Positions 1 to 64,000 of a DNA stretch of 64,000 nt are shown piece after piece. The notes under the pieces are model-generated. The model saw nothing but the letters and a program-made list of their open reading frames with translations. It searched no databases and had not been told where the DNA came from. The stretch comes from Bacteroidota bacterium (GTDB lineage: Bacteria; Bacteroidota; Bacteroidia; JACCXN01), in the NCBI GenBank assembly GCA_013696965.1, contig JACCXN010000091.1:124001-188000 (forward strand). The letters run 5' to 3'. The position numbers were made by a program, and so were the translations under genes. Every line of letters begins with the position of its first letter. Position 1 is the first letter of the stretch.

Positions 1-403
1 CCACATTGGAAAAAACACAAAAAGCATTATTATTTCCAAAGGAATTTCTGCCGGAAATAGCAATAATTCCTACAGGGGATTGGTAAAAATTCAAAAAAGT
101 GCAGAAAATGCAAGAAATTTCTCCCAGTGTGATTCATTGTTAATGGGTGATAAATGTGGAGCGCATACCTTTCCTTATATAGAAGTTGCTAATAAATCCT
201 CTAAAGTGGAACATGAGGCAACTACATCTAAAATAGGAGAAGATCAAATATTTTATTGCAATCAAAGAGGAATTGCAACTGAAAAGGCTGTAAGTTTAAT
301 TGTAAACGGTTACTGTAAAGATGTGTTAAATCAATTGCCAATGGAATTTGCTGTAGAAGCTCAAAAATTACTTGCCATTTCTTTGGAAGGCAGTGTCGGT
401 TAA
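1..403 (+). CDS. sufB: SufB, Fe-S cluster scaffold subunit (3' end only)
   Basis: The reading frame is open from base 2, so the gene begins before the window and only the last 133 residues are present. SufB is the scaffold subunit of the cytoplasmic SufBCD complex that builds Fe-S clusters. Family hallmarks are visible: the segment [14 protein letters not shown] with the conserved cysteine, and [14 protein letters not shown] with the conserved His-Glu pair, followed by the usual short helical tail. It is the first visible gene of a SUF operon; sufC starts about 117 bases downstream on the same strand. An internal TTG at base 80 is not the real start, because typical SufB sequence continues upstream of it. 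Identification is secure from the motifs and from the sufCDS genes that follow. Confidence 0.95.
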
Positions 404-520
404 AGAAAAAGTGAATAGATTAACCAGAACTATTTTAATAGATAAAAATAATATTATTTAAAAAGTAAATAATTGAAATCCTAAAGCAAATTCAATTATC
501 AACTTTAAACGCTAAAAAAG

Positions 521-1291
521 ATGTTAAAAATTACAAATTTAGAAGCCTCCATAAATGGAAAGCAAATCCTTAAAGGTTTAAACTTAGAAATTAAAGCAGG
601 TGAGATACATGCCATTATGGGGCCTAATGGTTCTGGAAAAAGCACGCTTGCTTCCGTTCTTGCTGGAAGAGAAGATTATGAAATTACCGGGGGAGAAATT
701 ACCTTCAATGGAAAAGATTTATTGGAAATGGCTCCGGAGGAAAGAGCAAGAGAAGGGGTGTTTTTAGCTTTTCAATATCCTGTGGAAATTCCAGGAGTTA
801 GCAATATAAATTTTTTAAAAACAGCTATCAATGAAATTCGTGAACATAAAGGACTTGAGCCTATAAGTGCAAAGGATTTCCTTGCAATGGTTAAAGAAAA
901 ACAGAAATTAGTTGAATTTGATGCCAAACTTACCAAACGCTCCGTTAATGAGGGCTTTTCGGGTGGAGAAAAAAAACGAAATGAAATTTTTCAGATGGCT
1001 ATGCTTGAACCTAAATTTTCAATCCTTGATGAAACAGACTCAGGACTTGATATTGATGCTTTGAGAATTGTTGCAAATGGTGTAAACAAATTGCGTTCAA
1101 AGGACAATGCTGTTGTTTTAATTACCCATTATCAAAGGCTTTTAGATTATATCGTTCCTGATTTTGTACATGTGCTTTACAATGGGAAAATTGTTAAATC
1201 AGGTGGCAAAGAATTGGCCCTGGAACTTGAAGAAAAAGGATATGATTGGATTAAAGAAGAAGCTGCTCAATTTAACATGAAAATTAGCTGA
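521..1291 (+). CDS. sufC: SufC, ABC-type ATPase of the SufBCD complex
   Basis: This 256-residue cytoplasmic ATPase powers the SufBCD scaffold. Walker A is GPNGSGKST at residues 34-42, the signature is FSGGE at 146-150, Walker B is at 166-172 (FSILDET), and the switch histidine is in ITHYQR near 203. The Walker B region reads [12 protein letters not shown], which is typical of SufC and distinguishes it from transport ABC ATPases. Length matches the family (about 250). It begins with ATG and sits between sufB and sufD on the same strand. Nothing looks damaged. Confidence 0.97.
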
Positions 1292-1365
1292 TTGAATTTA
1301 AAGTTAAATTGACTTCTACATCTTGTTTTTAGGGGTGTAAAAGCTTAGAAATTAAAGTATATTAA

Positions 1366-2673
1366 ATGGAAACAACAACAGCAATAAATCCCAGGGATAA
1401 ATTCATAAAACAACTTTCTGGTCTTGAATTTAATGATCAGGAAATTTATCTTGCAAATATCCGTAAGCAAGCCAAGGAAGCTTATCACACATTGGATTTC
1501 CCAACCTCCAGAACTGAGGATTGGAAGTATACTAAAGTAACTGGAATTGTTAAAAATGAATTTCAGGCTTTACCTTCAAATGTTCCAGTTGATATTAAAC
1601 CCTATTTGCTTGATGGTGCGGATAAAAACCGCCTGGTATTTGTAAATGGTTTTTTTAGAAAAGATCTTTCTGTTATCGGCACATTACCTGGTCAGCTGAT
1701 TATAGAAAACATTACAAATGCTGCCGATTTACATCCAGAATTATTTAATAACTATTTTGCCCGTTTTGCCGATTTCAAATCAACTATTTTCACCTCATTA
1801 AATACGGCATTTTTTACTGGGGGGGCTTTTATTTTTATTGCAGATAAAGCTATTATTGAAAACCCAATTCATGTTATTCACCTAATTGTTGGAGACAATG
1901 TAATTTCCCAACCAAGAAATCTCATTATATCAGGAAAGAGTTCCCAGGCAAACGTTATTTACACCTTTGATACAATTCATTCCAAACTTGCATTTACAAA
2001 TGTTGTAACAGAAATATATGTAAAAGAAAATGCACACCTTACTTTGGATAAGGTGCAAAATGAAAACTATGAAACTTCGCATATTGCAACTGAACAGGTT
2101 TACCAGGAAGCAGACAGCAATTTTACCATAAATACAGTAACAATAAATGGTGCCCTTGTTAGAAACAACCTGAATATAGTGGTTGATGCTGAAAACTGTG
2201 AATCAAATCTAAATGGCTTGTACCTTCCTCAGGGGAACCAACATGTGGATAACCATACTTTAGTTGATCATCGAAAAGCTCATTGTCAAAGTAATGAGTT
2301 GTATAAAGGAGTTATGAGTGATCAATCAACAGGAGTGTTTAATGGGAAAGTATTTGTAAGGCAGGATGCACAAAAGACTAACGCTTTCCAATCAAATAAA
2401 AACATTTTGTTAAGTGATGATGCATCAATCAACTCTAAACCTGAACTTGAAATATATGCCGATGATGTAAAATGCAGCCATGGCTCAACTACCGGACAAA
2501 TGGATGAAGAAGGTATTTTTTACCTGCGTTCAAGAGGTATTGGTGAGGCAAATGCTATTAACTTAATGATGAATGCTTTTGTTTCAGATGTTATTAATAA
2601 GATTAAATGCCTGCCACTTAAGGAAAAAGTAGAATTATTATTGGATAAAAGATTAAACAAAAATAAAAATTGA
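1366..2673 (+). CDS. sufD: SufD, Fe-S cluster assembly scaffold subunit
   Basis: SufD (435 residues) pairs with SufB and SufC to form the cluster-building complex. The C-terminal half carries the SufBD beta-helix core, including YADDVKCSHGSTTGQMDEEG, whose histidine is conserved in SufD and implicated in iron acquisition. The N-terminal third has the FPTSRTEDWKYT segment usual for SufD. The start is the ATG 74 bases after sufC. Its stop codon overlaps the TTG start of sufS by four bases (TTGA), which points to translational coupling. Confidence 0.95.
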   Translation: METTTAINPRDKFIKQLSGLEFNDQEIYLANIRKQAKEAYHTLDFPTSRTEDWKYTKVTGIVKNEFQALPSNVPVDIKPYLLDGADKNRLVFVNGFFRKDLSVIGTLPGQLIIENITNAADLHPELFNNYFARFADFKSTIFTSLNTAFFTGGAFIFIADKAIIENPIHVIHLIVGDNVISQPRNLIISGKSSQANVIYTFDTIHSKLAFTNVVTEIYVKENAHLTLDKVQNENYETSHIATEQVYQEADSNFTINTVTINGALVRNNLNIVVDAENCESNLNGLYLPQGNQHVDNHTLVDHRKAHCQSNELYKGVMSDQSTGVFNGKVFVRQDAQKTNAFQSNKNILLSDDASINSKPELEIYADDVKCSHGSTTGQMDEEGIFYLRSRGIGEANAINLMMNAFVSDVINKIKCLPLKEKVELLLDKRLNKNKN

Positions 2674-3923
2674 AAGAACAAAGTGGAAATAGTGCAACCT
2701 TTAAAGGTTTGGACATTGAAAAAACACGTAAGGATTTTCCAATTCTATCCACTTTGGTTAATGGCAAACCTCTGGTTTATCTTGACAATGCAGCAACGTC
2801 ACAAAAGCCTCAACAGGTTATAGATGTAATTACAAACTATTATACTAAACAAAACAGTAACATTCACAGGGGTGTTCACTATTTAAGCCAGTGCGCAACC
2901 GAAGCCTTTGAAGATTCCCGTGAAAAAATTCGTGCTTTTATTAATGCTCCCCAGGCTAAACAGATTATTTTTACAAAAGGCACCACAGATGCTATTAATT
3001 TAATCGCTACAGGTTATGGCAGAAAATTTATAGGAAAAGGTGACCAGGTGATTATTTCAGCAATGGAGCATCATTCAAATATTGTTCCCTGGCAAATGCT
3101 TTGCGAGGAAAAACAGGCTAGTCTTAAAATTATTCCTATCAATGAAAAAGGAGAGATAATTTTTGAAGCGTTTGAAAAGATGCTTAATCCAAAAGTTAAA
3201 TTAATTTCTATTTGCCATGTTTCAAATGCTTTGGGAACTATAAATCCTGTAAAAGAAATTATTCAAAAAGCTCATGAATTTAATATTCCTGTGGTGATTG
3301 ACGGTGCTCAGGCAGTTCATTTCATGAAAGTAGATGTACAGGAACTGGATTGTGATTTCTATGCCTTTTCTGGTCATAAAATGTTTGGCCCTACTGGAAT
3401 TGGAATTTTGTACGGAAAAGAAGCTTTGCTTAATGAAATGAACCCCTACCAAGGCGGAGGAGATATGATAAAAACAGTATCTTTTGAAAAGACTATTTAC
3501 AATGAAATTCCGCATAAATTTGAGGCCGGCACCCCAAACATTGAAGCAGGAATAGCACTTGGAGCAGCTATCGATTATATCAATTCTATTGGCATTGAAA
3601 ACATTCATGCACAGGAGAAAGAATTGCTCGAATATGCCACAAAAAAATTAACTGCAATTGAAGGACTCCAAATAATTGGAAGGGCGAAAGAAAAATCAGG
3701 CGTTATTTCTTTTATTGTAAATGGCCTTCACCCATACGACATTGGAGTGATATTGGACAAATTAGGAATTGCAATACGCACAGGCCATCATTGCACACAA
3801 CCCTTAATGGAACGTTTAAATTTACCTGGAACTGCACGTGCTTCCTTCGCTTTTTACAATACCATAAATGAAGTGGATACGTTAGTTAAAGGAATAGAAA
3901 AAGCAATACAAATGTTAAAATAA
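2670..3923 (+). CDS. sufS: SufS, cysteine desulfurase
   Basis: This PLP-dependent enzyme removes sulfur from cysteine for the SUF pathway and passes it to SufE. The PLP lysine is Lys237 in FSGHKMFGPTG, and the persulfide cysteine is Cys375 in RTGHHCTQPLM, both counted from the TTG at 2670. AMEHHSNIVPW carries the cofactor-stacking histidine. There is no ATG at the 5' end. TTG at 2670 overlaps the sufD stop. A second in-frame TTG at 2709 would begin MDIEKTRKDFPIL, close to where many homologues start, so the true start is uncertain between these two. At 417 residues it is slightly longer than the usual 405-410, which fits the later start somewhat better. Confidence 0.94.
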   Translation: MKEQSGNSATFKGLDIEKTRKDFPILSTLVNGKPLVYLDNAATSQKPQQVIDVITNYYTKQNSNIHRGVHYLSQCATEAFEDSREKIRAFINAPQAKQIIFTKGTTDAINLIATGYGRKFIGKGDQVIISAMEHHSNIVPWQMLCEEKQASLKIIPINEKGEIIFEAFEKMLNPKVKLISICHVSNALGTINPVKEIIQKAHEFNIPVVIDGAQAVHFMKVDVQELDCDFYAFSGHKMFGPTGIGILYGKEALLNEMNPYQGGGDMIKTVSFEKTIYNEIPHKFEAGTPNIEAGIALGAAIDYINSIGIENIHAQEKELLEYATKKLTAIEGLQIIGRAKEKSGVISFIVNGLHPYDIGVILDKLGIAIRTGHHCTQPLMERLNLPGTARASFAFYNTINEVDTLVKGIEKAIQMLK

Positions 3924-3954
3924 GGGGAAGCTTACCCTTTAAAAAGAATTGGAA

Positions 3955-4365
3955 ATGTCTATAAATGAAATACAGCAGGAGATAATTGAGGAGTTTTCCT
4001 TTTTTGAGGATTGGATGGAAAAATATGAACACATTATTGATCTTGGAAAATCCTTACCCTTGATTAAAGATGAATTTAAAACTGAAGAAAGGCTGATAAA
4101 AGGGTGTCAATCCAGGGTATGGCTTCATTCTGAGATGAAAGATGGAAAGCTCGTTTTTTATGCAGATAGTGATGCAATTATTACCAAAGGGTTAATTGGT
4201 TTAATGGTTAGGGTTCTTTCCAATCAAAAACCTGAAGAAATAGTAAATGCAGATTTGTATTTTATTGATAAGATTAATTTAAAAGAACATCTGTCTCCAA
4301 CCCGTTCAAATGGATTGCTTTCAATGGTTAAGCAAATGAAGATGGATGCTCTCGTTAGACAGTAA
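3955..4365 (+). CDS. sufE: SufE, sulfur acceptor for SufS
   Basis: This small cytoplasmic protein takes the persulfide from SufS and hands it to SufB. Starting at the ATG at 3955 gives 136 residues and puts the acceptor cysteine at position 51 (IKGCQSRVW), the same number as in E. coli SufE. A TTG two codons upstream (3949) keeps the frame open, but the ATG is preferred. It follows sufS by about 31 bases in the SUF operon. Confidence 0.94.
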   Translation: MSINEIQQEIIEEFSFFEDWMEKYEHIIDLGKSLPLIKDEFKTEERLIKGCQSRVWLHSEMKDGKLVFYADSDAIITKGLIGLMVRVLSNQKPEEIVNADLYFIDKINLKEHLSPTRSNGLLSMVKQMKMDALVRQ

Positions 4366-4411
4366 ATAAACAAGTTTATAGGTCTTAAAACCTACTTATT
4401 GAAGAAACAAA

Positions 4412-4729
4412 ATGATTACAGATAGGAAACAATTAGAAAAAATGATTATTGAGGCCATAAAAACAGTTTATGACCCGGAAATTCCTGTTGATGTTTATGA
4501 ACTTGGTTTAATCTACGAAATCAATATCAATGACGAGGCCAATGTGGATATTAAAATGACGCTCACTTCTCCTTCTTGCCCGGCAGCGGAAGAATTGCCC
4601 GGTGAAGTGGAACTTAAAACCAAACAGGTTCCTGGTGTTACCAATGCAGCAGTTACAATAGTTTTCGATCCGCCCTGGGAAAAAAGCATGATGAGTGAGG
4701 AAGCTCAACTTGAGTTGGGTTTTATGTAA
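4412..4729 (+). CDS. DUF59/MIP18-family Fe-S assembly protein (SufT-like)
   Basis: This 105-residue protein belongs to the DUF59/MIP18 family. It shows the family's opening (VYDPEIPVDVYELGLIYEI) and the conserved cysteine motif (TSPSCPAAEELPGEVE). Family members act as auxiliary factors in Fe-S cluster assembly or delivery, such as SufT in bacteria and CIA2 in eukaryotes; the exact role here is inferred. It lies 46 bases after sufE, and in Bacteroidota it is a standard member of the SUF operon. ATG start. Confidence 0.9.
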   Translation: MITDRKQLEKMIIEAIKTVYDPEIPVDVYELGLIYEININDEANVDIKMTLTSPSCPAAEELPGEVELKTKQVPGVTNAAVTIVFDPPWEKSMMSEEAQLELGFM

Positions 4730-4779
4730 AATTTTTATCCCTCAAGCTCCCATAAATACAGAAATTAGATTATTAAACA

Positions 4780-5292
4780 ATGGATAAAGAATTGGAAATA
4801 GAAAACAAAGTTGATAAAAGTGGATTAATCACTTTAAACCTTGAGGATTTTTATCCTCAAGGTGATCGCATTTTGTTTGATATTAAAGAATGTCTTTATC
4901 AGGGAATAATTCTAAAGGAGAAAGAATTCAGGGAATTTATTAAAAACCACAATTGGGACAAGTATCAAAACAAATTCGTAGCTATATATTGTTCAGCCGA
5001 TGCAATAGTTCCAACCTGGGCATACATGCTTTTAACCGCTGAATTGGAACCTTTTGCAAGCAAACTTGTTTTTGGTGATTTACACCTTCTTGAAACAGTG
5101 TTGTTCCTGGATGCATTAAAAAACCTTGAAATTCCAAAATATAAAGATGAGCGGGTAATTATAAAAGGTTGTTCCAAATTTCCTGTTCCACCCTCTGCTT
5201 ATGTAGAACTTACCAGGCTTTTGAGGCCTGTTGCAAAAAGTATAATGTTTGGTGAGGCTTGTTCCACTGTACCTATATACAAGAAAAAATAA
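4780..5292 (+). CDS. DUF2480 family protein, last gene of the SUF operon
   Basis: I recognise this 170-residue protein as a DUF2480 member, a family without an established biochemical function that is found mainly in Bacteroidota. It has no signal peptide or membrane segment, so it should be cytoplasmic. Visible features are FYPQGDRILFDIKECLYQG near the N terminus, a VAIYCSADAIVPTWAYMLL segment, and a C-terminal FGEACSTVPI segment. Three cysteines lie at Cys-Ser positions (YCSAD, GCSKF, ACSTV). It sits 50 bases after the DUF59 gene on the same strand and is followed by the convergent corA. Its position suggests a role connected with Fe-S assembly, but this is inference from context only. Confidence 0.85.
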   Translation: MDKELEIENKVDKSGLITLNLEDFYPQGDRILFDIKECLYQGIILKEKEFREFIKNHNWDKYQNKFVAIYCSADAIVPTWAYMLLTAELEPFASKLVFGDLHLLETVLFLDALKNLEIPKYKDERVIIKGCSKFPVPPSAYVELTRLLRPVAKSIMFGEACSTVPIYKKK

Positions 5293-5340
5293 ATTGATAC
5301 ACCTTCACATCTGATTCCTGGCCTTTACCAGAATCTTGAA

Positions 5341-6405
5341 TCACATCCAGTTTTTTCGCTTAAAATAAAGCAATAAAGATAAACCAACAATTATCATAAT
5401 TCCCCACACAGTATAGTACCCATATTCCCAGTCTAATTCAGGCATCACTCTAAAATTCATTCCATATACTCCCACAAGAAAGGTTAGAGGAATAAAAATT
5501 GTGGCAATAATCGTAAGGGTTTTCATAACATCATTCTGGCGGTTGCTTATACTGCTCATATAAATATCCAGTATACTTGATAGCATTTCCCGGTAGGTAT
5601 CAATTGAGTCCATTACCTGAATAGTATGGTCATAAACGTCTTTAATAAATACCCGGGTATGAGCACTAACAATTGTCATGTCATTATTCATAAGGGAATT
5701 TAATACTTCCCTTAAAGGCCAAATGTTTTTTCGAAGCAAAATAAAATCTCTTTTCAGTCTATTTATCTCATACAATAATTCAATAGATGGATCATCTAAA
5801 ACTTTTTCCTCAAGCATTTCAATTTTATTGCCTAATTGTTCCAAAACAAGGTAAAACCGGTCAACTATAACATCCAGCAGAGCATAAGCAAGATAATCAG
5901 TTCCTGACTTTCTGATTTTTCCTTTTCCTGCTTCCAAACGCAATCTTACAGGATCAAATACATCACCTTCAAGTTCCTGAAAAGAAATTATAAATTCCTG
6001 ATTGAAAATAATACTTACCTGTTCATGGATAACCTCGTCTTTAATCGTATCAAAATTAATCATATTTAACACTAAAAAGAGGTAGTTTTCGCCCTCTTCC
6101 AACTTTGGTCTCTGACCTAAATGAAGAATATCTTCAACAAACAAAGGATGAATTTTATAGGAAGAACAAATTTGGTCTACAATGGAAGTATTAAGGCCAT
6201 TGATATTGATCCAAACAGAACCTTTTTTACTGCTTAGTAATTTTTCAAGATCTGATGGATTTACCAATTCCTTTTTTTCAAGAATGTCTTCCCCATAACA
6301 ATAGGCAGAAATGGAATAGTTTTCAGAAGAAGTTGTAATATGGTCGATAGAACCAGGTGAAAGCCCGATTCTTTTACGGTTATACCTGCGTGTGAATTTA
6401 GCCAT
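5341..6405 (-). CDS. corA: CorA-type magnesium/cobalt transporter
   Basis: This 354-residue inner-membrane divalent cation channel has a large cytoplasmic N-terminal domain with long helices, followed by two transmembrane helices at the C terminus. The signature GMN tripeptide is at about residues 316-318 (VGVYGMNF) in the loop after the first helix, and the protein ends with the basic tail KRKNWM. Length is normal for the family. The gene converges with the SUF operon, and about 217 bases separate its start from the end of nadD. Mg2+ is the usual substrate; Co2+ or Ni2+ transport cannot be excluded. Confidence 0.95.
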   Translation of the reverse strand: MAKFTRRYNRKRIGLSPGSIDHITTSSENYSISAYCYGEDILEKKELVNPSDLEKLLSSKKGSVWININGLNTSIVDQICSSYKIHPLFVEDILHLGQRPKLEEGENYLFLVLNMINFDTIKDEVIHEQVSIIFNQEFIISFQELEGDVFDPVRLRLEAGKGKIRKSGTDYLAYALLDVIVDRFYLVLEQLGNKIEMLEEKVLDDPSIELLYEINRLKRDFILLRKNIWPLREVLNSLMNNDMTIVSAHTRVFIKDVYDHTIQVMDSIDTYREMLSSILDIYMSSISNRQNDVMKTLTIIATIFIPLTFLVGVYGMNFRVMPELDWEYGYYTVWGIMIIVGLSLLLYFKRKNWM

Positions 6406-6622
6406 GGCCTAAAGTTATTAAATTATGAGTACAAAGAATTGTTTAACAGAAATCAAGGTTTTTACCTCATAAAATTCAAAGTAAATGCTTGTAGGAATTG
6501 ATTTAATTGCATCTTCTCAAATAAATGAAGAGAGTTAAAGTGTAAAGGCTAACTCTGTGGCTATAATAAGCCCAATTTATAGGGGTTTATTTACCTGTAG
6601 AAAATTAACCAAAGGGTTAAAA

Positions 6623-7198
6623 TTATTTTTTATAAAAATTCATTTCATCTATGTAATGCCGGGCAGGTTCGGGTATCATATACCTTACATCTTTTTTATT
6701 TTTAATTGCTGCACGTATGAAACTTGAAGATAATTCAATTAAGGGTGCCTCAATGAGATGGATTTTTTTATGATCCTTCAAAGTGCTTTCGTTGGGTTCT
6801 ACTCGTGGATAAACGTAAAGTTCACATTGCTGGAGAATTTGCTCGTAATTCTTCCATTTGTGGAAATTAACAAGGTTATCAGTTCCAACAATAAGAGCGA
6901 AATCATTTTTAGGATATTTTTCATTTAAATAAGTAAGAGTATCAATCGTATAAGAAGGCTGAGGAAGCTTAAATTCTATGTCACTAGCCTTGAGTTTAGG
7001 ATTGTCTCCAATTGCCAGCCTCACCATTTCCAATCGATGATGCTCATCCAACAATGTTTTTTTTATTTTAAGGGGATTGTGAGGAGAAACAACAAACCAA
7101 ACTTGTTTTAGGTCAGTATATTCAGCCATGTAATTTGCAAGGATCATATGCCCCACATGCACAGGATTAAAAGAACCAAAAAACAAACCTATTTTCAA
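6623..7198 (-). CDS. nadD: Nicotinate-nucleotide adenylyltransferase NadD
   Basis: This enzyme adenylates nicotinate mononucleotide to deamido-NAD in NAD synthesis. It is 191 residues, the usual length. The nucleotidyltransferase motif is at the N terminus (GSFNPVHVGHM), and the second nucleotide-binding motif is near the C terminus (SSSFIRAAIKNKKDVRYMIP). The start is 5 bases after the stop of the upstream M42 peptidase gene, so the two are probably co-transcribed. A short inverted repeat just beyond the stop (TTAACC/GGTTAA at 6606-6620) has no strong U tract and is not called as a terminator. Confidence 0.95.
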   Translation of the reverse strand: MKIGLFFGSFNPVHVGHMILANYMAEYTDLKQVWFVVSPHNPLKIKKTLLDEHHRLEMVRLAIGDNPKLKASDIEFKLPQPSYTIDTLTYLNEKYPKNDFALIVGTDNLVNFHKWKNYEQILQQCELYVYPRVEPNESTLKDHKKIHLIEAPLIELSSSFIRAAIKNKKDVRYMIPEPARHYIDEMNFYKK

Positions 7199-7203
7199 AG
7201 TAA

Positions 7204-8277
7204 TTACAATTTCCAGTTGTAGGTATCAATATCAACAAGACATGCTTTTAAAAGATCAATACAACCTCTAATGTCTTCCCTATTTGCAGTTTCTATAACC
7301 TGGTGAATATGTCTTGTAGGAATCGAAATGGCTCCAGCAATAGCTCCACCAGCAGTATTTCTTTGCATTCCAGCTGTATCGGTACCTCCGGCAGGTAAAA
7401 TTTCAGTTTGAAATTTTATTTGGTGTTTAGCCGCAGTTTTTTTCATAAAATCTACCATTCTAAAATCACAGATAGTTGATGAATCCATAATTTTAATTGC
7501 AGCACCACAACCAAGTTTGGTTATATTTTCATGATCCTTTGCTCCTGGTACATCATAGGCAATGGTTGTATCTAATCCAAAACCAAAATCAGGCTGAATC
7601 TGAAGGGCAGAAGCAAAAACACCACGTAAGCCTACCTCCTCCTGAACAGTAAATACTGCATAAATATCATAGGGAGTTTCTTTGAGTTCACGCAATACTT
7701 CAATAAGAATATATACGGATACTCTATTATCAATGGACTTGCAATTAACGCAATCGCCCATTTCTATGAGTTCTCTTTCTCGGGAAATTGTATCACCAAC
7801 TGTTACAATTTTCTCCACCTCTTCCCTCTTCATCCCTAAATCAATGAAAAAATCCTCAATTTTAACAGGTTTACCCCGCTCATCCTGAGACATAATATGA
7901 ACTGGTTTCGAGCCCATTACCCCAATTACATCTTTTTTTCCATGCACTATTACCCTTTGAGCTGTAAGTGTTTTTGGGTCAAAACCACCAAGTGTATGAA
8001 ATCTTAAAAAACCATTCTTATCAATGTGAGTAGTAATAAAACCTATCTCATCCATATGGGCTGCAATCATTACCTTTTTAGCAGGTTTCCCTTTGGTAAC
8101 TTTTCCTTTTTTATAGGCTGTTACATTTCCCATGTTATCTACACTGATCTTATCAGCCAGATCTTTTATTTCACGTAAAACAACTGCACGTATTCTTTGT
8201 TCATATCCAGGAACACCAGGAGTTTCACAAATTTCCTTTAATAATTTAATATTTAAATCCTTACTTTTCTTTTTCAT
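7204..8277 (-). CDS. M42 family metallo-aminopeptidase (glutamyl aminopeptidase/endoglucanase-type)
   Basis: This is a 357-residue cytoplasmic di-metal aminopeptidase of family M42. Metal and catalytic residues are visible in order: the His-x-Asp of IAAHMDEIGFI, the aspartate of GLDTTIAYD, the Glu-Glu pair of VQEEVGLRG, and the late histidine of PTRHIHQVIE. Members trim N-terminal residues from peptides and often form large dodecameric shells. It is the upstream partner of nadD (5-base gap). A 121-base gap separates it from pyk upstream, so it probably has its own promoter. Substrate preference cannot be read from the sequence. Confidence 0.92.
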   Translation of the reverse strand: MKKKSKDLNIKLLKEICETPGVPGYEQRIRAVVLREIKDLADKISVDNMGNVTAYKKGKVTKGKPAKKVMIAAHMDEIGFITTHIDKNGFLRFHTLGGFDPKTLTAQRVIVHGKKDVIGVMGSKPVHIMSQDERGKPVKIEDFFIDLGMKREEVEKIVTVGDTISRERELIEMGDCVNCKSIDNRVSVYILIEVLRELKETPYDIYAVFTVQEEVGLRGVFASALQIQPDFGFGLDTTIAYDVPGAKDHENITKLGCGAAIKIMDSSTICDFRMVDFMKKTAAKHQIKFQTEILPAGGTDTAGMQRNTAGGAIAGAISIPTRHIHQVIETANREDIRGCIDLLKACLVDIDTYNWKL

Positions 8278-8398
8278 CTGTATCTAGTTTGTCTTTTAAC
8301 AACCCTATTATATTCATTCCTGGTTGCGTACAGGCTTGAGCATGTCTATTTCAAATCAGTATTACTAAAAAATGTTCTTATGTTTAATTTTATGTTAT

Positions 8399-9823
8399 TT
8401 ATTCAACATAAGAAAGCTTCATCATATTTGTTTTTCCTTTTTCTGTTATAGGCATACTTGCCAGATTTATAAAATAATCTCCCTGTTTTAAGAGCCCTTC
8501 TTTTCTCAAAAGGTATTTTATATCGGCAATGGTATGATCCGTACTTATGTACTTATCGTAGTAAAATCCTCTAACTCCCCAAATAAGACTAAGGGTATTT
8601 AACAAAGAATGATTGCTGGTAAAAACAAAAATACTTGCTTTTGGCCTGTAACTGGATACTTTGATTGCTGTATAACCAGAATGAGTCATTGTTATAATGG
8701 CTTTTGCTTTTATGTGCTCTGCTAAATGACATGCACTATGGCAAATTGTATCTGTAGAGAGTCTTTCAATATTTATTTCAGGTTCAAGATTACGGTTAAA
8801 TACATCACCGTGTGTTTCAACATTACTTATTATCTTATTTGCAGCTTCAATAACCTTTACCGGAAAAATACCAACAGATGTTTCTCCGCTTAACATAATG
8901 GCATCTGCTCCATCAATAACTGAATTTGCAACATCATTTACCTCAGCCCTGGTAGGTGAAACATTAGTAATCATTGATTCCATCATTTGGGTGGCAATAA
9001 TAATAGGCTTTGCAGCCTTTATACATTCCCTTACCAACATCTTTTGTATAAGTGGCACACTTTCCATGGGTACCTCCACACCTAAGTCACCACGCGCTAC
9101 CATTACCGCATCGGCTTCCTTAATAATATTATCAATATCATCAATTGCCTCTGGTTTTTCTATTTTGGCTACAACCCTTGATGTCTTGTTATTAAGTGCA
9201 ATAATGTTTTTTAATTCAATAATATCACTAGCCGAGCGAACGAAAGAAAGTCCAATCCATTCAATATTATTTTCAAGAGCAAAATCAAGATCCCGTAAAT
9301 CTTTTTCAGTAAGACATGGAAGGGATACTTTGGTATTGGGCAGGTTTACTCCTTTTTTAGATGACAAAGTACCTCCATGTACAATATGAGTACGCACTTG
9401 GTCTATTCCATTTGTTTCAATAACCCTTAAAATCAACTTTCCATCATCAAGCATTACAATTTCACCCGGACGAACATCCTGAGGAAATTGGGGATAGGTT
9501 ATATAAACCTTATTAACATTACCTATTAATTTTTCCGTAGTAATAATAAGTTCATTTCCTGAAATTAATTCAGCACTTCCATTTTCCATCATCCCTATAC
9601 GGAGCTTTGGACCTTGTAAATCAGCCAGGATTGCAGTATGCACCCACAGCTCCTTGTTAATTTCTTTTATGAATTTAATTACCTGTAAATGATCCTCATG
9701 ACTGCCATGTGAAAAGTTTATCCTGCACACATCAACACCAGCAATAATCAATGCCTTTAACATCTCTTTTGAAGAAGAAGCAGGCCCAATTGTAGCTATA
9801 ATTTTTGTTCTGTTTGTATTCAT
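8399..9823 (-). CDS. pyk: Pyruvate kinase
   Basis: This 474-residue glycolytic enzyme makes pyruvate and ATP from phosphoenolpyruvate and ADP. Recognisable blocks are TKIIATIGPASSS at the start, INFSHGSHEDH, the active-site lysine in VVAKIEKPEAIDDID, the ARGDLGVEVP segment, and the SGETSVGIFPVKVI segment. The C-terminal domain is complete. It is the last gene of a minus-strand cluster (acpP, fabF, rnc, IPExxxVDY, pyk), starting 2 bases after its neighbour's stop. A 163-codon open frame on the opposite strand (8898-9389) is an antisense shadow. Confidence 0.97.
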   Translation of the reverse strand: MNTNRTKIIATIGPASSSKEMLKALIIAGVDVCRINFSHGSHEDHLQVIKFIKEINKELWVHTAILADLQGPKLRIGMMENGSAELISGNELIITTEKLIGNVNKVYITYPQFPQDVRPGEIVMLDDGKLILRVIETNGIDQVRTHIVHGGTLSSKKGVNLPNTKVSLPCLTEKDLRDLDFALENNIEWIGLSFVRSASDIIELKNIIALNNKTSRVVAKIEKPEAIDDIDNIIKEADAVMVARGDLGVEVPMESVPLIQKMLVRECIKAAKPIIIATQMMESMITNVSPTRAEVNDVANSVIDGADAIMLSGETSVGIFPVKVIEAANKIISNVETHGDVFNRNLEPEINIERLSTDTICHSACHLAEHIKAKAIITMTHSGYTAIKVSSYRPKASIFVFTSNHSLLNTLSLIWGVRGFYYDKYISTDHTIADIKYLLRKEGLLKQGDYFINLASMPITEKGKTNMMKLSYVE

Positions 9824-9825
9824 TA

Positions 9826-10239
9826 CTATAAAATTAAATTTTGTCGTGATTTTAAATTTTCAATATCTATGTTAAAAGCAGTTAGAACTGCTTCAATGTT
9901 CCTAATCTTATTGATTAATTCAGTAGCCTGAAAAGCTGAAAATCCTCCCTCAATTTTCAATAAATAATCAGCCTGTTTTTGTTCTGGCAACAAAAAACCA
10001 TTTGCCCCTTTATTAGACAGCAAGGTGTATTCAAGGTGCTTGTCCTCATCGAAAAAGGTATAATGAGCAAATTCACAGGTCATGTTCTTCGTTTTGAGTG
10101 ACAGAGAATCTTGTCTTGCAAAATTTAAATCAAGACTTTTATTAACCATCCAGCAAAATTTATAATCCCGTGCATGGCAGCTTATGCCAATTAGGATAAA
10201 ATCATAATCATACTCTAATTCAAGCGTAACCTTTGCCAT
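9826..10239 (-). CDS. IPExxxVDY family protein
   Basis: Starting at the ATG at 10239 this is a 137-residue protein beginning MAKVTLELEYDYDFILIG, like its relatives. The open frame extends 11 codons further upstream to 10272, but that extension looks unlike the family. The motif that names the family appears here as LPEQKQADY, a conservative variant of IPExxxVDY. The function is unknown. The family is typical of Bacteroidota and commonly lies between rnc and pyk, exactly as here, with a 2-base gap to pyk. No signal peptide or membrane segment is visible. Confidence 0.85.
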   Translation of the reverse strand: MAKVTLELEYDYDFILIGISCHARDYKFCWMVNKSLDLNFARQDSLSLKTKNMTCEFAHYTFFDEDKHLEYTLLSNKGANGFLLPEQKQADYLLKIEGGFSAFQATELINKIRNIEAVLTAFNIDIENLKSRQNLIL

Positions 10240-10323
10240 AAAATGATTATAATAAAAAAACAATTGAGGCAAGATGGCTTACAAAAGTAGGATTTTTTAC
10301 AGGGAATGACAAAAAACTTAATC

Positions 10324-11040
10324 CTATGGAATATTTAATTCTAAACAGCCAATTTCTGCCGCTTGCTGTTCGGCTCTTTTTTTAGAAAAATCGCTACCCC
10401 TGCCCCTTACAATTTGATCAACAACAAGTACAACTTTATATATTTTTTGGTGTTCAGAACCAGCCTCTTCTTCTGTTTTAAATACGAAATTCTTCCTCTC
10501 TCTCTGGCACCAGTTTATAATTTTACTCTTGTAATCTCTATCCGTTTTTTCTAATTCCTCAATATCAATGTGGTATTTAATAATTCTATTAATTATCAAT
10601 TTTAAAGTAAAATCATACCCTTTATCCAGGTAAACTGCACCTATTAAAGCTTCAAAAGCATCTCCATAAACAGACTTAAATATGGTTTTTTTATTATATC
10701 CTGTTTCCACCAAAAGTTCAATTCCAAGTTTTAATGCAAGCTGATTTAAGGATTGCCTACTAACGATTCTGGATCGCATTTTAGTTAAAAAACCTTCGTC
10801 TTTATAGGGAAATTTTTGATATAAAAAATAGGCTACAACTGCTCCGAAAATGGCATCCCCCAAATATTCAAGCCTTTCATTACTTGGGCTTTCAATTTTT
10901 GAAGCTATAGAACTATGCCTTAAGGCTTTTTGATAAAGCCTTATATTACGGGGATAAAACCCAAAAATATTTTTTATTGAATAATAAAGCTTTTTATCGG
11001 AAGAAAAGACAACAAGAAAAGCTTTAAAGAAATCAGACAA
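10324..11040 (-). CDS. rnc: Ribonuclease III
   Basis: This double-strand-specific endoribonuclease (238 residues) matures rRNA and processes structured RNAs. The catalytic signature NERLEYLGDAIFG lies at about residues 54-66, with a second acidic cluster in SVYGDAFEALIGAVYLDKG. A double-stranded RNA-binding domain fills the C-terminal third. It starts 2 bases after the stop of fabF, indicating tight coupling in the acpP-fabF-rnc cluster. The length is normal for the phylum. Confidence 0.96.
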   Translation of the reverse strand: MSDFFKAFLVVFSSDKKLYYSIKNIFGFYPRNIRLYQKALRHSSIASKIESPSNERLEYLGDAIFGAVVAYFLYQKFPYKDEGFLTKMRSRIVSRQSLNQLALKLGIELLVETGYNKKTIFKSVYGDAFEALIGAVYLDKGYDFTLKLIINRIIKYHIDIEELEKTDRDYKSKIINWCQRERKNFVFKTEEEAGSEHQKIYKVVLVVDQIVRGRGSDFSKKRAEQQAAEIGCLELNIP

Positions 11041-11042
11041 TG

Positions 11043-12296
11043 CTATCCTTTGAATTTTTTAAATATAACAGAAGCATTATGCCCACCAAAGCCAAAAGTA
11101 TTACTTAAGGCTGCCCTTACAACCCTTTTTTGTGGTTTATGAAATGTAAGGTTCAAACCATTATCAATTTCTGGATCATCATTAAAATGATTGATGGTTG
11201 GAGGTATTATATCATTCTTTACTGCAAGTACGCAGGCAATGGATTCTACAGCTCCTGCAGCACCAAGTAAATGGCCTGTCATAGATTTTGTAGAGCTTAC
11301 GTTTAGTTTGTATGCATGTTCCTTAAAAACACCAGTAATGGCTTTAGATTCGGCTATATCTCCCAATGGTGTAGAAGTACCATGAACATTAATATAGTCA
11401 ATCTCGTCATAATTCATATTAGCATCTAAAAGTGCATTACGCATTACATTAAGTGCGCCAAGTCCTTCCGGATGGGGCGCTGTAATATGATGAGCATCAG
11501 CAGACATTCCGCCTCCTGCAAGTTCAGCATAAATTTTGGCGCCTCTTTTTATTGCGTGTTCATATTCCTCAAGTACAAGAGCACCTGCTCCTTCACCAAG
11601 AACAAAGCCATCACGGCTAATGTCAAATGGCCTGGAAGCGGTTTCAGGAGATTCGTTCCTTACCGACAGTGCATGCATAGCGTTAAAACCTCCAATTCCT
11701 GCTTCATTAACTGCTGCCTCTGAACCACCAGAAATAATTATATCTGCCTTATTAAGCCTTATATAATTAAAAGCATCAATTAATGCATTTGTTGAGGAAG
11801 CACAAGCTGAAACAGTTGTAAAATTTACCCCTCTAAAACCAAAGCGAATAGAAATATGACCAGATGCAATATCGGCAATCATTTTGGGGATAAAAAAAGG
11901 ATTAAATCGTGGAGTACCATCACCCTTTGCAAAAGCACCACATTCAGTAAGAAAAGTATCCAACCCGCCAATACCGGAGCCCCAAATAACTCCGGCTCGG
12001 TCAAGATCAATTTCTTCCTTTTTCAAACCAGAATCCCTGTAAGCTTGATCAGCCACAGCTAATCCGTACTGAGCATATAGGTCAAGACGTTTTACCTCTT
12101 TACGTTCAAAATAATCTTCGGTATTAAAACCCTTTACTTCACAAGCAAATTGAGTTTTAAATTTAGAAGGGTCGAAACGTGTTATACGGGCCGCACCACT
12201 CACTCCTTTGAGAAGATTATCCCAATATTCAGAAACAGTATTGCCTATTGGTGTCAAAGCACCAAGACCTGTAACTACTACACGTTTTAACTCCAT
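11043..12296 (-). CDS. fabF: Beta-ketoacyl-ACP synthase II
   Basis: This 417-residue condensing enzyme elongates fatty acids bound to acyl carrier protein. The catalytic triad is complete: Cys165 (VSACASST), His305 (NVHGTSTPLGD) and His342 (MTGHLLGAAGA), with GFGGHNAS near the C terminus. It follows acpP, its substrate carrier, by about 26 bases, and rnc follows 2 bases later. The plus-strand open frames inside it are shadows. Confidence 0.97.
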   Translation of the reverse strand: MELKRVVVTGLGALTPIGNTVSEYWDNLLKGVSGAARITRFDPSKFKTQFACEVKGFNTEDYFERKEVKRLDLYAQYGLAVADQAYRDSGLKKEEIDLDRAGVIWGSGIGGLDTFLTECGAFAKGDGTPRFNPFFIPKMIADIASGHISIRFGFRGVNFTTVSACASSTNALIDAFNYIRLNKADIIISGGSEAAVNEAGIGGFNAMHALSVRNESPETASRPFDISRDGFVLGEGAGALVLEEYEHAIKRGAKIYAELAGGGMSADAHHITAPHPEGLGALNVMRNALLDANMNYDEIDYINVHGTSTPLGDIAESKAITGVFKEHAYKLNVSSTKSMTGHLLGAAGAVESIACVLAVKNDIIPPTINHFNDDPEIDNGLNLTFHKPQKRVVRAALSNTFGFGGHNASVIFKKFKG

Positions 12297-12322
12297 TTTA
12301 CAAGAACTAGGAATCTAAAAAA

Positions 12323-12559
12323 TTATTTTGCGTTTGCTTCAATATAAGTGATAGCATCACCTACTGTTCCAATTTTCTCAGCCTGATCGTCAGGTATTGC
12401 AATATTGAATTCTTTTTCGAATTCCATAATCAACTCAACTGTATCCAGTGAATCTGCACCCAAATCGTTGGTAAAGCTTGATTCGTTTGTAACTTCGCTT
12501 TCGTCAACTCCTAATTTATCAACGATAATGGCTTTAACTCTTGATGTAATATCTGACAT
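12323..12559 (-). CDS. acpP: Acyl carrier protein
   Basis: This 78-residue carrier holds growing acyl chains on 4'-phosphopantetheine attached to Ser37 in the motif [13 protein letters not shown]. The start is the ATG at 12559. It gives the expected [13 protein letters not shown] opening and is preceded by a strong Shine-Dalgarno-like sequence. The frame stays open upstream to 12697, but that part is AT-rich noise. It is the first gene of the cluster that continues through fabF, rnc, the IPExxxVDY gene and pyk. Confidence 0.97.
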
Positions 12560-12563
12560 TTTT

Positions 12564-12576
12564 AATTCTCCTTTCT
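12564..12576 (-). promoter_or_regulatory. Strong Shine-Dalgarno-like site upstream of acpP
   Basis: On the minus strand the sequence before the acpP ATG reads GAAAGGAGAATTAAAAATG, a near-perfect match to the anti-SD core with about 8 bases of spacing. It selects the ATG at 12559 over the longer open frame. Such sites are uncommon in Bacteroidota, where most genes lack a Shine-Dalgarno sequence. Confidence 0.65.
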
Positions 12577-12866
12577 TAATAGTTAATTTAAAATTTTGGC
12601 TGCAAAGAAATAAATTTATAAAGTTAAATTCAAATTTTTTATTGAATTTATTCTGCAAATATTTCTGACTTTCCTCCTGTTTTGCTCTTAATGTCAATCC
12701 TTACAAGGCTTTACGGAACAAAACAAGTCTTGAATTAAAAATAGAGCAGGGTCCTTTTTTGCTCAAATTTACCTGCCTAAACATTTATTCCTTGTCTTTT
12801 CAGTCTCCACACTTTAATATATTTGCTAATCTAGGTAAAAAATTTAATTAACCTGCTTACTTTATC
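12577..12866. other. Intergenic region between divergent acpP and purN
   Basis: About 330 bases separate the acpP and purN start codons. I see no convincing small gene. A minus-strand match to the -7 consensus (TAAATTTG) lies at 12764-12771 and would give acpP a leader of about 200 bases, but no TTG lies at the right distance. The purN side has its own -7 match next to the gene. The rest is AT-rich sequence with no hairpin that I could support. Confidence 0.4.
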
Positions 12867-12874
12867 TATTTTTG
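12867..12874 (+). promoter_or_regulatory. -7 promoter element (TATTTTTG) of purN
   Basis: TATTTTTG matches the Bacteroidota -7 consensus TAnnTTTG and lies only 12 bases before the ATG at 12887. Transcription would then start within a few bases of the start codon, giving a very short leader. No TTG was found at the usual 17-23 base spacing upstream, so this is a half-site. Confidence 0.45.
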
Positions 12875-12886
12875 CAAAAAATCATC

Positions 12887-13450
12887 ATGATGAGAATAGG
12901 TATTTTTGCATCCGGTACAGGTTCAAATGCACAAAAAATTATTGACTATTTCAAAAATAAAAATCCGGATATTATAGTTTCTCTCATTGTTTGCAATAAC
13001 CCCAATGCAAAAGTGCTTGAAGTAGCAAAAAAACATGGAATAAAATCACTTCTTATTACCAAAGTAGAGTTTAACAGTCAGGAATTTTTGCATACTCTTG
13101 AAAATCACGCAAAACTCGATTTAATTGTCCTTGCAGGTTTTTTATGGCTTATCCCTAAAGAGTTTATCAGAAAATTCAAAGGTAAAATTATCAATATTCA
13201 TCCTGCTTTATTACCCGGTTTTGGAGGGAAAGGAATGTATGGCATGGCAGTGCATAAAGCTGTAAAAGAATCAGGAAACAAGGAAACCGGTATTACAATT
13301 CATTATGTGAATGAAAATTTTGACGAAGGAGAAATCATTTTTCAAGCCAAATGCTCCATTAAAGAAAAAGACACTCCAGAAAGCATTGCATTGAAAATAC
13401 AGAAAATGGAACATAAACATTACCCTCGAATTATAGAATCATTAGTTTAA
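12887..13450 (+). CDS. purN: Phosphoribosylglycinamide formyltransferase
   Basis: This folate-dependent enzyme of purine synthesis is 187 residues long from the first of two consecutive ATG codons (12887, 12890). A frame opening at a TTG at 12872 is part of the promoter box and is rejected. The N-terminal loop is GIFASGTGSNAQKI. The catalytic residues are visible as Asn and His in INIHPALLPGF and Asp in DEGEII. rnhA follows 11 bases downstream, so both are probably on one transcript. purQ and purD are elsewhere in the window, so the pathway genes are scattered. Confidence 0.95.
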   Translation: MMRIGIFASGTGSNAQKIIDYFKNKNPDIIVSLIVCNNPNAKVLEVAKKHGIKSLLITKVEFNSQEFLHTLENHAKLDLIVLAGFLWLIPKEFIRKFKGKIINIHPALLPGFGGKGMYGMAVHKAVKESGNKETGITIHYVNENFDEGEIIFQAKCSIKEKDTPESIALKIQKMEHKHYPRIIESLV

Positions 13451-13461
13451 AACAATAAAAT

Positions 13462-13935
13462 TTGGCAGAAATTACAATTTTTACAGATGGTGCGGCAAAA
13501 GGAAATCCTGGAAGAGGCGGTTATGGCATTGTCATGCTTTCAGGTAAGCACCGAAAAGAGATCTCTGGAGGTTTTAAACACACTACCAATAATCGTATGG
13601 AGCTTTTAAGTGTAATAGTTGCACTGGAAACAATTAAAAGCGAGGGAAATAATGTTACTATTTATTCAGATAGTAAATATGTGGTTGATGCTGTTGAAAA
13701 AGGATGGGTTTTCGGTTGGGTAAAAAAAGGCTTTAAGGATAAAAAGAATGTGGACTTATGGAAGCGCTTTTTAAAAGTTTATCCCAAACAAAAAGCAAAG
13801 TTTGTGTGGGTTAAAGGACATGCATCCAATGTTGAAAATAACAGGTGTGATGAGCTTGCAGTTGAGGCAGCCTGTGGACTAAATCTGCCAATTGATGAAG
13901 GATACCAGAATGACTCTGTTGATTCAGTGAATTAA
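13462..13935 (+). CDS. rnhA: Ribonuclease HI
   Basis: RNase HI degrades the RNA strand of RNA-DNA hybrids. The 157-residue protein has the four catalytic acids: Asp in FTDGAAKGNPG, Glu in NNRMELLSV, Asp in YSDSKYVVDA and Asp in NRCDELAVEAA. The only sensible start is a TTG at 13462, giving MAEITIFTDG; there is no ATG nearby. It follows purN by 11 bases and converges with the radical SAM gene downstream. Confidence 0.95.
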   Translation: MAEITIFTDGAAKGNPGRGGYGIVMLSGKHRKEISGGFKHTTNNRMELLSVIVALETIKSEGNNVTIYSDSKYVVDAVEKGWVFGWVKKGFKDKKNVDLWKRFLKVYPKQKAKFVWVKGHASNVENNRCDELAVEAACGLNLPIDEGYQNDSVDSVN

Positions 13936-13953
13936 TATTTTAACAAATTTTTT

Positions 13954-14982
13954 CTATTCTTCGGCCCAAATACTTGTACCCTCTGTACAGTTTTGACAAA
14001 TATCAATTTGTTTCCGGGAATTCAATACCTTTTTTCGGAACTCGAAATATTCCTTACCTGTCCATATTTTTGAAAAGGATTGGTTTTTAAGATTTCCCAA
14101 CCTATACTTGGCATCCTTGTCAAAACAACAGGGCACTACAAGGCCATCCCAGGTAATAACACAGGAATGCCAAAGCTTCCAACAGTGATTAAGCAATTTG
14201 TTTTTAATTTTATAATTGCCATCCTCCCCTTTGCTATACCTTGAATATTTATTGGTTTCTGGTATCAAATCATTCCCGTTTTTATAATCATACACTTGAG
14301 CTGTTTTTAAGGCAACTTTGTCAACCCCTAGCTTTTTTCCTAGTTTTTTTATTTCTTCTACCTGGTGTTCATTTTGCTTTACAACAAGAAATTGAAAAAT
14401 AACATAAGGAGTAGTTGAATTAAGTTCCTTTTTCCATTTAATAATATTTTTGGTTCCCTCTATTACTTTATCAAGGCTTCCCCCTATTCTATAATTCTCA
14501 TAAGTCTCCTGCTCTGTACCATCAATGGAAATAATTAGCCTTGATAGTCCAGATTCTATGGTTTTCCGGGCATTGCTATCGTTAAGGTAATGTGCATTTG
14601 TTGAAGTGGCAGTATAAATTTTACGAGAAGATGCATATTTCACTAAATCAAAAAAATGAGGATGCAAGTAAGGCTCACCCTGGAAATAAAAAATAAGGTA
14701 AATCAATTTTTTATACAAATCATTGATTACGCTTTTATAAAATTGCACATCAAGCATTCCAGTTGGCCGGGAAAAGGACCTCAACCCACTAGGGCATTCA
14801 GGACATCGAAGATTACAGGAGGTAGTTGGCTCAATAGAAATACTTAAAGGCATTCCCCAGTGTATAGTCCTACCACTATATTTAGAAACAAGATAACTGG
14901 AAATAATTTTAATCTGGTTAAAAAATTTTCCAGGAGTATAATTATTTAAAAGGTTTAGTGTATCCCGTATATTTCCTGTCAT
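13954..14982 (-). CDS. Radical SAM protein with SPASM domain, substrate unknown
   Basis: This 342-residue protein has the radical SAM cluster motif CNLRCPEC (Cys-x3-Cys-x2-Cys) after SIEPTTS at about residues 52-63. A C-terminal SPASM-type cysteine region includes CWKLWHSC, VVPCCFDKDAKYRLGNL and ICQNC, which would bind additional Fe-S clusters. Enzymes of this build modify peptides or act as dehydrogenases or anaerobic maturases. No small precursor-peptide gene is visible next to it, so the substrate is unknown. It is transcribed alone between convergent rnhA and a divergent outer-membrane protein gene. The SUF operon in the window could supply its clusters, but that is general cell biology, not a specific link. 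Confidence 0.88.
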   Translation of the reverse strand: MTGNIRDTLNLLNNYTPGKFFNQIKIISSYLVSKYSGRTIHWGMPLSISIEPTTSCNLRCPECPSGLRSFSRPTGMLDVQFYKSVINDLYKKLIYLIFYFQGEPYLHPHFFDLVKYASSRKIYTATSTNAHYLNDSNARKTIESGLSRLIISIDGTEQETYENYRIGGSLDKVIEGTKNIIKWKKELNSTTPYVIFQFLVVKQNEHQVEEIKKLGKKLGVDKVALKTAQVYDYKNGNDLIPETNKYSRYSKGEDGNYKIKNKLLNHCWKLWHSCVITWDGLVVPCCFDKDAKYRLGNLKNQSFSKIWTGKEYFEFRKKVLNSRKQIDICQNCTEGTSIWAEE

Positions 14983-14988
14983 CTAATA

Positions 14989-14996
14989 CAAATGTA
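14989..14996 (-). promoter_or_regulatory. Possible -7 element (TACATTTG) of the radical SAM gene
   Basis: On the minus strand TACATTTG matches TAnnTTTG and ends only 6 bases before the ATG at 14982, which would make the transcript almost leaderless. No TTG lies at normal spacing. It also sits in a small palindrome (AATACAAATGTATT), so it may be fortuitous. Confidence 0.3.
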
Positions 14997-15285
14997 TTAA
15001 AATTACGGGCAGTTTTTATGTTGGGTTTAAACAAACAATGGATACTCTATTACAAACTCCATTACTTTTTATATTTAATTACTCACCCTTAAGTCTTAAT
15101 GAATATTTTCTTAACTGATTTAGCCTAAGTAATTTCATTGCTTGTTTTTAATTTAGTGTGGTTCCTCTTTCTAATTGAGCAAATATTCGAAGTTTCCAAC
15201 AAATAATAATTGAACAAAAATCAATATCCTTTAATTACTGGCACTGCACTTAATAAATTAAATTTATACTTTAGCCAAAAAAACT
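14997..15285. other. Divergent intergenic region, no gene seen
   Basis: About 300 bases separate the radical SAM gene from the outer-membrane protein gene. Short frames such as a 24-codon one from 15018 have no supporting features. Near the right end the sequence TACTTTAG (15267-15274) is a one-mismatch version of the -7 element and could serve the gene at 15286. Nothing else is supported. Confidence 0.4.
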
Positions 15286-17697
15286 TTGAAGAACTTAGCC
15301 CTGTTTTTTCTATCAACATTCTTTGTTTCTGGTGCAATTGCACAAAAACAAACAATTACAGGAATCGTAATTGATGCGGATACTAAACAACCACTTGCTT
15401 TTGTAAATGTAGTGGATGAATTAACCTTACAAGGCACTGTTTCTGATATCGATGGAAAATTTTCAGTTCCAATTTCAAAGGATACCAGGCAAATTAAATT
15501 CAGTTACATTGGTTATACACAAGTGGATTTATCTTTAACAGATACAGTTTTAAATTTAAGACAACTGGTAATTAAACTTCATAAAAAAGATTTTTTTTTA
15601 AAGGAATTTACTTTGGTTGCAGGAGAAAATCCTTCTTACCGCATTATTAGGGAGGCAATAAAAAACGCTCCTGGTAATAATCCAGAAAAAGCAGGCTCTT
15701 TCTCATACACATCTTACAATAAAATGATTTTTACTCCTGGAGCAGAATCCAAAAAAAAACCGAACATAGATGACAGCCTAAATATACGGTTAAATGACTT
15801 TACCAAAAAGCAACATTTATTTATGATGGAATCTGTTAGTGAACGGAATTTTCTGGATGGAATGAACAATGAAAAAATAGTTGCTTCAAGAGTATCAGGG
15901 TTGCAAAATCCCTCTTTTACATTGCTCGCCACTCAGATGCAATCCTTTTCATTTTATGGAGATTATATTGCAATATCAGAAAAAAAATACCTTAACCCCA
16001 TTAGTAGTGGAAGCATAGGAAGGTATGAATATGTACTTGAAGATACACTTTATACTTTAAATGATACCGTTTTTATTATTTCTTTTTTTCCAAAACCCGA
16101 TAAAAACTTTGATGCACTTAAAGGATTAGTTTATATTAACACAAATCTGTACGCTATACAAAATGTGATTGCAGAGCCTGCATTTGATGAACCAAGCTTT
16201 CATATAAAAATTCAGCAGAAATACGAATTCATTGAAGGTAAACAGTGGTTTCCTGTTCAACTTAATACTGATATTGTGTACAAGATATTAAATGTTAACA
16301 ATCAAAACATTAGCGGGATTGGCAGAAGCTATATTGAAGACATTAAAATAAATCCAGAATTAAAGAAAAAACAGTTTAATAGAATAGAACTTGAAGTAGC
16401 GGCTGATGCCGGAAAAAAAGAGGAAGTTTTTTGGAACAAATACAGGAAAGACAGTTTAACTGAAAAGGAAATTACAACTTACCATGTTATCGATAGTATT
16501 GGCAAAGCAGAGAATCTTGATTTAAAATTAAAAGCATTAGAAACTGTAATGACGGGAAAAATACCTGCTGGTTATATTGATTTTGATTTAAACAGGTTTC
16601 TTTTATTCAATGATTATGAAGGCTTTAGAGCTGGGGCAGGAATACATTCGAATGAAAAAATTTCTAAAATTTTTTCCCTTGGAGGATATTTAGCTTATGG
16701 ATTTAAGGACAAAGCTTTGAAATATGGCGCTGATGTTTCTTTAAAATTAAATGACAAATTAGAAGCAAAGCTTAAGTTTTTCTATATTAACGATGTTCAG
16801 GAATCCGCTGGAATTAATTTTGTTTTGGACAGAAAACCAAACCTAAGCGAAATTTACAGACCTTATTTGATTTCAAGAATGGATTCTCTTCAACAATCAG
16901 GAGTAACACTTGAATTCAGAGCAGCTGAATTTTTAACAAGTTCTATTACCGGAAGTCACACAAGGTTTAATTCCACTTTAGGTTATAGATACGCCAGTAA
17001 TAATAGCGATGCTACAATGATAGTGAATAGCTTTAATTTAACTGAAATTACAGCTGGATTCCGTTTTGCTTATGGTGAAATATTCATAAAAACGCCCATA
17101 TACACATACTCTTTAGGAACAAATTTTCCTGTTGTGTGGATTCAACTTAAAAAAGGTTTTGACAATGTATTGAATGGGAATTTTGATTTTTACAGAGTTG
17201 ACCTTAAGGTTGAGAAAAGCTTTGAAATAAAACACCTTGGCAAAACATCCCTTCAATTAATTTCAGGACATATTGAAGGATATTTACCTTATACTGCCCT
17301 TTATGCAGGAAGAGGAAGTTTCAAAAATTATCACTTCTCCGTTATGAATACATTTGAAACCATGCAAATGAATGAGTTTTTATCTAATACTTATGCTTCT
17401 GTTTTTTTCAATCATAGTTTTGGAAGTCTTTTGTTTTCAAAAGGGAAATTTAAACCAGAGTTAATCCTGGTGTGTGCAGCCGGATGGGGAAATTTGAACA
17501 ATCCTGCAAACCATTTTAATATTGAGTATAAAACAATGGAAAAAGGATATTACGAATCAGGTTTAAGAATAAACAATTTAATAAAATCTGATTTCATAGG
17601 ACTAGGTGTGGGTATGTTTTACAAATTTGGACCATACTCTCAATTAGAATACAAAAACAATCTTGCAATAAAAGCCACATTCAGCATTATTTTTTAA
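15286..17697 (+). CDS. DUF5686-type outer-membrane protein with carboxypeptidase-like regulatory domain
   Basis: This 803-residue protein starts at a TTG giving MKNLALFFLSTFFVSGAIAQ, a clear signal peptide. Residues of about 21-105 form a carboxypeptidase-D regulatory-like domain (ITGIVIDADTKQPLAFVNVVDE ... DIDGKFSVPI), common at the N terminus of Bacteroidota envelope proteins. The rest matches the DUF5686 pattern, with a C-terminal half rich in alternating beta strands ending KATFSIIF, as expected for an outer-membrane barrel. It is not a SusC/TonB receptor, since no TonB plug is seen. The function is unknown. It stands alone, divergent from the radical SAM gene. Confidence 0.8.
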   Translation: MKNLALFFLSTFFVSGAIAQKQTITGIVIDADTKQPLAFVNVVDELTLQGTVSDIDGKFSVPISKDTRQIKFSYIGYTQVDLSLTDTVLNLRQLVIKLHKKDFFLKEFTLVAGENPSYRIIREAIKNAPGNNPEKAGSFSYTSYNKMIFTPGAESKKKPNIDDSLNIRLNDFTKKQHLFMMESVSERNFLDGMNNEKIVASRVSGLQNPSFTLLATQMQSFSFYGDYIAISEKKYLNPISSGSIGRYEYVLEDTLYTLNDTVFIISFFPKPDKNFDALKGLVYINTNLYAIQNVIAEPAFDEPSFHIKIQQKYEFIEGKQWFPVQLNTDIVYKILNVNNQNISGIGRSYIEDIKINPELKKKQFNRIELEVAADAGKKEEVFWNKYRKDSLTEKEITTYHVIDSIGKAENLDLKLKALETVMTGKIPAGYIDFDLNRFLLFNDYEGFRAGAGIHSNEKISKIFSLGGYLAYGFKDKALKYGADVSLKLNDKLEAKLKFFYINDVQESAGINFVLDRKPNLSEIYRPYLISRMDSLQQSGVTLEFRAAEFLTSSITGSHTRFNSTLGYRYASNNSDATMIVNSFNLTEITAGFRFAYGEIFIKTPIYTYSLGTNFPVVWIQLKKGFDNVLNGNFDFYRVDLKVEKSFEIKHLGKTSLQLISGHIEGYLPYTALYAGRGSFKNYHFSVMNTFETMQMNEFLSNTYASVFFNHSFGSLLFSKGKFKPELILVCAAGWGNLNNPANHFNIEYKTMEKGYYESGLRINNLIKSDFIGLGVGMFYKFGPYSQLEYKNNLAIKATFSIIF

Positions 17698-17863
17698 GCC
17701 CTTGAATTTTGGTTTAAGTTAAACTACATTTCCTCTTTTTATCAAGAGTTTAACTATTTATAGAAGCTATTTTAATCAGGACAGAATTCAGGAATACGAA
17801 CAAACTTTTTATCCGGTTATTTTTTGTAAATTTATTATCCAGGGATAATTTTACAGTTTTACA

Positions 17864-18469
17864 ATGAATCAAGAAAACCACACACATAAAAAAAGAAAAG
17901 GATTATCTTTTCTTACCTTATCGTTGATTATTGCAGCCATTACTGTTTTTGTTTTTTACATTTATTTAGGGGATTCAGAAAAAAATGACCCAACACTTAT
18001 TATTAACGATAAAATAGTTCCTACCCCTGAAGTTATTTATGAATACATTAATTATGTTGATCATACAGATCGCAAGAAAACAGAATTGCATGAATACATT
18101 TCCCAAGGCATACAGTTGCTTACTGCCTCTTTAACAGAACTTGTTAATTTAAACCAAATGCAGGATATTGAAATAACAAATAAAAGGAAAGAATTATGGG
18201 AAATTGCAAATTACATTAAACTAAATCCTCAATCAGAATATTTATCTGACTCAATAAAAGTTGCGCTACTAACATCATCTGAAATCATTATTTCTGTCCA
18301 GGAAAAAAATTTCACTGATTTATCTCCCCTTGCATTAAATCTTTTGGAAATAGCGGAAACAATAAACCCCAATGAACCACTCAATGCCCAAAGAAACACT
18401 ATCCATTTGTTTTTTACAGAATCTGCCGATATTCTAAAAACAATGGTAATGGTTAGGACTTCCAAATAA
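17864..18469 (+). CDS. Uncharacterised membrane-anchored protein
   Basis: I do not recognise this 201-residue protein. A short basic N terminus (HTHKKRKG) is followed by one hydrophobic segment at about residues 14-33 (FLTLSLIIAAITVFVFYIYL), so it is probably an inner-membrane protein with the rest in the periplasm. The remainder is largely helical, with many Glu, Leu and Ile residues, and lacks cysteine. It stands between the DUF5686 gene and yebC with gaps of 166 and 103 bases. Codon use resembles its neighbours. Confidence 0.7.
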   Translation: MNQENHTHKKRKGLSFLTLSLIIAAITVFVFYIYLGDSEKNDPTLIINDKIVPTPEVIYEYINYVDHTDRKKTELHEYISQGIQLLTASLTELVNLNQMQDIEITNKRKELWEIANYIKLNPQSEYLSDSIKVALLTSSEIIISVQEKNFTDLSPLALNLLEIAETINPNEPLNAQRNTIHLFFTESADILKTMVMVRTSK

Positions 18470-18544
18470 AGAAATCCTTGATCCTATTTCCTTGGAATAT
18501 TGATAATATTATAAAAAAAAATCGATTTAAAGCATTTGAATTTT

Positions 18545-18552
18545 TAAATTTG
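18545..18552 (+). promoter_or_regulatory. -7 promoter element (TAAATTTG) of yebC
   Basis: TAAATTTG matches TAnnTTTG and ends 20 bases before the yebC ATG. No TTG lies 17-23 bases upstream, so it is supported only by the -7 match and its position. Confidence 0.4.
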
Positions 18553-18572
18553 AAAGCTTAAATAATATAAAT

Positions 18573-19313
18573 ATGGCAGGACATAGCAAGTGGGCAAATA
18601 TAAAACACAGAAAAGGAGCCCAGGATTCAAAAAGAGCTAAAATATTTACAAAAATATTAAAGGAGGTAACTATTGCCACGAAAGACAATGGACCAGATCC
18701 GAATTTCAATCCCCGCCTTAGATTGGCCTTGCAAAATGCCAAAGGTGCCAATATTCCTAAAGACACTGTTGAACGGGCAGTAAACAAAGGAGCTGGGGTT
18801 GATGCACAAAATTATTCTGAAGTAACATATGAAGGATATGCACCAAATGGAATTGCTGTTTTTGTTGAATGTACCACAGATAATATTAACCGGACAGTTC
18901 AAAATGTTCGGGCTGCTTTTACCAAATACCATGGAAGCCTTGGCACAAACGGTTCTTTAAGTTTTATTTTCGAGAGAAAAGGGATTTTTAATCTTCCGAA
19001 AGCCAATTTAAATGAGGATGAGTTTATTTTTGAAGCCATTGATGCAGGCGCTGAGGATGTTGAAGTACAAGATGATTTCTTTATTATTACCACTAGTCTT
19101 GAAAACTTCGGTCCTATGCAAAAAAAACTTGAAGAATTGGGATTAGAGGCGGAAAGTGCACAACTGGAAAGAATCCCAAATACTACAACAACCCTTGATA
19201 TTGAATCATCTAAAAGAGTAATGAAACTTATTGACTATTTAGAAGATGATGATGATGTACAAAATGTTTATCACAACATGGAGTTAACTCAGGAGTTGAT
19301 GGAACAACTTTAA
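18573..19313 (+). CDS. YebC/PmpR family protein
   Basis: This 246-residue cytoplasmic protein begins MAGHSKWANIKHRKGAQDSK, the invariant opening of the YebC family, and contains the family blocks NIPKDTVERAVNKG and YEGYAPNGIAVFVEC. Members have been described as transcription regulators and, more recently, as factors that help ribosomes through difficult proline stretches; I cannot tell which applies here. Length is normal. It converges with trhO 28 bases away. Confidence 0.94.
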   Translation: MAGHSKWANIKHRKGAQDSKRAKIFTKILKEVTIATKDNGPDPNFNPRLRLALQNAKGANIPKDTVERAVNKGAGVDAQNYSEVTYEGYAPNGIAVFVECTTDNINRTVQNVRAAFTKYHGSLGTNGSLSFIFERKGIFNLPKANLNEDEFIFEAIDAGAEDVEVQDDFFIITTSLENFGPMQKKLEELGLEAESAQLERIPNTTTTLDIESSKRVMKLIDYLEDDDDVQNVYHNMELTQELMEQL

Positions 19314-19341
19314 ATGCATTCCCCCTGCAATTATTACCCCG

Positions 19342-20379
19342 TTACGTGTTTGTATTTTTTATGCTTGGCCTAAGCCTGCTTTTATAAACCGCAAGGCAAT
19401 CTTCTTTTTTTCTACCTTTCCTTATCTTTCTTTGTTCTGAATCAGGCAAAGCAGCAATTCCTATACAAGCAGCAGTACAACAGCCCTGCATTTGTTTTTT
19501 GCACTTTTCGCATTGGATGAAAAGTAAATGACAATCATCATTTTCACAATTTGTATGCGTATCACAAGGTTCATTGCATTGGTGGCAAAAACTGATTATC
19601 TCATCACTTATTCTTTCACCTAGTCTTTCGTCAAAAACAAAATTCTTTCCCTTGAATTTTGAATCAAGTCCCTGATGTTTTACCTGTCTTGCATATTCGA
19701 TTATTCCTCCATGGAGCTGGTTCACGTCATTAAATCCATGATGTTTGAAAAAAGCACTTGCTTTTTCACATCGAATTCCTCCGGTACAATAAAGAAGTAG
19801 TTTATTCTCTTTTTTATCCTTTAATAAATCAAGTACAACAGGAAGTTCTTCTCTAAAAGTATCCACATCAGGACATATAGCTTTTTCAAAACGCCCTATT
19901 TCGCTCTCATAATGATTCCGCATATCCACCACTATAGAATTTGGATCCTCCAAAGCATCATTAAATTGTTTGGCAGTAAGGTGGTTTCCAACATTGGTTA
20001 CATCAAATGCATTATCATCTAACCCATCAGCAACAATTTTATGTCTAACCTTAACCGCCAGCTTATAAAATGATTTTCCATCGTCCTCAATTGCTATTTT
20101 AAATGGCATATTTTCAAACTCCTCATAAGCAAAAAGTTGTTCTTGAAAAACCTTCCAATTTTCCTCTGGCACACTGAGTTGGGCATTTATCCCTTCATTA
20201 GCCAGATAAATCCGTCCAAAAACATTTAACGAGGCCCATTTTTCAAAAAGTTGATTCCTTAATTCTTCAGGATTTTCAATTATTACATACCTGTAAAAGG
20301 AAAGCGTAATTCTTTTAAATTCCTCTACCCTAAGTTTTAGCTTAAGTTCCTTTTTATTTACACGATTATACAAAGCCAT
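19342..20379 (-). CDS. trhO: tRNA uridine(34) hydroxylase TrhO, rhodanese-type
   Basis: This 345-residue protein has an N-terminal acylphosphatase-like part and a central rhodanese domain. The active-site cysteine is Cys198 in LYCTGGIRCEKASAF. The C-terminal cysteine-rich tail (CHQCNEPCDTHTNCENDDC and CEKCKKQMQGCC) probably binds metal. The TrhO/YceA family makes 5-hydroxyuridine at tRNA position 34 using oxygen. The start is ATG. It is divergent from the epimerase-like gene, and a -7 box lies 31 bases upstream. Confidence 0.92.
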   Translation of the reverse strand: MALYNRVNKKELKLKLRVEEFKRITLSFYRYVIIENPEELRNQLFEKWASLNVFGRIYLANEGINAQLSVPEENWKVFQEQLFAYEEFENMPFKIAIEDDGKSFYKLAVKVRHKIVADGLDDNAFDVTNVGNHLTAKQFNDALEDPNSIVVDMRNHYESEIGRFEKAICPDVDTFREELPVVLDLLKDKKENKLLLYCTGGIRCEKASAFFKHHGFNDVNQLHGGIIEYARQVKHQGLDSKFKGKNFVFDERLGERISDEIISFCHQCNEPCDTHTNCENDDCHLLFIQCEKCKKQMQGCCTAACIGIAALPDSEQRKIRKGRKKEDCLAVYKSRLRPSIKNTNT

Positions 20380-20409
20380 ATAATACTCTAAAAATGAAAT
20401 ATTTTAACG

Positions 20410-20417
20410 CAAATATA
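20410..20417 (-). promoter_or_regulatory. -7 promoter element (TATATTTG) of trhO
   Basis: On the minus strand TATATTTG matches TAnnTTTG and lies 31 bases before the trhO start, giving a leader of roughly 25 bases. No TTG was found at the normal spacing. Confidence 0.4.
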
Positions 20418-20471
20418 ATTCTTTAGTATAAATGAATAGGGTTACATCAGCATGAATATTAAAAATGTTAC

Positions 20472-20479
20472 TAATTTTG
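20472..20479 (+). promoter_or_regulatory. -7 promoter element (TAATTTTG) of the dehydrogenase gene
   Basis: TAATTTTG matches TAnnTTTG and lies about 50 bases before the ATG at 20530, in the divergent region shared with trhO. A TTG at the expected distance is lacking. Confidence 0.4.
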
Positions 20480-20529
20480 ACCGGAAGAAAAATTAAAAGT
20501 TTTCAAAACCAGAATATCAAAGTAGGAAA

Positions 20530-21468
20530 ATGATTGAAAAAATACTTGTTATTGGCTCCGCTGGCCAAATAGGAACTGAACTCGTGGAAACCCTACGGGA
20601 TAAGCATGGAAGCTCGAATGTAATTGCCTCTGATATTAATAATCCGACAGTGGATTTAATTGAAAAAGGTCCTTTTGAACGTTTAAATGTACTTGATCGC
20701 AATCGGCTTTTGGAAATAATTGAAAAACACAATGTTTCCCAGGTTTATCTCCTTGCTGCTCTTTTATCTGCTACTGCCGAACAAAATCCTTCACTTGGAT
20801 GGGAATTAAATATGGGTGGATTATTTAATGTTCTGGACCTGGCTAAAGAAAAAAAGATAAAAAAAGTTTATTGGCCAAGTTCCATTGCCGTTTTCGGACC
20901 TACTACACCCAAACAAAACACCGAGCAATATACCATTACGGAACCCAATACGGTATATGGAATATCAAAACTTGCCGGAGAGAGATGGTGTGAATATTAT
21001 TATAACAAATACAAGGTTGATGTAAGAGGACTGAGATATCCTGGATTAATTGGTTATAAATCTGCTCCTGGAGGTGGAACTACTGATTATGCTGTACATA
21101 TTTTTCATCAAGCTTTAAAAACTAAAAGCTATGAATGTTTTTTAAGTGAGGATACTATTTTACCAATGATGTATATGCCCGATGCTATTAAAGCAACAAT
21201 TGAAATAATGGAAGCAGATGAATCTAAAATCAAAATAAGATCAGGATACAATTTATCTGCAATGAGTTTTTCTCCAAAGGAGCTTGCAATTGAAATAAAA
21301 AAGCATATTCCTGAATTTAAAATTACTTATTCTCCCGATTTCAGACAATTTATTGCAGATAGTTGGCCTCAAAGCATTAATGATAATTATGCCAAAAATC
21401 ATTGGAACTGGAGGCCTGAATACGATTTAAGTACAATGGTTTCGGACATGTTAAAAAATATTTCATAA
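20530..21468 (+). CDS. NAD-dependent epimerase/dehydratase family, probable L-threonine 3-dehydrogenase
   Basis: This 312-residue short-chain dehydrogenase has an N-terminal NAD-binding loop (VIGSAGQIGTEL, residues 7-18) and the catalytic Tyr-x3-Lys in NTVYGISKLAGE. The overall pattern, including GLRYPGLIGYKSAPGGGTTDYAVHIFH, matches the short-chain L-threonine dehydrogenases known from Bacteroidota rather than sugar-nucleotide epimerases. Such enzymes oxidise threonine to 2-amino-3-ketobutyrate. No 2-amino-3-ketobutyrate CoA ligase gene is nearby, so the assignment rests on sequence pattern. Confidence 0.82.
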   Translation: MIEKILVIGSAGQIGTELVETLRDKHGSSNVIASDINNPTVDLIEKGPFERLNVLDRNRLLEIIEKHNVSQVYLLAALLSATAEQNPSLGWELNMGGLFNVLDLAKEKKIKKVYWPSSIAVFGPTTPKQNTEQYTITEPNTVYGISKLAGERWCEYYYNKYKVDVRGLRYPGLIGYKSAPGGGTTDYAVHIFHQALKTKSYECFLSEDTILPMMYMPDAIKATIEIMEADESKIKIRSGYNLSAMSFSPKELAIEIKKHIPEFKITYSPDFRQFIADSWPQSINDNYAKNHWNWRPEYDLSTMVSDMLKNIS

Positions 21469-21648
21469 TTTTTGAAACTTAAGATAAATATGCCCGTAAA
21501 AGCCTACTGTCAACGATATCAAAATTGCTTTTTGAAAAGAATTAAAAAATGCCATTTTTCATCATGCCAAAAGGTAGTATTGATCTAATAATTGCAAAAC
21601 CAATCGATATTTAAATTAAATTGCTTCACAATAAAGATTTGAACTAAA

Positions 21649-22530
21649 ATGAGAAGAACTTTACTATTTATATTTTTCATTGCATGCAAAATTAGCATTG
21701 CTCAATCCTTTGAGATTTATGAACAGGATACAATTAACCTAATTGACGTCAATAATTTAAAACAAGGTCATTGGGTATTCTGGGGAAAAATGAAAAAACT
21801 TCCGGGTTATGCTGATTCTCAAAAGGTAGAAGAAGGAAAATACACTGACAATAAAAAAGTTGGTTCCTGGAAAAAATATTTTCCAAGTGGAAACATTCAA
21901 AATGAAATCACCTATAACAATGGCCGTCCAAATGGTTACTATATCAACTATTACGATAATGGAAAAATAGAAGAAGAAGGAACCTGGATAAATAACAAGC
22001 CTGTTGGACAATTTAAGAGATACCACGAAAACGGTGTAATATCACAGGAATTCAACTTTAACAAGACTGGGATTCGCGAAGGCGTTCAAAAATATTACCA
22101 TGAAAATGGAAAAATAATGATTGAAGGTGAGTGGTCCAATGGAATGGAAAGTGGGGTTTTAAAGGAATATTATGAAAATGGAGATTTGCGGGCTGAAAAG
22201 AATTTTGCAAACGGAACTTTAGATCCTGCCACCTCAAAAACTTTTGAACCTAAAAAGCCTATTGAGAAAAAAGCAACACCAGCCCCAGCAGGAGACAACA
22301 AGCCGGTGGTAGCTCAAAGGGATGAATTACCTAACATGGGTACATTTAATGGAACAGGTTATGGTAAGCTTTACAATAAAAACAATCAGGTTGTAAAAGA
22401 TGGAATCTTCCAAAATTACGTATTAGTGGATGGGAAATTTTTCGTGTACAACAAAGATGGATTACTTCAAAAAATAGAGATTTATAAAAACAGTGTTTAT
22501 ATAGGTGATGGTGTAATTTCCGAGAAATAA
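21649..22530 (+). CDS. Secreted MORN-like repeat (YwqK-type) protein
   Basis: This 293-residue protein has a signal peptide ([19 protein letters not shown]) and a run of MORN-like repeats of the form G-x-W-x-x-Y-x-x-N-G (for example [46 protein letters not shown]) at about residues 60-185. A Pro/Lys/Ala-rich linker follows ([16 protein letters not shown]), then a further MORN-like C-terminal part. Databases often label this type as a YwqK antitoxin, but no toxin is adjacent, so I do not adopt that role. The function is unknown; the location is the periplasm or cell surface. Confidence 0.8.
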
Positions 22531-22570
22531 CAGGAAATGAAATAGTCCCTTTTAAAATAAATTTTTTCTT

Positions 22571-22616
22571 ACTTCCTTTACAATGGCAAAAACCCATAGT
22601 AAAGGAAGTTTTTTTT
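22571..22616 (+). terminator. Rho-independent terminator after the MORN-repeat gene
   Basis: A perfect 11-base-pair stem, ACTTCCTTTAC at 22571-22581 pairing with GTAAAGGAAGT at 22599-22609, is followed directly by an eight-T run. It lies 41 bases after the upstream stop codon and just before cysS, so it separates the two transcripts. Confidence 0.85.
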
Positions 22617-22631
22617 AACCTTATTCATAAA

Positions 22632-24113
22632 ATGCAAAAAATAGAAATTTACAATACCCTAACTCGAAAAAAAGAGGTATTTGAACCAATTAATTACCCC
22701 TTCGTAGGCATTTACGTATGTGGGCCTACTGTATACGGGGATGCGCATTTGGGACATGGTAGAGCTGCCATTACTTTCGACCTTGTTTACAGGTACCTTT
22801 CCCACTTGGGATACAAGGTTAGGTATGTAAGGAACATTACAGATGTGGGCCATCTTGAAAATGATGCCGATTCAGGGGAGGACAAAATAGCAAAAAAGGC
22901 CAGACTGGAACAAGTTGAGCCTATGGAAATCGTTCAATATTATACCGAAAGATACCATCAAAATCTGGAGAAACTCAACGTAAAAAGCCCAAGTATTGAA
23001 CCTAAAGCCTCAGGTCACATCATTGAACAGATTAAAATGATTCAGGATATTATCGATAATGGTTTTGCATATGTTGTAAACGAATCAGTTTATTTTGATG
23101 TGGTTAAATACAATAAAGGAAACCACTATGGGAAATTATCAGGAAGAATAATTGAAGACCTTTTATCAAATACAAGAGAACTTGAAGGGCAGAATGAGAA
23201 AAAAAACCCACTGGATTTCGCCCTGTGGAAAAAAGCAAGCCCTGAACATATAATGCGCTGGCCATCACCTTGGGGAAGTGGTTTCCCTGGCTGGCATATT
23301 GAATGCTCCGCCATGAGCACAAAATACCTTGGTGAAACCTTCGATATTCATGGAGGGGGTATGGATCTGTTATTTCCACATCATGAATGTGAAATTGCAC
23401 AATCACAGGCGAGCAACAGAAAGGACCCTGCAAAATACTGGATGCATAATAACATGATCACAATTAATGGTCAGAAAATGGGAAAATCATTAGGGAATTC
23501 CATAACACTTGATCAATTTTTTTCAGGAGATCACCCTACGCTGAATAAGGCCTACTCTCCAATGACTATCCGGTTTTTTATTTTACAGGCGCATTATGGA
23601 AGCACGCTCGATTTTTCAAATGAAACTTTAGATGCCGCCAGAAAGGCTTATAAAAAAATAATCAATGGACTTAAATCATTAAAAGCTATCTCATACACAA
23701 ATGAGGGGGAAATAAATGAAAAAGCAAATAGCGAGATCAATAAATACTGCGAAATGTGCTTTAAAGGTATGAATGATGATTTTAATTCTGCAGTTGCCAT
23801 TGCGAATCTTTTTAACCTGTTAAAATATATCAATTCCATTAAAAATGAAGTTATTAATATAAGCTCTTTAAGCAAAGAAACTTTCACTAATTTAAAAAAT
23901 ACATATTCGATTTTTGTTGAAGATATTTTGGGTTTAAAAGAAGAATCCAATATTAACATTGATCAAATGATGGATCTTTTGCTTAAATTATATTCAAAAG
24001 CAAAAAGCGAAAAAGATTATGCAACGGTTGATATGATACGATCAGAAGTAAAATCAGAGGGTGTAGTAATAAACGATTTAAAAAAAGGAATATCCTGGAG
24101 TTATGAAGAATAA
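22632..24113 (+). CDS. cysS: Cysteinyl-tRNA synthetase
   Basis: This 493-residue class I synthetase charges tRNA-Cys. The HIGH motif appears as HLGH in [15 protein letters not shown], preceded by the zinc cysteine in YVCGPTVYG. Further zinc ligands are seen in WHIECSAM and [10 protein letters not shown], and the KMSKS motif is KMGKSLGNS. Length and domain order are normal. The last 11 bases overlap the start of the M28 peptidase gene in another frame, indicating co-transcription and probable translational coupling. Confidence 0.97.
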
Positions 24114-25107
24114 ACTTATACTTATGCTAATTTTTTCTGTGATGATTTTTTCGTGCAGCAGACCAGCTGATGAGAATAAAAAAACAGTTACAGAAGAAAA
24201 ACCGGTTGTGATTGAACCAAGAGTAGAAACACCTGACTTTAATGCAGATTCTGCTTATGCTTTTATTGAAAAGCAAGTAAGTTTCGGGCCAAGGGTTCCT
24301 AATTCTAAAGCCCATGCGCAAACAGCACAGTTTCTGGTAAACAAATTAAAGTCTTATGGATTCAATGTAATACTTCAGGAAGGCGAGGTAACTTCCTTTG
24401 ACAATAAAATACTTGGACTTAAAAATATTATTGCTGAATCTAAACCAGAGGCAAGGGAAAGGGTTATGCTTTTTGCCCATTGGGATACTCGCCCGTTTGC
24501 AGATCAGGATTCTAAGGATAGAAATAAACCAATTGACGGTGCTAATGATGGGGGAAGTGGCGTTGGAGTTCTTTTGGAAATTGCAAGGCAAATAAGCCAA
24601 TATCCTCCTGAAATTGGTGTGGATATTATATTATTCGATGCAGAGGATTATGGCCAACCTGAAGGAACAATGATGGAACGCAAAGCAGATACTTACGCCC
24701 TTGGTTCACAATACTGGTCGAAAAAGCCGCATAAAACGGGTTACAAAGCTCGTTATGGAATTTTACTCGATATGGTTGGGGCAAAAGATGCAATATTTAC
24801 AAAAGAAGGAACATCAATGTATTATGCACCCATGATTGTGCAAAAAGTATGGGATACTGCGAGTTTATTAGGTTATGGAGCTTATTTTATTGACAAAAAG
24901 ACTCCGGGAATTACTGATGATCATAGCTATGTAAATTCCATTGCAGGAATTCCGAGCATTGACATAATACAATATGATTCTCAAACAGAGTCAAAATTTG
25001 GTCATTACTGGCATACGCATATGGATAATATGGATATAATAGATAAAAATACTTTAAAAGCAGTGGGTCAAACTGTATTGGATGTAGTTTTTCAAGAAAA
25101 AGATTAA
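24103..25107 (+). CDS. M28 family metallopeptidase lipoprotein (glutaminyl-cyclase-like)
   Basis: This 334-residue protein has a lipoprotein signal ending in IFSC with the lipidated cysteine at residue 18, followed by an acidic linker. Zinc and catalytic residues are visible in order: [30 protein letters not shown] and the late histidine in TDDHSYVNS. The DAEDYG segment resembles glutaminyl-peptide cyclotransferases of family M28, so it may cyclise N-terminal glutamine rather than cleave peptides; the sequence does not settle this. It overlaps the end of cysS by 11 bases, and polA follows after 76 bases. Confidence 0.87.
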
Positions 25108-25183
25108 TTGAATTTAGTCCTGCCTTTTTAATGCAAAACCTATTTATAAAACACAAAACAGATTTCAATAACAATAAATAATA

Positions 25184-27988
25184 ATGTCACAAAAAAAATT
25201 ATTCCTTCTTGATGCATATGCTCTTATTTATAGAGCATATTTCGCTTTCAGCAAAAATCCCAGGTACAATTCACAAGGACTAAACACTTCTGCCATTTTA
25301 GGCTTTACAAATAGTCTGGTAGAAGTATTGCAAAAAGAAAAACCTTCTCATATTGCTGTTGTTTTTGATACTGCAGGCCCAACCTCTAGGCATGAAGGTT
25401 TTACAGAATACAAAGCCAACAGAGAGGCTCAACCCGAGGATATTACCCTTTCTATTCCTTATATTATGCGCATTATTGAGGGGTTTAACATTCCTGTTTT
25501 ATTTTCTGAGGGATATGAAGCCGATGATGTGATTGGAACACTTGCAAAAAAAGCTGAAAAAGAAGGTTTTATTACATACATGATGACTCCCGATAAGGAT
25601 TTTGGACAATTGGTAACAGATAAAATTTTCATTTATAAACCGGCAAGCTTCGGGAATGAAGCAAAAGTGATGGGTGTTAAGGAAGTTTGTGAAAAATTTG
25701 AAATTGATAATCCTTTGCAAGTAATCGATATTTTAGGATTAATGGGCGATGCAGTTGATAACATTCCAGGTATACCAGGAGTAGGTGAAAAAACAGCAAA
25801 AACACTTATTGCTCAATTCGGAAGTGTTGAAAACTTACTCCTTAACACCGATAAACTAAAGGGTAAACTAAAAGAAAAAGTTGAAGCAAATGTAGATAAG
25901 GCTATTATGTCCAAAATGCTTGCAACAATACTTCTTGATGCACCTGTTGAGCTTGACGAAATAGGACTTCGAATTGAAGAGCCTGACAGAAATTCTTTAA
26001 AAGAAATATTCGCTGAACTTGAATTCAGAACCATAGGAAAAAGAATTCTTGGCGAGGACATACCTGCAGCTGTTGTAAAAACAAATGGAAGCGCGCAAAT
26101 GGATCTTTTTGGGGGGGAACAGGTTCCTGAACCATTAACCATAGATGTAGTTACAGAAGATGTTCCGGCAAAAGAGTATGATACACTTGAAAACACCAGT
26201 CATTATTATGAAATTGCAGACAGCAACGAAAAAATCCTAAAGCTTGCCCAGGAATTAAAAAAAAGTAATGGCTTTTGTTTTGATACTGAAACTACAGGCT
26301 TATCTGTTACAGCCTGTGAATTAGTTGGAATGTCCTTTTCAATTAAACCTTTTTCTGCCCATTATGTCCCCCTACCTGAGGATAAGCATCAATTAAAAGA
26401 TATTTTGGATGTCTTCAAATCAGTTTTTGAAGATGAAACCATTGAAAAAACTGGTCAAAATCTTAAATATGATCTTTCGGTTTTAAAAACAAATGGAATT
26501 GATGTAAAAGGAAAACTTTTTGATACCATGCTTGCTCATTATTTAATTGAGCCGGACATGAAGCACAATATGGATTTTTTGGCAGAGACTTATCTTAATT
26601 ATGCCCCTGTTTCATACCAAACACTTGCGGGTAAAAAAGGAAAAGATCAATTAGCTTTAAGAGCTATTCCAATAGAAAAAGTTGCAGATTATGCCTGTGA
26701 AGATGCAGATATTACATTAAGATTACGCAATTTCTTTAGTCCTTTGCTTGAAAAAACTGGTACTAAAGATCTTTTTGAAAAAATAGAAGTTCCCTTGATC
26801 CCTGTTTTAACTGCCATGGAAACAGAAGGAATTAGCATTGATGTAAAAGCACTTAATGAATTTTCCATAGAACTTGACTTGCAGATTAAAGCTTTGGAAA
26901 TAGAGGTTTATGAGTGTTGTGGGGAAGAGTTTAATATTGCCTCTCCAAAGCAATTAGGAGAAGTTCTATTTAATAAACTAGGAATAGACGACAAGGCAAA
27001 GAAAACAAAAACAGGACAGTTTTCTACCGGAGAAGAAGTACTGACTAAGCTTGTTAACAAACATCCAATTGTAGAAAAAATTTTAAGTTTCAGGTCGCTG
27101 CAAAAATTAAAATCCACCTATGTTGACAGTCTACCCTTAATGGTAAATTCAAAGACAGGGAAAATACATACCAACTTTAATCAAACTGTTGCTGCAACTG
27201 GGCGCCTTAGTTCCAATAACCCCAATTTGCAAAACATCCCAATAAGAACTGAAAACGGGCGTGAGGTAAGAAAGGCTTTTGTGCCAAGTGAAGGGAAAAT
27301 ATTGCTTGCAGCAGATTATTCTCAAATTGAGCTAAGAATTATTGCAGAATTAAGTGGTGATGAAAATTTAAGTGAGGCATTTATACGTGGGCAAGATATT
27401 CATGCATCCACAGCTTCAAAAATATACAATATACCTTTAGAGGATGTTAGCAAGGAGATGCGAAGAAACGCAAAGACGGTTAATTTTGGAATTATATATG
27501 GGATATCTGCATTTGGACTTTCTGAAAGACTTGGTATCCCTCGAAGGGAAGCAGCTAACATTATTGAACAATATTTTATACAATTTCCGAAAATTAAGCA
27601 ATACATGAACAACACCATTAATTCGGCACGCGAGTTTGGATATGTTGAAACGATCATGCAAAGAAGACGCTATTTAAGGGATATTAATTCGAGAAATTCT
27701 GTGGTAAGAGGATTTGCTGAAAGAAATGCTATTAACGCCCCAATACAAGGTTCCGCTGCGGATATGATTAAAATTGCAATGATAAATATCCACAATGATT
27801 TCAATGAAAAAAACCTAGAATCTAAAATGATTTTACAAGTACATGATGAACTTCTTTTCGATGTAATTCCCCAAGAACTGGAAATGGTTAAAGTGATTGT
27901 TGAAGAAAGAATGAGAACAGCAATAAAAATGAATATTCCTGTAGTTGTTGATATGGGTACAGGTTTTAACTGGCTGGATGCACATTAA
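25184..27988 (+). CDS. polA: DNA polymerase I
   Basis: This 934-residue enzyme has all three activities. The N-terminal 5'-3' exonuclease domain begins LFLLDAYALIYRAYFAF and contains EADDVIGTLAKKAE and the helix-hairpin segment IPGIPGVGEKTAKTLI. The central proofreading domain is intact, with FDTETTGLS, GQNLKYDLSVLK and YACEDADITLRL. The polymerase domain has motif A (LLAADYSQIELRIIAELSGD), the O-helix (RRNAKTVNFGIIYG) and motif C (QVHDELLFDV). Many bacteria lose the proofreading residues, but here they are present. It follows the M28 gene by 76 bases on the same strand. Confidence 0.97.
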   Translation: MSQKKLFLLDAYALIYRAYFAFSKNPRYNSQGLNTSAILGFTNSLVEVLQKEKPSHIAVVFDTAGPTSRHEGFTEYKANREAQPEDITLSIPYIMRIIEGFNIPVLFSEGYEADDVIGTLAKKAEKEGFITYMMTPDKDFGQLVTDKIFIYKPASFGNEAKVMGVKEVCEKFEIDNPLQVIDILGLMGDAVDNIPGIPGVGEKTAKTLIAQFGSVENLLLNTDKLKGKLKEKVEANVDKAIMSKMLATILLDAPVELDEIGLRIEEPDRNSLKEIFAELEFRTIGKRILGEDIPAAVVKTNGSAQMDLFGGEQVPEPLTIDVVTEDVPAKEYDTLENTSHYYEIADSNEKILKLAQELKKSNGFCFDTETTGLSVTACELVGMSFSIKPFSAHYVPLPEDKHQLKDILDVFKSVFEDETIEKTGQNLKYDLSVLKTNGIDVKGKLFDTMLAHYLIEPDMKHNMDFLAETYLNYAPVSYQTLAGKKGKDQLALRAIPIEKVADYACEDADITLRLRNFFSPLLEKTGTKDLFEKIEVPLIPVLTAMETEGISIDVKALNEFSIELDLQIKALEIEVYECCGEEFNIASPKQLGEVLFNKLGIDDKAKKTKTGQFSTGEEVLTKLVNKHPIVEKILSFRSLQKLKSTYVDSLPLMVNSKTGKIHTNFNQTVAATGRLSSNNPNLQNIPIRTENGREVRKAFVPSEGKILLAADYSQIELRIIAELSGDENLSEAFIRGQDIHASTASKIYNIPLEDVSKEMRRNAKTVNFGIIYGISAFGLSERLGIPRREAANIIEQYFIQFPKIKQYMNNTINSAREFGYVETIMQRRRYLRDINSRNSVVRGFAERNAINAPIQGSAADMIKIAMINIHNDFNEKNLESKMILQVHDELLFDVIPQELEMVKVIVEERMRTAIKMNIPVVVDMGTGFNWLDAH

Positions 27989-28004
27989 TTTTAAGTAAAA
28001 ATAC

Positions 28005-28034
28005 TTGCTTTTAACATAAAATTTCATACTTTTG
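28005..28034 (+). promoter_or_regulatory. Full Bacteroidota promoter: TTG-19-TACTTTTG
   Basis: TTG at 28005-28007 is followed after 19 bases by TACTTTTG at 28027-28034, matching both elements of the phylum's primary sigma consensus with normal spacing. It ends 29 bases before the ATG at 28064 and should drive the lipoprotein gene and the secreted protein after it. Confidence 0.65.
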
Positions 28035-28063
28035 AAACTAGTATAACCTTTTATCTGATAAAA

Positions 28064-28972
28064 ATGATTAATATGACTACTAATAAATTATTGCTGGCAA
28101 TTGTAATAGGCTCAACAATTATTGCCTCTTGTAATGAATCCACTTCAGTAAGAGAACAAATAGCATTAACTCCTGAAGATTTAGTAAATGATTCTTTAAA
28201 AAGAGCAACTGCTGAAAAAGTATTTTATACAATTCCCTCACCTATTGAAACAGCTTCTATTCTTAAAAAATCAGGTGCGCGCTTCAATATGGATGTGTTA
28301 AACCCTATCAAGAATTCAGATAAATATGTTACAATGAAAAGCAAAGCTCTAAATCTTGGTATTTATGGAGCAGATTTGAGCTATACTGCAATTTTTGATA
28401 AAAGTCAGGAAGCAATGCTATACCTTTCCTGCACAAAAAAGCTAGCAGATGATCTTGGAATTGTAGATGCATTTAATATAGATAAAATAGAACGTATTGA
28501 AGCAAACCTAGGTAACCGTGACTCTTTATTGGTTCTGATTACAGATTCTTATTTTGAATCCGATGCTTTTTTAAAAGAAAACCAAAAAGGAAATGTTTCT
28601 GCTCTTATGGTTCTTGGTGGCTGGATTGAGGGATTGCACATTGCCTCAGCAGTTGAAAAAAGCCTGCGAGAATCCAAATCCAACGAAATTATGTTGGTTC
28701 GCATTTCAGATCAAAGAATTGCACTTGAAAATTTAATTGAACTTGTTACAGTTTATGAACTTGATATACCTGAAATTATTCAGGGATTAAATGAATTAAA
28801 GACTATATACAACACCATTGAAGAGAAAGAAGTAAACAGCACCATAACCGTTTCGAGTGGCGGCTCATCCACTCCTACTGTGGGAAAAACTATAAGTCTA
28901 AATTTAACCATTCAACAGGCTGATCAAATTAGAATGAAAACAATTGAAATTAGAAATAAAATCATTTCCTGA
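28064..28972 (+). CDS. Uncharacterised lipoprotein
   Basis: I do not recognise this 302-residue protein. It carries a lipoprotein signal ending IIASC, with the cysteine at residue 23 from the ATG at 28064; a second ATG at 28073 is also possible. The mature part is rich in charged helices, with LNLGIYGADLSYTAIFD and ALMVLGGWIEGLHIASAVEKS in the middle and a Ser/Gly/Thr-rich stretch (TVSSGGSSTPTVG) before the last helix. A full promoter lies just upstream, and a second secreted protein begins 17 bases after the stop, so the two are probably one operon. Confidence 0.72.
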   Translation: MINMTTNKLLLAIVIGSTIIASCNESTSVREQIALTPEDLVNDSLKRATAEKVFYTIPSPIETASILKKSGARFNMDVLNPIKNSDKYVTMKSKALNLGIYGADLSYTAIFDKSQEAMLYLSCTKKLADDLGIVDAFNIDKIERIEANLGNRDSLLVLITDSYFESDAFLKENQKGNVSALMVLGGWIEGLHIASAVEKSLRESKSNEIMLVRISDQRIALENLIELVTVYELDIPEIIQGLNELKTIYNTIEEKEVNSTITVSSGGSSTPTVGKTISLNLTIQQADQIRMKTIEIRNKIIS

Positions 28973-28988
28973 TCAAAAAAATTGCACA

Positions 28989-29426
28989 ATGAAGAATTCC
29001 TATCTTAAACCTTTTTTGATTTTCATTCTTTTTAATATTCCTATAGTTCTTTTTGCCCAGTGCAAGGTTTTTTCAAAGAATCAATGTATTCCATCCTTGT
29101 TTCCATTTAACCACAATGGACAATTAAATAACATTACGCTTATGCCTGGTGAAAAGGCTGAATTGTTAATGACTTTTTATTCCGGCCAGGATTATAGACT
29201 TATGGTTTGCGGACAACCCATTTTAGGAGATATTAAGTTCAGAGTAAGTGATCAGGACAAAAAAGAAATATACAACAGCAAGAATGCCCAATCTTCACGT
29301 ATTTGGGATTTCCAGGTTGCATCAACGCAACAATTTATTCTTGAAGTTGAGGTTCCTGAATCACATACCAAAACCAAAATGATGGAAAGTGGTTGTGTGT
29401 CTGTATTGGTTGGATTTAAACTTTAA
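28989..29426 (+). CDS. Uncharacterised small secreted protein
   Basis: Starting at the ATG at 28989 gives 145 residues beginning MKNSYLKPFLIFILFNIPIVLFAQ, a good signal peptide. An in-frame upstream start at 28944 would overlap the preceding gene and is rejected. The mature protein of about 120 residues has four cysteines (AQCKVFSKNQC, MVCGQP, ESGCVSVLVGF), suggesting disulfides in the periplasm or outside the cell. The strand-rich pattern suggests a small beta-sandwich. No family is recognised. It lies 17 bases after the lipoprotein gene and ends in front of a strong terminator. Confidence 0.7.
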   Translation: MKNSYLKPFLIFILFNIPIVLFAQCKVFSKNQCIPSLFPFNHNGQLNNITLMPGEKAELLMTFYSGQDYRLMVCGQPILGDIKFRVSDQDKKEIYNSKNAQSSRIWDFQVASTQQFILEVEVPESHTKTKMMESGCVSVLVGFKL

Positions 29427-29543
29427 GGTAAATAATTTTTCAAAGAGATGATATCCATTTAGTTCATTTTCCAATTAATATACTCGCCTGCTAAAAGCTT
29501 AAGTTGAATGATTAAAATATAATTTGGAATACTATTAAAAATT

Positions 29544-29582
29544 AAAAAGCCCCGGTTAATAAACAATTAACCGGGGCTTTTT
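29544..29582. terminator. Bidirectional terminator between convergent genes
   Basis: A perfect 17-base-pair palindrome (AAAAAGCCCCGGTTAAT, loop AAACA, then its complement) spans 29544-29582. The A run on one side and T run on the other let it end transcripts from both the small secreted protein (plus) and the first M43 protease gene (minus). Confidence 0.9.
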
Positions 29583-29598
29583 AATAGGATACGAAGAG

Positions 29599-31689
29599 TT
29601 AATTTAATATTATTTTTTTAATCATTACTTTGTCTGCCTGGGTTAATTTCACAAAATAAATTCCTTTAGACATGCCCAATTCGGATTTATTCAATTTGAG
29701 TGTATGTTCACCAGAAGGCAAATTTCTTTCCTGATAAATAAAGGTTTCTTTACCAAGTATATCAATAACTGATAATTCCACTGATTCTGTTTTATTTAAA
29801 GAAAAAGCAATTACAGCATCTTCATTAAAGGGATTGGGATATACTCTAAAGTGATTTGCAAATTCATCTTGTTCATTAATGCCAACTGAATAATCATTTA
29901 TATTAATGTCATCAATATAAATATTGTTTCCTCCGCCATTTTTAAATTGAAATTTAAATCTAAAATTGCTATTCATATATGCAATAGGAAGAGTAGAAAT
30001 TGTATACTGAACCCATTGTATGGAATCCGTTGGTATAAATGGGGAAGCCTGTGCAGGAACTGTTGTAAGATTAGAACTTTGGCTCCATCGTTGAACCCAT
30101 GTTAATCCACAATTAGAAGAAGCAAAAAACTTGAGTTCATCAGTAGTGGCGGAGGCGTCTTTTTTAGCAAAAGCCACTTTGAAAGAAATGTTAACTTTAA
30201 CAAACGGAGATAAATCAATTGCTGTAGAACTTATTTCATCGATTGCTCCAACCGGATTATTAAAATTATTAATCCTAATGGATTTGGAACCAGTAGCCCC
30301 TACATTAGCAACTTCCCAAGTTTGTGCATTATCTGTATTAAAAACAAACCAATTACCATTAGGGAAAGTTGGAGAAGATTCAAAGCCTTCAACATAAGGC
30401 AATGGAATGCCTGTGGTAGGCAGCACAGTAATAAAATTATTTTTGGTTTCATTTAAATTTGAAACTCCATCACTTACTAATAACCCTACATTATATTGGC
30501 CAGGAGTACTGTAACTTACAACAGGATTTTTTATGGTAGTTGAGGAAACAGTACCACCAGGGAAGGTCCAGTTCCAGGTAGAGGGGTTATTAAATGAAAT
30601 ATCATTAAAATCAATTAATTCTCCAACACAAACTTCTGTTCGGCTGGCAACAAAATCAGCTTTGCATAAATAGTTTGCATTATCTGTACCTGTAGCTGCC
30701 AAATTCCCTGGTTGCCATAAACTACTTCTTTGTGAAATATTTGAAATAGTTGCGGCTCTCATTCTTGCTGACTGTCCTTGAGTAAACATTTTGGAGCAAT
30801 AGGAATAATCCATGTAATTTTGAACATTGTCAAGACTGCTGCAAGTATTTCCACTAAGGTTGCAAGAGGTCCAGCCAATGGTATTCGGGGTATCTGAAAC
30901 AGCATCGTCATCATTACAGTTAGTTGAAATTCCCGGATTATTTGTTTGACCCCAGGTATGGGCAAGATTAATCCAGTGACCAATTTCATGGGTAAGGGTC
31001 CTGGAACGTTGAACAGAGGCCGTTCCAATGCTCCCAACATAATTGTGCAATACCATGATTCCGTCAAGATTTGGATTGGAATTAACAGCAGAAGGCCTAT
31101 AAGTATATCCTGCAGCTCCACTTTTTATGGAGTTTACAACCCATATATTTAAATATTTTGATCGTGGCCAGCGGCTTACATTTGATGTAGACATGTCATC
31201 AAAGTAATTAACTCCGTTATATGTTTCAAGGGATGCTACTCTTACAATTCCATTGGTGCAATTTCCATTTGGATCTTTTTGCGCTAACCTGAATTCTATT
31301 TCAGAATCTCCTGCTAATGATTTAAATGCAGCTACAATTTCACTCGTGTCAGCATTTAATTTTCTAAAATCGGTGTTAATAACCTGAATCGCGTCATAAA
31401 CTTGTTGATCAGAAATGTTTTCAGGGCCAAAATCATGGATGATATGGAATACAACAGGAATAAAGTATACTGTACCTCTTTCACCAGATTTTTGAGAATT
31501 ATATGCTTTGGTCTGTAATTCTAATTCCTGTTGAGCCTTTAAACCCTCCCGGTAAAGTTTTGGATTTTCAATACGTATGCGCTCTTCTGCCTCAGCCTGG
31601 CCACAGTATTTAAGATTCTGAGCCATTGTTATTTTAAATGAGAAAACAACCAAAAGCAGTGCAAAAACAATAAAGTAATTTTTTTTCAT
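29599..31689 (-). CDS. Secreted M43-type zinc metalloprotease, copy A, with PKD and T9SS domains
   Basis: This 696-residue protein has a signal peptide (about 1-23, ending MAQ), a short propeptide-like part, and an M43 (pappalysin-type) catalytic domain. The zinc motif is HEIGHWINLAH at 234-244, and the Met-turn is NYMDYS near residue 293. A PKD domain follows (about 343-424), then a MAM-like beta-sandwich (about 430-610, containing GNNIYIDDI). The C-terminal T9SS sorting domain begins near YPNPFNEDAV and ends VKLTQADKVMIKKIILN. It is thus exported to the surface or medium. It is one of three tandem paralogues and the most divergent of them, using GVNYFDDMSTSNVSRWPR where the other two share another form. 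Its substrate is unknown. Confidence 0.9.
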   Translation of the reverse strand: MKKNYFIVFALLLVVFSFKITMAQNLKYCGQAEAEERIRIENPKLYREGLKAQQELELQTKAYNSQKSGERGTVYFIPVVFHIIHDFGPENISDQQVYDAIQVINTDFRKLNADTSEIVAAFKSLAGDSEIEFRLAQKDPNGNCTNGIVRVASLETYNGVNYFDDMSTSNVSRWPRSKYLNIWVVNSIKSGAAGYTYRPSAVNSNPNLDGIMVLHNYVGSIGTASVQRSRTLTHEIGHWINLAHTWGQTNNPGISTNCNDDDAVSDTPNTIGWTSCNLSGNTCSSLDNVQNYMDYSYCSKMFTQGQSARMRAATISNISQRSSLWQPGNLAATGTDNANYLCKADFVASRTEVCVGELIDFNDISFNNPSTWNWTFPGGTVSSTTIKNPVVSYSTPGQYNVGLLVSDGVSNLNETKNNFITVLPTTGIPLPYVEGFESSPTFPNGNWFVFNTDNAQTWEVANVGATGSKSIRINNFNNPVGAIDEISSTAIDLSPFVKVNISFKVAFAKKDASATTDELKFFASSNCGLTWVQRWSQSSNLTTVPAQASPFIPTDSIQWVQYTISTLPIAYMNSNFRFKFQFKNGGGNNIYIDDININDYSVGINEQDEFANHFRVYPNPFNEDAVIAFSLNKTESVELSVIDILGKETFIYQERNLPSGEHTLKLNKSELGMSKGIYFVKLTQADKVMIKKIILN

Positions 31690-31810
31690 TTTTGAAATTA
31701 TTAATCCTATTATTTATTTTATATGAATTTAAAATGCAATTTAATAAAACCTCCAAACTTTTCCAATAATAAAGCCTTATTTAGACAAGCAAACATTTAG
31801 CTTGAGCAAC

Positions 31811-31846
31811 AAAAAAAGCTTGCTAGAGAAAAATTAACAGGCTTTT
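31811..31846 (-). terminator. Degenerate terminator after M43 copy B
   Basis: The right arm ATTAACAGGCTTTTT is identical to that of the intact terminator after copy C, but the left arm has diverged (AAAAAAAGCTTGCTAGAG instead of AAAAAAAGCCTGTTAAT), so only the base of the stem still pairs well. It probably arose with the gene duplication and has weakened. Confidence 0.5.
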
Positions 31847-31865
31847 TACAGTTGAAAACAAAGCC

Positions 31866-33944
31866 TTAATTAAGTATTATCTTCCTGATTATTATAGTAT
31901 CTCCCAGCATTAATTTTATAAAATAAATTCCCCTAGAAAGGTCCAATTCAGCTTTATTCAATTTTAAATTGTATTGTCCTGAAGGCAAAACGCTTGCCGG
32001 TTGTATTACAGATTCTTTACCAAGCATATCAATAACCGTTAATTTAACAGTTTCTATTTCACTTAATGAAAAAGCAATTACTGCATCTTCATTAAAAGGA
32101 TTGGGAATTACTCTAAAATCGGAGATGTATTTATCTTGTTCATTAATTCCCACTGAATAATCACTAATATTTATATCATCAATATAAATATTATTTCCAC
32201 CACCATTTTTAAATTGAAATTTAAATCTGAAATTACTATTCATGTATGCAAGAGGCAAAGTAGAAATTGTATACTTCATCCATTGACTTGAATCAGTTGG
32301 AGTAAAAGCAGAGGCTTGGGCTGGAGCTGTTGCAAGGCTTGCACTCTGGCTCCATCTTTGAACCCAGATTGTTCCGCAATTTGAAGAAACGAATAACTTA
32401 AGTTCGTCTGTAGTAACACTGGCATTTTTTTTAGCATATGCCACTTTAAATGAAATGTTAACTTTAACAAAAGAGGACAAATCAATTGTGGTAGAACTAA
32501 TTTCATCTACTGCCCCGATAGGGTTATTAAAATTATTAATTCGAATTGATTTTAATCCTGTAGCTCCTGTATTTGTTACTTCCCAACTTTGGTCTTGATC
32601 AGGATTATTAACAAACCAATTATTTTCCAGAAGGGATGTAAAAGATTCAAAGCCTTCAACAAAAGGCAAGGCAAGGCCAGAGGTTTGTAAAACTGCAATA
32701 TAACCATTCCTGTTCTCACTTATAGTTGACACGCCATCACTAACAATCAGGTTTACATCATAGATTCCTGGGATATTGTATGTTACAACAGGATTCCTGT
32801 CACTAGATGTTGTTAATGTTGCCCCAGGAAAAGACCAATTCCAACTGCTTGGTTCATTGTAGGATAAATCCTTAAAATTAACTGTTTCTCCTACACAAAT
32901 TTCGGTTTTGCTCACACTGAAATCAGCCTTACATAAAAGATTGCTATCTGTTCCTGTTAAAATTAAATTTTCAGGTTGCCATAAATTGTAACGCTGGGCT
33001 ATTGTGGAAGTTAAAGCAGCCCTCATTCTTGTTGCTTGCCCCTGGGTGAACATTTTGTGACAATAGGAATAATCCATGTAATTTTGAACATTATCCAGTG
33101 AGCTGCAAGAGTTTCCAGTAAGATTACAATAAGTCCATCCCATAGTATTTGGAGTATCAGCAACATTATCGTCATCATTGCAATTGCTGGCCATTTCCGG
33201 ATCATTGGAATCGCCCCAGGTATGCATAAGATTAATCCAATGCCCAACCTCATGTGTCATAGCTCTAGATCTTACGTAATTTCCTGTTCCTATGCTCCCA
33301 ACATAACTATGTAAAATCATAATTCCATCTTCTTCTGGATACCAATGAAGAGTGCTTGGATAATTGGTATAACCGGCAGCACCAAATGAAATACTATTTA
33401 CAACCCATACATTCAAATAATTTTCCCTAGGCCAACGGCTAACATCAGATGTTGAAGGCATTTCCCCAAGGTAAGTTTCCATGGATGCTGTTCTGGTAAT
33501 ACCATTGGTGCAGTTCCCCTGAGGATCTTTCTGGGCCATTCTGAATTCAATTTCAGAATCCCCTGCTATGGCTTTAAATGCTTGAACAATATCACTTGTG
33601 TCTGCATTCAATTTTCTAAAATCTTCGTTAAGGACTCTTACAGCATCATAAACCTGTTCATTGGAGATATTTTCGATACCATTATTATGAATAATATGGA
33701 AAACTACAGGAATAACATAAACAGTTCCCCTCTCATTTGATTTTTGCAATGCATATTTTGCTGTAAATTCTTCCAATTCTTTCGCAGTTTCTAAAACTTG
33801 ATCATATAGTTTTGGGTTTTTACTTTTAATGCGTTCTTGAGCATGGGTTTGACCACAAAATTTAAGCTCTTGGGCCATTAGGGCTTTACTTAAAAAAACA
33901 ACTGAAAACAAGCCAAAGGCTATAAAATATATATTTTTCATCAT
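31866..33944 (-). CDS. Secreted M43-type zinc metalloprotease, copy B, with PKD and T9SS domains
   Basis: This 692-residue paralogue of its neighbours starts at the first of two adjacent ATG codons and has a signal peptide ending near LMAQ. The zinc motif is HEVGHWINLMH at 231-241, followed by NYMDYSYCHKMF as the Met-turn. PKD (from about residue 340), MAM-like and T9SS sorting domains follow in the same order, the last beginning at NPFNEDAVIAFSL and ending KLMLGDTIIIRKIILN. All catalytic residues are present, so it should be active. The gene is flanked by 176 bases (left) and 159 bases (right), and I saw no exact promoter match before it. Confidence 0.9.
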   Translation of the reverse strand: MMKNIYFIAFGLFSVVFLSKALMAQELKFCGQTHAQERIKSKNPKLYDQVLETAKELEEFTAKYALQKSNERGTVYVIPVVFHIIHNNGIENISNEQVYDAVRVLNEDFRKLNADTSDIVQAFKAIAGDSEIEFRMAQKDPQGNCTNGITRTASMETYLGEMPSTSDVSRWPRENYLNVWVVNSISFGAAGYTNYPSTLHWYPEEDGIMILHSYVGSIGTGNYVRSRAMTHEVGHWINLMHTWGDSNDPEMASNCNDDDNVADTPNTMGWTYCNLTGNSCSSLDNVQNYMDYSYCHKMFTQGQATRMRAALTSTIAQRYNLWQPENLILTGTDSNLLCKADFSVSKTEICVGETVNFKDLSYNEPSSWNWSFPGATLTTSSDRNPVVTYNIPGIYDVNLIVSDGVSTISENRNGYIAVLQTSGLALPFVEGFESFTSLLENNWFVNNPDQDQSWEVTNTGATGLKSIRINNFNNPIGAVDEISSTTIDLSSFVKVNISFKVAYAKKNASVTTDELKLFVSSNCGTIWVQRWSQSASLATAPAQASAFTPTDSSQWMKYTISTLPLAYMNSNFRFKFQFKNGGGNNIYIDDINISDYSVGINEQDKYISDFRVIPNPFNEDAVIAFSLSEIETVKLTVIDMLGKESVIQPASVLPSGQYNLKLNKAELDLSRGIYFIKLMLGDTIIIRKIILN

Positions 33945-34053
33945 GCAAATTATAAATTTACTTTAACTATTTAATCTTTATTTTAAGAATGAATTAAAAG
34001 CAATTTGGGTTTTAATACTAATTCTTTTAAAAACAAGTGTGCAATTTTTCCAT

Positions 34054-34088
34054 AAAAAAAGCCTGTTAATGAAAATTAACAGGCTTTT
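34054..34088 (-). terminator. Rho-independent terminator after M43 copy C
   Basis: A perfect 14-base-pair stem (AAAAGCCTGTTAAT, loop GAAA, complement) lies at 34057-34088. On the minus strand it is followed by a run of seven T residues reaching 34054. It lies 15 bases beyond the stop codon of the gene at 34104. Confidence 0.85.
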
Positions 34089-34103
34089 ATAAATTCAATA
34101 CAG

Positions 34104-36182
34104 TTAATTCAATACTATTTTTTTAATCATTACCTTATCTCCCTGGGTTAATTTAATAAAGTAAATACCCTTTGAAAGATCCATTTCGGATTTATTTAAT
34201 TTGAAAGAGTAATCACCTGCAGGGAAACTACGCTCCGCTTGAATTACAGATTCTTTACCAAGTATATCGATAACTGTTAATTTAACTGTTTCGTTTTTAT
34301 TTAAGGAAACTTCAATTACAGCATCTTCTTTAAAAGGATTAGGATAAACTATAAAATCACTTGCAAGTTCATCTTGTTCATTAATTCCAACTGAATAATC
34401 ACTTATATTAATATCATCAATATAAATATTATTACCTCCACCATTTTTAAATTGGAATTTAAATCTGAAATTACTATTCATATATGAAAGTGGCAAGGAA
34501 GAAATTGTATACTGTACCCATTGAGTAGAATCAGTTGGTGTAAATGCAGAAACCTGAGCAGGAGCTGTAGTAAGTGTAGAACTTTGACTCCATCTTTGCA
34601 CCCATGTTGTTCCGCAGTTAGAAGAAGCAAAAAGTTTAAGTTCATCTGTAGTAACGGTTGAACTTTTTCTTGCAAAAGCAACTTTAAATGAAATATTAAC
34701 CTTAACAAACAGGGACAAATCAATTGTGTTAGAACTTATTTCGTCTATTGCTCCATTGGTGTTGCTAAAGTTATTAATCTTTATTGATTTTGTACTTGTT
34801 GGCCCAACATTGGCAACTTCCCAGGTTATTCCACCATCAGCATTACCTATAAACCAATCACCACCTTGAAGGGAAGTAGTTGATTCGAAACCTTCAACAA
34901 AAGGTAAAGCAACGCCAGTTGAAGGCAATACAGAAATAAATCCACTTTTAGTCTCATTAAGACTTGATACACCATTGCCAATAGTAAGGTCTACATTATA
35001 AACACCGGGTGTGTTATATGTTACAACTGGATTCTTATCAGTAGAGCTGGTAACAGCTGCGCCAGGAAAGCTCCAGTTCCAACTTGTTGGAGAGTTATAG
35101 GAAAGATCTTTGAAATTAACTGCCTCCCCTGCACAAACTTCAGTTTTGCTAACACTAAAATCGGCTTTACATAAATTATTACTGCCATCTGTTCCTGTTA
35201 AAATTAAATTAGCCGGTTGCCATAAATTGCTTCTTTGAGCAGTATTTGAAACTAAAGCAGCTCTCATTCTTGTTGATTGCCCCAGAGTAAACATTCTGTC
35301 GCAATAAGAATAATCCATGTAATTCTGAACATTATCTAAGGAACTGCAGGTATTTCCTAAAAGATTGCAACTAGTCCATCCAATGGTATTAGGAGTATCA
35401 GAAACATTATCATCACTGTTGCAATTAGTGGAAATTTCCGGATTGTTAGTACTACCCCAGGTATGCGCAAGATTAATCCAGTGACCGATTTCATGTGTTA
35501 AAGCTCTTGCTCTTGAGTAGTTTCCTGAACCTATGCTTCCAATATAGCTGTGCAAAATCATAATACCATCTCTTGCTGGTTGAGTATGGAAAACGCTAGG
35601 ATAATTTGTATAACCAGCAGCACCACTAGTTATGGAATTAACCACCCATACGTTTAAATAATTCCCTCTTGGCCAACGACTAACATCAGAAGTAGATGGC
35701 ACTTCTCCCTTGTATGTTTCAAGAGATGCTACCCTTATAATTCCATTGGTGCAATTTCCTTGAGGATCTTTTTGAGCCAATCTGAATTCAATTTCAGAAT
35801 CTCCGGCTATGGCCTTAAAAGCAGCTACGATATCCGTTGTATCAGCATTCAGCTTTCTAAAATCTTCATTAATTACTCTTACTGCATCATAAACCTGTTC
35901 ATCAGAAATATTTTCAACACCATAATCATGAATAATATGAAAAACAACAGGAATAACATAAACAACTCCCCTGCCATTTGATTTTTGAGAGGCATAATTT
36001 TGCGTATGAATTTCTAATTCCGCAGCATTTAAAAGGTATTCCTGGTAACCCTTTGGATTTTCAATGCGTAGTTTTTCAAATTCTGCAGTTTGACCGCAAA
36101 ACTTTCGGTCCTGAGCTGAAACAGAATTAAAAAAGCATACAGATGCAATTAGTATTGCAAGAATAAAAGTAAATTTTTTCAT
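34104..36182 (-). CDS. Secreted M43-type zinc metalloprotease, copy C, with PKD and T9SS domains
   Basis: This is the first-transcribed position of the triplet (692 residues). The signal peptide is about 1-23 (ending SVSAQ). The catalytic motif HEIGHWINLAHTWG and Met-turn NYMDYSYCDRMF are intact. A PKD domain with CAGEAVNFKDLSYN and WNWSFPGAAV follows, then the MAM-like segment and a T9SS domain beginning YPNPFKEDAVIEV and ending KLTQGDKVMIKKIVLN. It resembles copy B more than copy A. A strong terminator follows it, so the three genes may be transcribed separately. The substrate is unknown; related secreted M43 enzymes degrade extracellular proteins. Confidence 0.9.
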   Translation of the reverse strand: MKKFTFILAILIASVCFFNSVSAQDRKFCGQTAEFEKLRIENPKGYQEYLLNAAELEIHTQNYASQKSNGRGVVYVIPVVFHIIHDYGVENISDEQVYDAVRVINEDFRKLNADTTDIVAAFKAIAGDSEIEFRLAQKDPQGNCTNGIIRVASLETYKGEVPSTSDVSRWPRGNYLNVWVVNSITSGAAGYTNYPSVFHTQPARDGIMILHSYIGSIGSGNYSRARALTHEIGHWINLAHTWGSTNNPEISTNCNSDDNVSDTPNTIGWTSCNLLGNTCSSLDNVQNYMDYSYCDRMFTLGQSTRMRAALVSNTAQRSNLWQPANLILTGTDGSNNLCKADFSVSKTEVCAGEAVNFKDLSYNSPTSWNWSFPGAAVTSSTDKNPVVTYNTPGVYNVDLTIGNGVSSLNETKSGFISVLPSTGVALPFVEGFESTTSLQGGDWFIGNADGGITWEVANVGPTSTKSIKINNFSNTNGAIDEISSNTIDLSLFVKVNISFKVAFARKSSTVTTDELKLFASSNCGTTWVQRWSQSSTLTTAPAQVSAFTPTDSTQWVQYTISSLPLSYMNSNFRFKFQFKNGGGNNIYIDDINISDYSVGINEQDELASDFIVYPNPFKEDAVIEVSLNKNETVKLTVIDILGKESVIQAERSFPAGDYSFKLNKSEMDLSKGIYFIKLTQGDKVMIKKIVLN

Positions 36183-36305
36183 ATGAAATGGTTAAAAATT
36201 AATATTATTTAAATTTTAAATACAATAAACAAAAGCGCAATTTAACATTCTCACAGCTATTCTGCAACATGAAAATCAAGTATTTTAAGAATCCTAAAAT
36301 TATAA

Positions 36306-37004
36306 TTACCTGTTTATTTCAACAAATCTCTCAATATCAGGGGATCTTCCAAAAACAACAATAGTGTCGGATTCATACAATAGCGTAGTGGAGTTAGGAA
36401 CACCGATAATGTGTTGTTCTTTAACAACTTTACCATCTTTATTCACCTCAAATTCTCTTTTCAAAGTAATCAAATTCAGCCTGTATTTGTTTCTTAATCC
36501 AATATCTTCCAAAGTTCTATTGGCAATCCCTGTGGGGGTTTTTATTTCTACAATTTCATAGTCATCAGGCAATTGCAAATAAGAAATGATATTAGGATTG
36601 ATGAGCTTTTCAGCAACCGCAGCACCAAATTCATCTTCAGGAGAAAGGATTTCTGTAATGCCAATTTTCTGAAGGATCATACTTTGGTGTTTCCCACTGG
36701 CCCTGGCAATTATTCGTTTAATATTCAATTCCATTAACAAAACGCAGCATAAAATCATGGCTTCAAAATCTTCTCCAATAGAAACAACAACTGCATCAAC
36801 CTCCTGAATATTTTGGGCGCGTAAAGCTTTTTTATCGGTAGCATCAAGTGCAACTGCAAAAGAAACTTCATCCTTAATGCTCTCCACCCTTTCCTCGCTG
36901 CTATCAATGGCCATTACCTCAGCACCTCTTGCCGCAAGCGTGCGTGCAATGGCTGATCCAAATTTACCAATACCAATTACCGCAAATTTATTGCTACTTA
37001 ACAT
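36306..37004 (-). CDS. TrkA/KtrA-type potassium-transport regulatory subunit
   Basis: This 232-residue cytoplasmic protein has an N-terminal Rossmann (RCK/TrkA-N) domain starting FAVIGIGKFGSAIARTLAARG with an acidic residue at the end of the second strand (MAIDSS), and a C-terminal TrkA-C domain (about residues 140-225, including GVPNSTTLLYESDTIVVFG). Such proteins bind nucleotides and gate a TrkH/KtrB membrane channel. No channel gene lies next to it: its upstream neighbour, 16 bases away, is cystathionine gamma-synthase. The partner must be encoded elsewhere. Confidence 0.9.
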   Translation of the reverse strand: MLSSNKFAVIGIGKFGSAIARTLAARGAEVMAIDSSEERVESIKDEVSFAVALDATDKKALRAQNIQEVDAVVVSIGEDFEAMILCCVLLMELNIKRIIARASGKHQSMILQKIGITEILSPEDEFGAAVAEKLINPNIISYLQLPDDYEIVEIKTPTGIANRTLEDIGLRNKYRLNLITLKREFEVNKDGKVVKEQHIIGVPNSTTLLYESDTIVVFGRSPDIERFVEINR

Positions 37005-37020
37005 AAATATACATTTAGTC

Positions 37021-38160
37021 TTACTTTAATGCATTTTCCAAATCCTGAATCAAATCCTCCGCATCTTCCACTCCTATACTTAGTCGAATTAAACTATCCA
37101 CTACTCCTGTTTTTTCTCTTTCTTCTTTTGGGATTGATGCATGTGTCATTGTAGCAGGGTGACCAATTAATGATTCTACACCACCAAGAGATTCTGCAAG
37201 TGAAAATAAATATGTTTTTGATAACATCTCCTGTGCATCTTCCATTTTGTTTCCTTTTAAAGTAAATGAAACCATGCCTCCAAAACCCCTCATTTGCTGT
37301 TTAGCAATATTATGATTTGGATGAGATTCAAAACCTGGCCAGTAAACCTTGTCCACTTTAGGGTGTGTTTTTAAGAACTTAGCAATGGCTTCGCCATTTT
37401 CGCAATGGCGCTGCATGCGAAGGTGCAGGGTTTTGATTCCTCTTAAAACAAGGAAACAATCCTGAGGTCCGGGAACGGCTCCACAACTATTTTGAATAAA
37501 ATAAAGCCTTTCAGCCAATTGCTCATCTTCAACAACCAACGCGCCCATTATTACATCAGAATGCCCTGCAAGGTATTTTGTAACTGAATGCATTACAATA
37601 TCCGCACCCAAATCAAGGGGAGTTTGTAAATAGGGGGAGGCGAAAGTATTGTCTACTCCCAATAACAATCCGTGTTTTTTTGTAAGGTTTGCAATGCTTT
37701 TTATATCAATAATATTAAGCATTGGATTAGTTGGAGTTTCAACCCAAACTAATTTAGTATTCTCATTAATTAAAGATTCTATTTTGGAAATATCATCCAT
37801 TGCAGTAAAATGGAATTTAATTCCAAATGGAGCAAATATTTTTGTAAATATTCTATATGAACCTCCATACAAATCATTGGTAGAAATAACCTCATCTCCT
37901 GGTTTTAATAATTTCACAACTGCATCAATTGCTGCCATACCACTGCCAAAACACAGTCCAAATTTTCCGTTTTCAATTGCAGCAAGATTTTTTTGAAGTG
38001 CATCTCTTGTTGGATTTAAAGTGCGTGAATATTCATATCCTTTATGAATACCCCCAGCCTTTTGCACATAAGTTGATGTTTGATAAATTGGAGTCATTAT
38101 GGCTCCCGTTGCACTGTCTGGCTCTAAACCAGCGTGAATTGCTTTAGTTGCAAATTTCAT
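37021..38160 (-). CDS. Cystathionine gamma-synthase/lyase family enzyme
   Basis: This 379-residue PLP enzyme belongs to the Cys/Met metabolism family. The PLP lysine is in MHSVTKYLAGHSDV, and the substrate and cofactor segments YSRTLNPTRDALQ and GSGMAAIDAVVKLL are present, with SLGGVESLIGHPATMTHASIP near the C terminus. Such enzymes either join O-acyl-homoserine with cysteine (gamma-synthase) or split cystathionine (gamma-lyase); the sequence alone does not distinguish them. The downstream TrkA-like gene is 16 bases away and may share its transcript. Confidence 0.9.
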   Translation of the reverse strand: MKFATKAIHAGLEPDSATGAIMTPIYQTSTYVQKAGGIHKGYEYSRTLNPTRDALQKNLAAIENGKFGLCFGSGMAAIDAVVKLLKPGDEVISTNDLYGGSYRIFTKIFAPFGIKFHFTAMDDISKIESLINENTKLVWVETPTNPMLNIIDIKSIANLTKKHGLLLGVDNTFASPYLQTPLDLGADIVMHSVTKYLAGHSDVIMGALVVEDEQLAERLYFIQNSCGAVPGPQDCFLVLRGIKTLHLRMQRHCENGEAIAKFLKTHPKVDKVYWPGFESHPNHNIAKQQMRGFGGMVSFTLKGNKMEDAQEMLSKTYLFSLAESLGGVESLIGHPATMTHASIPKEEREKTGVVDSLIRLSIGVEDAEDLIQDLENALK

Positions 38161-38301
38161 GTAACAATTTGTTTTTATTGTTGGGTGTAATGTTATTTAA
38201 ACTCATCTCATTTCAATTAATAATCAAAGGGAATTAATTGAAACGACTAAAAATAATAATCGTAAAAAATAAACGGCTGCAAGTTATAAAAATTAAACTG
38301 T

Positions 38302-39384
38302 TTATGCATCAAGCTTTTCATGTTTAGTATAAACTCTTTTTATCCATTTTGGAAGTATTATGGCTCCAATAAACAAATAAGGATAATAACTTACAAGTCG
38401 CCATATTACAGCTATAACTGCTGCAAGCCCGAATGTAAATTCATCTAAAAATCCTGAGAAAGCAATTTCGGCAACCCCGCTGCCACCTGGTGTAGGACTA
38501 ATTAACATAATTATCCACATTACCAGTTGGCGGCCATAAATAACGAAATGATCTGAAATGGATAATCCAGCAATTGCGGGGATAAAGGCAAGAATTAAAA
38601 AATTTACAACCCAATATCTGGCTGTCCATGAAAAACAAGTTGCAGCAAAAGCCTTTAGCCAATAAAGAAAAGGCTTCATTCGTATTTCCCTTGATGCACT
38701 CATAATTTCATTTCCTGTTTTTTGGGCGTTAATCCTCCATTTTCTAAGCATAGGGATTTTAAAAAACTTGAGCAATAACCATTTAAAGCCCCTGGGTTTA
38801 AACACAAGGGCGTAGGTAATAATCATTACATATAACAAAATGATGACGTAGCTTATCCAGAAAAGTAATTTAATCCATTGCAAACTTTCAAAATAACCTT
38901 GTGTAATTAATGCAGTTGGAAATAAATTTTCTGCGCCAATAAACAGGTAGAGCAAAGGAACCATCAATACAAAAAACAATTCATCCATTAATGCTGTAAT
39001 AAGAACCACTGCTGAACTTTTCCCTAGGTTTAGCCCTTCCTTATTTACTACATATACAGCAACTGCTGATCCACCAACAACTGAAGGAGTAATTGCAGAG
39101 GCAAATTCCCAAAGCATAATTACATCAAAGCTTTCCCTTATACCTATTTTTCCATCACCAAGAATATTAATTCTTATCATATAGCCCAAATCCCTGATTA
39201 TCATCATCAGAAAGGCCATTCCAAGCCAAAAAGAGGACCCCCAGGACCATGACACAGCTACTAATGCTTCGAGATCGATCCCTCTCCAAACCATAAAAGT
39301 GGCTACTGCAAGTCCTATTAAAATGGGCCAAATTACTCGCCTTGGCTTAAAAATTTTTAATATTTCATTTGCTCTTACTGACAT
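38302..39384 (-). CDS. YbhN/UPF0104-type flippase-like membrane protein
   Basis: This 360-residue integral membrane protein has about eight hydrophobic segments and belongs to the lysylphosphatidylglycerol-synthase transmembrane (YbhN) superfamily. Typical blocks are ITPSVVGGSAVAVYVVNKEG and SPTPGGSGVAEIAFSGF, both glycine/proline-rich signatures of this fold. No C-terminal aminoacyltransferase domain is attached, so it is not a full MprF. Its role is unknown; lipid or polyprenyl-phosphate transport is often suggested. It is divergent from the ArsC-like gene, and the two promoters abut. Confidence 0.82.
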   Translation of the reverse strand: MSVRANEILKIFKPRRVIWPILIGLAVATFMVWRGIDLEALVAVSWSWGSSFWLGMAFLMMIIRDLGYMIRINILGDGKIGIRESFDVIMLWEFASAITPSVVGGSAVAVYVVNKEGLNLGKSSAVVLITALMDELFFVLMVPLLYLFIGAENLFPTALITQGYFESLQWIKLLFWISYVIILLYVMIITYALVFKPRGFKWLLLKFFKIPMLRKWRINAQKTGNEIMSASREIRMKPFLYWLKAFAATCFSWTARYWVVNFLILAFIPAIAGLSISDHFVIYGRQLVMWIIMLISPTPGGSGVAEIAFSGFLDEFTFGLAAVIAVIWRLVSYYPYLFIGAIILPKWIKRVYTKHEKLDA

Positions 39385-39402
39385 TCTTTAAATTAAACAG
39401 GA

Positions 39403-39435
39403 CAAATTTATACTTTTGCAGTCTTTTAAAATCAA
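39403..39435 (-). promoter_or_regulatory. Full promoter of the YbhN-type gene: TTG-22-TAAATTTG
   Basis: Read on the minus strand, TTG (39433-39435) is followed after 22 bases by TAAATTTG (39403-39410), which ends 18 bases before the ATG at 39384. Both elements match the Bacteroidota consensus. The -7 box directly touches the -7 box of the opposite promoter. Confidence 0.55.
39411..39418 (+). promoter_or_regulatory. -7 promoter element (TACTTTTG) of the ArsC-like gene
   Basis: TACTTTTG matches TAnnTTTG and lies 22 bases before the ATG at 39441. It begins at the base immediately after the opposite-strand -7 box. No TTG lies at the expected distance upstream. Confidence 0.5.
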
Positions 39436-39440
39436 GAATA

Positions 39441-39788
39441 ATGAAGAAAATATATTACCTGAAGACATGTTCAACCTGTATAAAAATCATTAAAGAGCTA
39501 AACTTAGCTAATTCTTTTGTTCTTGAAGATATAAAAACAAAAAAACTTTCTGAAACTGAACTGGATTTCCTGGCATCAAAGGCAGGTTCCTATGAAGGGT
39601 TATTTAATAAAAGGGCCAGAAAATTAAGCGATTTAAAAAACCAGGTATTTAATGAACAAGTTTATCGGGAATTAATTCTTAAAGAATATTCATTTTTAAA
39701 AAGGCCCGTTTTTTTAATTGATGATGAAGTTTTTGCCGGCAATTCAAAATCTGTAATTGAAACGATTAAAAAACAATTGAATAATTAA
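39441..39788 (+). CDS. ArsC/Spx-family thioredoxin-like protein
   Basis: Starting at the ATG at 39441 gives 115 residues beginning MKKIYYLKTCSTCIKIIKEL, with a Cys-x2-Cys at residues 10 and 13. The frame is open upstream to 39369, but that part overlaps the divergent gene and promoter. The family includes arsenate reductases and Spx-like regulators. The size and the late KRPVFLIDDEVFAGN segment fit ArsC-like proteins, but with no ars operon around it, arsenate reduction is only one possibility. Its stop codon overlaps the next ATG by one base (TAATG). Confidence 0.85.
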   Translation: MKKIYYLKTCSTCIKIIKELNLANSFVLEDIKTKKLSETELDFLASKAGSYEGLFNKRARKLSDLKNQVFNEQVYRELILKEYSFLKRPVFLIDDEVFAGNSKSVIETIKKQLNN

Positions 39789-40702
39789 TGGATAAAAGTT
39801 ACATAAAGGCTCATCTTTCTCTTTTAGCAGCGAATATTATTTATGGAATAAATTATTCTGTTGCCAAGGATGTTATGCCCTCTTATATTGGCCCATCTGG
39901 TTTTGTATTTTTAAGGGTAAGTGGAGCACTTATTTTATTCTGGATTTTTTCTTTTTTTTTAAAAAAAGAAAAAATAGAATCAAAAGATATTATTCGATTA
40001 ATGCTTTGTGGATTTTTTGGAGTGGCTCTTAACCAACTCTTGTTTTTTGAAGGACTTAGTCTTACAACTCCTATAAACGCAGGAATTATCATGGTTACAA
40101 CTCCTATTTTGGTACTCATTATTTCCAGTATTTTAATTAGAGAAAAAGTGACTGGAACCAAAGTCATAGGGATTTTAACAGGGATAACTGGAGCAATGAT
40201 TCTCATTCTTTTTAATAGTCAATTAAGTGTACACCATGGTGATTCATTAGGTGATCTGTTTATTTTTTTAAATGCAACTTCCTATGCTGTTTATTTGGCT
40301 ATGGTAAAGCCTCTTATGAAAAAATATCAAACCTTTACTGTTATTAAATGGATATTTTTGTGGGGTTTCATTTTTGTGTTTCCATTTGGATGGAATGGTT
40401 TTTCATTGGTAGAATGGGCAATAATACCAATTACTATCTGGTATAAAATAGCCTTTGTTGTTTTAGGTACAACTTTTCTGGCCTATTTGCTTAATACATA
40501 TGCGTTAAAGGTGGTAACTCCAACCGTGGCTAGTATCTATATTTACCTTCAGCCTTTATTTGCTGCCTTCATTGCACTTATGCTGGGAAAAGATGAAATA
40601 ACGCTTTTGAAAATTGTTTCCACAATCTTAATTTTCACTGGGGTTTATTTGGTGAGCAAGCAAACCAAAAACAAGGAGGAATTTATTCCCTCTAAAATTT
40701 AA
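39788..40702 (+). CDS. EamA/DMT-family transporter
   Basis: This 304-residue inner-membrane protein has about ten transmembrane helices arranged as two EamA halves. The first half contains NAGIIMVTTPILVLIISSILIREKVTG, the second TVASIYIYLQPLFAAFIALMLGKDEIT, each showing the family's Pro-containing helix followed by an E-x-(I/V)-T motif. Substrates of this superfamily range from amino acids to nucleotides, and none can be assigned here. It is co-translated with the ArsC-like gene (1-base overlap). Confidence 0.9.
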   Translation: MDKSYIKAHLSLLAANIIYGINYSVAKDVMPSYIGPSGFVFLRVSGALILFWIFSFFLKKEKIESKDIIRLMLCGFFGVALNQLLFFEGLSLTTPINAGIIMVTTPILVLIISSILIREKVTGTKVIGILTGITGAMILILFNSQLSVHHGDSLGDLFIFLNATSYAVYLAMVKPLMKKYQTFTVIKWIFLWGFIFVFPFGWNGFSLVEWAIIPITIWYKIAFVVLGTTFLAYLLNTYALKVVTPTVASIYIYLQPLFAAFIALMLGKDEITLLKIVSTILIFTGVYLVSKQTKNKEEFIPSKI

Positions 40703-40918
40703 TTCTTATACCAATTGCAATGTAATTTGCTTTTAACCCCGCGAAATTAAAATCTTTAAAAAAACTGATTGTTGCTAAAAGGCCAGCAATAATATATAAT
40801 TAATAGCCAATAGAGATACCTGAAAATTTTTAAGAAATTTTTACAATTCCTTAAAAAAAATATTTTTTATCGATAAAATCGCTTTAGTTAGTTAACCGGT
40901 CTTTTTATGATTTTAAAA

Positions 40919-40947
40919 TTGGATTATAAAAAATTATTCTATTTTTG
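40919..40947 (+). promoter_or_regulatory. Full promoter: TTG-18-TATTTTTG
   Basis: TTG at 40919-40921 and TATTTTTG at 40940-40947, 18 bases apart, match the phylum consensus. The box ends 23 bases before the ATG of the large T9SS protein at 40971. Confidence 0.65.
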
Positions 40948-40970
40948 CTTAAATTACAACAACAAAACTC

Positions 40971-43133
40971 ATGAAAAAAACATACTTAATATTGCTTTTT
41001 TTAAGCCTATTATCTTTAAAAATAAATGCTCAGTCATGTGATGTTTATTTTGGTTCAACTATTCAATCGGACACAGTCTTTTTCGATGCATACCATTCTG
41101 ATGGCCTAGCTACTGGATCTTACAGTTGGAGTTTTGGGGACGGGAACACATCTTCCCTTAAAAACCCAATTCACATTTATTCCACCTCGGGCACTTTTAA
41201 CGTTTCATTGAATTTTACCTCAACTTCAGATACAAGCTGTACCCCAAGCTTTTCAGATAGTGTTGTAATTAACACCTGCTCCCTTACTGCCACTATTAGC
41301 TCTGGCAATACATCCTGTTTTAGTTGTGCAGATGGCTCAGCAAGTGCATTTGCAACAGGCGGTACACCTTCATATATCTATTCATGGTCCAATGGAGCAA
41401 CAACCCAAAGCATAAATAATTTACAAACGGGTACATATACTGTGACTATAACAGATATTTCGGGATGCAATTTTTCCTCAAGCATTATTATTTATAGTCC
41501 TCAGCAATGTGATGTTTTCTTTACTTCAAATGTTTCTTCCAATTCAGTTTCCTTTTCCGCTTTTCATTCCGAAAATTTAACGGGAGTGTATTCCTGGGAT
41601 TTTGGAGACGGAGGAACAGCAACGGTGAAAAATCCAACTCATTCATATAGCGCCTCAGGTACTTATTTTGTTACCGTCAATTTCGCATCTTCTACTGATA
41701 ATACCTGTACTCCAAGTTTAACAGATAGTGTTTTAATTAATCTTTGTCCTCTAACAGCAACTATTACTTCTACAAATGTTTCCTGCAATGGTTGTTCTGA
41801 TGGAACTGCAACAATAACTGCTTCTGGAGGAACTGCTCCTTATTCATATATTTGGGTCTCAGGTGTAACATCTTCTTATATTGATAATTTGGCTGTAGGC
41901 ACATATTCTGCAATTGTAACTGATGCTATTGGCTGCTCATATACTGTAAGCACTTATATTTCTGGTCCTGCTCAATGTGATGTTTATTTCTCATCCATTG
42001 TTTCAGATAGCACAACTGTATTTTTCAATGCTTATCACTCTGATAGTATAGTATCTGGAATTTACTCCTGGGATTTTGGAGATGGAGAAACAGGCTCTGG
42101 CCAAAATCCTGTTCATACTTATAACAACTCGGGAAGTTATACAGTTTATGTTTCCTTTTCTTCCTCTACAGATAGTTCATGTAATCCAAGTTTTTATGAT
42201 GTCGTATTGGTAAATTTGGCTCCTGTTTATGATCTTATTGGCTTAGTTTATGCAGGTGTAAATATCCTTGATGAAGCTTACGTTTCTGTTTATAAGCAAA
42301 GCAATGCTCTTTTTTATTCTTATACTGATGTATTAATAAATGGAGGGGAATTTAATATTTCGGGCCTTCCGCAAGGAACATATTTGGTTAAAGTTTCCCC
42401 TACTCCTTCTTCTTCCTTTTTCGGACAATACCTTCCAACCTATTATGGTGATTCAACATTATGGGCAGGTGCTGAGCTGATTAATCTGAACGCTACTTTT
42501 TATGGAACTTTCAATCTTGTTCCTTTTGTTGTTACAGATACAACCTGGAACTCAGGTAACGATATTTTCTTAGGCACAGTGTTTCAGGACACAACAGGCT
42601 TTGGGCGAGCAGGATCAAACCCAGTTAGAAATACAACTGTAAACATGAGAAATAGTTCAAATGATTTATTAACTGCTCAATTAACTGATGAGAATGGTGT
42701 ATTTAAAATCAAAAATGTAGCAGCGGGAAATTACAAATTAGAGGTTGATTATCCTGGTTATGTCATGCAACCATTTTTAATCACTGCAGATGGAGATTCC
42801 ACAACATCTACTTCCATTAATTTTGACCTGGAACAGAATGGCTCAATTGCTGTGAGCATATTAAATACTTACCATAAAATTAAAACAGGTCTAATATCCA
42901 TTTATCCAAATCCTGCTTCGGATATACTTTTTATAAGTACTGCTTCTTTTAACTTAAACGCTGTTCAAATTAAGATCACTTCTTTTTCTGGAAATGTAAT
43001 TTATACCAATCAAATGGTATTAAACAAGGATGAAGTAAAACTTGATATTTCTGAAATACCTAATGGTATATATTTTATTAGTGTGCAAACGGATAAGGAA
43101 ATTATTACAAAAAAATTAATCATTAAACATTAA
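40971..43133 (+). CDS. T9SS-exported surface protein with PKD, SprB-like and Cna-like modules
   Basis: This 720-residue protein has a signal peptide (1-21, ending INAQ) and a modular body: PKD (about 22-103), SprB-like repeat (104-178), PKD (179-258), SprB-like repeat (259-334), PKD (335-417), then two Cna-B/carboxypeptidase-regulatory-like domains (about 418-635) and a T9SS sorting domain (from about IYPNPASDIL to the end). Each PKD begins with CDV(Y/F)F and contains YSW(S/D)FGDG. The SprB-like parts carry the SCxxCxDG and GGTxPYxYxW patterns. It is most likely an adhesin or other surface structure. The downstream gene encodes a shorter version. Confidence 0.85.
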   Translation: MKKTYLILLFLSLLSLKINAQSCDVYFGSTIQSDTVFFDAYHSDGLATGSYSWSFGDGNTSSLKNPIHIYSTSGTFNVSLNFTSTSDTSCTPSFSDSVVINTCSLTATISSGNTSCFSCADGSASAFATGGTPSYIYSWSNGATTQSINNLQTGTYTVTITDISGCNFSSSIIIYSPQQCDVFFTSNVSSNSVSFSAFHSENLTGVYSWDFGDGGTATVKNPTHSYSASGTYFVTVNFASSTDNTCTPSLTDSVLINLCPLTATITSTNVSCNGCSDGTATITASGGTAPYSYIWVSGVTSSYIDNLAVGTYSAIVTDAIGCSYTVSTYISGPAQCDVYFSSIVSDSTTVFFNAYHSDSIVSGIYSWDFGDGETGSGQNPVHTYNNSGSYTVYVSFSSSTDSSCNPSFYDVVLVNLAPVYDLIGLVYAGVNILDEAYVSVYKQSNALFYSYTDVLINGGEFNISGLPQGTYLVKVSPTPSSSFFGQYLPTYYGDSTLWAGAELINLNATFYGTFNLVPFVVTDTTWNSGNDIFLGTVFQDTTGFGRAGSNPVRNTTVNMRNSSNDLLTAQLTDENGVFKIKNVAAGNYKLEVDYPGYVMQPFLITADGDSTTSTSINFDLEQNGSIAVSILNTYHKIKTGLISIYPNPASDILFISTASFNLNAVQIKITSFSGNVIYTNQMVLNKDEVKLDISEIPNGIYFISVQTDKEIITKKLIIKH

Positions 43134-43229
43134 GTGAAGAACAGTCTCATTATTGAGAACTGCATTCAGTATGAAACCATTAACTATAAAAAAAGTTGAT
43201 TGCTATCTTAATTTGCAGAACAAAATAAT

Positions 43230-43237
43230 TACTTTTG
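43230..43237 (+). promoter_or_regulatory. -7 promoter element (TACTTTTG) of the short T9SS gene
   Basis: TACTTTTG matches TAnnTTTG and ends 22 bases before the ATG at 43260. The nearest upstream TTG triplets give spacings of 14 and 27 bases, both outside the usual 17-23, so the -33 element is unclear. Confidence 0.45.
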
Positions 43238-43259
43238 TCAAAATTTATAAAATAAAAAC

Positions 43260-44468
43260 ATGAAAAAAATTTACTTATTTATTATTTGCTTGGCAATGTT
43301 TGCTTTAAAAACAAATGCTCAATGTGATGTTTATTTTAATACCGACATTGAAGGCGCAACTGTTTATTTCAATGCCAGCCATACTGATACCTTAGCATCA
43401 GGTTCTTACTTCTGGGATTTCGGAGATCAGCAAACATCTACCTTAAAAAACCCAATTCATACCTATACCTCATCAGGATCATTTTATGTTAATTTATATT
43501 TTACATCTACAGACAGTTTATGTACCCCTTATTATACTTATCCTGTTGAAATAAATCTTACACCTACTTATTATATTGGTGGTATGATATACGCTGATTC
43601 TTCACCTTTGGATTCGGCTACTGTTACTTTATACAAAAAAGACAGTCTTTTATACTACACTTATTTAGATACTGTTGTAAATGGATCAGAATTTATTATC
43701 AATGACCTTCCTCAAGGCATCTATTTGTTTAAGGCATCCCCGGTGGTTTCTACTGCTCAGTTTAGCCAGTTCCTGCCAACTTATTTTGGAAATACCACAA
43801 CCTGGACTAATGCTCAGGAAGTTAATTTAGATAGTTGGATGGAAGTTAATCTTGTGCCATTTTTCGTTACTGATACATCCTGGAATACAGGTAATGATAT
43901 TATTGATGGTACTATTTTTCAGGATACAACTGGTTTTGGCCGAGCTGGATCAAACCCTGTTAGAAACACAACTGTAAACATGCGTAATAGTTCAGATGAT
44001 TTATTAATTACTGAATTAACTGATGAGGATGGCAAATTTAGCATCAAAAATGTTGCTGCTGGAAGTTATACAATTAGTGTTGATTATCCAGGTTACACAA
44101 TGCAACCTTATTTAGTTACAGCTGACGGTGATTCCACAACAACCACTACAATTAATTTTGATTTAAATCAGGATGGCAGTATTGTAACAAGCATTTTATA
44201 TACCCAAAACAAAATTAATATTGGAAATGTATCGGTCTTTCCAAACCCAGCCTCAGAATCCGTTGTTATAAGCACTGCTTCTTTTAATCTTCAGCCTGTT
44301 CAAATCAAAATAACTTCATTTTCAGGGAAAGTAATTTATAACGAGCAGCTAATTATTCAAAACGAAGAAGTAAAATTAAATACTTCTGTTTGGCCAAATG
44401 GATTGTACTTTATCACTGTTATTTCAGATGATTCAAGCACAACTAAAAAATTAATTATAAAACAATAA
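43260..44468 (+). CDS. T9SS-exported surface protein, short paralogue (one PKD)
   Basis: This 402-residue relative of the preceding protein has a signal peptide (1-20, ending TNAQ), one PKD domain starting CDVYFNTDIEG and containing YFWDFGDQ (about 21-100), two Cna-like regulatory domains (about 100-320) and a T9SS sorting domain starting near VFPNPASESVV. It lacks the two PKD-SprB units present in the longer copy. It is exported and probably displayed on the cell surface. A terminator follows. Confidence 0.85.
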   Translation: MKKIYLFIICLAMFALKTNAQCDVYFNTDIEGATVYFNASHTDTLASGSYFWDFGDQQTSTLKNPIHTYTSSGSFYVNLYFTSTDSLCTPYYTYPVEINLTPTYYIGGMIYADSSPLDSATVTLYKKDSLLYYTYLDTVVNGSEFIINDLPQGIYLFKASPVVSTAQFSQFLPTYFGNTTTWTNAQEVNLDSWMEVNLVPFFVTDTSWNTGNDIIDGTIFQDTTGFGRAGSNPVRNTTVNMRNSSDDLLITELTDEDGKFSIKNVAAGSYTISVDYPGYTMQPYLVTADGDSTTTTTINFDLNQDGSIVTSILYTQNKINIGNVSVFPNPASESVVISTASFNLQPVQIKITSFSGKVIYNEQLIIQNEEVKLNTSVWPNGLYFITVISDDSSTTKKLIIKQ

Positions 44469-44514
44469 AATCATTTAATTGCTTATTTGAAAAGCAAGAC
44501 AAATATCTTAAAAG

Positions 44515-44546
44515 ACCGCAATCACTTCGATTTGCGGTTTTTTTTT
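44515..44546 (+). terminator. Rho-independent terminator after the short T9SS gene
   Basis: ACCGCAA (44515-44521) pairs with TTGCGGT (44532-44538), with a ten-base loop, and is followed directly by a run of T residues ending at 44546. It lies 47 bases after the stop codon. Confidence 0.75.
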
Positions 44547-44664
44547 ACCTTCAGCTAGACAAAAAATAAATATGAGAGACAACTTTAATACAAATATGAA
44601 GAATAATATATTACATCAAAATAAATCTTATTTTCAATTAGGGAATAGCAACAAAATAAGGAGT

Positions 44665-44692
44665 TTGCAAATCAAAACTTTAATTAAATTTG
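44665..44692 (+). promoter_or_regulatory. Full promoter: TTG-17-TAAATTTG
   Basis: TTG at 44665-44667 and TAAATTTG at 44685-44692 are separated by 17 bases and match the phylum consensus. The box ends 16 bases before the ATG of the sensor-phosphatase at 44709, so that gene has its own promoter behind the upstream terminator. Confidence 0.65.
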
Positions 44693-44708
44693 TACAGGAT
44701 TTGTAAAA

Positions 44709-47700
44709 ATGTTTAAAAATATTTCGATCGTCTTATTTTTTTCTTTATCGTTTTCTTCTTTTTCACAGGAGCAAGGCAAACCCTATATAACAAATTATAC
44801 ACCTAAGGATTATAAAGCAGCAACTCAAAACTGGGCAATAGTTCAGGACAACAGAGGAGTAATGTATTTTGCAAACAATACTTGTGTAATTGAATACGAT
44901 GGCAAAGAATGGAGAAATATACCCGTTTCCAACAATTCAATAGTTCGTTCCCTGGCTGCTGATTCAAATGGAACCATTTATGTTGGTGCTGTGGGTGAGT
45001 TTGGCTTTCTTTTGCCTGATGAAAAAGGAAACTTAAATTATAAATCCCTAAGTTCTGAATTGGATTCCACTGACCGATCTTTTGCAGATGTATGGCAGAC
45101 ATTTGCCAATAAGGAATTTGTGTTTTTTGGCACACAACAAGTCCTGTACATTTATCACAAGCAATCAGGAAAAATAAGTACGGTAAAAGCAGGTGAGAAT
45201 AATTTTCATGTTTTTTTTATGGTGCATCAAAAACTCTATGTAAGAAAATGGAATGAAGGATTAATGCAACTAGAAAACCAACAATTTGAACTGGTAAAAG
45301 GTGGGGAGAAATTTTCAGAAGAAAGAATTTATGTAATGCTGCCTTATAAGGAAAACAAAATTTTAATGGGTACTCGAAGTAAAGGGCTATTTATTTTTTC
45401 TCCCTCTTCTGATCTAAGAACAAATCCTGAATTGTTTATCAAATTAGAATCTGATGCAGATGAATTTTTACTGCAAAATCAATTGTATCACGGAGCAATG
45501 CTAGAAAATGATGCTTATGCCCTTGCAACAATTAGAGGAGGAGTAATCATTATTGGAAAGGATGGCAAAACCAAGGCCATTTTAAATAAGCAGACTGACC
45601 TTCAGGATGATTTTGTATTTTTCGTTTGCCCCGATAACCAATCAGGATTATGGGTTGCGTTAAACACAGGAATTTCCAGAGTTGAAATTAATTCGCCAAT
45701 TAGTTTATGGGGTGAATCCTCCGGTTTAAAAGGGGAAATTGAATCAATTATTCGCCATAAAAATATACTATATATAGCAACAAGCCGCGGTGTTTATTAT
45801 TTAACTGGTGGTAAATTCCAACCTGTTTCAGGCATAGAATCTCAATCATGGGATTTAATACAGTTCAATACAGGTTTGGATAAAAAACTTCTGGTGGCAA
45901 CAAGTTCAGGAGTTTATGAAATAAACTTGAACAAATCAGTATTGATAAATGAATTGGTAAGTGGCAAGCTATTGCAGTCAAAAGTTGATAGGAATAAACT
46001 TTATGTTGGCTTGTTTGATGGATTAATGGAAATGTTTTACGAATCCGGAAAATGGATCACAAAAGAAAGAATACAGAATCTAAATGACGATGTTCAATCT
46101 CTGGAAGAAGATAAAAATGGAAACCTTTGGATAAGTACCCGTAACCAGGGGATTGCCCGTTTTAAAGATGGGAAAGTCAAATATTATGATCCTGTTAGTG
46201 GTGTAACTTTATTAAGAGGAATCAGAATTTTTAAATTAAATAATCAAGAGTTATTATTTGCAACTGAAAAAGGTGTTTACGTTTATGATCAGCAAAAAGA
46301 CAAATTCAATTATCATCCCATAAATGAAACCCTTGTTAAAACAGACAATCCTGCTATCTGGCAACTCACAAAAGACAAAGCGGAAAACTTACTGTTGAAC
46401 ATTTTTACTGAAACCAACAATTGGATAGAGCTGGCAGTAAAAGAAAAAAACGGGTACAGAAGGGATACAATCGGTTTTAAAAGACTTCCTTCAATGACAA
46501 TACAAGCCCTGCTTTCAGAGGAAGATCAATTTTGGATTGGGGGAACAGAAGGATTGTTTCAATACAAAAAATCCTTACAAAAAAATTATTTACTCCCTTT
46601 TAATGCCTTAATCCGTAAGGTCTCCTCCACCAACGATTCGATACTTTTTTATGGCACTTATTTTTCGAATGAAATTTCCTCTAATGGGGTAGATAAATAT
46701 ATGACCACTTGGCAGTCTGATTCTTTAATTCCGGAGCTTGATTATGCACAAAACTCACTCAATTTTAATTTTTCTGCCCCTTATTTTGATGGCAATGTCT
46801 CTATTTTATACAGTTATTTTTTAGAAGGATATGATAACAAGTGGTCAGCCTGGGATATTAGCAATAAAAAAGAATATACAAATTTACCAGAGGGAACCTA
46901 CCGTTTTAAGGTTCGGGCAAAAAACATTTATGGTGTAATCAGTAATTCGGCTGAATATCAATATATAATTCTTCCTCCTTGGTATCGTACCTTTTGGGCC
47001 TTTTTCGGATATCTTATTCTCTTTGCTACATTAATTTATATATTAGTTCAGCTTAGTGTAAGGAGTTTGAAAAAATCAAAAATAAAGCTTGAATTAACCG
47101 TTAAAGAGAGAACAGCAGAAATAACAAATCAAAACATTGAATTGCACCATCAAAAAGCTGAAATTGAGCATCAGAAAAAAGAAATTACAGATAGTATAAA
47201 CTATGCAGAACGTATTCAAAGGTCAATTCTTCCACCAATAAAGCAAATACAGTCGTTTTTTCCTGATTCATTCGTGCTATTTAAACCAAAAGACATTGTT
47301 AGTGGGGATTTTTACTCTTTCTTTAAAGTTGAAAACCCAAAAAACAATGAAACAAAATTTTTAATAGCAGCTGCTGATTGCACAGGACATGGGGTTCCAG
47401 GTGCTTTTATGAGCGTTGTTGGATCAGAAAAAATCAGCGCAGCGGTTAAAACTTCTGATGATCCGGGGAAAATACTTCAATTGCTGAATAAATCTATTAA
47501 AGTAGCTCTTCGCCAATCAGATAATGCAGATTCAACAAGGGATGGAATGGATATAGCGTTATGTGGAATAAATTTAGAAGGAAAAAAAATGTATTTTTCA
47601 GGCGCCAACAGACCATTGTGGCTAATTAGAAAAGAAAATCAGGAATGGAATTTAACGGAATATAAACCTACCAAAAGTGCAATTGGTGGGTTAACAGACG

Positions 47701-47957
47701 AAAAACAGGAATTTGAAACCCTGGAAATTGATATTAAAAAGGATGATAGAATTTATTTATCTTCAGATGGATATGCCGATCAATTTGGGGGAGAAAAAGG
47801 CAAAAAAATGATGACAAAAAATTTCAAAGAAAAACTGCTTTCTATTCAAGAACGCTCCATGAAAGAGCAGGAGCAAATTCTAGAACACTATTTTGTTGAG
47901 TGGAAATCATCTTTGGAACAAGTGGATGATGTATTGGTAATTGCACTGAAAATTTAA
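44709..47957 (+). CDS. Propeller sensor fused to a SpoIIE-type PP2C phosphatase
   Basis: This 1082-residue transmembrane protein has a signal peptide (about 1-20), a long extracytoplasmic region with repeated blades of the two-component-regulator propeller type (GTIYVGAVGEFGFL, GNLWISTRNQGIARF, DQFWIGGTEGLFQY), a Y_Y_Y domain (YFLEGYDNKWSAWD ... GTYRFKVRAKNIYG), one transmembrane helix (about 765-790), a coiled coil, and a cytoplasmic SpoIIE phosphatase from about residue 830. Metal-binding motifs are present: VSGDFYS, ADCTGHGVPGAFMS, SRDGMDIAL-like TRDGMDIAL, LSSDGYADQFGG and VDDVLVIAL. Such proteins probably dephosphorylate an anti-sigma-factor antagonist in response to an outside ligand. 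No such partner is adjacent. Confidence 0.9.
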   Translation: MFKNISIVLFFSLSFSSFSQEQGKPYITNYTPKDYKAATQNWAIVQDNRGVMYFANNTCVIEYDGKEWRNIPVSNNSIVRSLAADSNGTIYVGAVGEFGFLLPDEKGNLNYKSLSSELDSTDRSFADVWQTFANKEFVFFGTQQVLYIYHKQSGKISTVKAGENNFHVFFMVHQKLYVRKWNEGLMQLENQQFELVKGGEKFSEERIYVMLPYKENKILMGTRSKGLFIFSPSSDLRTNPELFIKLESDADEFLLQNQLYHGAMLENDAYALATIRGGVIIIGKDGKTKAILNKQTDLQDDFVFFVCPDNQSGLWVALNTGISRVEINSPISLWGESSGLKGEIESIIRHKNILYIATSRGVYYLTGGKFQPVSGIESQSWDLIQFNTGLDKKLLVATSSGVYEINLNKSVLINELVSGKLLQSKVDRNKLYVGLFDGLMEMFYESGKWITKERIQNLNDDVQSLEEDKNGNLWISTRNQGIARFKDGKVKYYDPVSGVTLLRGIRIFKLNNQELLFATEKGVYVYDQQKDKFNYHPINETLVKTDNPAIWQLTKDKAENLLLNIFTETNNWIELAVKEKNGYRRDTIGFKRLPSMTIQALLSEEDQFWIGGTEGLFQYKKSLQKNYLLPFNALIRKVSSTNDSILFYGTYFSNEISSNGVDKYMTTWQSDSLIPELDYAQNSLNFNFSAPYFDGNVSILYSYFLEGYDNKWSAWDISNKKEYTNLPEGTYRFKVRAKNIYGVISNSAEYQYIILPPWYRTFWAFFGYLILFATLIYILVQLSVRSLKKSKIKLELTVKERTAEITNQNIELHHQKAEIEHQKKEITDSINYAERIQRSILPPIKQIQSFFPDSFVLFKPKDIVSGDFYSFFKVENPKNNETKFLIAAADCTGHGVPGAFMSVVGSEKISAAVKTSDDPGKILQLLNKSIKVALRQSDNADSTRDGMDIALCGINLEGKKMYFSGANRPLWLIRKENQEWNLTEYKPTKSAIGGLTDEKQEFETLEIDIKKDDRIYLSSDGYADQFGGEKGKKMMTKNFKEKLLSIQERSMKEQEQILEHYFVEWKSSLEQVDDVLVIALKI

Positions 47958-48033
47958 TACCCTTATTCTCATTCTCTTATTTACCGAGGGTAAAGATATA
48001 TATAGCTAATTTTACACTAAATTTTAAGGTTCA

Positions 48034-48909
48034 ATGATAAAATCAATGACGGGTTACGGGAAGGCTGTAACTGATTGGGAAAGCAAAAAAATAACAGTTG
48101 AAATTCGCTCATTGAATAGTAAACAGCTTGATTTAAATCTTCGGGTAAATGGTTTGTATCGGGAAAAGGAGTTGGAAATTCGTTCTATTGGAATGAACCA
48201 GGCGGAAAGAGGAAGAGTGGATTTATCGGTTTATGTTGAATCGGCAGGTGAAGAAAAATCTGTAAAAATCAACACTTCTCTTGCTAAAAACTATTTCAAT
48301 GAATTGCGAAGTTTGGCAGAATCTGTTGGTGCCCCTCAAACAGATTATTTAGCATTGATAATGAAAATGCCTGATATTTTCACCCATACTGAAAAGCCGG
48401 AGTTGGATGAAAAGGAATGGAAGGTTGTAGTTGGGGCAATTCATAAGGCATTTATAGAGTTTAATGTTTTTAGATCAGATGAGGGCAAAGCTCTTGAAAA
48501 AGAATTAAATCTCAGGGTAAATAATATTCTTGATTTGTTAAAAGAAATTGAGGTTTTTGATCCAATACGTACAAAACAGGTAAAGGAACGTTTACAAAAG
48601 CACCTGGATGAATTAACTGAAAAAGAATCTATTGACAAAAATCGATTTGAACAGGAACTTATATATTATCTTGAAAAATTAGATATTACAGAGGAACGTG
48701 TTAGGCTTAGGACTCATTGCAATTACTTTTTTGAAACCATGGAAAGCACAGCAGCAGAAGGTCGAAAACTGGGTTTTATTTCCCAGGAAATTGGCAGGGA
48801 AGTAAACACAATCGGATCAAAGGCTAATGACGCTTCTATTCAAAAACTGGTAGTTCAAATGAAAGACGAGCTTGAAAAAATAAAAGAACAACTTCTAAAT
48901 GTACTTTAG
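48034..48909 (+). CDS. YicC/YloC family endoribonuclease
   Basis: This 291-residue cytoplasmic protein begins MIKSMTGYGKAVTDWESK, the invariant YicC opening, and ends with the family block NYFFETMESTAAEGRKLGFISQEIGREVNTIGSKANDASIQ, shown here only in parts: EGRKLGFISQEIGREVNTIG and GSKANDASIQ. E. coli YicC and B. subtilis YloC have been reported as endoribonucleases. It precedes gmk by about 77 bases, a common pairing across bacteria. Confidence 0.93.
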   Translation: MIKSMTGYGKAVTDWESKKITVEIRSLNSKQLDLNLRVNGLYREKELEIRSIGMNQAERGRVDLSVYVESAGEEKSVKINTSLAKNYFNELRSLAESVGAPQTDYLALIMKMPDIFTHTEKPELDEKEWKVVVGAIHKAFIEFNVFRSDEGKALEKELNLRVNNILDLLKEIEVFDPIRTKQVKERLQKHLDELTEKESIDKNRFEQELIYYLEKLDITEERVRLRTHCNYFFETMESTAAEGRKLGFISQEIGREVNTIGSKANDASIQKLVVQMKDELEKIKEQLLNVL

Positions 48910-48919
48910 TTTTTTGAAG

Positions 48920-48927
48920 TATTTTTG
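48920..48927 (+). promoter_or_regulatory. -7 promoter element (TATTTTTG) of gmk
   Basis: TATTTTTG matches TAnnTTTG and lies 59 bases before the gmk ATG, within the yicC-gmk gap. No TTG lies 17-23 bases upstream, so gmk may depend partly on read-through from yicC. Confidence 0.35.
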
Positions 48928-48986
48928 TACTGTCTTGAAAGGATCGTTTGAATTAAAACTACCTTTTCAATACAAAATTGAAAACA

Positions 48987-49592
48987 ATGGCAGGTAAATT
49001 AATTATATTTTCAGCACCCTCCGGGGCAGGTAAAACAACAATAGTTCAGCATCTTGTTAAGCTCCCGAAATTCAACCTTGAATTTTCCATATCTGCATGT
49101 TGCAGGCCAAAGAGAGATGGAGAACTAGGAGGAAAGGATTATTATTTTTTATCCAAGGATGAATTCATGGACAAAATTGAGCAGGGCGAGTTTCTTGAGT
49201 GGCAGGAAGTATATAAAGATCATTATTATGGAACTCTTTATTCAGAGGTAGAGCGAATTCTTAACAACAACAAAAATGTAATTTTTGATGTGGATGTAGA
49301 AGGGGGATTAAACCTTAAACAAAAATATGCAGATAATGCCCTTGCAGTTTTTGTAATGCCTCCTTCCATCCAGCATTTGGAGCAAAGGTTAAGAGACCGT
49401 TCTACAGAATCCCCCGAAAGCATTGCTCGCAGAATGGGCAAAGCTGAAAAAGAGCTTACAGTTGCTGACCAATTTGATGTTATTCTTTACAACGACAATC
49501 TTGAGAAAGCATTAAAAGATGCTGAAAAAATTGTTGAAGAATACCTTCAAAAGCAGGAGAAAAGCAGTACTGAAAAAAACAGGCCTTTTTAG
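48987..49592 (+). CDS. gmk: Guanylate kinase
   Basis: This 201-residue enzyme phosphorylates GMP to GDP. The P-loop is SAPSGAGKTTIV at the N terminus, and the GMP-binding blocks SACCRPKRDGELGGKDYYF and EWQEVYKDHYYGT follow, as does VIFDVDVEGGLNLK. The ATG at 48987 is preferred over a TTG three codons upstream, because the family begins directly before the P-loop. The gene's last four bases overlap the convergent purQ. Confidence 0.96.
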   Translation: MAGKLIIFSAPSGAGKTTIVQHLVKLPKFNLEFSISACCRPKRDGELGGKDYYFLSKDEFMDKIEQGEFLEWQEVYKDHYYGTLYSEVERILNNNKNVIFDVDVEGGLNLKQKYADNALAVFVMPPSIQHLEQRLRDRSTESPESIARRMGKAEKELTVADQFDVILYNDNLEKALKDAEKIVEEYLQKQEKSSTEKNRPF

Positions 49593-50293
49593 GCACTAAC
49601 CTTGTTTAATACAGAAATAATAGAATCAAAAATAACAATTCCATCCGTATTTCCCAGGTCTTTATCTGCAGCTCTTTCAGGGTGAGGCATCATTCCAAAA
49701 ACATTTTTTCCAGAATTACAAACCCCAGCAATGTTTTCTACCGATCCATTTGGATTGGCCTCTTTGGAAATATTTCCACTTTCATCGCAATAACGGAACA
49801 AAACCTGTCCATTGTCGTTAAGTTGCTTTAAGGTTTGTTCATTGGCAAAATACAATCCTTCACCGTGAGCAACAGGGATTTTAAGAACCTGGGTAAGATC
49901 GATATTTGCTGTTAATGCAGTATCGCTTGTTTGAGCTTTTAAATATACATTCTTGCAATTGAATTTTTGATGTTCATTGTGTAATAATGCTCCTGGAACA
50001 AGGCCAGCTTCGCATAAAATCTGAAAACCGTTGCAAACACCCAGTACATATCCACCTTTATTTGCATGTGCAATAACTGAATTCATAATTGGGGAAAAAC
50101 GGGCAATTGCTCCTGATCGTAAATAATCGCCATAGGAGAAGCCTCCCGGAAGCACGATGAAATCACAGCCTTTTAAATCGCTGTCTTTATGCCACAAATG
50201 CTCCACACGCTGTCCCATTTTTTCACTAAGGACGTAAATCATGTCTTCATCACAATTGGATCCTGGAAATGTAACTACTCCGAATTTTGGCAT
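49589..50293 (-). CDS. purQ: Phosphoribosylformylglycinamidine synthase, glutamine amidotransferase subunit
   Basis: This 234-residue class I amidotransferase supplies ammonia to PurL in purine synthesis. It begins KFGVVTFPGSNCDEDMIYVL, has the nucleophilic cysteine in LGVCNGFQILCEAG, and the His-Glu pair in MMPHPERAAD. Separate small PurQ implies a PurL/PurS-type multi-subunit enzyme, whose other genes are not in the window. It overlaps gmk by 4 bases at their 3' ends. Confidence 0.95.
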   Translation of the reverse strand: MPKFGVVTFPGSNCDEDMIYVLSEKMGQRVEHLWHKDSDLKGCDFIVLPGGFSYGDYLRSGAIARFSPIMNSVIAHANKGGYVLGVCNGFQILCEAGLVPGALLHNEHQKFNCKNVYLKAQTSDTALTANIDLTQVLKIPVAHGEGLYFANEQTLKQLNDNGQVLFRYCDESGNISKEANPNGSVENIAGVCNSGKNVFGMMPHPERAADKDLGNTDGIVIFDSIISVLNKVSA

Positions 50294-50324
50294 ATGTTTT
50301 ATTTTTTAAACGGTGAATTTTCTG

Positions 50325-50332
50325 CAAAAATA
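50325..50332 (-). promoter_or_regulatory. -7 promoter element (TATTTTTG) of purQ
   Basis: On the minus strand TATTTTTG matches TAnnTTTG and lies 31 bases before the purQ ATG at 50293. No exact TTG occurs at normal spacing. No purine-responsive riboswitch structure was recognised. Confidence 0.4.
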
Positions 50333-50399
50333 ATCTATTAATTAAAAACGCTGACAGAATTCTTTATGTTATTTTCAGTAAAACTAATTATTTGCAATC

Positions 50400-51386
50400 T
50401 CACACAAAAAAATTGAAAATAATAAATCCTAATAAACACAGCAAAATGCATTCTGCAAGCCATCTTCTTTTGGCATGAAGGAAATAATTTCCTGTAAAAA
50501 CGGCAAAAGGAATTGCAGCAAGAGCTATAGTTTGTAAATTCCTGCTGTTATCAAAAAGTATGGCTACCAACCCGGTAAACAGAAGAACAACCAATGTTTT
50601 TAGCAGGTATTGAATACGCAGTACGCTATTTGCCATTACCTTAAACATTGTTAATATGGATAAGCCAAGCAAAACCAAAAGGCAAATTACAAGTGCATAA
50701 TGGGTTGAAATGAGTTGGGGAAGAACAATATTGGCAGGATTTAATTCAGAGGTGAATTTTTCCTGAACAAGACCAAGTAAATCACCTGTCCAAAGATAGT
50801 AATAGGTAGAAAGAAAAACATAAGGAACAGCAACTCCTACCAGAGCAATTATATATTCTCTCCAGATAAAAGTTCGGGTGATAATAAGACTACCCCAGAT
50901 AAACAAGAAGAAAACTATTGCAGGGAAATAGAAAAACGATGCAATTGCAATGAGTGCACCAGCATCAAACATTTGTGAAAAAACAGTTTTTTGTAAATAA
51001 ACTGTGCTTGTTCTCTTTATTGCAAACAAAACAAAAAGGTTTGCAAAAATAACCGGATGCATTATTTGCAATTCAGTAATGGAACTCATTACAAGGATAT
51101 ACATTAATGCAGGAAGGTTGGTTTTGGGACTAAGCATTTCATTTTTATTGACAATGCTGTTAAGTAAGAGTGCCTGCAGGAATACTAGCAATAAGCTAAC
51201 AATATTGGAAAAATAAGGAACCCCGGAGGTTAAATAAACCATGGCATCATACAAAGGCATAGTGTTATCAAAGCTAACAGGAAGTGGATATTTTAAAAAC
51301 CCAGGTATCCAAAGCAAAAGAGCAACAATAGGAAGACCAGCAATTAAAGGTGCGGGTTGATTGGGTTTAAAAAAGCTTACAAGCAT
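50400..51386 (-). CDS. DUF6427-type integral membrane protein
   Basis: This 328-residue protein is almost entirely hydrophobic, with about nine to ten predicted membrane helices and short loops. The N-terminal MLVSFFKPNQPAPLIAG and the following helices resemble the DUF6427 family of Bacteroidota, whose function is unknown. Context supports this: in the phylum these genes tend to lie near purD and a tiny DUF6341-like gene, as here. It is divergent from the tiny gene, and its start codon touches that gene's promoter. Confidence 0.75.
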   Translation of the reverse strand: MLVSFFKPNQPAPLIAGLPIVALLLWIPGFLKYPLPVSFDNTMPLYDAMVYLTSGVPYFSNIVSLLLVFLQALLLNSIVNKNEMLSPKTNLPALMYILVMSSITELQIMHPVIFANLFVLFAIKRTSTVYLQKTVFSQMFDAGALIAIASFFYFPAIVFFLFIWGSLIITRTFIWREYIIALVGVAVPYVFLSTYYYLWTGDLLGLVQEKFTSELNPANIVLPQLISTHYALVICLLVLLGLSILTMFKVMANSVLRIQYLLKTLVVLLFTGLVAILFDNSRNLQTIALAAIPFAVFTGNYFLHAKRRWLAECILLCLLGFIIFNFFV

Positions 51387-51418
51387 TGGCGGAAATATAA
51401 TTTTTTATTTTACTTTTG
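51386..51418 (+). promoter_or_regulatory. Full promoter: TTG-22-TACTTTTG
   Basis: TTG at 51386-51388 and TACTTTTG at 51411-51418 have 22 bases between them and match the phylum consensus. The -33 element overlaps the first base of the start codon of the divergent membrane-protein gene. The box ends 23 bases before the ATG at 51442. Confidence 0.6.
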
Positions 51419-51441
51419 CTTTGTTTAAATATCACACTCAT

Positions 51442-51621
51442 ATGAACGAAATAATATACGGATTAGGTAAGCTGTTTCAAGAATCATTTAAAATCCTGAA
51501 TCTTTTGGGTAATATCCCCAATTATATATTTATAGCAACCGGCTTTATACTTCTTTTTTACTGGCTTAAAGAAATGGTAAAATACAACCGTGAGGCTGAA
51601 GAAAAAGGAACTTTAAAATAA
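51442..51621 (+). CDS. Small DUF6341-like single-helix membrane protein
   Basis: This is a 59-residue protein from the ATG at 51442; a longer frame from 51361 would start inside the neighbouring gene and promoter and is rejected. It has an amphipathic N-terminal part (MNEIIYGLGKLFQESFKIL), one hydrophobic helix (YIFIATGFILLFYWL) and a charged tail (KEMVKYNREAEEKGTLK). Size, topology and position between the DUF6427-type gene and purD fit the DUF6341 family. Function is unknown. It has its own full promoter. Confidence 0.75.
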   Translation: MNEIIYGLGKLFQESFKILNLLGNIPNYIFIATGFILLFYWLKEMVKYNREAEEKGTLK

Positions 51622-51628
51622 AATTGCT

Positions 51629-52909
51629 TTAACTAGGCATTAGGTCTTTACCAATATCTTTTCTGAAATATTTTCCTTCAAAACTTATTGACTGGGCATT
51701 TTTGTATGATGCTTCCAGTGCATCTTTCATATTTGCAGCTAAGGAAGTAACTGCCAACACCCGTCCTCCATCACTTACTATTTCTCCGTTTATTTCTTTT
51801 GTTCCTGCATGGTAAACGAAACTTTCTGTTATATCTTTTAAACCAGTGATTCTTTTTTCTTTTTCGTAATCTCCCGGATAGCCTCCTGATACAAGAACAA
51901 CTGTTACCGCAGCCCTGTTATCAATAACCAATTCCTGCTTATTAAGTGTTTCCATTGCTACTGAAGATAATAAATCCAGGAAATCTGTTTTAATTCTAGG
52001 CAAAACAACCTCGGTTTCAGGATCACCCATACGAACGTTGTATTCTATTACATAAGGGCTTCCATCAACTTCAATTAATCCAATGAAAATAAATCCTTTA
52101 TAAGGAATTTCTTCCTTTTTAAGCCCCTCAATTGTTGGGATAATAATTCTTTTCTCAACAGCATCCATAAATTCTTTTCCAGCAAATGGTACAGGAGATA
52201 CAGCACCCATTCCTCCTGTATTCAGGCCAGAATCACCTTCCCCTATTCTTTTATAATCTTTAGCCTCTGGAAGTATTTTATACGAAATTCCATCTGTAAG
52301 CACAAATACTGAAAGTTCAGTTCCCTTTAAGAATTCTTCAATTACTACTTTCCTGGAGGCTTCACCAAATTTAGCATCTTCCAACATCGCTTTTAATTCT
52401 GCTTTAGCCTGTTGCAAATCTTCCAGTATAACTACACCCTTTCCTCCAGCAAGTCCGTCTGCTTTTAAAACATAGGGAGGCCTTAAACTTTCAAGGAAAG
52501 TATACCCTTGTTCTATGTTAAAAATGCTGAAGGATTTATAACCAGCAGTTGGAATTTTATGCCTTTGCATGAATTGTTTTGCAAAATCCTTACTGCCCTC
52601 AAGTCTTGCGCCTTCCTTACCAGGCCCAATTACCGGGATATTCTTAAGTTCTTCATTTGCAAGAAAATAATCGGCAATTCCATTAACCAAAGGGTCTTCA
52701 GGTCCAACCAAGACAAGGGTAATATTAAAATCAGTAACAAATTTTTTGATGCCATCAAAATCCGTAATTGATAAAGGCGCATTGTGTCCATACTGAGCAG
52801 TTCCTGCATTTCCAGGTGCAATATATAATTTTTCGCATTTTGGACTTGCAGCAATTTGTTTTGCAAAGGCATGCTCCCTACCACCTGATCCTAGTATTAA
52901 TACTTTCAT
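51629..52909 (-). CDS. purD: Phosphoribosylamine-glycine ligase
   Basis: This 426-residue ATP-grasp enzyme joins phosphoribosylamine and glycine in purine synthesis. It begins MKVLILGSGGREHAFAKQIA and shows the family blocks VLVGPEDPLVNGIAD, KADGLAGGKGVVI and EYNVRMGDPETEVVLPR. Length is normal. It converges with the small membrane-protein gene (7-base gap), and the carboxyltransferase gene lies 53 bases upstream on the same strand. Confidence 0.97.
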   Translation of the reverse strand: MKVLILGSGGREHAFAKQIAASPKCEKLYIAPGNAGTAQYGHNAPLSITDFDGIKKFVTDFNITLVLVGPEDPLVNGIADYFLANEELKNIPVIGPGKEGARLEGSKDFAKQFMQRHKIPTAGYKSFSIFNIEQGYTFLESLRPPYVLKADGLAGGKGVVILEDLQQAKAELKAMLEDAKFGEASRKVVIEEFLKGTELSVFVLTDGISYKILPEAKDYKRIGEGDSGLNTGGMGAVSPVPFAGKEFMDAVEKRIIIPTIEGLKKEEIPYKGFIFIGLIEVDGSPYVIEYNVRMGDPETEVVLPRIKTDFLDLLSSVAMETLNKQELVIDNRAAVTVVLVSGGYPGDYEKEKRITGLKDITESFVYHAGTKEINGEIVSDGGRVLAVTSLAANMKDALEASYKNAQSISFEGKYFRKDIGKDLMPS

Positions 52910-52962
52910 TTTATTTTGCTTTAATATTTAACAACCATCTCAATTATTCACTGTCACTCCAA

Positions 52963-54501
52963 TTATAAAGGAATATTCCCGTGCTTTTTCTTTGGCAATT
53001 TCTCTGCCTTGTTTTCAAGCATTTTAAAAGCCTTTATCAGCTTTTCTCTTGTTTGTTCTGGTCTTATTACCTCATCCACAAATCCTCTTTCAGCAGCCCG
53101 GTATGGATTTGCAAAGTGTTTCAAATATTCCTGTTCCTTTTCAATTAATTTTTCCTCTGGATTTGCTGCTTCAGAAATTTCTTTTTTAAATATGATTTCA
53201 GCCGCGCCTTTTGCTCCCATAACGGCAATTTCCGCAGTTGGCCAGGCATAATTCATATCAGCACCTATATGTTTTGAATTCATCACATCATAAGCTCCTC
53301 CATAAGCTTTACGTGTGATAACTGTAATTCTTGGAACAGTTGCCTCGCAAAATGCATAAAGCAATTTTGCACCGTGCATAATTATACCATTCCATTCCTG
53401 ATCGGTTCCTGGTAAAAATCCTGGAACATCTTCAAAAACTAACAAAGGAATGTTAAAACTATCACAGAACCGAACAAAACGTGCCGCTTTTGTTGAAGCA
53501 TGGATGTCAAGAACACCTGCCAAATAAGCCGGTTGATTGGCAACAATCCCTATGCTTCTTCCAGCTAATCTTGCAAAACCAACTACTATATTTGGAGCAA
53601 AATCTTTATGTACTTCCAGGAATTCCTCATCAATTACTCCATGAATAACCTCACGAATGTCATAGGGTTGATTCGCGCTTTCAGGAACTATGGAATTTAA
53701 TTTTGGACGTACTTCATTTGTTCCTGGTTCATAAGGAATCATTGGAACTTGTTCCTCACAATTCTGGGGAACATAGGATAATAATTTTTTAAGATAATCA
53801 ATACACTCTAACTCATTGGCACAGGCAAAATGGGTTACCCCCGATTTATTGGCATGAGTAATTGCCCCACCTAATTCTTCTGAAGTAACATTTTCATGGG
53901 TCACAGTTTTAACAACATTAGGCCCTGTAACAAACATATATGAGGTGTTTTCCACCATTAAAATAAAATCAGTTAAAGCAGGGGAATAAACCGCACCGCC
54001 AGCACAAGGCCCCATAATAGCTGAAAGCTGAGGAATCACCCCGGAGGCCCTTGTGTTTCGGTAAAAAATATCTGCATAACCTCCTAGGGAAACAACCCCT
54101 TCCTGGATACGAGCCCCACCAGAATCATTTAAACCAATAACAGGAGCACCATTTTTCATGGCCAAATCCATTATTTTACATATTTTTTCAGCATGGGTTT
54201 CAGATAGCGATCCTCCAAAAACAGTAAAATCCTGTGAAAAAACATAAACCAATCTTCCACTTATAGTACCATATCCTGTAACAACTCCATCTCCCAAATA
54301 TTTTTCGCGCTGCATGCCAAATTCATTGGAACGGTGAGTTACAAACATCCCTATTTCCTCGAAAGAGCCCTCATCCAACAGAAAATAAAGGCGCTCACGT
54401 GCCGTTAATTTCCCCTTTTTATGCTGAGATTCAATCCTTACATTTCCTCCGCCTAACTGAGCTTCGGCTATTTTTTCTTCTAATCTTTTAAATTTATCCA
54501 T
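52963..54501 (-). CDS. Acyl-CoA carboxylase carboxyltransferase (beta) subunit
   Basis: This 512-residue protein has the two crotonase-like halves of biotin-dependent carboxyltransferases. The N-terminal half contains [19 protein letters not shown] and [17 protein letters not shown], the C-terminal half [19 protein letters not shown] and [12 protein letters not shown]. It is most like propionyl-CoA carboxylase beta or methylmalonyl-CoA decarboxylase alpha subunits. No biotin carboxylase or biotin carrier gene is next to it, so the acyl-CoA substrate cannot be set. purD follows downstream. Confidence 0.92.
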
Positions 54502-54703
54502 TGTATTTATATCAAGGCATTTTATTCTTGGTAAAATTAGTAAAGTGACGGTATAATGAAAAGGATTATCAAAAAGGTTTTTATTTTCTTTTTAACTTTT
54601 TTATTCCTGGTGCTTTAGTTCGCAAGTATTACCTAGTTACATGATAAGTAAGTGTTAATTATGGGATTGATAAAAATCATTTTCAATTCAATGCGGTTAT
54701 TTG

Positions 54704-54711
54704 TAATTTTG
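54704..54711 (+). promoter_or_regulatory. -7 promoter element (TAATTTTG) of hmgA
   Basis: TAATTTTG matches TAnnTTTG and ends 26 bases before the hmgA ATG at 54738. The nearest upstream TTG is 34 bases away, too far for the usual spacing. Confidence 0.4.
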
Positions 54712-54737
54712 TACTCTAATTTTAAATTACTTTACTT

Positions 54738-55895
54738 ATGCCAGTTTATCATCAACTTGGAAGTATACCTCATAAACGCCATACTATTTTTACTAAACCC
54801 GGAGGTGGTTACTATTATGAACAATTATTCGGAACCGAAGGCTTCCACGGTATGGCTTCTTTGCTTTACCATGAACACAGGCCTACAATTGTTAAAGAAA
54901 TACTGGAAAGTTATGATGTTTCTCCTAAAATTGCTGATCCGAAAACCTTAAAGTCACTTCGTCTTAAAGGGTTTGATATTCCTTCAACAGATGATTTCTT
55001 AAATAGCAGAAAAGCATTGCTGGTTAATAACGATTTACATCTAGGACTTGCAGCCCCAAAAAAGTCAATGGAAGATTACTTCTACAAAAATGCAGATGCT
55101 GATGAGTTATTATTTATTCATAAAGGAACCGGCAGGCTTCGCACTTTGGTTGGCACAATTGAATTTGTTTACGGTGATTATCTTGTAATACCAAGAGGTA
55201 TGATCTATAAAATAGAATTTAACACAGTTGAGAACAGGATTTTGTATGTAGAATCATTCAGTCCTATTTATACCCCTAAAAGATACAGGAATGAGTTCGG
55301 GCAGTTATTAGAACACTCCCCTTTTTGCGAAAGAGATTTTAAATTGCCAAAGGATCTGGAAACCCATGATGAGAAAGGCGATTTCCTAGTAAAGATTAAA
55401 AAGCAAGGGGTAATGCATCAATATATTTACGGTACTCATCCCTTTGATGTTGTAGGATGGGATGGATACAATTTTCCATATGGATTTTCAATTCATAATT
55501 TTGAACCGATAACCGGCCGAGTTCATCAACCACCTCCTGTTCATCAAAATTTTGAAGCCCACAATTTTGTTGTTTGTTCCTTCTGCCCGAGGCTTTATGA
55601 TTACCATCCTCAATCGATTCCTGCTCCATACAATCATTCCAACATTGATTCTGATGAAGTGCTTTATTATGTGGATGGAGATTTTATGAGCAGAAACGAT
55701 ATAGAACAAGGTCAAATAACATTGCATCCTGGTGGAATCCCACATGGCCCTCATCCCGGAGCTATGGAAAGAAGCATTGGACAAAAGAAAACAGACGAGC
55801 TTGCGGTTATGGTAGATACCTTCAAGCCTTTAATGGTGACAGAAGAAGCCATGAAAATTGATGATGGGAAATATTATAAATCATGGATGGAATAA
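54738..55895 (+). CDS. hmgA: Homogentisate 1,2-dioxygenase
   Basis: This 385-residue iron enzyme opens the ring of homogentisate to maleylacetoacetate in tyrosine breakdown. The iron ligands sit in PYNHSNIDSDEVLYY (His and Glu) and in LHPGGIPHGPHPG (His). The mid-domain GRVHQPPPVHQNFEA is also typical. It is shorter than the human enzyme (445) but matches many bacterial forms. The next gene, hppD, makes its substrate. The ATG at 54738 is chosen; a frame starting at 54652 in another phase is a shadow. Confidence 0.94.
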   Translation: MPVYHQLGSIPHKRHTIFTKPGGGYYYEQLFGTEGFHGMASLLYHEHRPTIVKEILESYDVSPKIADPKTLKSLRLKGFDIPSTDDFLNSRKALLVNNDLHLGLAAPKKSMEDYFYKNADADELLFIHKGTGRLRTLVGTIEFVYGDYLVIPRGMIYKIEFNTVENRILYVESFSPIYTPKRYRNEFGQLLEHSPFCERDFKLPKDLETHDEKGDFLVKIKKQGVMHQYIYGTHPFDVVGWDGYNFPYGFSIHNFEPITGRVHQPPPVHQNFEAHNFVVCSFCPRLYDYHPQSIPAPYNHSNIDSDEVLYYVDGDFMSRNDIEQGQITLHPGGIPHGPHPGAMERSIGQKKTDELAVMVDTFKPLMVTEEAMKIDDGKYYKSWME

Positions 55896-55967
55896 TTTTG
55901 AGCTAAATTTTCTTAGCCAAAATAGTTTATTTTTAATGCTTTCCGTCTGAAAACACCTTATATTTCG

Positions 55968-55975
55968 TACTTTTG
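55968..55975 (+). promoter_or_regulatory. -7 promoter element (TACTTTTG) upstream of hppD
   Basis: TACTTTTG matches TAnnTTTG and lies 55 bases before the hppD ATG, in the 135-base gap after hmgA. No TTG at the usual spacing. It suggests hppD can be transcribed independently of hmgA. Confidence 0.4.
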
Positions 55976-56030
55976 TATAATATATTACTTTAATAATCAT
56001 TCAATTAACTATTTATAATTACGCATTTAT

Positions 56031-57170
56031 ATGATAACAGATACAAGCTCATTGCATTTAGAAAAGGTAAATCCTGATGCAGAGGATTTTTTACCGCTTT
56101 TAGGAACTGATTATATAGAACTTTATGTGGGAAATGCTAAACAAGCGGCTCATTATTACAAAACAGCATTTGGTTTTCAAACTTTAGCTTATGCAGGATT
56201 GGAGACTGGAGTTAAGGATCGTGCCTCCTATGTATTACAGCAGGATAAAATCAGATTGGTGCTAACTACTCCTCTTAATGGAGATAGCCCGATAAATGAG
56301 CATTTAAGAAAACATGGAGATGCTGTAAAAGTAATTGCTTTATGGGTTGATGATGCTACTAAATCTTTTAAAGAAACTGTGAGCAGGGGAGCAAGACCTT
56401 TTATGGAGCCTACGCGTGAGGAAGATGAAAATGGTTATGTAGTGCGTTCAGGTATTTACACCTATGGTGAAACAGTGCATATATTTGTTGAAAGAAGTAA
56501 TTACAAAGGGATTTTTCTGCCAGGATACAAAGAATTAATATCCCACTACAATCCGGAACCAGTAGGGTTGAAATTTATTGATCACATGGTAGGGAATGTT
56601 GGTTGGGGCGAAATGAATAAATGGATTGAATTTTATGCCAAAGTAATGGGATTTGCCCAACTAATTTCATTTGATGACAAGGATATTTCTACAGAGTATA
56701 CTGCATTAATGAGTAAGGTAATGAGCAATGGGAACGGCAGAATTAAATTTCCTATTAATGAACCTGCAGAAGGCAAAAAGAAATCGCAAATCGAAGAATA
56801 TATAGATTTTTATGATGGTGCAGGAGTACAACATATCGCTGTTGCTACTGACAATATTGTAGAAACCGTAACTAAACTAAAAGCACGTGGTGTGGAATTT
56901 TTATATGTTCCTGAAAGCTACTACGATGATATTCTTGAACGTGTTGGAAAAATTGAAGAAGACCTTGCTCCACTAAAAGAACTTGGAATATTAATTGACC
57001 GCGATGACGAAGGGTATTTACTTCAACTATTCACGAAACCTGTAGAAGACCGGCCAACCGTGTTCTTTGAAATTATACAGCGTAAAGGAGCCAAATCCTT
57101 TGGAAAAGGGAATTTTAAAGCCCTTTTTGAAGCTATTGAAAGGGAACAGGAAAATAGAGGGACTTTGTAA
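56031..57170 (+). CDS. hppD: 4-hydroxyphenylpyruvate dioxygenase
   Basis: This 379-residue enzyme converts 4-hydroxyphenylpyruvate to homogentisate. It has two vicinal-oxygen-chelate halves. The iron ligands are visible as His in FIDHMVGNVGWGEM, His in GVQHIAVATDNI and Glu in VFFEIIQRKG. The C terminus GNFKALFEAIEREQENRG is the family's gating helix. Together with hmgA and the nearby pterin dehydratase it forms a tyrosine/phenylalanine degradation cluster. Length is as expected. Confidence 0.96.
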   Translation: MITDTSSLHLEKVNPDAEDFLPLLGTDYIELYVGNAKQAAHYYKTAFGFQTLAYAGLETGVKDRASYVLQQDKIRLVLTTPLNGDSPINEHLRKHGDAVKVIALWVDDATKSFKETVSRGARPFMEPTREEDENGYVVRSGIYTYGETVHIFVERSNYKGIFLPGYKELISHYNPEPVGLKFIDHMVGNVGWGEMNKWIEFYAKVMGFAQLISFDDKDISTEYTALMSKVMSNGNGRIKFPINEPAEGKKKSQIEEYIDFYDGAGVQHIAVATDNIVETVTKLKARGVEFLYVPESYYDDILERVGKIEEDLAPLKELGILIDRDDEGYLLQLFTKPVEDRPTVFFEIIQRKGAKSFGKGNFKALFEAIEREQENRGTL

Positions 57171-57217
57171 AAGCCTTCATGTGTAATGGTAAATTGATAC
57201 GTTTTTGAATAAAGTGT

Positions 57218-57454
57218 TTATTTAACCATCAACTTATCAATTTCCCCTGCAAGCCTTCTGTCCTGTTCAGTTATCTTGTCTCCTTCCGAATGAGTGGTTA
57301 ATTCTATATCTACTTTATTGTATGAATTACTCCAGTTTGGATGGTGATTTAAAGATTCGGCTATCAATGCCACTTTAGAAATAAAACCAAAAGCTTCTAT
57401 AAAGTTTTTAAACTTAAAACTTTGGGTTAATTTATTGTTTTCTTCTTTCCACAT
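57218..57454 (-). CDS. 4a-hydroxytetrahydrobiopterin dehydratase
   Basis: This 78-residue protein belongs to the pterin-4a-carbinolamine dehydratase family, with the active-site segment AESLNHHPNWSNSYNKVDIEL and TTHSEGDKITEQD. It regenerates the pterin cofactor used by phenylalanine hydroxylase. The protein is about 20 residues shorter than many proteobacterial ones, but this compact form beginning MWKEENN is usual in Bacteroidota. It converges with hppD, 47 bases apart. The hydroxylase itself is not in the window. Confidence 0.92.
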   Translation of the reverse strand: MWKEENNKLTQSFKFKNFIEAFGFISKVALIAESLNHHPNWSNSYNKVDIELTTHSEGDKITEQDRRLAGEIDKLMVK

Positions 57455-57642
57455 AAAAATAAGGATAAACTTTAATCTTAAATATAGGAAGTAGAACTAT
57501 TATATACAAATGAGTTTAATAACAAATCCAAAATAAATTGCAAATGGCTAATTTTAAAGCAAAGTAGCAAGGTGTACAAAGATTTTTTTTAAGTTAAAAT
57601 AAATCTAATTATCGTTTTAAAGATTTTTTTCCTTTCAATGAA

Positions 57643-59280
57643 TTAAAACACTTTCACTCCTCCTACAAAAGTATTCACTACTTTAATGGAAGGGATTTCT
57701 GAGAGGGGAGTAGTCATAATATCCTTTTCGAGAATTACAAAATCGGCAAATTTCCCAATTTCGATACTTCCTTTTTCATTTTCTTCAAAATTAGAAATGG
57801 CAGCCCAAATAGTCATGGCTTTTAGTGCCTGATCCCTTGTAATTGCATTTTCAGGATTAAAGCCACCCTCGGGAAATCCTTTAACATCTTTCCTTGCTAC
57901 TGCTGCGTAAAAGCCTAAAAGGGGATTAATGGACTCTACAGGAAAATCACTTCCTGAAACGATAAAACCATTTTGCTTTAAAAGGTCATTGTATACATTG
58001 GAATACTTTATTCTCATAGGACCCAGGCGATCAATTGCCCAGTGCATATCGGATATTGCATGGGTGGGTTGAACAGATGGAATTACATTATATTTTGAAA
58101 AAAGCGACAAATCATCAGCATGAACATTTTGTGCATGTTCAATCCTCCATCTTTTATCGTTGCTTCCTTTTAAAACACCTCCATAAATATTTAACATCAT
58201 TCTTACTGCAGAATCACCAATGCAATGACTATTCATTTGAAAACCTTTCTCATAAAGCCTTGTTGCATATTCCTTGTAAAAAGCAGTATCGTGAATCATC
58301 ACTCCAAAATGTCCTGGTTTATCGGTATATTCTTCCAGTAACAGTGCCCCCCTTGAACCCAGAGAGCCATCACCGTATAATTTAAATGAACGAACATTTA
58401 AATAGTCGGATTTATAAATGCCTTTTTCAAGATAATATTCAAGGTTCTCTTTATTTGCAGTTATCATTGCATAGATTCTCATTTTTAACACAGATGTCTT
58501 ATTTAAAGAGTCTATTAATTCAATAACATTACGATCAAGCCCTGCATCATCAACACTTGTAAGTCCTTTTTCAAAACAATTTTCCTGGGATTTTAACAAG
58601 GCTTGTATCTGCTGTGCCCTGGTTGGAAGTGGAATTATTGCCAAAACCCTATCTGCTGCATTGTCCATTAATACTCCGGTAGCCTTAGAGGTACCTGGAT
58701 AAACCTCAACAATACCGCCTGGAATTTTGGTTTGGCCTGTAATGCCTGCTATTAATAAGGCTGCAGAATTAGCAATTACTGCATGCCCGTCAATTCTTTC
58801 AAGGATTACCGGAACTTCAGGAAATAGTTTATCAAGCTCTTTATTATCAGGATAATTGCTTATTTTCCATTCGTTTTGATCCCACCCTCTGCCTATAATC
58901 CAATCATTGGGATATGAATTGTGCCAGACTTGCAATTTTTCAAGCACTTCTTCAAAAGATAGGGTACCGCTTAAATTAACCCTGAAAAGATTTGTTCCAT
59001 AGCCATAAAAATGACAATGCCCATCAATGAAACCGGGATAAATTGATTTTCCGTTTGCATTATACAATTCTCTTGATTTATACTTATTCATTAATTTTCT
59101 ACTCGGCCCAATTTCCAGGATTTTTCCATCTTTTACCACAAAAGCCTCAGCAATTGTATTTTCTATATCTATTGTATAAATCTTTCCATTGAATACAATT
59201 AAATCTGCTTGCTGTTCTTCAGAGGATGAGCAAGAATAAAGGAAGATTATAACAAGTATGGGTAGTTGGTGAAGTTTCAT
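57643..59280 (-). CDS. Amidohydrolase lipoprotein (YtcJ-like)
   Basis: This 545-residue protein has a lipoprotein signal with the cysteine at residue 17 (FLYSCSSSEEQQ). The amidohydrolase-3 fold starts with LIVFNGKIYTIDIENTIAEA. Metal-site motifs include PGFIDGHCHFYGYG, and MNSHCIGDSAV and RIEHAQNVHADD further on, with SGSDFPVESINPLLG near the C terminus. Relatives hydrolyse N-acyl or amide bonds of varied small molecules; no substrate can be named. It stands alone, with about 190-210 base gaps either side. Confidence 0.87.
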   Translation of the reverse strand: MKLHQLPILVIIFLYSCSSSEEQQADLIVFNGKIYTIDIENTIAEAFVVKDGKILEIGPSRKLMNKYKSRELYNANGKSIYPGFIDGHCHFYGYGTNLFRVNLSGTLSFEEVLEKLQVWHNSYPNDWIIGRGWDQNEWKISNYPDNKELDKLFPEVPVILERIDGHAVIANSAALLIAGITGQTKIPGGIVEVYPGTSKATGVLMDNAADRVLAIIPLPTRAQQIQALLKSQENCFEKGLTSVDDAGLDRNVIELIDSLNKTSVLKMRIYAMITANKENLEYYLEKGIYKSDYLNVRSFKLYGDGSLGSRGALLLEEYTDKPGHFGVMIHDTAFYKEYATRLYEKGFQMNSHCIGDSAVRMMLNIYGGVLKGSNDKRWRIEHAQNVHADDLSLFSKYNVIPSVQPTHAISDMHWAIDRLGPMRIKYSNVYNDLLKQNGFIVSGSDFPVESINPLLGFYAAVARKDVKGFPEGGFNPENAITRDQALKAMTIWAAISNFEENEKGSIEIGKFADFVILEKDIMTTPLSEIPSIKVVNTFVGGVKVF

Positions 59281-59492
59281 GATGAATTCTTAAATTCTGA
59301 TTTTTCAATAAATTATTGTGTTATTAACTTTTTTCCAGGTATTTTCTTAAGGTTTTTTCAATCTAAATAAATAGTGAGCATCCTTTTTAAAGGAAAAAAC
59401 AACGTGCCAAATTCCATTAATGTATCCTACTAAAAACAGTAGGTATAAGGCAATAAACGTAAAAAAGAAGCAGTAGCTATAAAATTTAGCTC

Positions 59493-60416
59493 TTAATTAC
59501 GATTTTCAATATCATTAATTAAGGGTGAATTATTTTCCCTGTAATTTTTCAAATGATTTTTGAGTTGAATAATGTTTTCATTCATCATTTCTATCTGTTG
59601 TTCAATAAGTACAAGCTCACCATGAGTTTGTTGATTTGCATTTGCTTCTCTGCGAAGTTTATCGTTTAAATCTTTTTTAAGTTCTTCTTTCATATCATCC
59701 ATCCCTCCTATTATTACACCAATAAATAAATTAATTACCACCATTGCCCCTGTAATAATAAATGAAACAAAATAAATTGCAGATGCTACCGGCATTGCGT
59801 TTGGGGCAGTACACGGTATATGTGATCCATCATAACCATAATTATCGCAACCATACATGTTAATATACATTAAATCAGTCCAATCTTCAAGAGTAACAGC
59901 CCTAAACAAAGAAAGCATTGACATTTGTAAATTTCTAAAATGTATAGGATCGTTATCGGCAAATAAAAAGGTCCCCATAACACCATAAATGTAAAAATGA
60001 ATAAGCAAAAGAAGAGCTATATATCCCATGGAAGGGATACTTTTCAATAAACTTCCAACTATGGTCTGTAATTTAGGAAGGGCAGTAACAAGTTTAAAGG
60101 CTCTTAATATACGCGCGAGTCTTAAAACAGCTACATAAGCTGCATTAACAGGCATAAAGCAAACCGCCACTATTACAAAATCAAATACATTCCAAGGATC
60201 TGTGAAATAAAGCCATGGTTTTTTTCCATAGGAACCTATTTTTATTACCGCTTCTCCCACAAAAATCCAGAGAATAAGTTGATCGATGATGTGAAGCAGG
60301 ATACCGTATTCCTCAGCAATTCCCTTATAGGTTTCAATACCAACAACAATACCAGCAATAACAATTACAATAATAATAAATGCATTAAAAACCTTTGAGT
60401 CAGCTATAGTTTTCAT
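59493..60416 (-). CDS. Single-repeat voltage-gated cation channel (ion_trans family)
   Basis: This 307-residue membrane protein has six transmembrane segments of the bacterial Nav/Cav type. The S4 segment carries Arg99, Arg102, Arg105 and Lys108 at every third position (LRLARILRAFKLV). The pore loop has the filter TLEDWTD at residues 175-181. S6 is at about 213-238. A coiled coil of about 240-295 would hold the tetramer together. An unusually long segment between filter and S6 contains Cys190 and Cys202. NaChBac and NavAb have TLESW; the extra acidic residues here resemble calcium-selective engineered variants. Ion selectivity is inferred, not shown. Confidence 0.9.
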   Translation of the reverse strand: MKTIADSKVFNAFIIIVIVIAGIVVGIETYKGIAEEYGILLHIIDQLILWIFVGEAVIKIGSYGKKPWLYFTDPWNVFDFVIVAVCFMPVNAAYVAVLRLARILRAFKLVTALPKLQTIVGSLLKSIPSMGYIALLLLIHFYIYGVMGTFLFADNDPIHFRNLQMSMLSLFRAVTLEDWTDLMYINMYGCDNYGYDGSHIPCTAPNAMPVASAIYFVSFIITGAMVVINLFIGVIIGGMDDMKEELKKDLNDKLRREANANQQTHGELVLIEQQIEMMNENIIQLKNHLKNYRENNSPLINDIENRN

Positions 60417-60524
60417 TATTAAATTTGAATTAAAAATAAATTGTTTCGATTTTTATTTTATCTGATTAGGGATAAAAAATTTCTGGATTTTAGAAATTAT
60501 GTGAATGTAAATTTAATTTGAGAT

Positions 60525-60995
60525 TTAAACCAGATGAATTTCTTTTTTGTCATCTGGATCAAGATCTACTCCTTTTACATCGGCAATTGCTTTAATAAAA
60601 TAACGTGATTTTTCATTATCGGCAAAAGAAGCCATTTTTCCTAAAGCTCCGAGTGCTCCTCCTTTTTCTTTAAGGCTATCATTATTTGATTTAATTGTAT
60701 TGTAAGGTAGGTCAAAAGAAATTTCTATTGAATCACCCGGTTTAATTTCAAACGCCTGGTTTTTAACAAGACTGCCTAATTCAAATTCCTTAGTTTGCTT
60801 ATTATCTCCACGTCCTGTAACATACTCTTCAATTAGTATAACCTGAAAGGACTGAATTGTTTTTTCACTTTTTGTACTAAAGTTAATTTTTCCATTTATT
60901 ACTCCATCCGTTTTAGGATGCTGAGGAGATAACTGAAGCATAATTTTTACACCGCCAATACCCAATGTGTCTTTTATTTTTGAAAAGAAACTCAT
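60525..60995 (-). CDS. Spo0M-like (arrestin-fold) protein
   Basis: This 156-residue cytoplasmic protein resembles the N-terminal arrestin-like domain of the Spo0M family: IKDTLGIGGVKIMLQL, GVINGKINFSTKSEKTIQSFQVILIEE, and FEIKPGDSIEISFDLPY. The second half of typical Spo0M is missing or short. The family name comes from sporulation in Bacillus, but the organism is not expected to sporulate, so the role is unknown. It lies between the channel and ClC genes on the same strand and has its own promoter. Confidence 0.7.
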   Translation of the reverse strand: MSFFSKIKDTLGIGGVKIMLQLSPQHPKTDGVINGKINFSTKSEKTIQSFQVILIEEYVTGRGDNKQTKEFELGSLVKNQAFEIKPGDSIEISFDLPYNTIKSNNDSLKEKGGALGALGKMASFADNEKSRYFIKAIADVKGVDLDPDDKKEIHLV

Positions 60996-61020
60996 TGTTT
61001 TTTAGTTTAAGATTTAACAG

Positions 61021-61050
61021 CAAAAATAAAATAAATTTCCTTCTTTGCAA
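61021..61050 (-). promoter_or_regulatory. Full promoter of the Spo0M-like gene: TTG-19-TATTTTTG
   Basis: On the minus strand TTG (61048-61050) is followed after 19 bases by TATTTTTG (61021-61028), which ends 25 bases before the ATG at 60995. Both elements and spacing match the phylum consensus. Confidence 0.6.
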
Positions 61051-61118
61051 GATTGAAAAACACTAAACATGAGCTGACAATTAAATAATTAATCCTAAAC
61101 CAATCCTGTAAAAAGCAA

Positions 61119-62891
61119 TTATTCGTGAGAAAATTCAACAAGTACGTTTCTGTAGGCAGAAAACATTTTGGATTTGGAAATAAAGCCTTGGTATTTCCCC
61201 TGTTCAAGCACGGGCAAATTCCATGCACCTGTTTCAGTAAAAACATCCATTACATTTTCCATGGAATCAGTTATGCACAAATGAGCGGGAGCTATGCTCA
61301 TAATATCATCCACAACAATGGTTTGATATTGTTCCGGATCAAACATAATGTCACGAATGTCATCTAGCATAACTATACCAAGAAAATGGTTCTCTTTATT
61401 TACCACTGGAAAAATATTTCGCTTTGAACGTGCTATCACTTTAATCAGTTCCCCTAAGGTATCTTCAGGATTCACACTTTCAAAGTCATTTTCAATAACT
61501 TCTTTAATTTTCATGAGTGTGAGTACGGCTTTATCCTTGTGGTGAGTGATTAACTGTCCTTTCTCGGCCAATCGTTTAGTGTAGATTGAATGTGGCTCAA
61601 AAAACCTGGCTGTAACAAGGGAAACTCCTGATGTTATCATCAAAGGAACAATTAGCTGATAGCCTCCGGAAAGCTCTGCAATTAAAAACAATGCCATAAG
61701 GGGAGCATGTAAAATTCCGGCAATTAATCCGGCCATTCCTGCAAGGGTAAAATTAGTTTCAGAAATAGTAAATGGAAGGTTCATCATATTAATAACCCGC
61801 GCCACTAAAAAACCTGAAATTCCACCCATTAAAAGCGATGGTGCAAATATCCCCCCTGCTCCTCCACTCCCAATGGTAAGTGCAGTTGCAAAGGGTTTAA
61901 AAAGGATTGCCAGAAATAGAAAAGCAACAAGAATATAATTGTTTTCTCTTTGGCTAAAAACAAAACTATGTTCAAGTAATTTTCCCGGAGCCTGCGAGAG
62001 CAAAGAAGAAATACTATCATAACCTTCACCAAACAAGGGAGGAAGAAGAAAAATAGCTAAGCCAAGAAATATTCCTCCAAAAACTGCTCTTATATAATCA
62101 TTCTGGATTAGCTTTATTTTTTTCTCCACGAACATTTCAGTTCTGGTGAAATAAACTGAAATTAAGCCGCAAAGCAAACCAAGTAGTATAAAAAAAGGAA
62201 CATCACTGGAAACAAAAGCATCCTGTATTTTAAAATTAAACAAAAGCTCCTCTGCGAAAAACAGTTTAGCAGTTACAGTACCTGTAATTGAAGCCATTAA
62301 AAGTGGTATGAGCGATGCTAGTGTGAGATCAAGCATAAGGACTTCCAGGGCAAATACAAGGGCGGCAATTGGAGTGTTGAAAATGGCAGCAATAGCTCCT
62401 GTTGCGCCACATCCAATCAACAATAAAATATGCTTGTACTCAAGTTTGAAAAGCCTGCCAATATTTGAACCAATGGCAGAACCTGCAGAAACAATAGATG
62501 CTTCAAGACCAACAGAGCCACCAAAACCAACTGTAAAAGCACTTCCGATTACGGGAGAATACATTTTATGCCGTTTTAAAAATCCTTTTCGCCTTGAAAT
62601 GGAAAATAAAATACTGCTTATTCCATGACCAGCTTTTTCTTTAATGAAAAATTTAAAGAAAAAAACTGTAAGTAAAATTCCTATAAAAGGAAGGGCAAAA
62701 AACAAGTAATTCTCATTGGCATCTTCGTAATTTTTTACAATTTTTTCACGAATATAATGGGTAAGCGTCTTTAATATTACTGCAGCAATACCGGCACAAA
62801 AGCCAATTAAAACACTTAGAATTAATACAAAGGCCTTATTGCTAACATGGAGGTTACGCCATTTGAGGAATCTTAAAAGAAGGGGTTTCAT
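61119..62891 (-). CDS. ClC-family chloride channel/transporter with CBS domains
   Basis: This 590-residue protein has the ClC membrane core (about 20-445) followed by a cytoplasmic pair of CBS domains (about 460-585). The selectivity regions are recognisable but altered: GHGIS (88-92) in place of GSGIP, GLEAS (128-132) in place of GREGP with the gating Glu130 kept, and the third motif GGIFAPSLLMGG intact. Alignment of FNTPIAALVFALEV with the E. coli protein puts Glu183 opposite Glu202 and Val184 opposite the inner proton Glu203. The anion-coordinating tyrosine is retained in HSIYTKRLAEKG. Whether it is a channel or an antiporter is therefore open. Confidence 0.9.
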   Translation of the reverse strand: MKPLLLRFLKWRNLHVSNKAFVLILSVLIGFCAGIAAVILKTLTHYIREKIVKNYEDANENYLFFALPFIGILLTVFFFKFFIKEKAGHGISSILFSISRRKGFLKRHKMYSPVIGSAFTVGFGGSVGLEASIVSAGSAIGSNIGRLFKLEYKHILLLIGCGATGAIAAIFNTPIAALVFALEVLMLDLTLASLIPLLMASITGTVTAKLFFAEELLFNFKIQDAFVSSDVPFFILLGLLCGLISVYFTRTEMFVEKKIKLIQNDYIRAVFGGIFLGLAIFLLPPLFGEGYDSISSLLSQAPGKLLEHSFVFSQRENNYILVAFLFLAILFKPFATALTIGSGGAGGIFAPSLLMGGISGFLVARVINMMNLPFTISETNFTLAGMAGLIAGILHAPLMALFLIAELSGGYQLIVPLMITSGVSLVTARFFEPHSIYTKRLAEKGQLITHHKDKAVLTLMKIKEVIENDFESVNPEDTLGELIKVIARSKRNIFPVVNKENHFLGIVMLDDIRDIMFDPEQYQTIVVDDIMSIAPAHLCITDSMENVMDVFTETGAWNLPVLEQGKYQGFISKSKMFSAYRNVLVEFSHE

Positions 62892-63095
62892 TTAATTTTT
62901 ATCTTTAGCTATAATCCACAATAAATAGTTTTAACTTTTAATCTTTTAATATTATTCCTTAAAAAGGGTTTCATCTAAATTTAATTTTTATTCTTTAGAA
63001 AAACCAGTTTTTTAACTCTTTATGATTTGTAATAAACACAAAAAATAAATAACATTATACCTTTAGACCTGAAAGGTGTAGGTAAAAGCTCTTTT

Positions 63096-64000
63096 TCACT
63101 TAAGTATTATCCTTCCCAGCTGATCGGAAAGTATTTTTTTAATTTGAATTAAATCACTTTGCTGCTTCATTAGAATCATTGTTTCTTCAAAAGATTCTTC
63201 CAGTTGAATTGTCAGTTGATTCTTTTCAAGCATCTGGCTTATCTTTTTAATTTTCAAAGAGTATATTGCACCAAGAACAAGCCTTTGCAGCTTTTCCTGC
63301 TCATTAACAACATAAATCTGGTGCTTTTTCCATCCTTCACTAAGTTCGTATTCATGGCTCAATAAATTTATACTTGTTCCACTTACCAAAAGATCCGCAT
63401 TAAAAGTAAATACACTCTGCTCGGGAGCTATCTTTTCTTTTGTGTAAATTTCTGTATAAATGGCATAAATCTTTTGATATTGTTCAGTTTCAAAAACCAG
63501 GTTATCTTCCTCAAGAGCATCAATAACCATTTGAGCAACCGTAGAAACACTTACTGCAGGCTGACCATCCTGATCCTTCCCTTCTATTTCAATTGTAGAG
63601 GCTCCATAATTTAAAAGAATCCTTATGATGTCCTTTTCCTGTGGTTCACAAAATGGTTTAAAATTTTCCTCCTGTATTATTTTTTGCTCTGATATGGATT
63701 GCTTTACTGCTGTATTTTCATTTAAAACCGAATCACTACCGTCTTTATTTATTTTATTCTTTCGGATTTTATTCAGTTCATTAATTAATGTTTGTTCAGC
63801 TACTCCAAGAATAGTGCTGGATTCTTTAACATAAACAGAACGAATGATTGCATCAGGAATAAGGGCAATGGTTTGAACTATTTCGCGGATTAATTCTGCA
63901 CGTTTAATTGGGTCATCTTTGGCATCTTTTAATAGCAAGTTTGATTTAAATTTAATAAAATCCCTGGCACTGTTTTCAATGAATTCTTTTAACTGTTCGG
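63096..64000 (-). CDS. dnaG: DNA primase DnaG (C-terminal part; 5' end beyond window)
   Basis: The frame is open to the end of the window, so only the last 300 or so residues are seen. EFIENSARDFIKFKSNLLL followed by KDAKDDPIKRAELIREI is typical of the DnaG segment after the TOPRIM domain in Bacteroidota. The remaining part is the helical C-terminal domain that contacts the DnaB helicase. DnaG makes RNA primers at the replication fork. A TTG at 63938 is an internal codon, not the start. Confidence 0.9.
   Translation of the reverse strand, partial: EQLKEFIENSARDFIKFKSNLLLKDAKDDPIKRAELIREIVQTIALIPDAIIRSVYVKESSTILGVAEQTLINELNKIRKNKINKDGSDSVLNENTAVKQSISEQKIIQEENFKPFCEPQEKDIIRILLNYGASTIEIEGKDQDGQPAVSVSTVAQMVIDALEEDNLVFETEQYQKIYAIYTEIYTKEKIAPEQSVFTFNADLLVSGTSINLLSHEYELSEGWKKHQIYVVNEQEKLQRLVLGAIYSLKIKKISQMLEKNQLTIQLEESFEETMILMKQQSDLIQIKKILSDQLGRIILK

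Follow-up and report, generated by a model that had tools for sequence, protein, structure and literature searches.

In the E. coli antiporter ClC-ec1 (ClcA), Ser107 and Tyr445 bind the central-site chloride and make up the inner gate; transport is uncoupled by Ser107/Tyr445 mutations, perhaps through damage to that gate (PMC12873427). The same source describes Lys131 as a buried residue that stabilises the central-site chloride, the K131A/M mutants transporting very slowly with coupling largely kept. Glu202 organises water in the inner proton path (PMC3519907), and Glu113 is the hydrogen-bonding partner of the inner glutamate, Glu203 (PMC7253180). Protonation at Glu203 is described as absolutely required in ClC-ec1, with exceptions among homologues (PMC3519907), mutations there severely repress H+ transport (PMC12873427), and the residue greatly accelerates H+ transport (PMC7253180, PMC12873427). 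In the E203A mutant Cl--driven H+ pumping persists with a somewhat degraded stoichiometry, E203Q pumps H+ with a strongly degraded one (Cl-/H+ ~75), and double mutants that also lack Glu113 still pump H+ (PMC7253180). The same paper cites homologues whose H+ pumping needs no titratable residue at the inner site (Feng 2010, Phillips 2012, Stockbridge 2012), CLC-ck2 being one for which PMC3519907 is a second citing source. Glu_in is further stated not to be required for the mechanism, several antiporters having no titratable residue there (PMC12873427), and to be seemingly non-essential in some cases (PMC6019066). Homologues without it have been classed as channels (PMC6909576), and Val occupies the inner site of ClC channels (PMC3519907, PMC5362633).

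We analysed a ClC gene on the minus strand at 61119..62891 of a 64,000-nucleotide stretch of a Bacteroidota contig, hereafter the window. The gene has an ATG start and encodes an anion transporter of 590 aa with a transmembrane domain and a C-terminal CBS region. Residues 72–429 match Pfam Voltage_CLC (E 1.1e-74; 252.2 bits against a cut-off of 24.8, profile positions 2–346 of 346), which places the protein in the CLC superfamily, and this gene gave the sole Voltage_CLC match detected in the source genome assembly. The CBS region follows the membrane domain from residue 462 and extends to residue 580 (61152..61508, minus strand), with Pfam CBS at 462–516 and NCBIfam CBS-protein matches reaching about residue 587. 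An AlphaFold model computed from 42 sequences (the window protein and 41 of the 80 close homologue loci described below) had a mean pLDDT of 87.4, and its superposition on ClC-ec1 (1OTS; Z 47.3, rmsd 3.1, 413 residues) establishes the CLC fold. The residue register rests on sequence alignments because the 1OTS superposition output gives the fold and outer ranges and no residue pairs. With E. coli ClcA as the reference, a phmmer alignment to PDB chains and several MAFFT alignments all agreed on that register. The best PDB sequence match of the window ClC was 3EJZ, titled an E203V mutant of ClC-ec1.

Both the phmmer and MAFFT alignments paired His89 with Ser107, Glu130 with Glu148, Val184 with Glu203, Phe349 with Phe357, and Tyr437 with Tyr445 (all positions that follow are on the minus strand). 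GSGIP of ClC-ec1 corresponds to GHGIS (residues 88–92; 62616..62630, codons checked), and GREGP to GLEAS (residues 128–132; 62496..62510), so the outer gating glutamate typical of the CLC superfamily is kept as Glu130. Val184 (62340..62342) occupies the inner glutamate position. A sequence-only reading of this DNA had placed His at the central serine, a retained outer Glu, and Val at the inner site on the basis of a 41-residue spacing between His89 and Glu130; spacing and placements all stand, with His89 and Val184 aligned to the central and inner sites. Two key substitutions come in addition to those listed there, Glu113 to Leu95 (62607..62609) and Lys131 to Pro113 (62553..62555). Retained positions include Glu183, the counterpart of Glu202 (62343..62345), Phe349 within GGIFAP (residues 346–351; 61839..61856), and Tyr437, the counterpart of Tyr445 of the central site and inner gate (61581..61583). 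The protein thus resembles ClcA/CLC-ec1 in its fold (Z 47) and in its equivalents of the outer Glu, Glu202, Phe357, and Tyr445, whereas Ser107, Glu203, Glu113, and Lys131 are all replaced and a CBS region is added. The central Ser and Glu203, by which the ClcA/CLC-ec1 type is recognized, are here His89 and Val184.

Close homologues were collected by scanning genome contigs with a six-sequence alignment, a broader one having proved too variable along its whole length for the purpose, and the best 80 of 587 relatives were retained. They share 45–53% identity with the window ClC and are nearly all labelled Bacteroidota. Together with a Bacteroides finegoldii "Chloride channel protein" (L209), they have a similar length and the same pattern of His, outer Glu, Val or Ile, Phe, and Tyr. 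The Ser107 site was His in 79 of the 80 and Arg in one, and the outer Glu, Val/Ile at the inner Glu, Glu202, and Phe357 were each found in 80/80, with Tyr445 in 78 and Phe in the other two; a smaller alignment of the same homologues gave Phe357 in 79/80 and Tyr445 in 77/80. Two positions differ and are, within this set, peculiar to the window ClC. Its Ser132 stands where the GREGP motif ends in Pro in 78/80 close homologues and in Thr in 2/80, and its Pro113 stands at the Lys131 place, which is Ser in 71/80, Arg in 7, Gln in 1, and His in 1.

To extend the comparison we searched 247 Bacteroidota genomes with Voltage_CLC and found matches in at least 146. One set comprised the 30 best phylum scorers, one per genome (L032–L061), in which the Ser107 site was His in 28, Glu in 1, and Ser in 1. 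A second set of 60 further matches (L144–L203), hand-picked for spread over rank, genome, and protein length and therefore not random, with weak matches under-sampled among the matches listed, had His in 28, Lys in 8, Arg in 7, Ser in 4, Thr in 3, Glu in 2, Pro in 1, and 7 CLC-F-like rows. The outer Glu was retained in 30/30 top-scoring and 58/60 hand-picked loci. The canonical Ser/Glu combination occurred in 1/30 and 4/60 matches, respectively, and all 5 Ser rows in the two sets carried Glu at the inner site. Across 195 relatives (194 loci and E. coli ClcB; L115 and L192 are identical), 7 had both Ser and Glu, 186 had neither, none were mixed, and 2 were gapped (L018, a fragment, and L029, a CBS-only protein). 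The nearest-locus set contributed 24 of its 29 non-self loci to this tally, L023, L024, L026, L030, and L031 being left out as short or low-scoring. Glu202 was retained in 193/195 relatives, with the remaining 2 rows gapped. In eukaryotic channels the Ser/Glu pairing is broken. We also examined six plasmid proteins of named hosts, picked from the 15 best of 324 matching records, and five were His/aliphatic, with Ile in Frondihabitans, Leu in Streptomyces, Paraburkholderia, and Rhizobium, and Val in Bacteroides; the sixth, from Azospirillum, had Lys with Leu. We therefore rejected the idea that the His/Val combination is unusual, given 79/80 His and 80/80 Val/Ile among close homologues and a state common in the Bacteroidota sample and plasmid proteins. 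As the replacement is usual among relatives, His89 and Val184 are a family trait and not an oddity of this gene, and by residue comparison the window ClC is of a His/aliphatic type that is already widespread.

A quick tree search of 109 of the 197 rows, with the trait columns kept in, placed the 8 Ser/Glu rows, including ClcA, on one side of a single branch (support 94). The Ser/Glu pairing is therefore a single event, one clade split, and gives no independent proof of functional linkage. The window ClC fell inside a 57-row clade (support 100) with His in 31 rows, Lys/Arg/Glu in 22, and Thr/Pro in 4, and its nearest relative, L003, at 66% identity, carries His and Val. In the non-Ser part of the tree the Ser107 site is variable, with changes between His, Lys, Arg, Glu, Thr, and Pro. 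From this placement, the residues at issue were most likely inherited and did not arise in the window gene. Judged by sequence, the window ClC is unremarkable within a large bacterial ClC subfamily defined by inheritance, whose traits on the same grounds are a His or other ionisable residue at the central Ser, an aliphatic residue at the inner Glu, the outer Glu, and the CBS region. Another clade in the alignment (L020, L025, L146, L154–L157, L165, L169, L172, L174, L176, L199) has His at 107 and Leu/Met at Glu203, with Met (once Leu) at Tyr445 and Leu/Met at Phe357, which leaves hardly any of the canonical side chains of the central site.

Among named systems, E. coli ClcB is like the window ClC in having His at the Ser107 place, the outer Glu, an inner Val, and Tyr at 445, and thus differs from ClcA at 2 of 4 literature-named key residues (Ser107, Glu203). 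In contrast to the window ClC, it has 418 aa with no room for a CBS region, a spacing of about 40 (by eye) rather than 41, and a very long branch. The spacing and branch make the His/Val alignment of ClcB less sure, and ClcB probably shares the His/aliphatic state. The window protein fell below the NCBIfam cut-offs for ClcB and ClcB-like proteins (NF002437, 111.3 against 425 bits; NF002505, 236.6 against 482 bits). CLC-ck2 of Citrobacter koseri, the Phillips 2012 protein, reportedly has non-polar Ile at the inner Glu site, keeps the outer Glu, and works as a Cl-/H+ antiporter. CLC-F (6D0J) shares the fold (Z 44.5), the outer Glu, and an aliphatic residue at the Glu203 place (six CLC-F-like rows; among CLC-F-like rows L186 was compared with 6D0J, and motif and tree position served to assign the rest). 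It differs at the Ser site, which is Met, and in its GGEVTP stretch; the window ClC has His89 and GGIFAP at these places. Marks of CLC-F proteins are the Glu of GGEVTP and, at the Ser107 site, either Met, as in 6D0J, or Asn, and the window ClC has neither mark; by our own count that Glu is the extra CLC-F residue E318, chain index and paper numbering being three apart. Fluoride riboswitches near CLC-F genes are common and not obligatory, and in the window every Rfam family stayed below its gathering score. With His89, GGIFAP, and no RNA family detected in the window, we rejected an identity as a CLC-F fluoride exchanger.

We consider the window ClC most likely to be an H+-coupled exchanger of chloride-like anions with a His-based inner gate, a reading we hold with somewhat more confidence than doubt, because the equivalents of Glu148, Glu202, Phe357, and Tyr445 are all kept. 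Under this reading Glu130 would pick up a proton on the outside and move back and forth between the proton path and the anion sites; Glu183 would organise the water wires that carry the proton on to the cytosol, with no titratable inner glutamate. The roles of Ser/Tyr in the inner gate and at the central anion site would fall to His89 and Tyr437, chloride would be the presumed substrate, and the CBS region may regulate transport. The additional loss of Lys131 and Glu113 counts against this reading.

The sequence-only reading took the residue mix to suggest altered anion preference or loss of proton coupling. Its account of the residues holds; Val as a sign of lost coupling does not, as E203A still pumps H+ (PMC7253180). 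Likewise, inner Val is indeed found in channels, as it had noted (PMC3519907, PMC5362633), and is not diagnostic of one in the window ClC, since CLC-F-like rows carry Val/Ile too. We rejected Val184 alone as the mark of a channel, given H+ pumping by E203A and an inner Glu that is dispensable in homologues (PMC7253180, PMC3519907, PMC12873427). An altered anion site or inner gate is plausible, because Ser107 and Tyr445 bind Cl-, gate, and uncouple when mutated. By our analysis, the Ser107/Tyr445-type inner gate would be the more doubtful part of coupling in the window ClC than Val184.

In an alternative along the lines of the sequence-only reading, His at the inner gate and Val at the inner site break coupling and the protein is a leaky or uncoupled route for Cl-, resembling a channel or a slow uniporter. 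Because Ser107/Tyr445 changes uncouple ClC-ec1 (PMC12873427), His at the Ser107 site could uncouple the window ClC, and the inner Val of ClC channels (PMC3519907, PMC5362633) points the same way. The outer Glu is missing from two relatives in the 57-row clade, which may therefore include uncoupled members. Yet the equivalents of the outer Glu, Glu202, Phe357, and Tyr445 are kept here and in nearly all 80 close homologues, and coupling is compatible with non-titratable inner sites (PMC7253180). The His/aliphatic state also occurs in other phyla, and most sampled Bacteroidota ClCs would have to be uncoupled. We consequently regard an uncoupled pathway as unlikely, if far from negligible. The two relatives are sister Bacteroidota ClCs, L189 (873–2657) and L197 (930–2717), both His/aliphatic, in which the outer Glu is Leu (GLLGP) and Gln (GLQGP), respectively; they are candidate natural uncoupled ClCs.

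The alignment also raised a question of charge at the central site. The Lys131 site was Lys in 7/7 Ser rows and His (16) or Gln (8) in the 24 Lys/Arg rows. A protonatable residue at 107 may supply the charge that Lys131 supplies elsewhere, which we treat only as a lead, since 59/145 His rows keep Lys or Arg at 131 and the 3 Thr rows carry neither charge (Gln or His at 131). Among 49 hand-picked rows, Ser-type and CLC-F-like rows excluded, the Ser107 site was H, K, R, or E in 45; CLC-F-like rows were left out of this count because MAFFT column 107 is out of register there, two residues ahead of the CLC-F Met79 position. A tentative and rather unlikely extension is a relocation of charge. With the Ser gate, Lys131, Glu113, and Glu203 all lost in this family, the one ionisable side chain at the Ser site (His89 here; in sister groups Lys, Arg, or Glu) would both bind the anion and respond to cytosolic pH by titration, which would make an exchanger with a pH-sensing inner gate and no need of an inner glutamate. 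Counting against this are Thr/Pro in the other 4/49 rows and, again, the His rows that keep Lys or Arg at 131. Separately, the Tyr445 site was acidic in 8/15 rows with Lys/Arg at 107 and in 4/38 others (L144–L203 minus 7 CLC-F-like rows; Fisher test, kinship ignored), and the 8 rows are not independent, as all belong to one clade. The pairing hints at a salt-bridged inner gate in those proteins.

A coupled exchanger whose central-site selectivity has been reset by His89 towards another anion (e.g. nitrate, bicarbonate, or an organic anion) is in our view improbable. Plant nitrate exchangers have Pro at the Ser107 site. The loss of Lys131 would also fit such a change, as would the way in which the Ser107-site residue tracks selectivity, Met in CLC-F being one example (PMC12035849). 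Against it, the CLC-F signature is absent with no RNA family detected in the window, and no identified neighbour gene hints at an anion among those named from 5 flank representatives of the 80 homologue loci. A misalignment or sequencing artefact would be in keeping with Pro113 and Ser132, each present in 0/80 close homologues, and deserves next to no credence, being refuted for His89 and Val184 by separate homologue records with His in 79/80 and Val/Ile in 80/80 and by L003 with His and Val.

The CLC mechanism has largely been built on the Ser/Glu type, a minority among the Bacteroidota ClC genes sampled (4/60 and 1/30). If the His/aliphatic majority is coupled, it offers a natural and abundant test bed for a dispensable inner glutamate and for the requirements of the inner gate; if it is uncoupled, many Bacteroidota ClC genes are misunderstood. 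A rule that no inner Glu means a channel, as in PMC6909576, settles many genes without measurement. In the open-licence literature, which leaves most subscription journals outside, we found no transport assay of any member of the His/aliphatic clade and no naming of the state in titles or abstract openings. A His substitution combined with Glu_in gave no match in the open-licence literature, and neither GHGIP nor GHGVP was present in nine topic-matched open-licence CLC papers. Passages of PMC7274781, PMC6019066, PMC8633789, PMC5503242, and PMC8625536 added nothing on the His/aliphatic state.

Upstream of the window ClC is the end of a dnaG-like primase gene, and a dnaG match was present in 3/80 homologous loci, whose flanks were searched over up to 5 kb and often less. 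The HPPD-like glyoxalase of the window matched in 1/80 homologous flanks (L140), and the Spo0M-like and amidohydrolase genes in 0/80. A Sua5-type ORF was found in the flanks of 23/80 close homologues and an fmt-type ORF in 19/80 (each named from one representative), and Sua5-type and fmt genes lie beside the ClC in Bacteroides finegoldii too. The flank genes named from 5 representatives of the 80 loci were Sua5, fmt, SHMT, a sugar transferase, and a second ClC. Locus L064 has a tandem pair of same-strand ClC genes (3046–4620 and 4992–6764), and up to 14/80 loci have in their flanks an ORF related to the upstream gene of the pair.

Downstream of the ClC and on the same strand are two genes, one Spo0M-like and the other for a one-domain ion channel. 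The Spo0M-like protein (60525–60995, minus strand; 156 aa; Pfam, profile 1–99 of 213) lies between the ClC and the channel gene. We rejected the channel and ClC as a conserved pair, as the channel matched in 0/80 homologous flanks. The channel is a one-domain Ion_trans protein of 307 aa (59493–60416, minus strand) with a filter-like stretch, TLEDWTD, identified by eye. The filter of NavAb is TLESWSM and that of the engineered calcium-selective CavAb is TLDDWSD. When PDB matches were ranked by summed repeats, four-repeat T-type calcium and sodium channels came top, and the best one-domain match was 4BGN, a 298-residue voltage-gated sodium channel (179 bits). Going by its filter-like stretch, Ca2+ permeability of the window channel would be worth a test.
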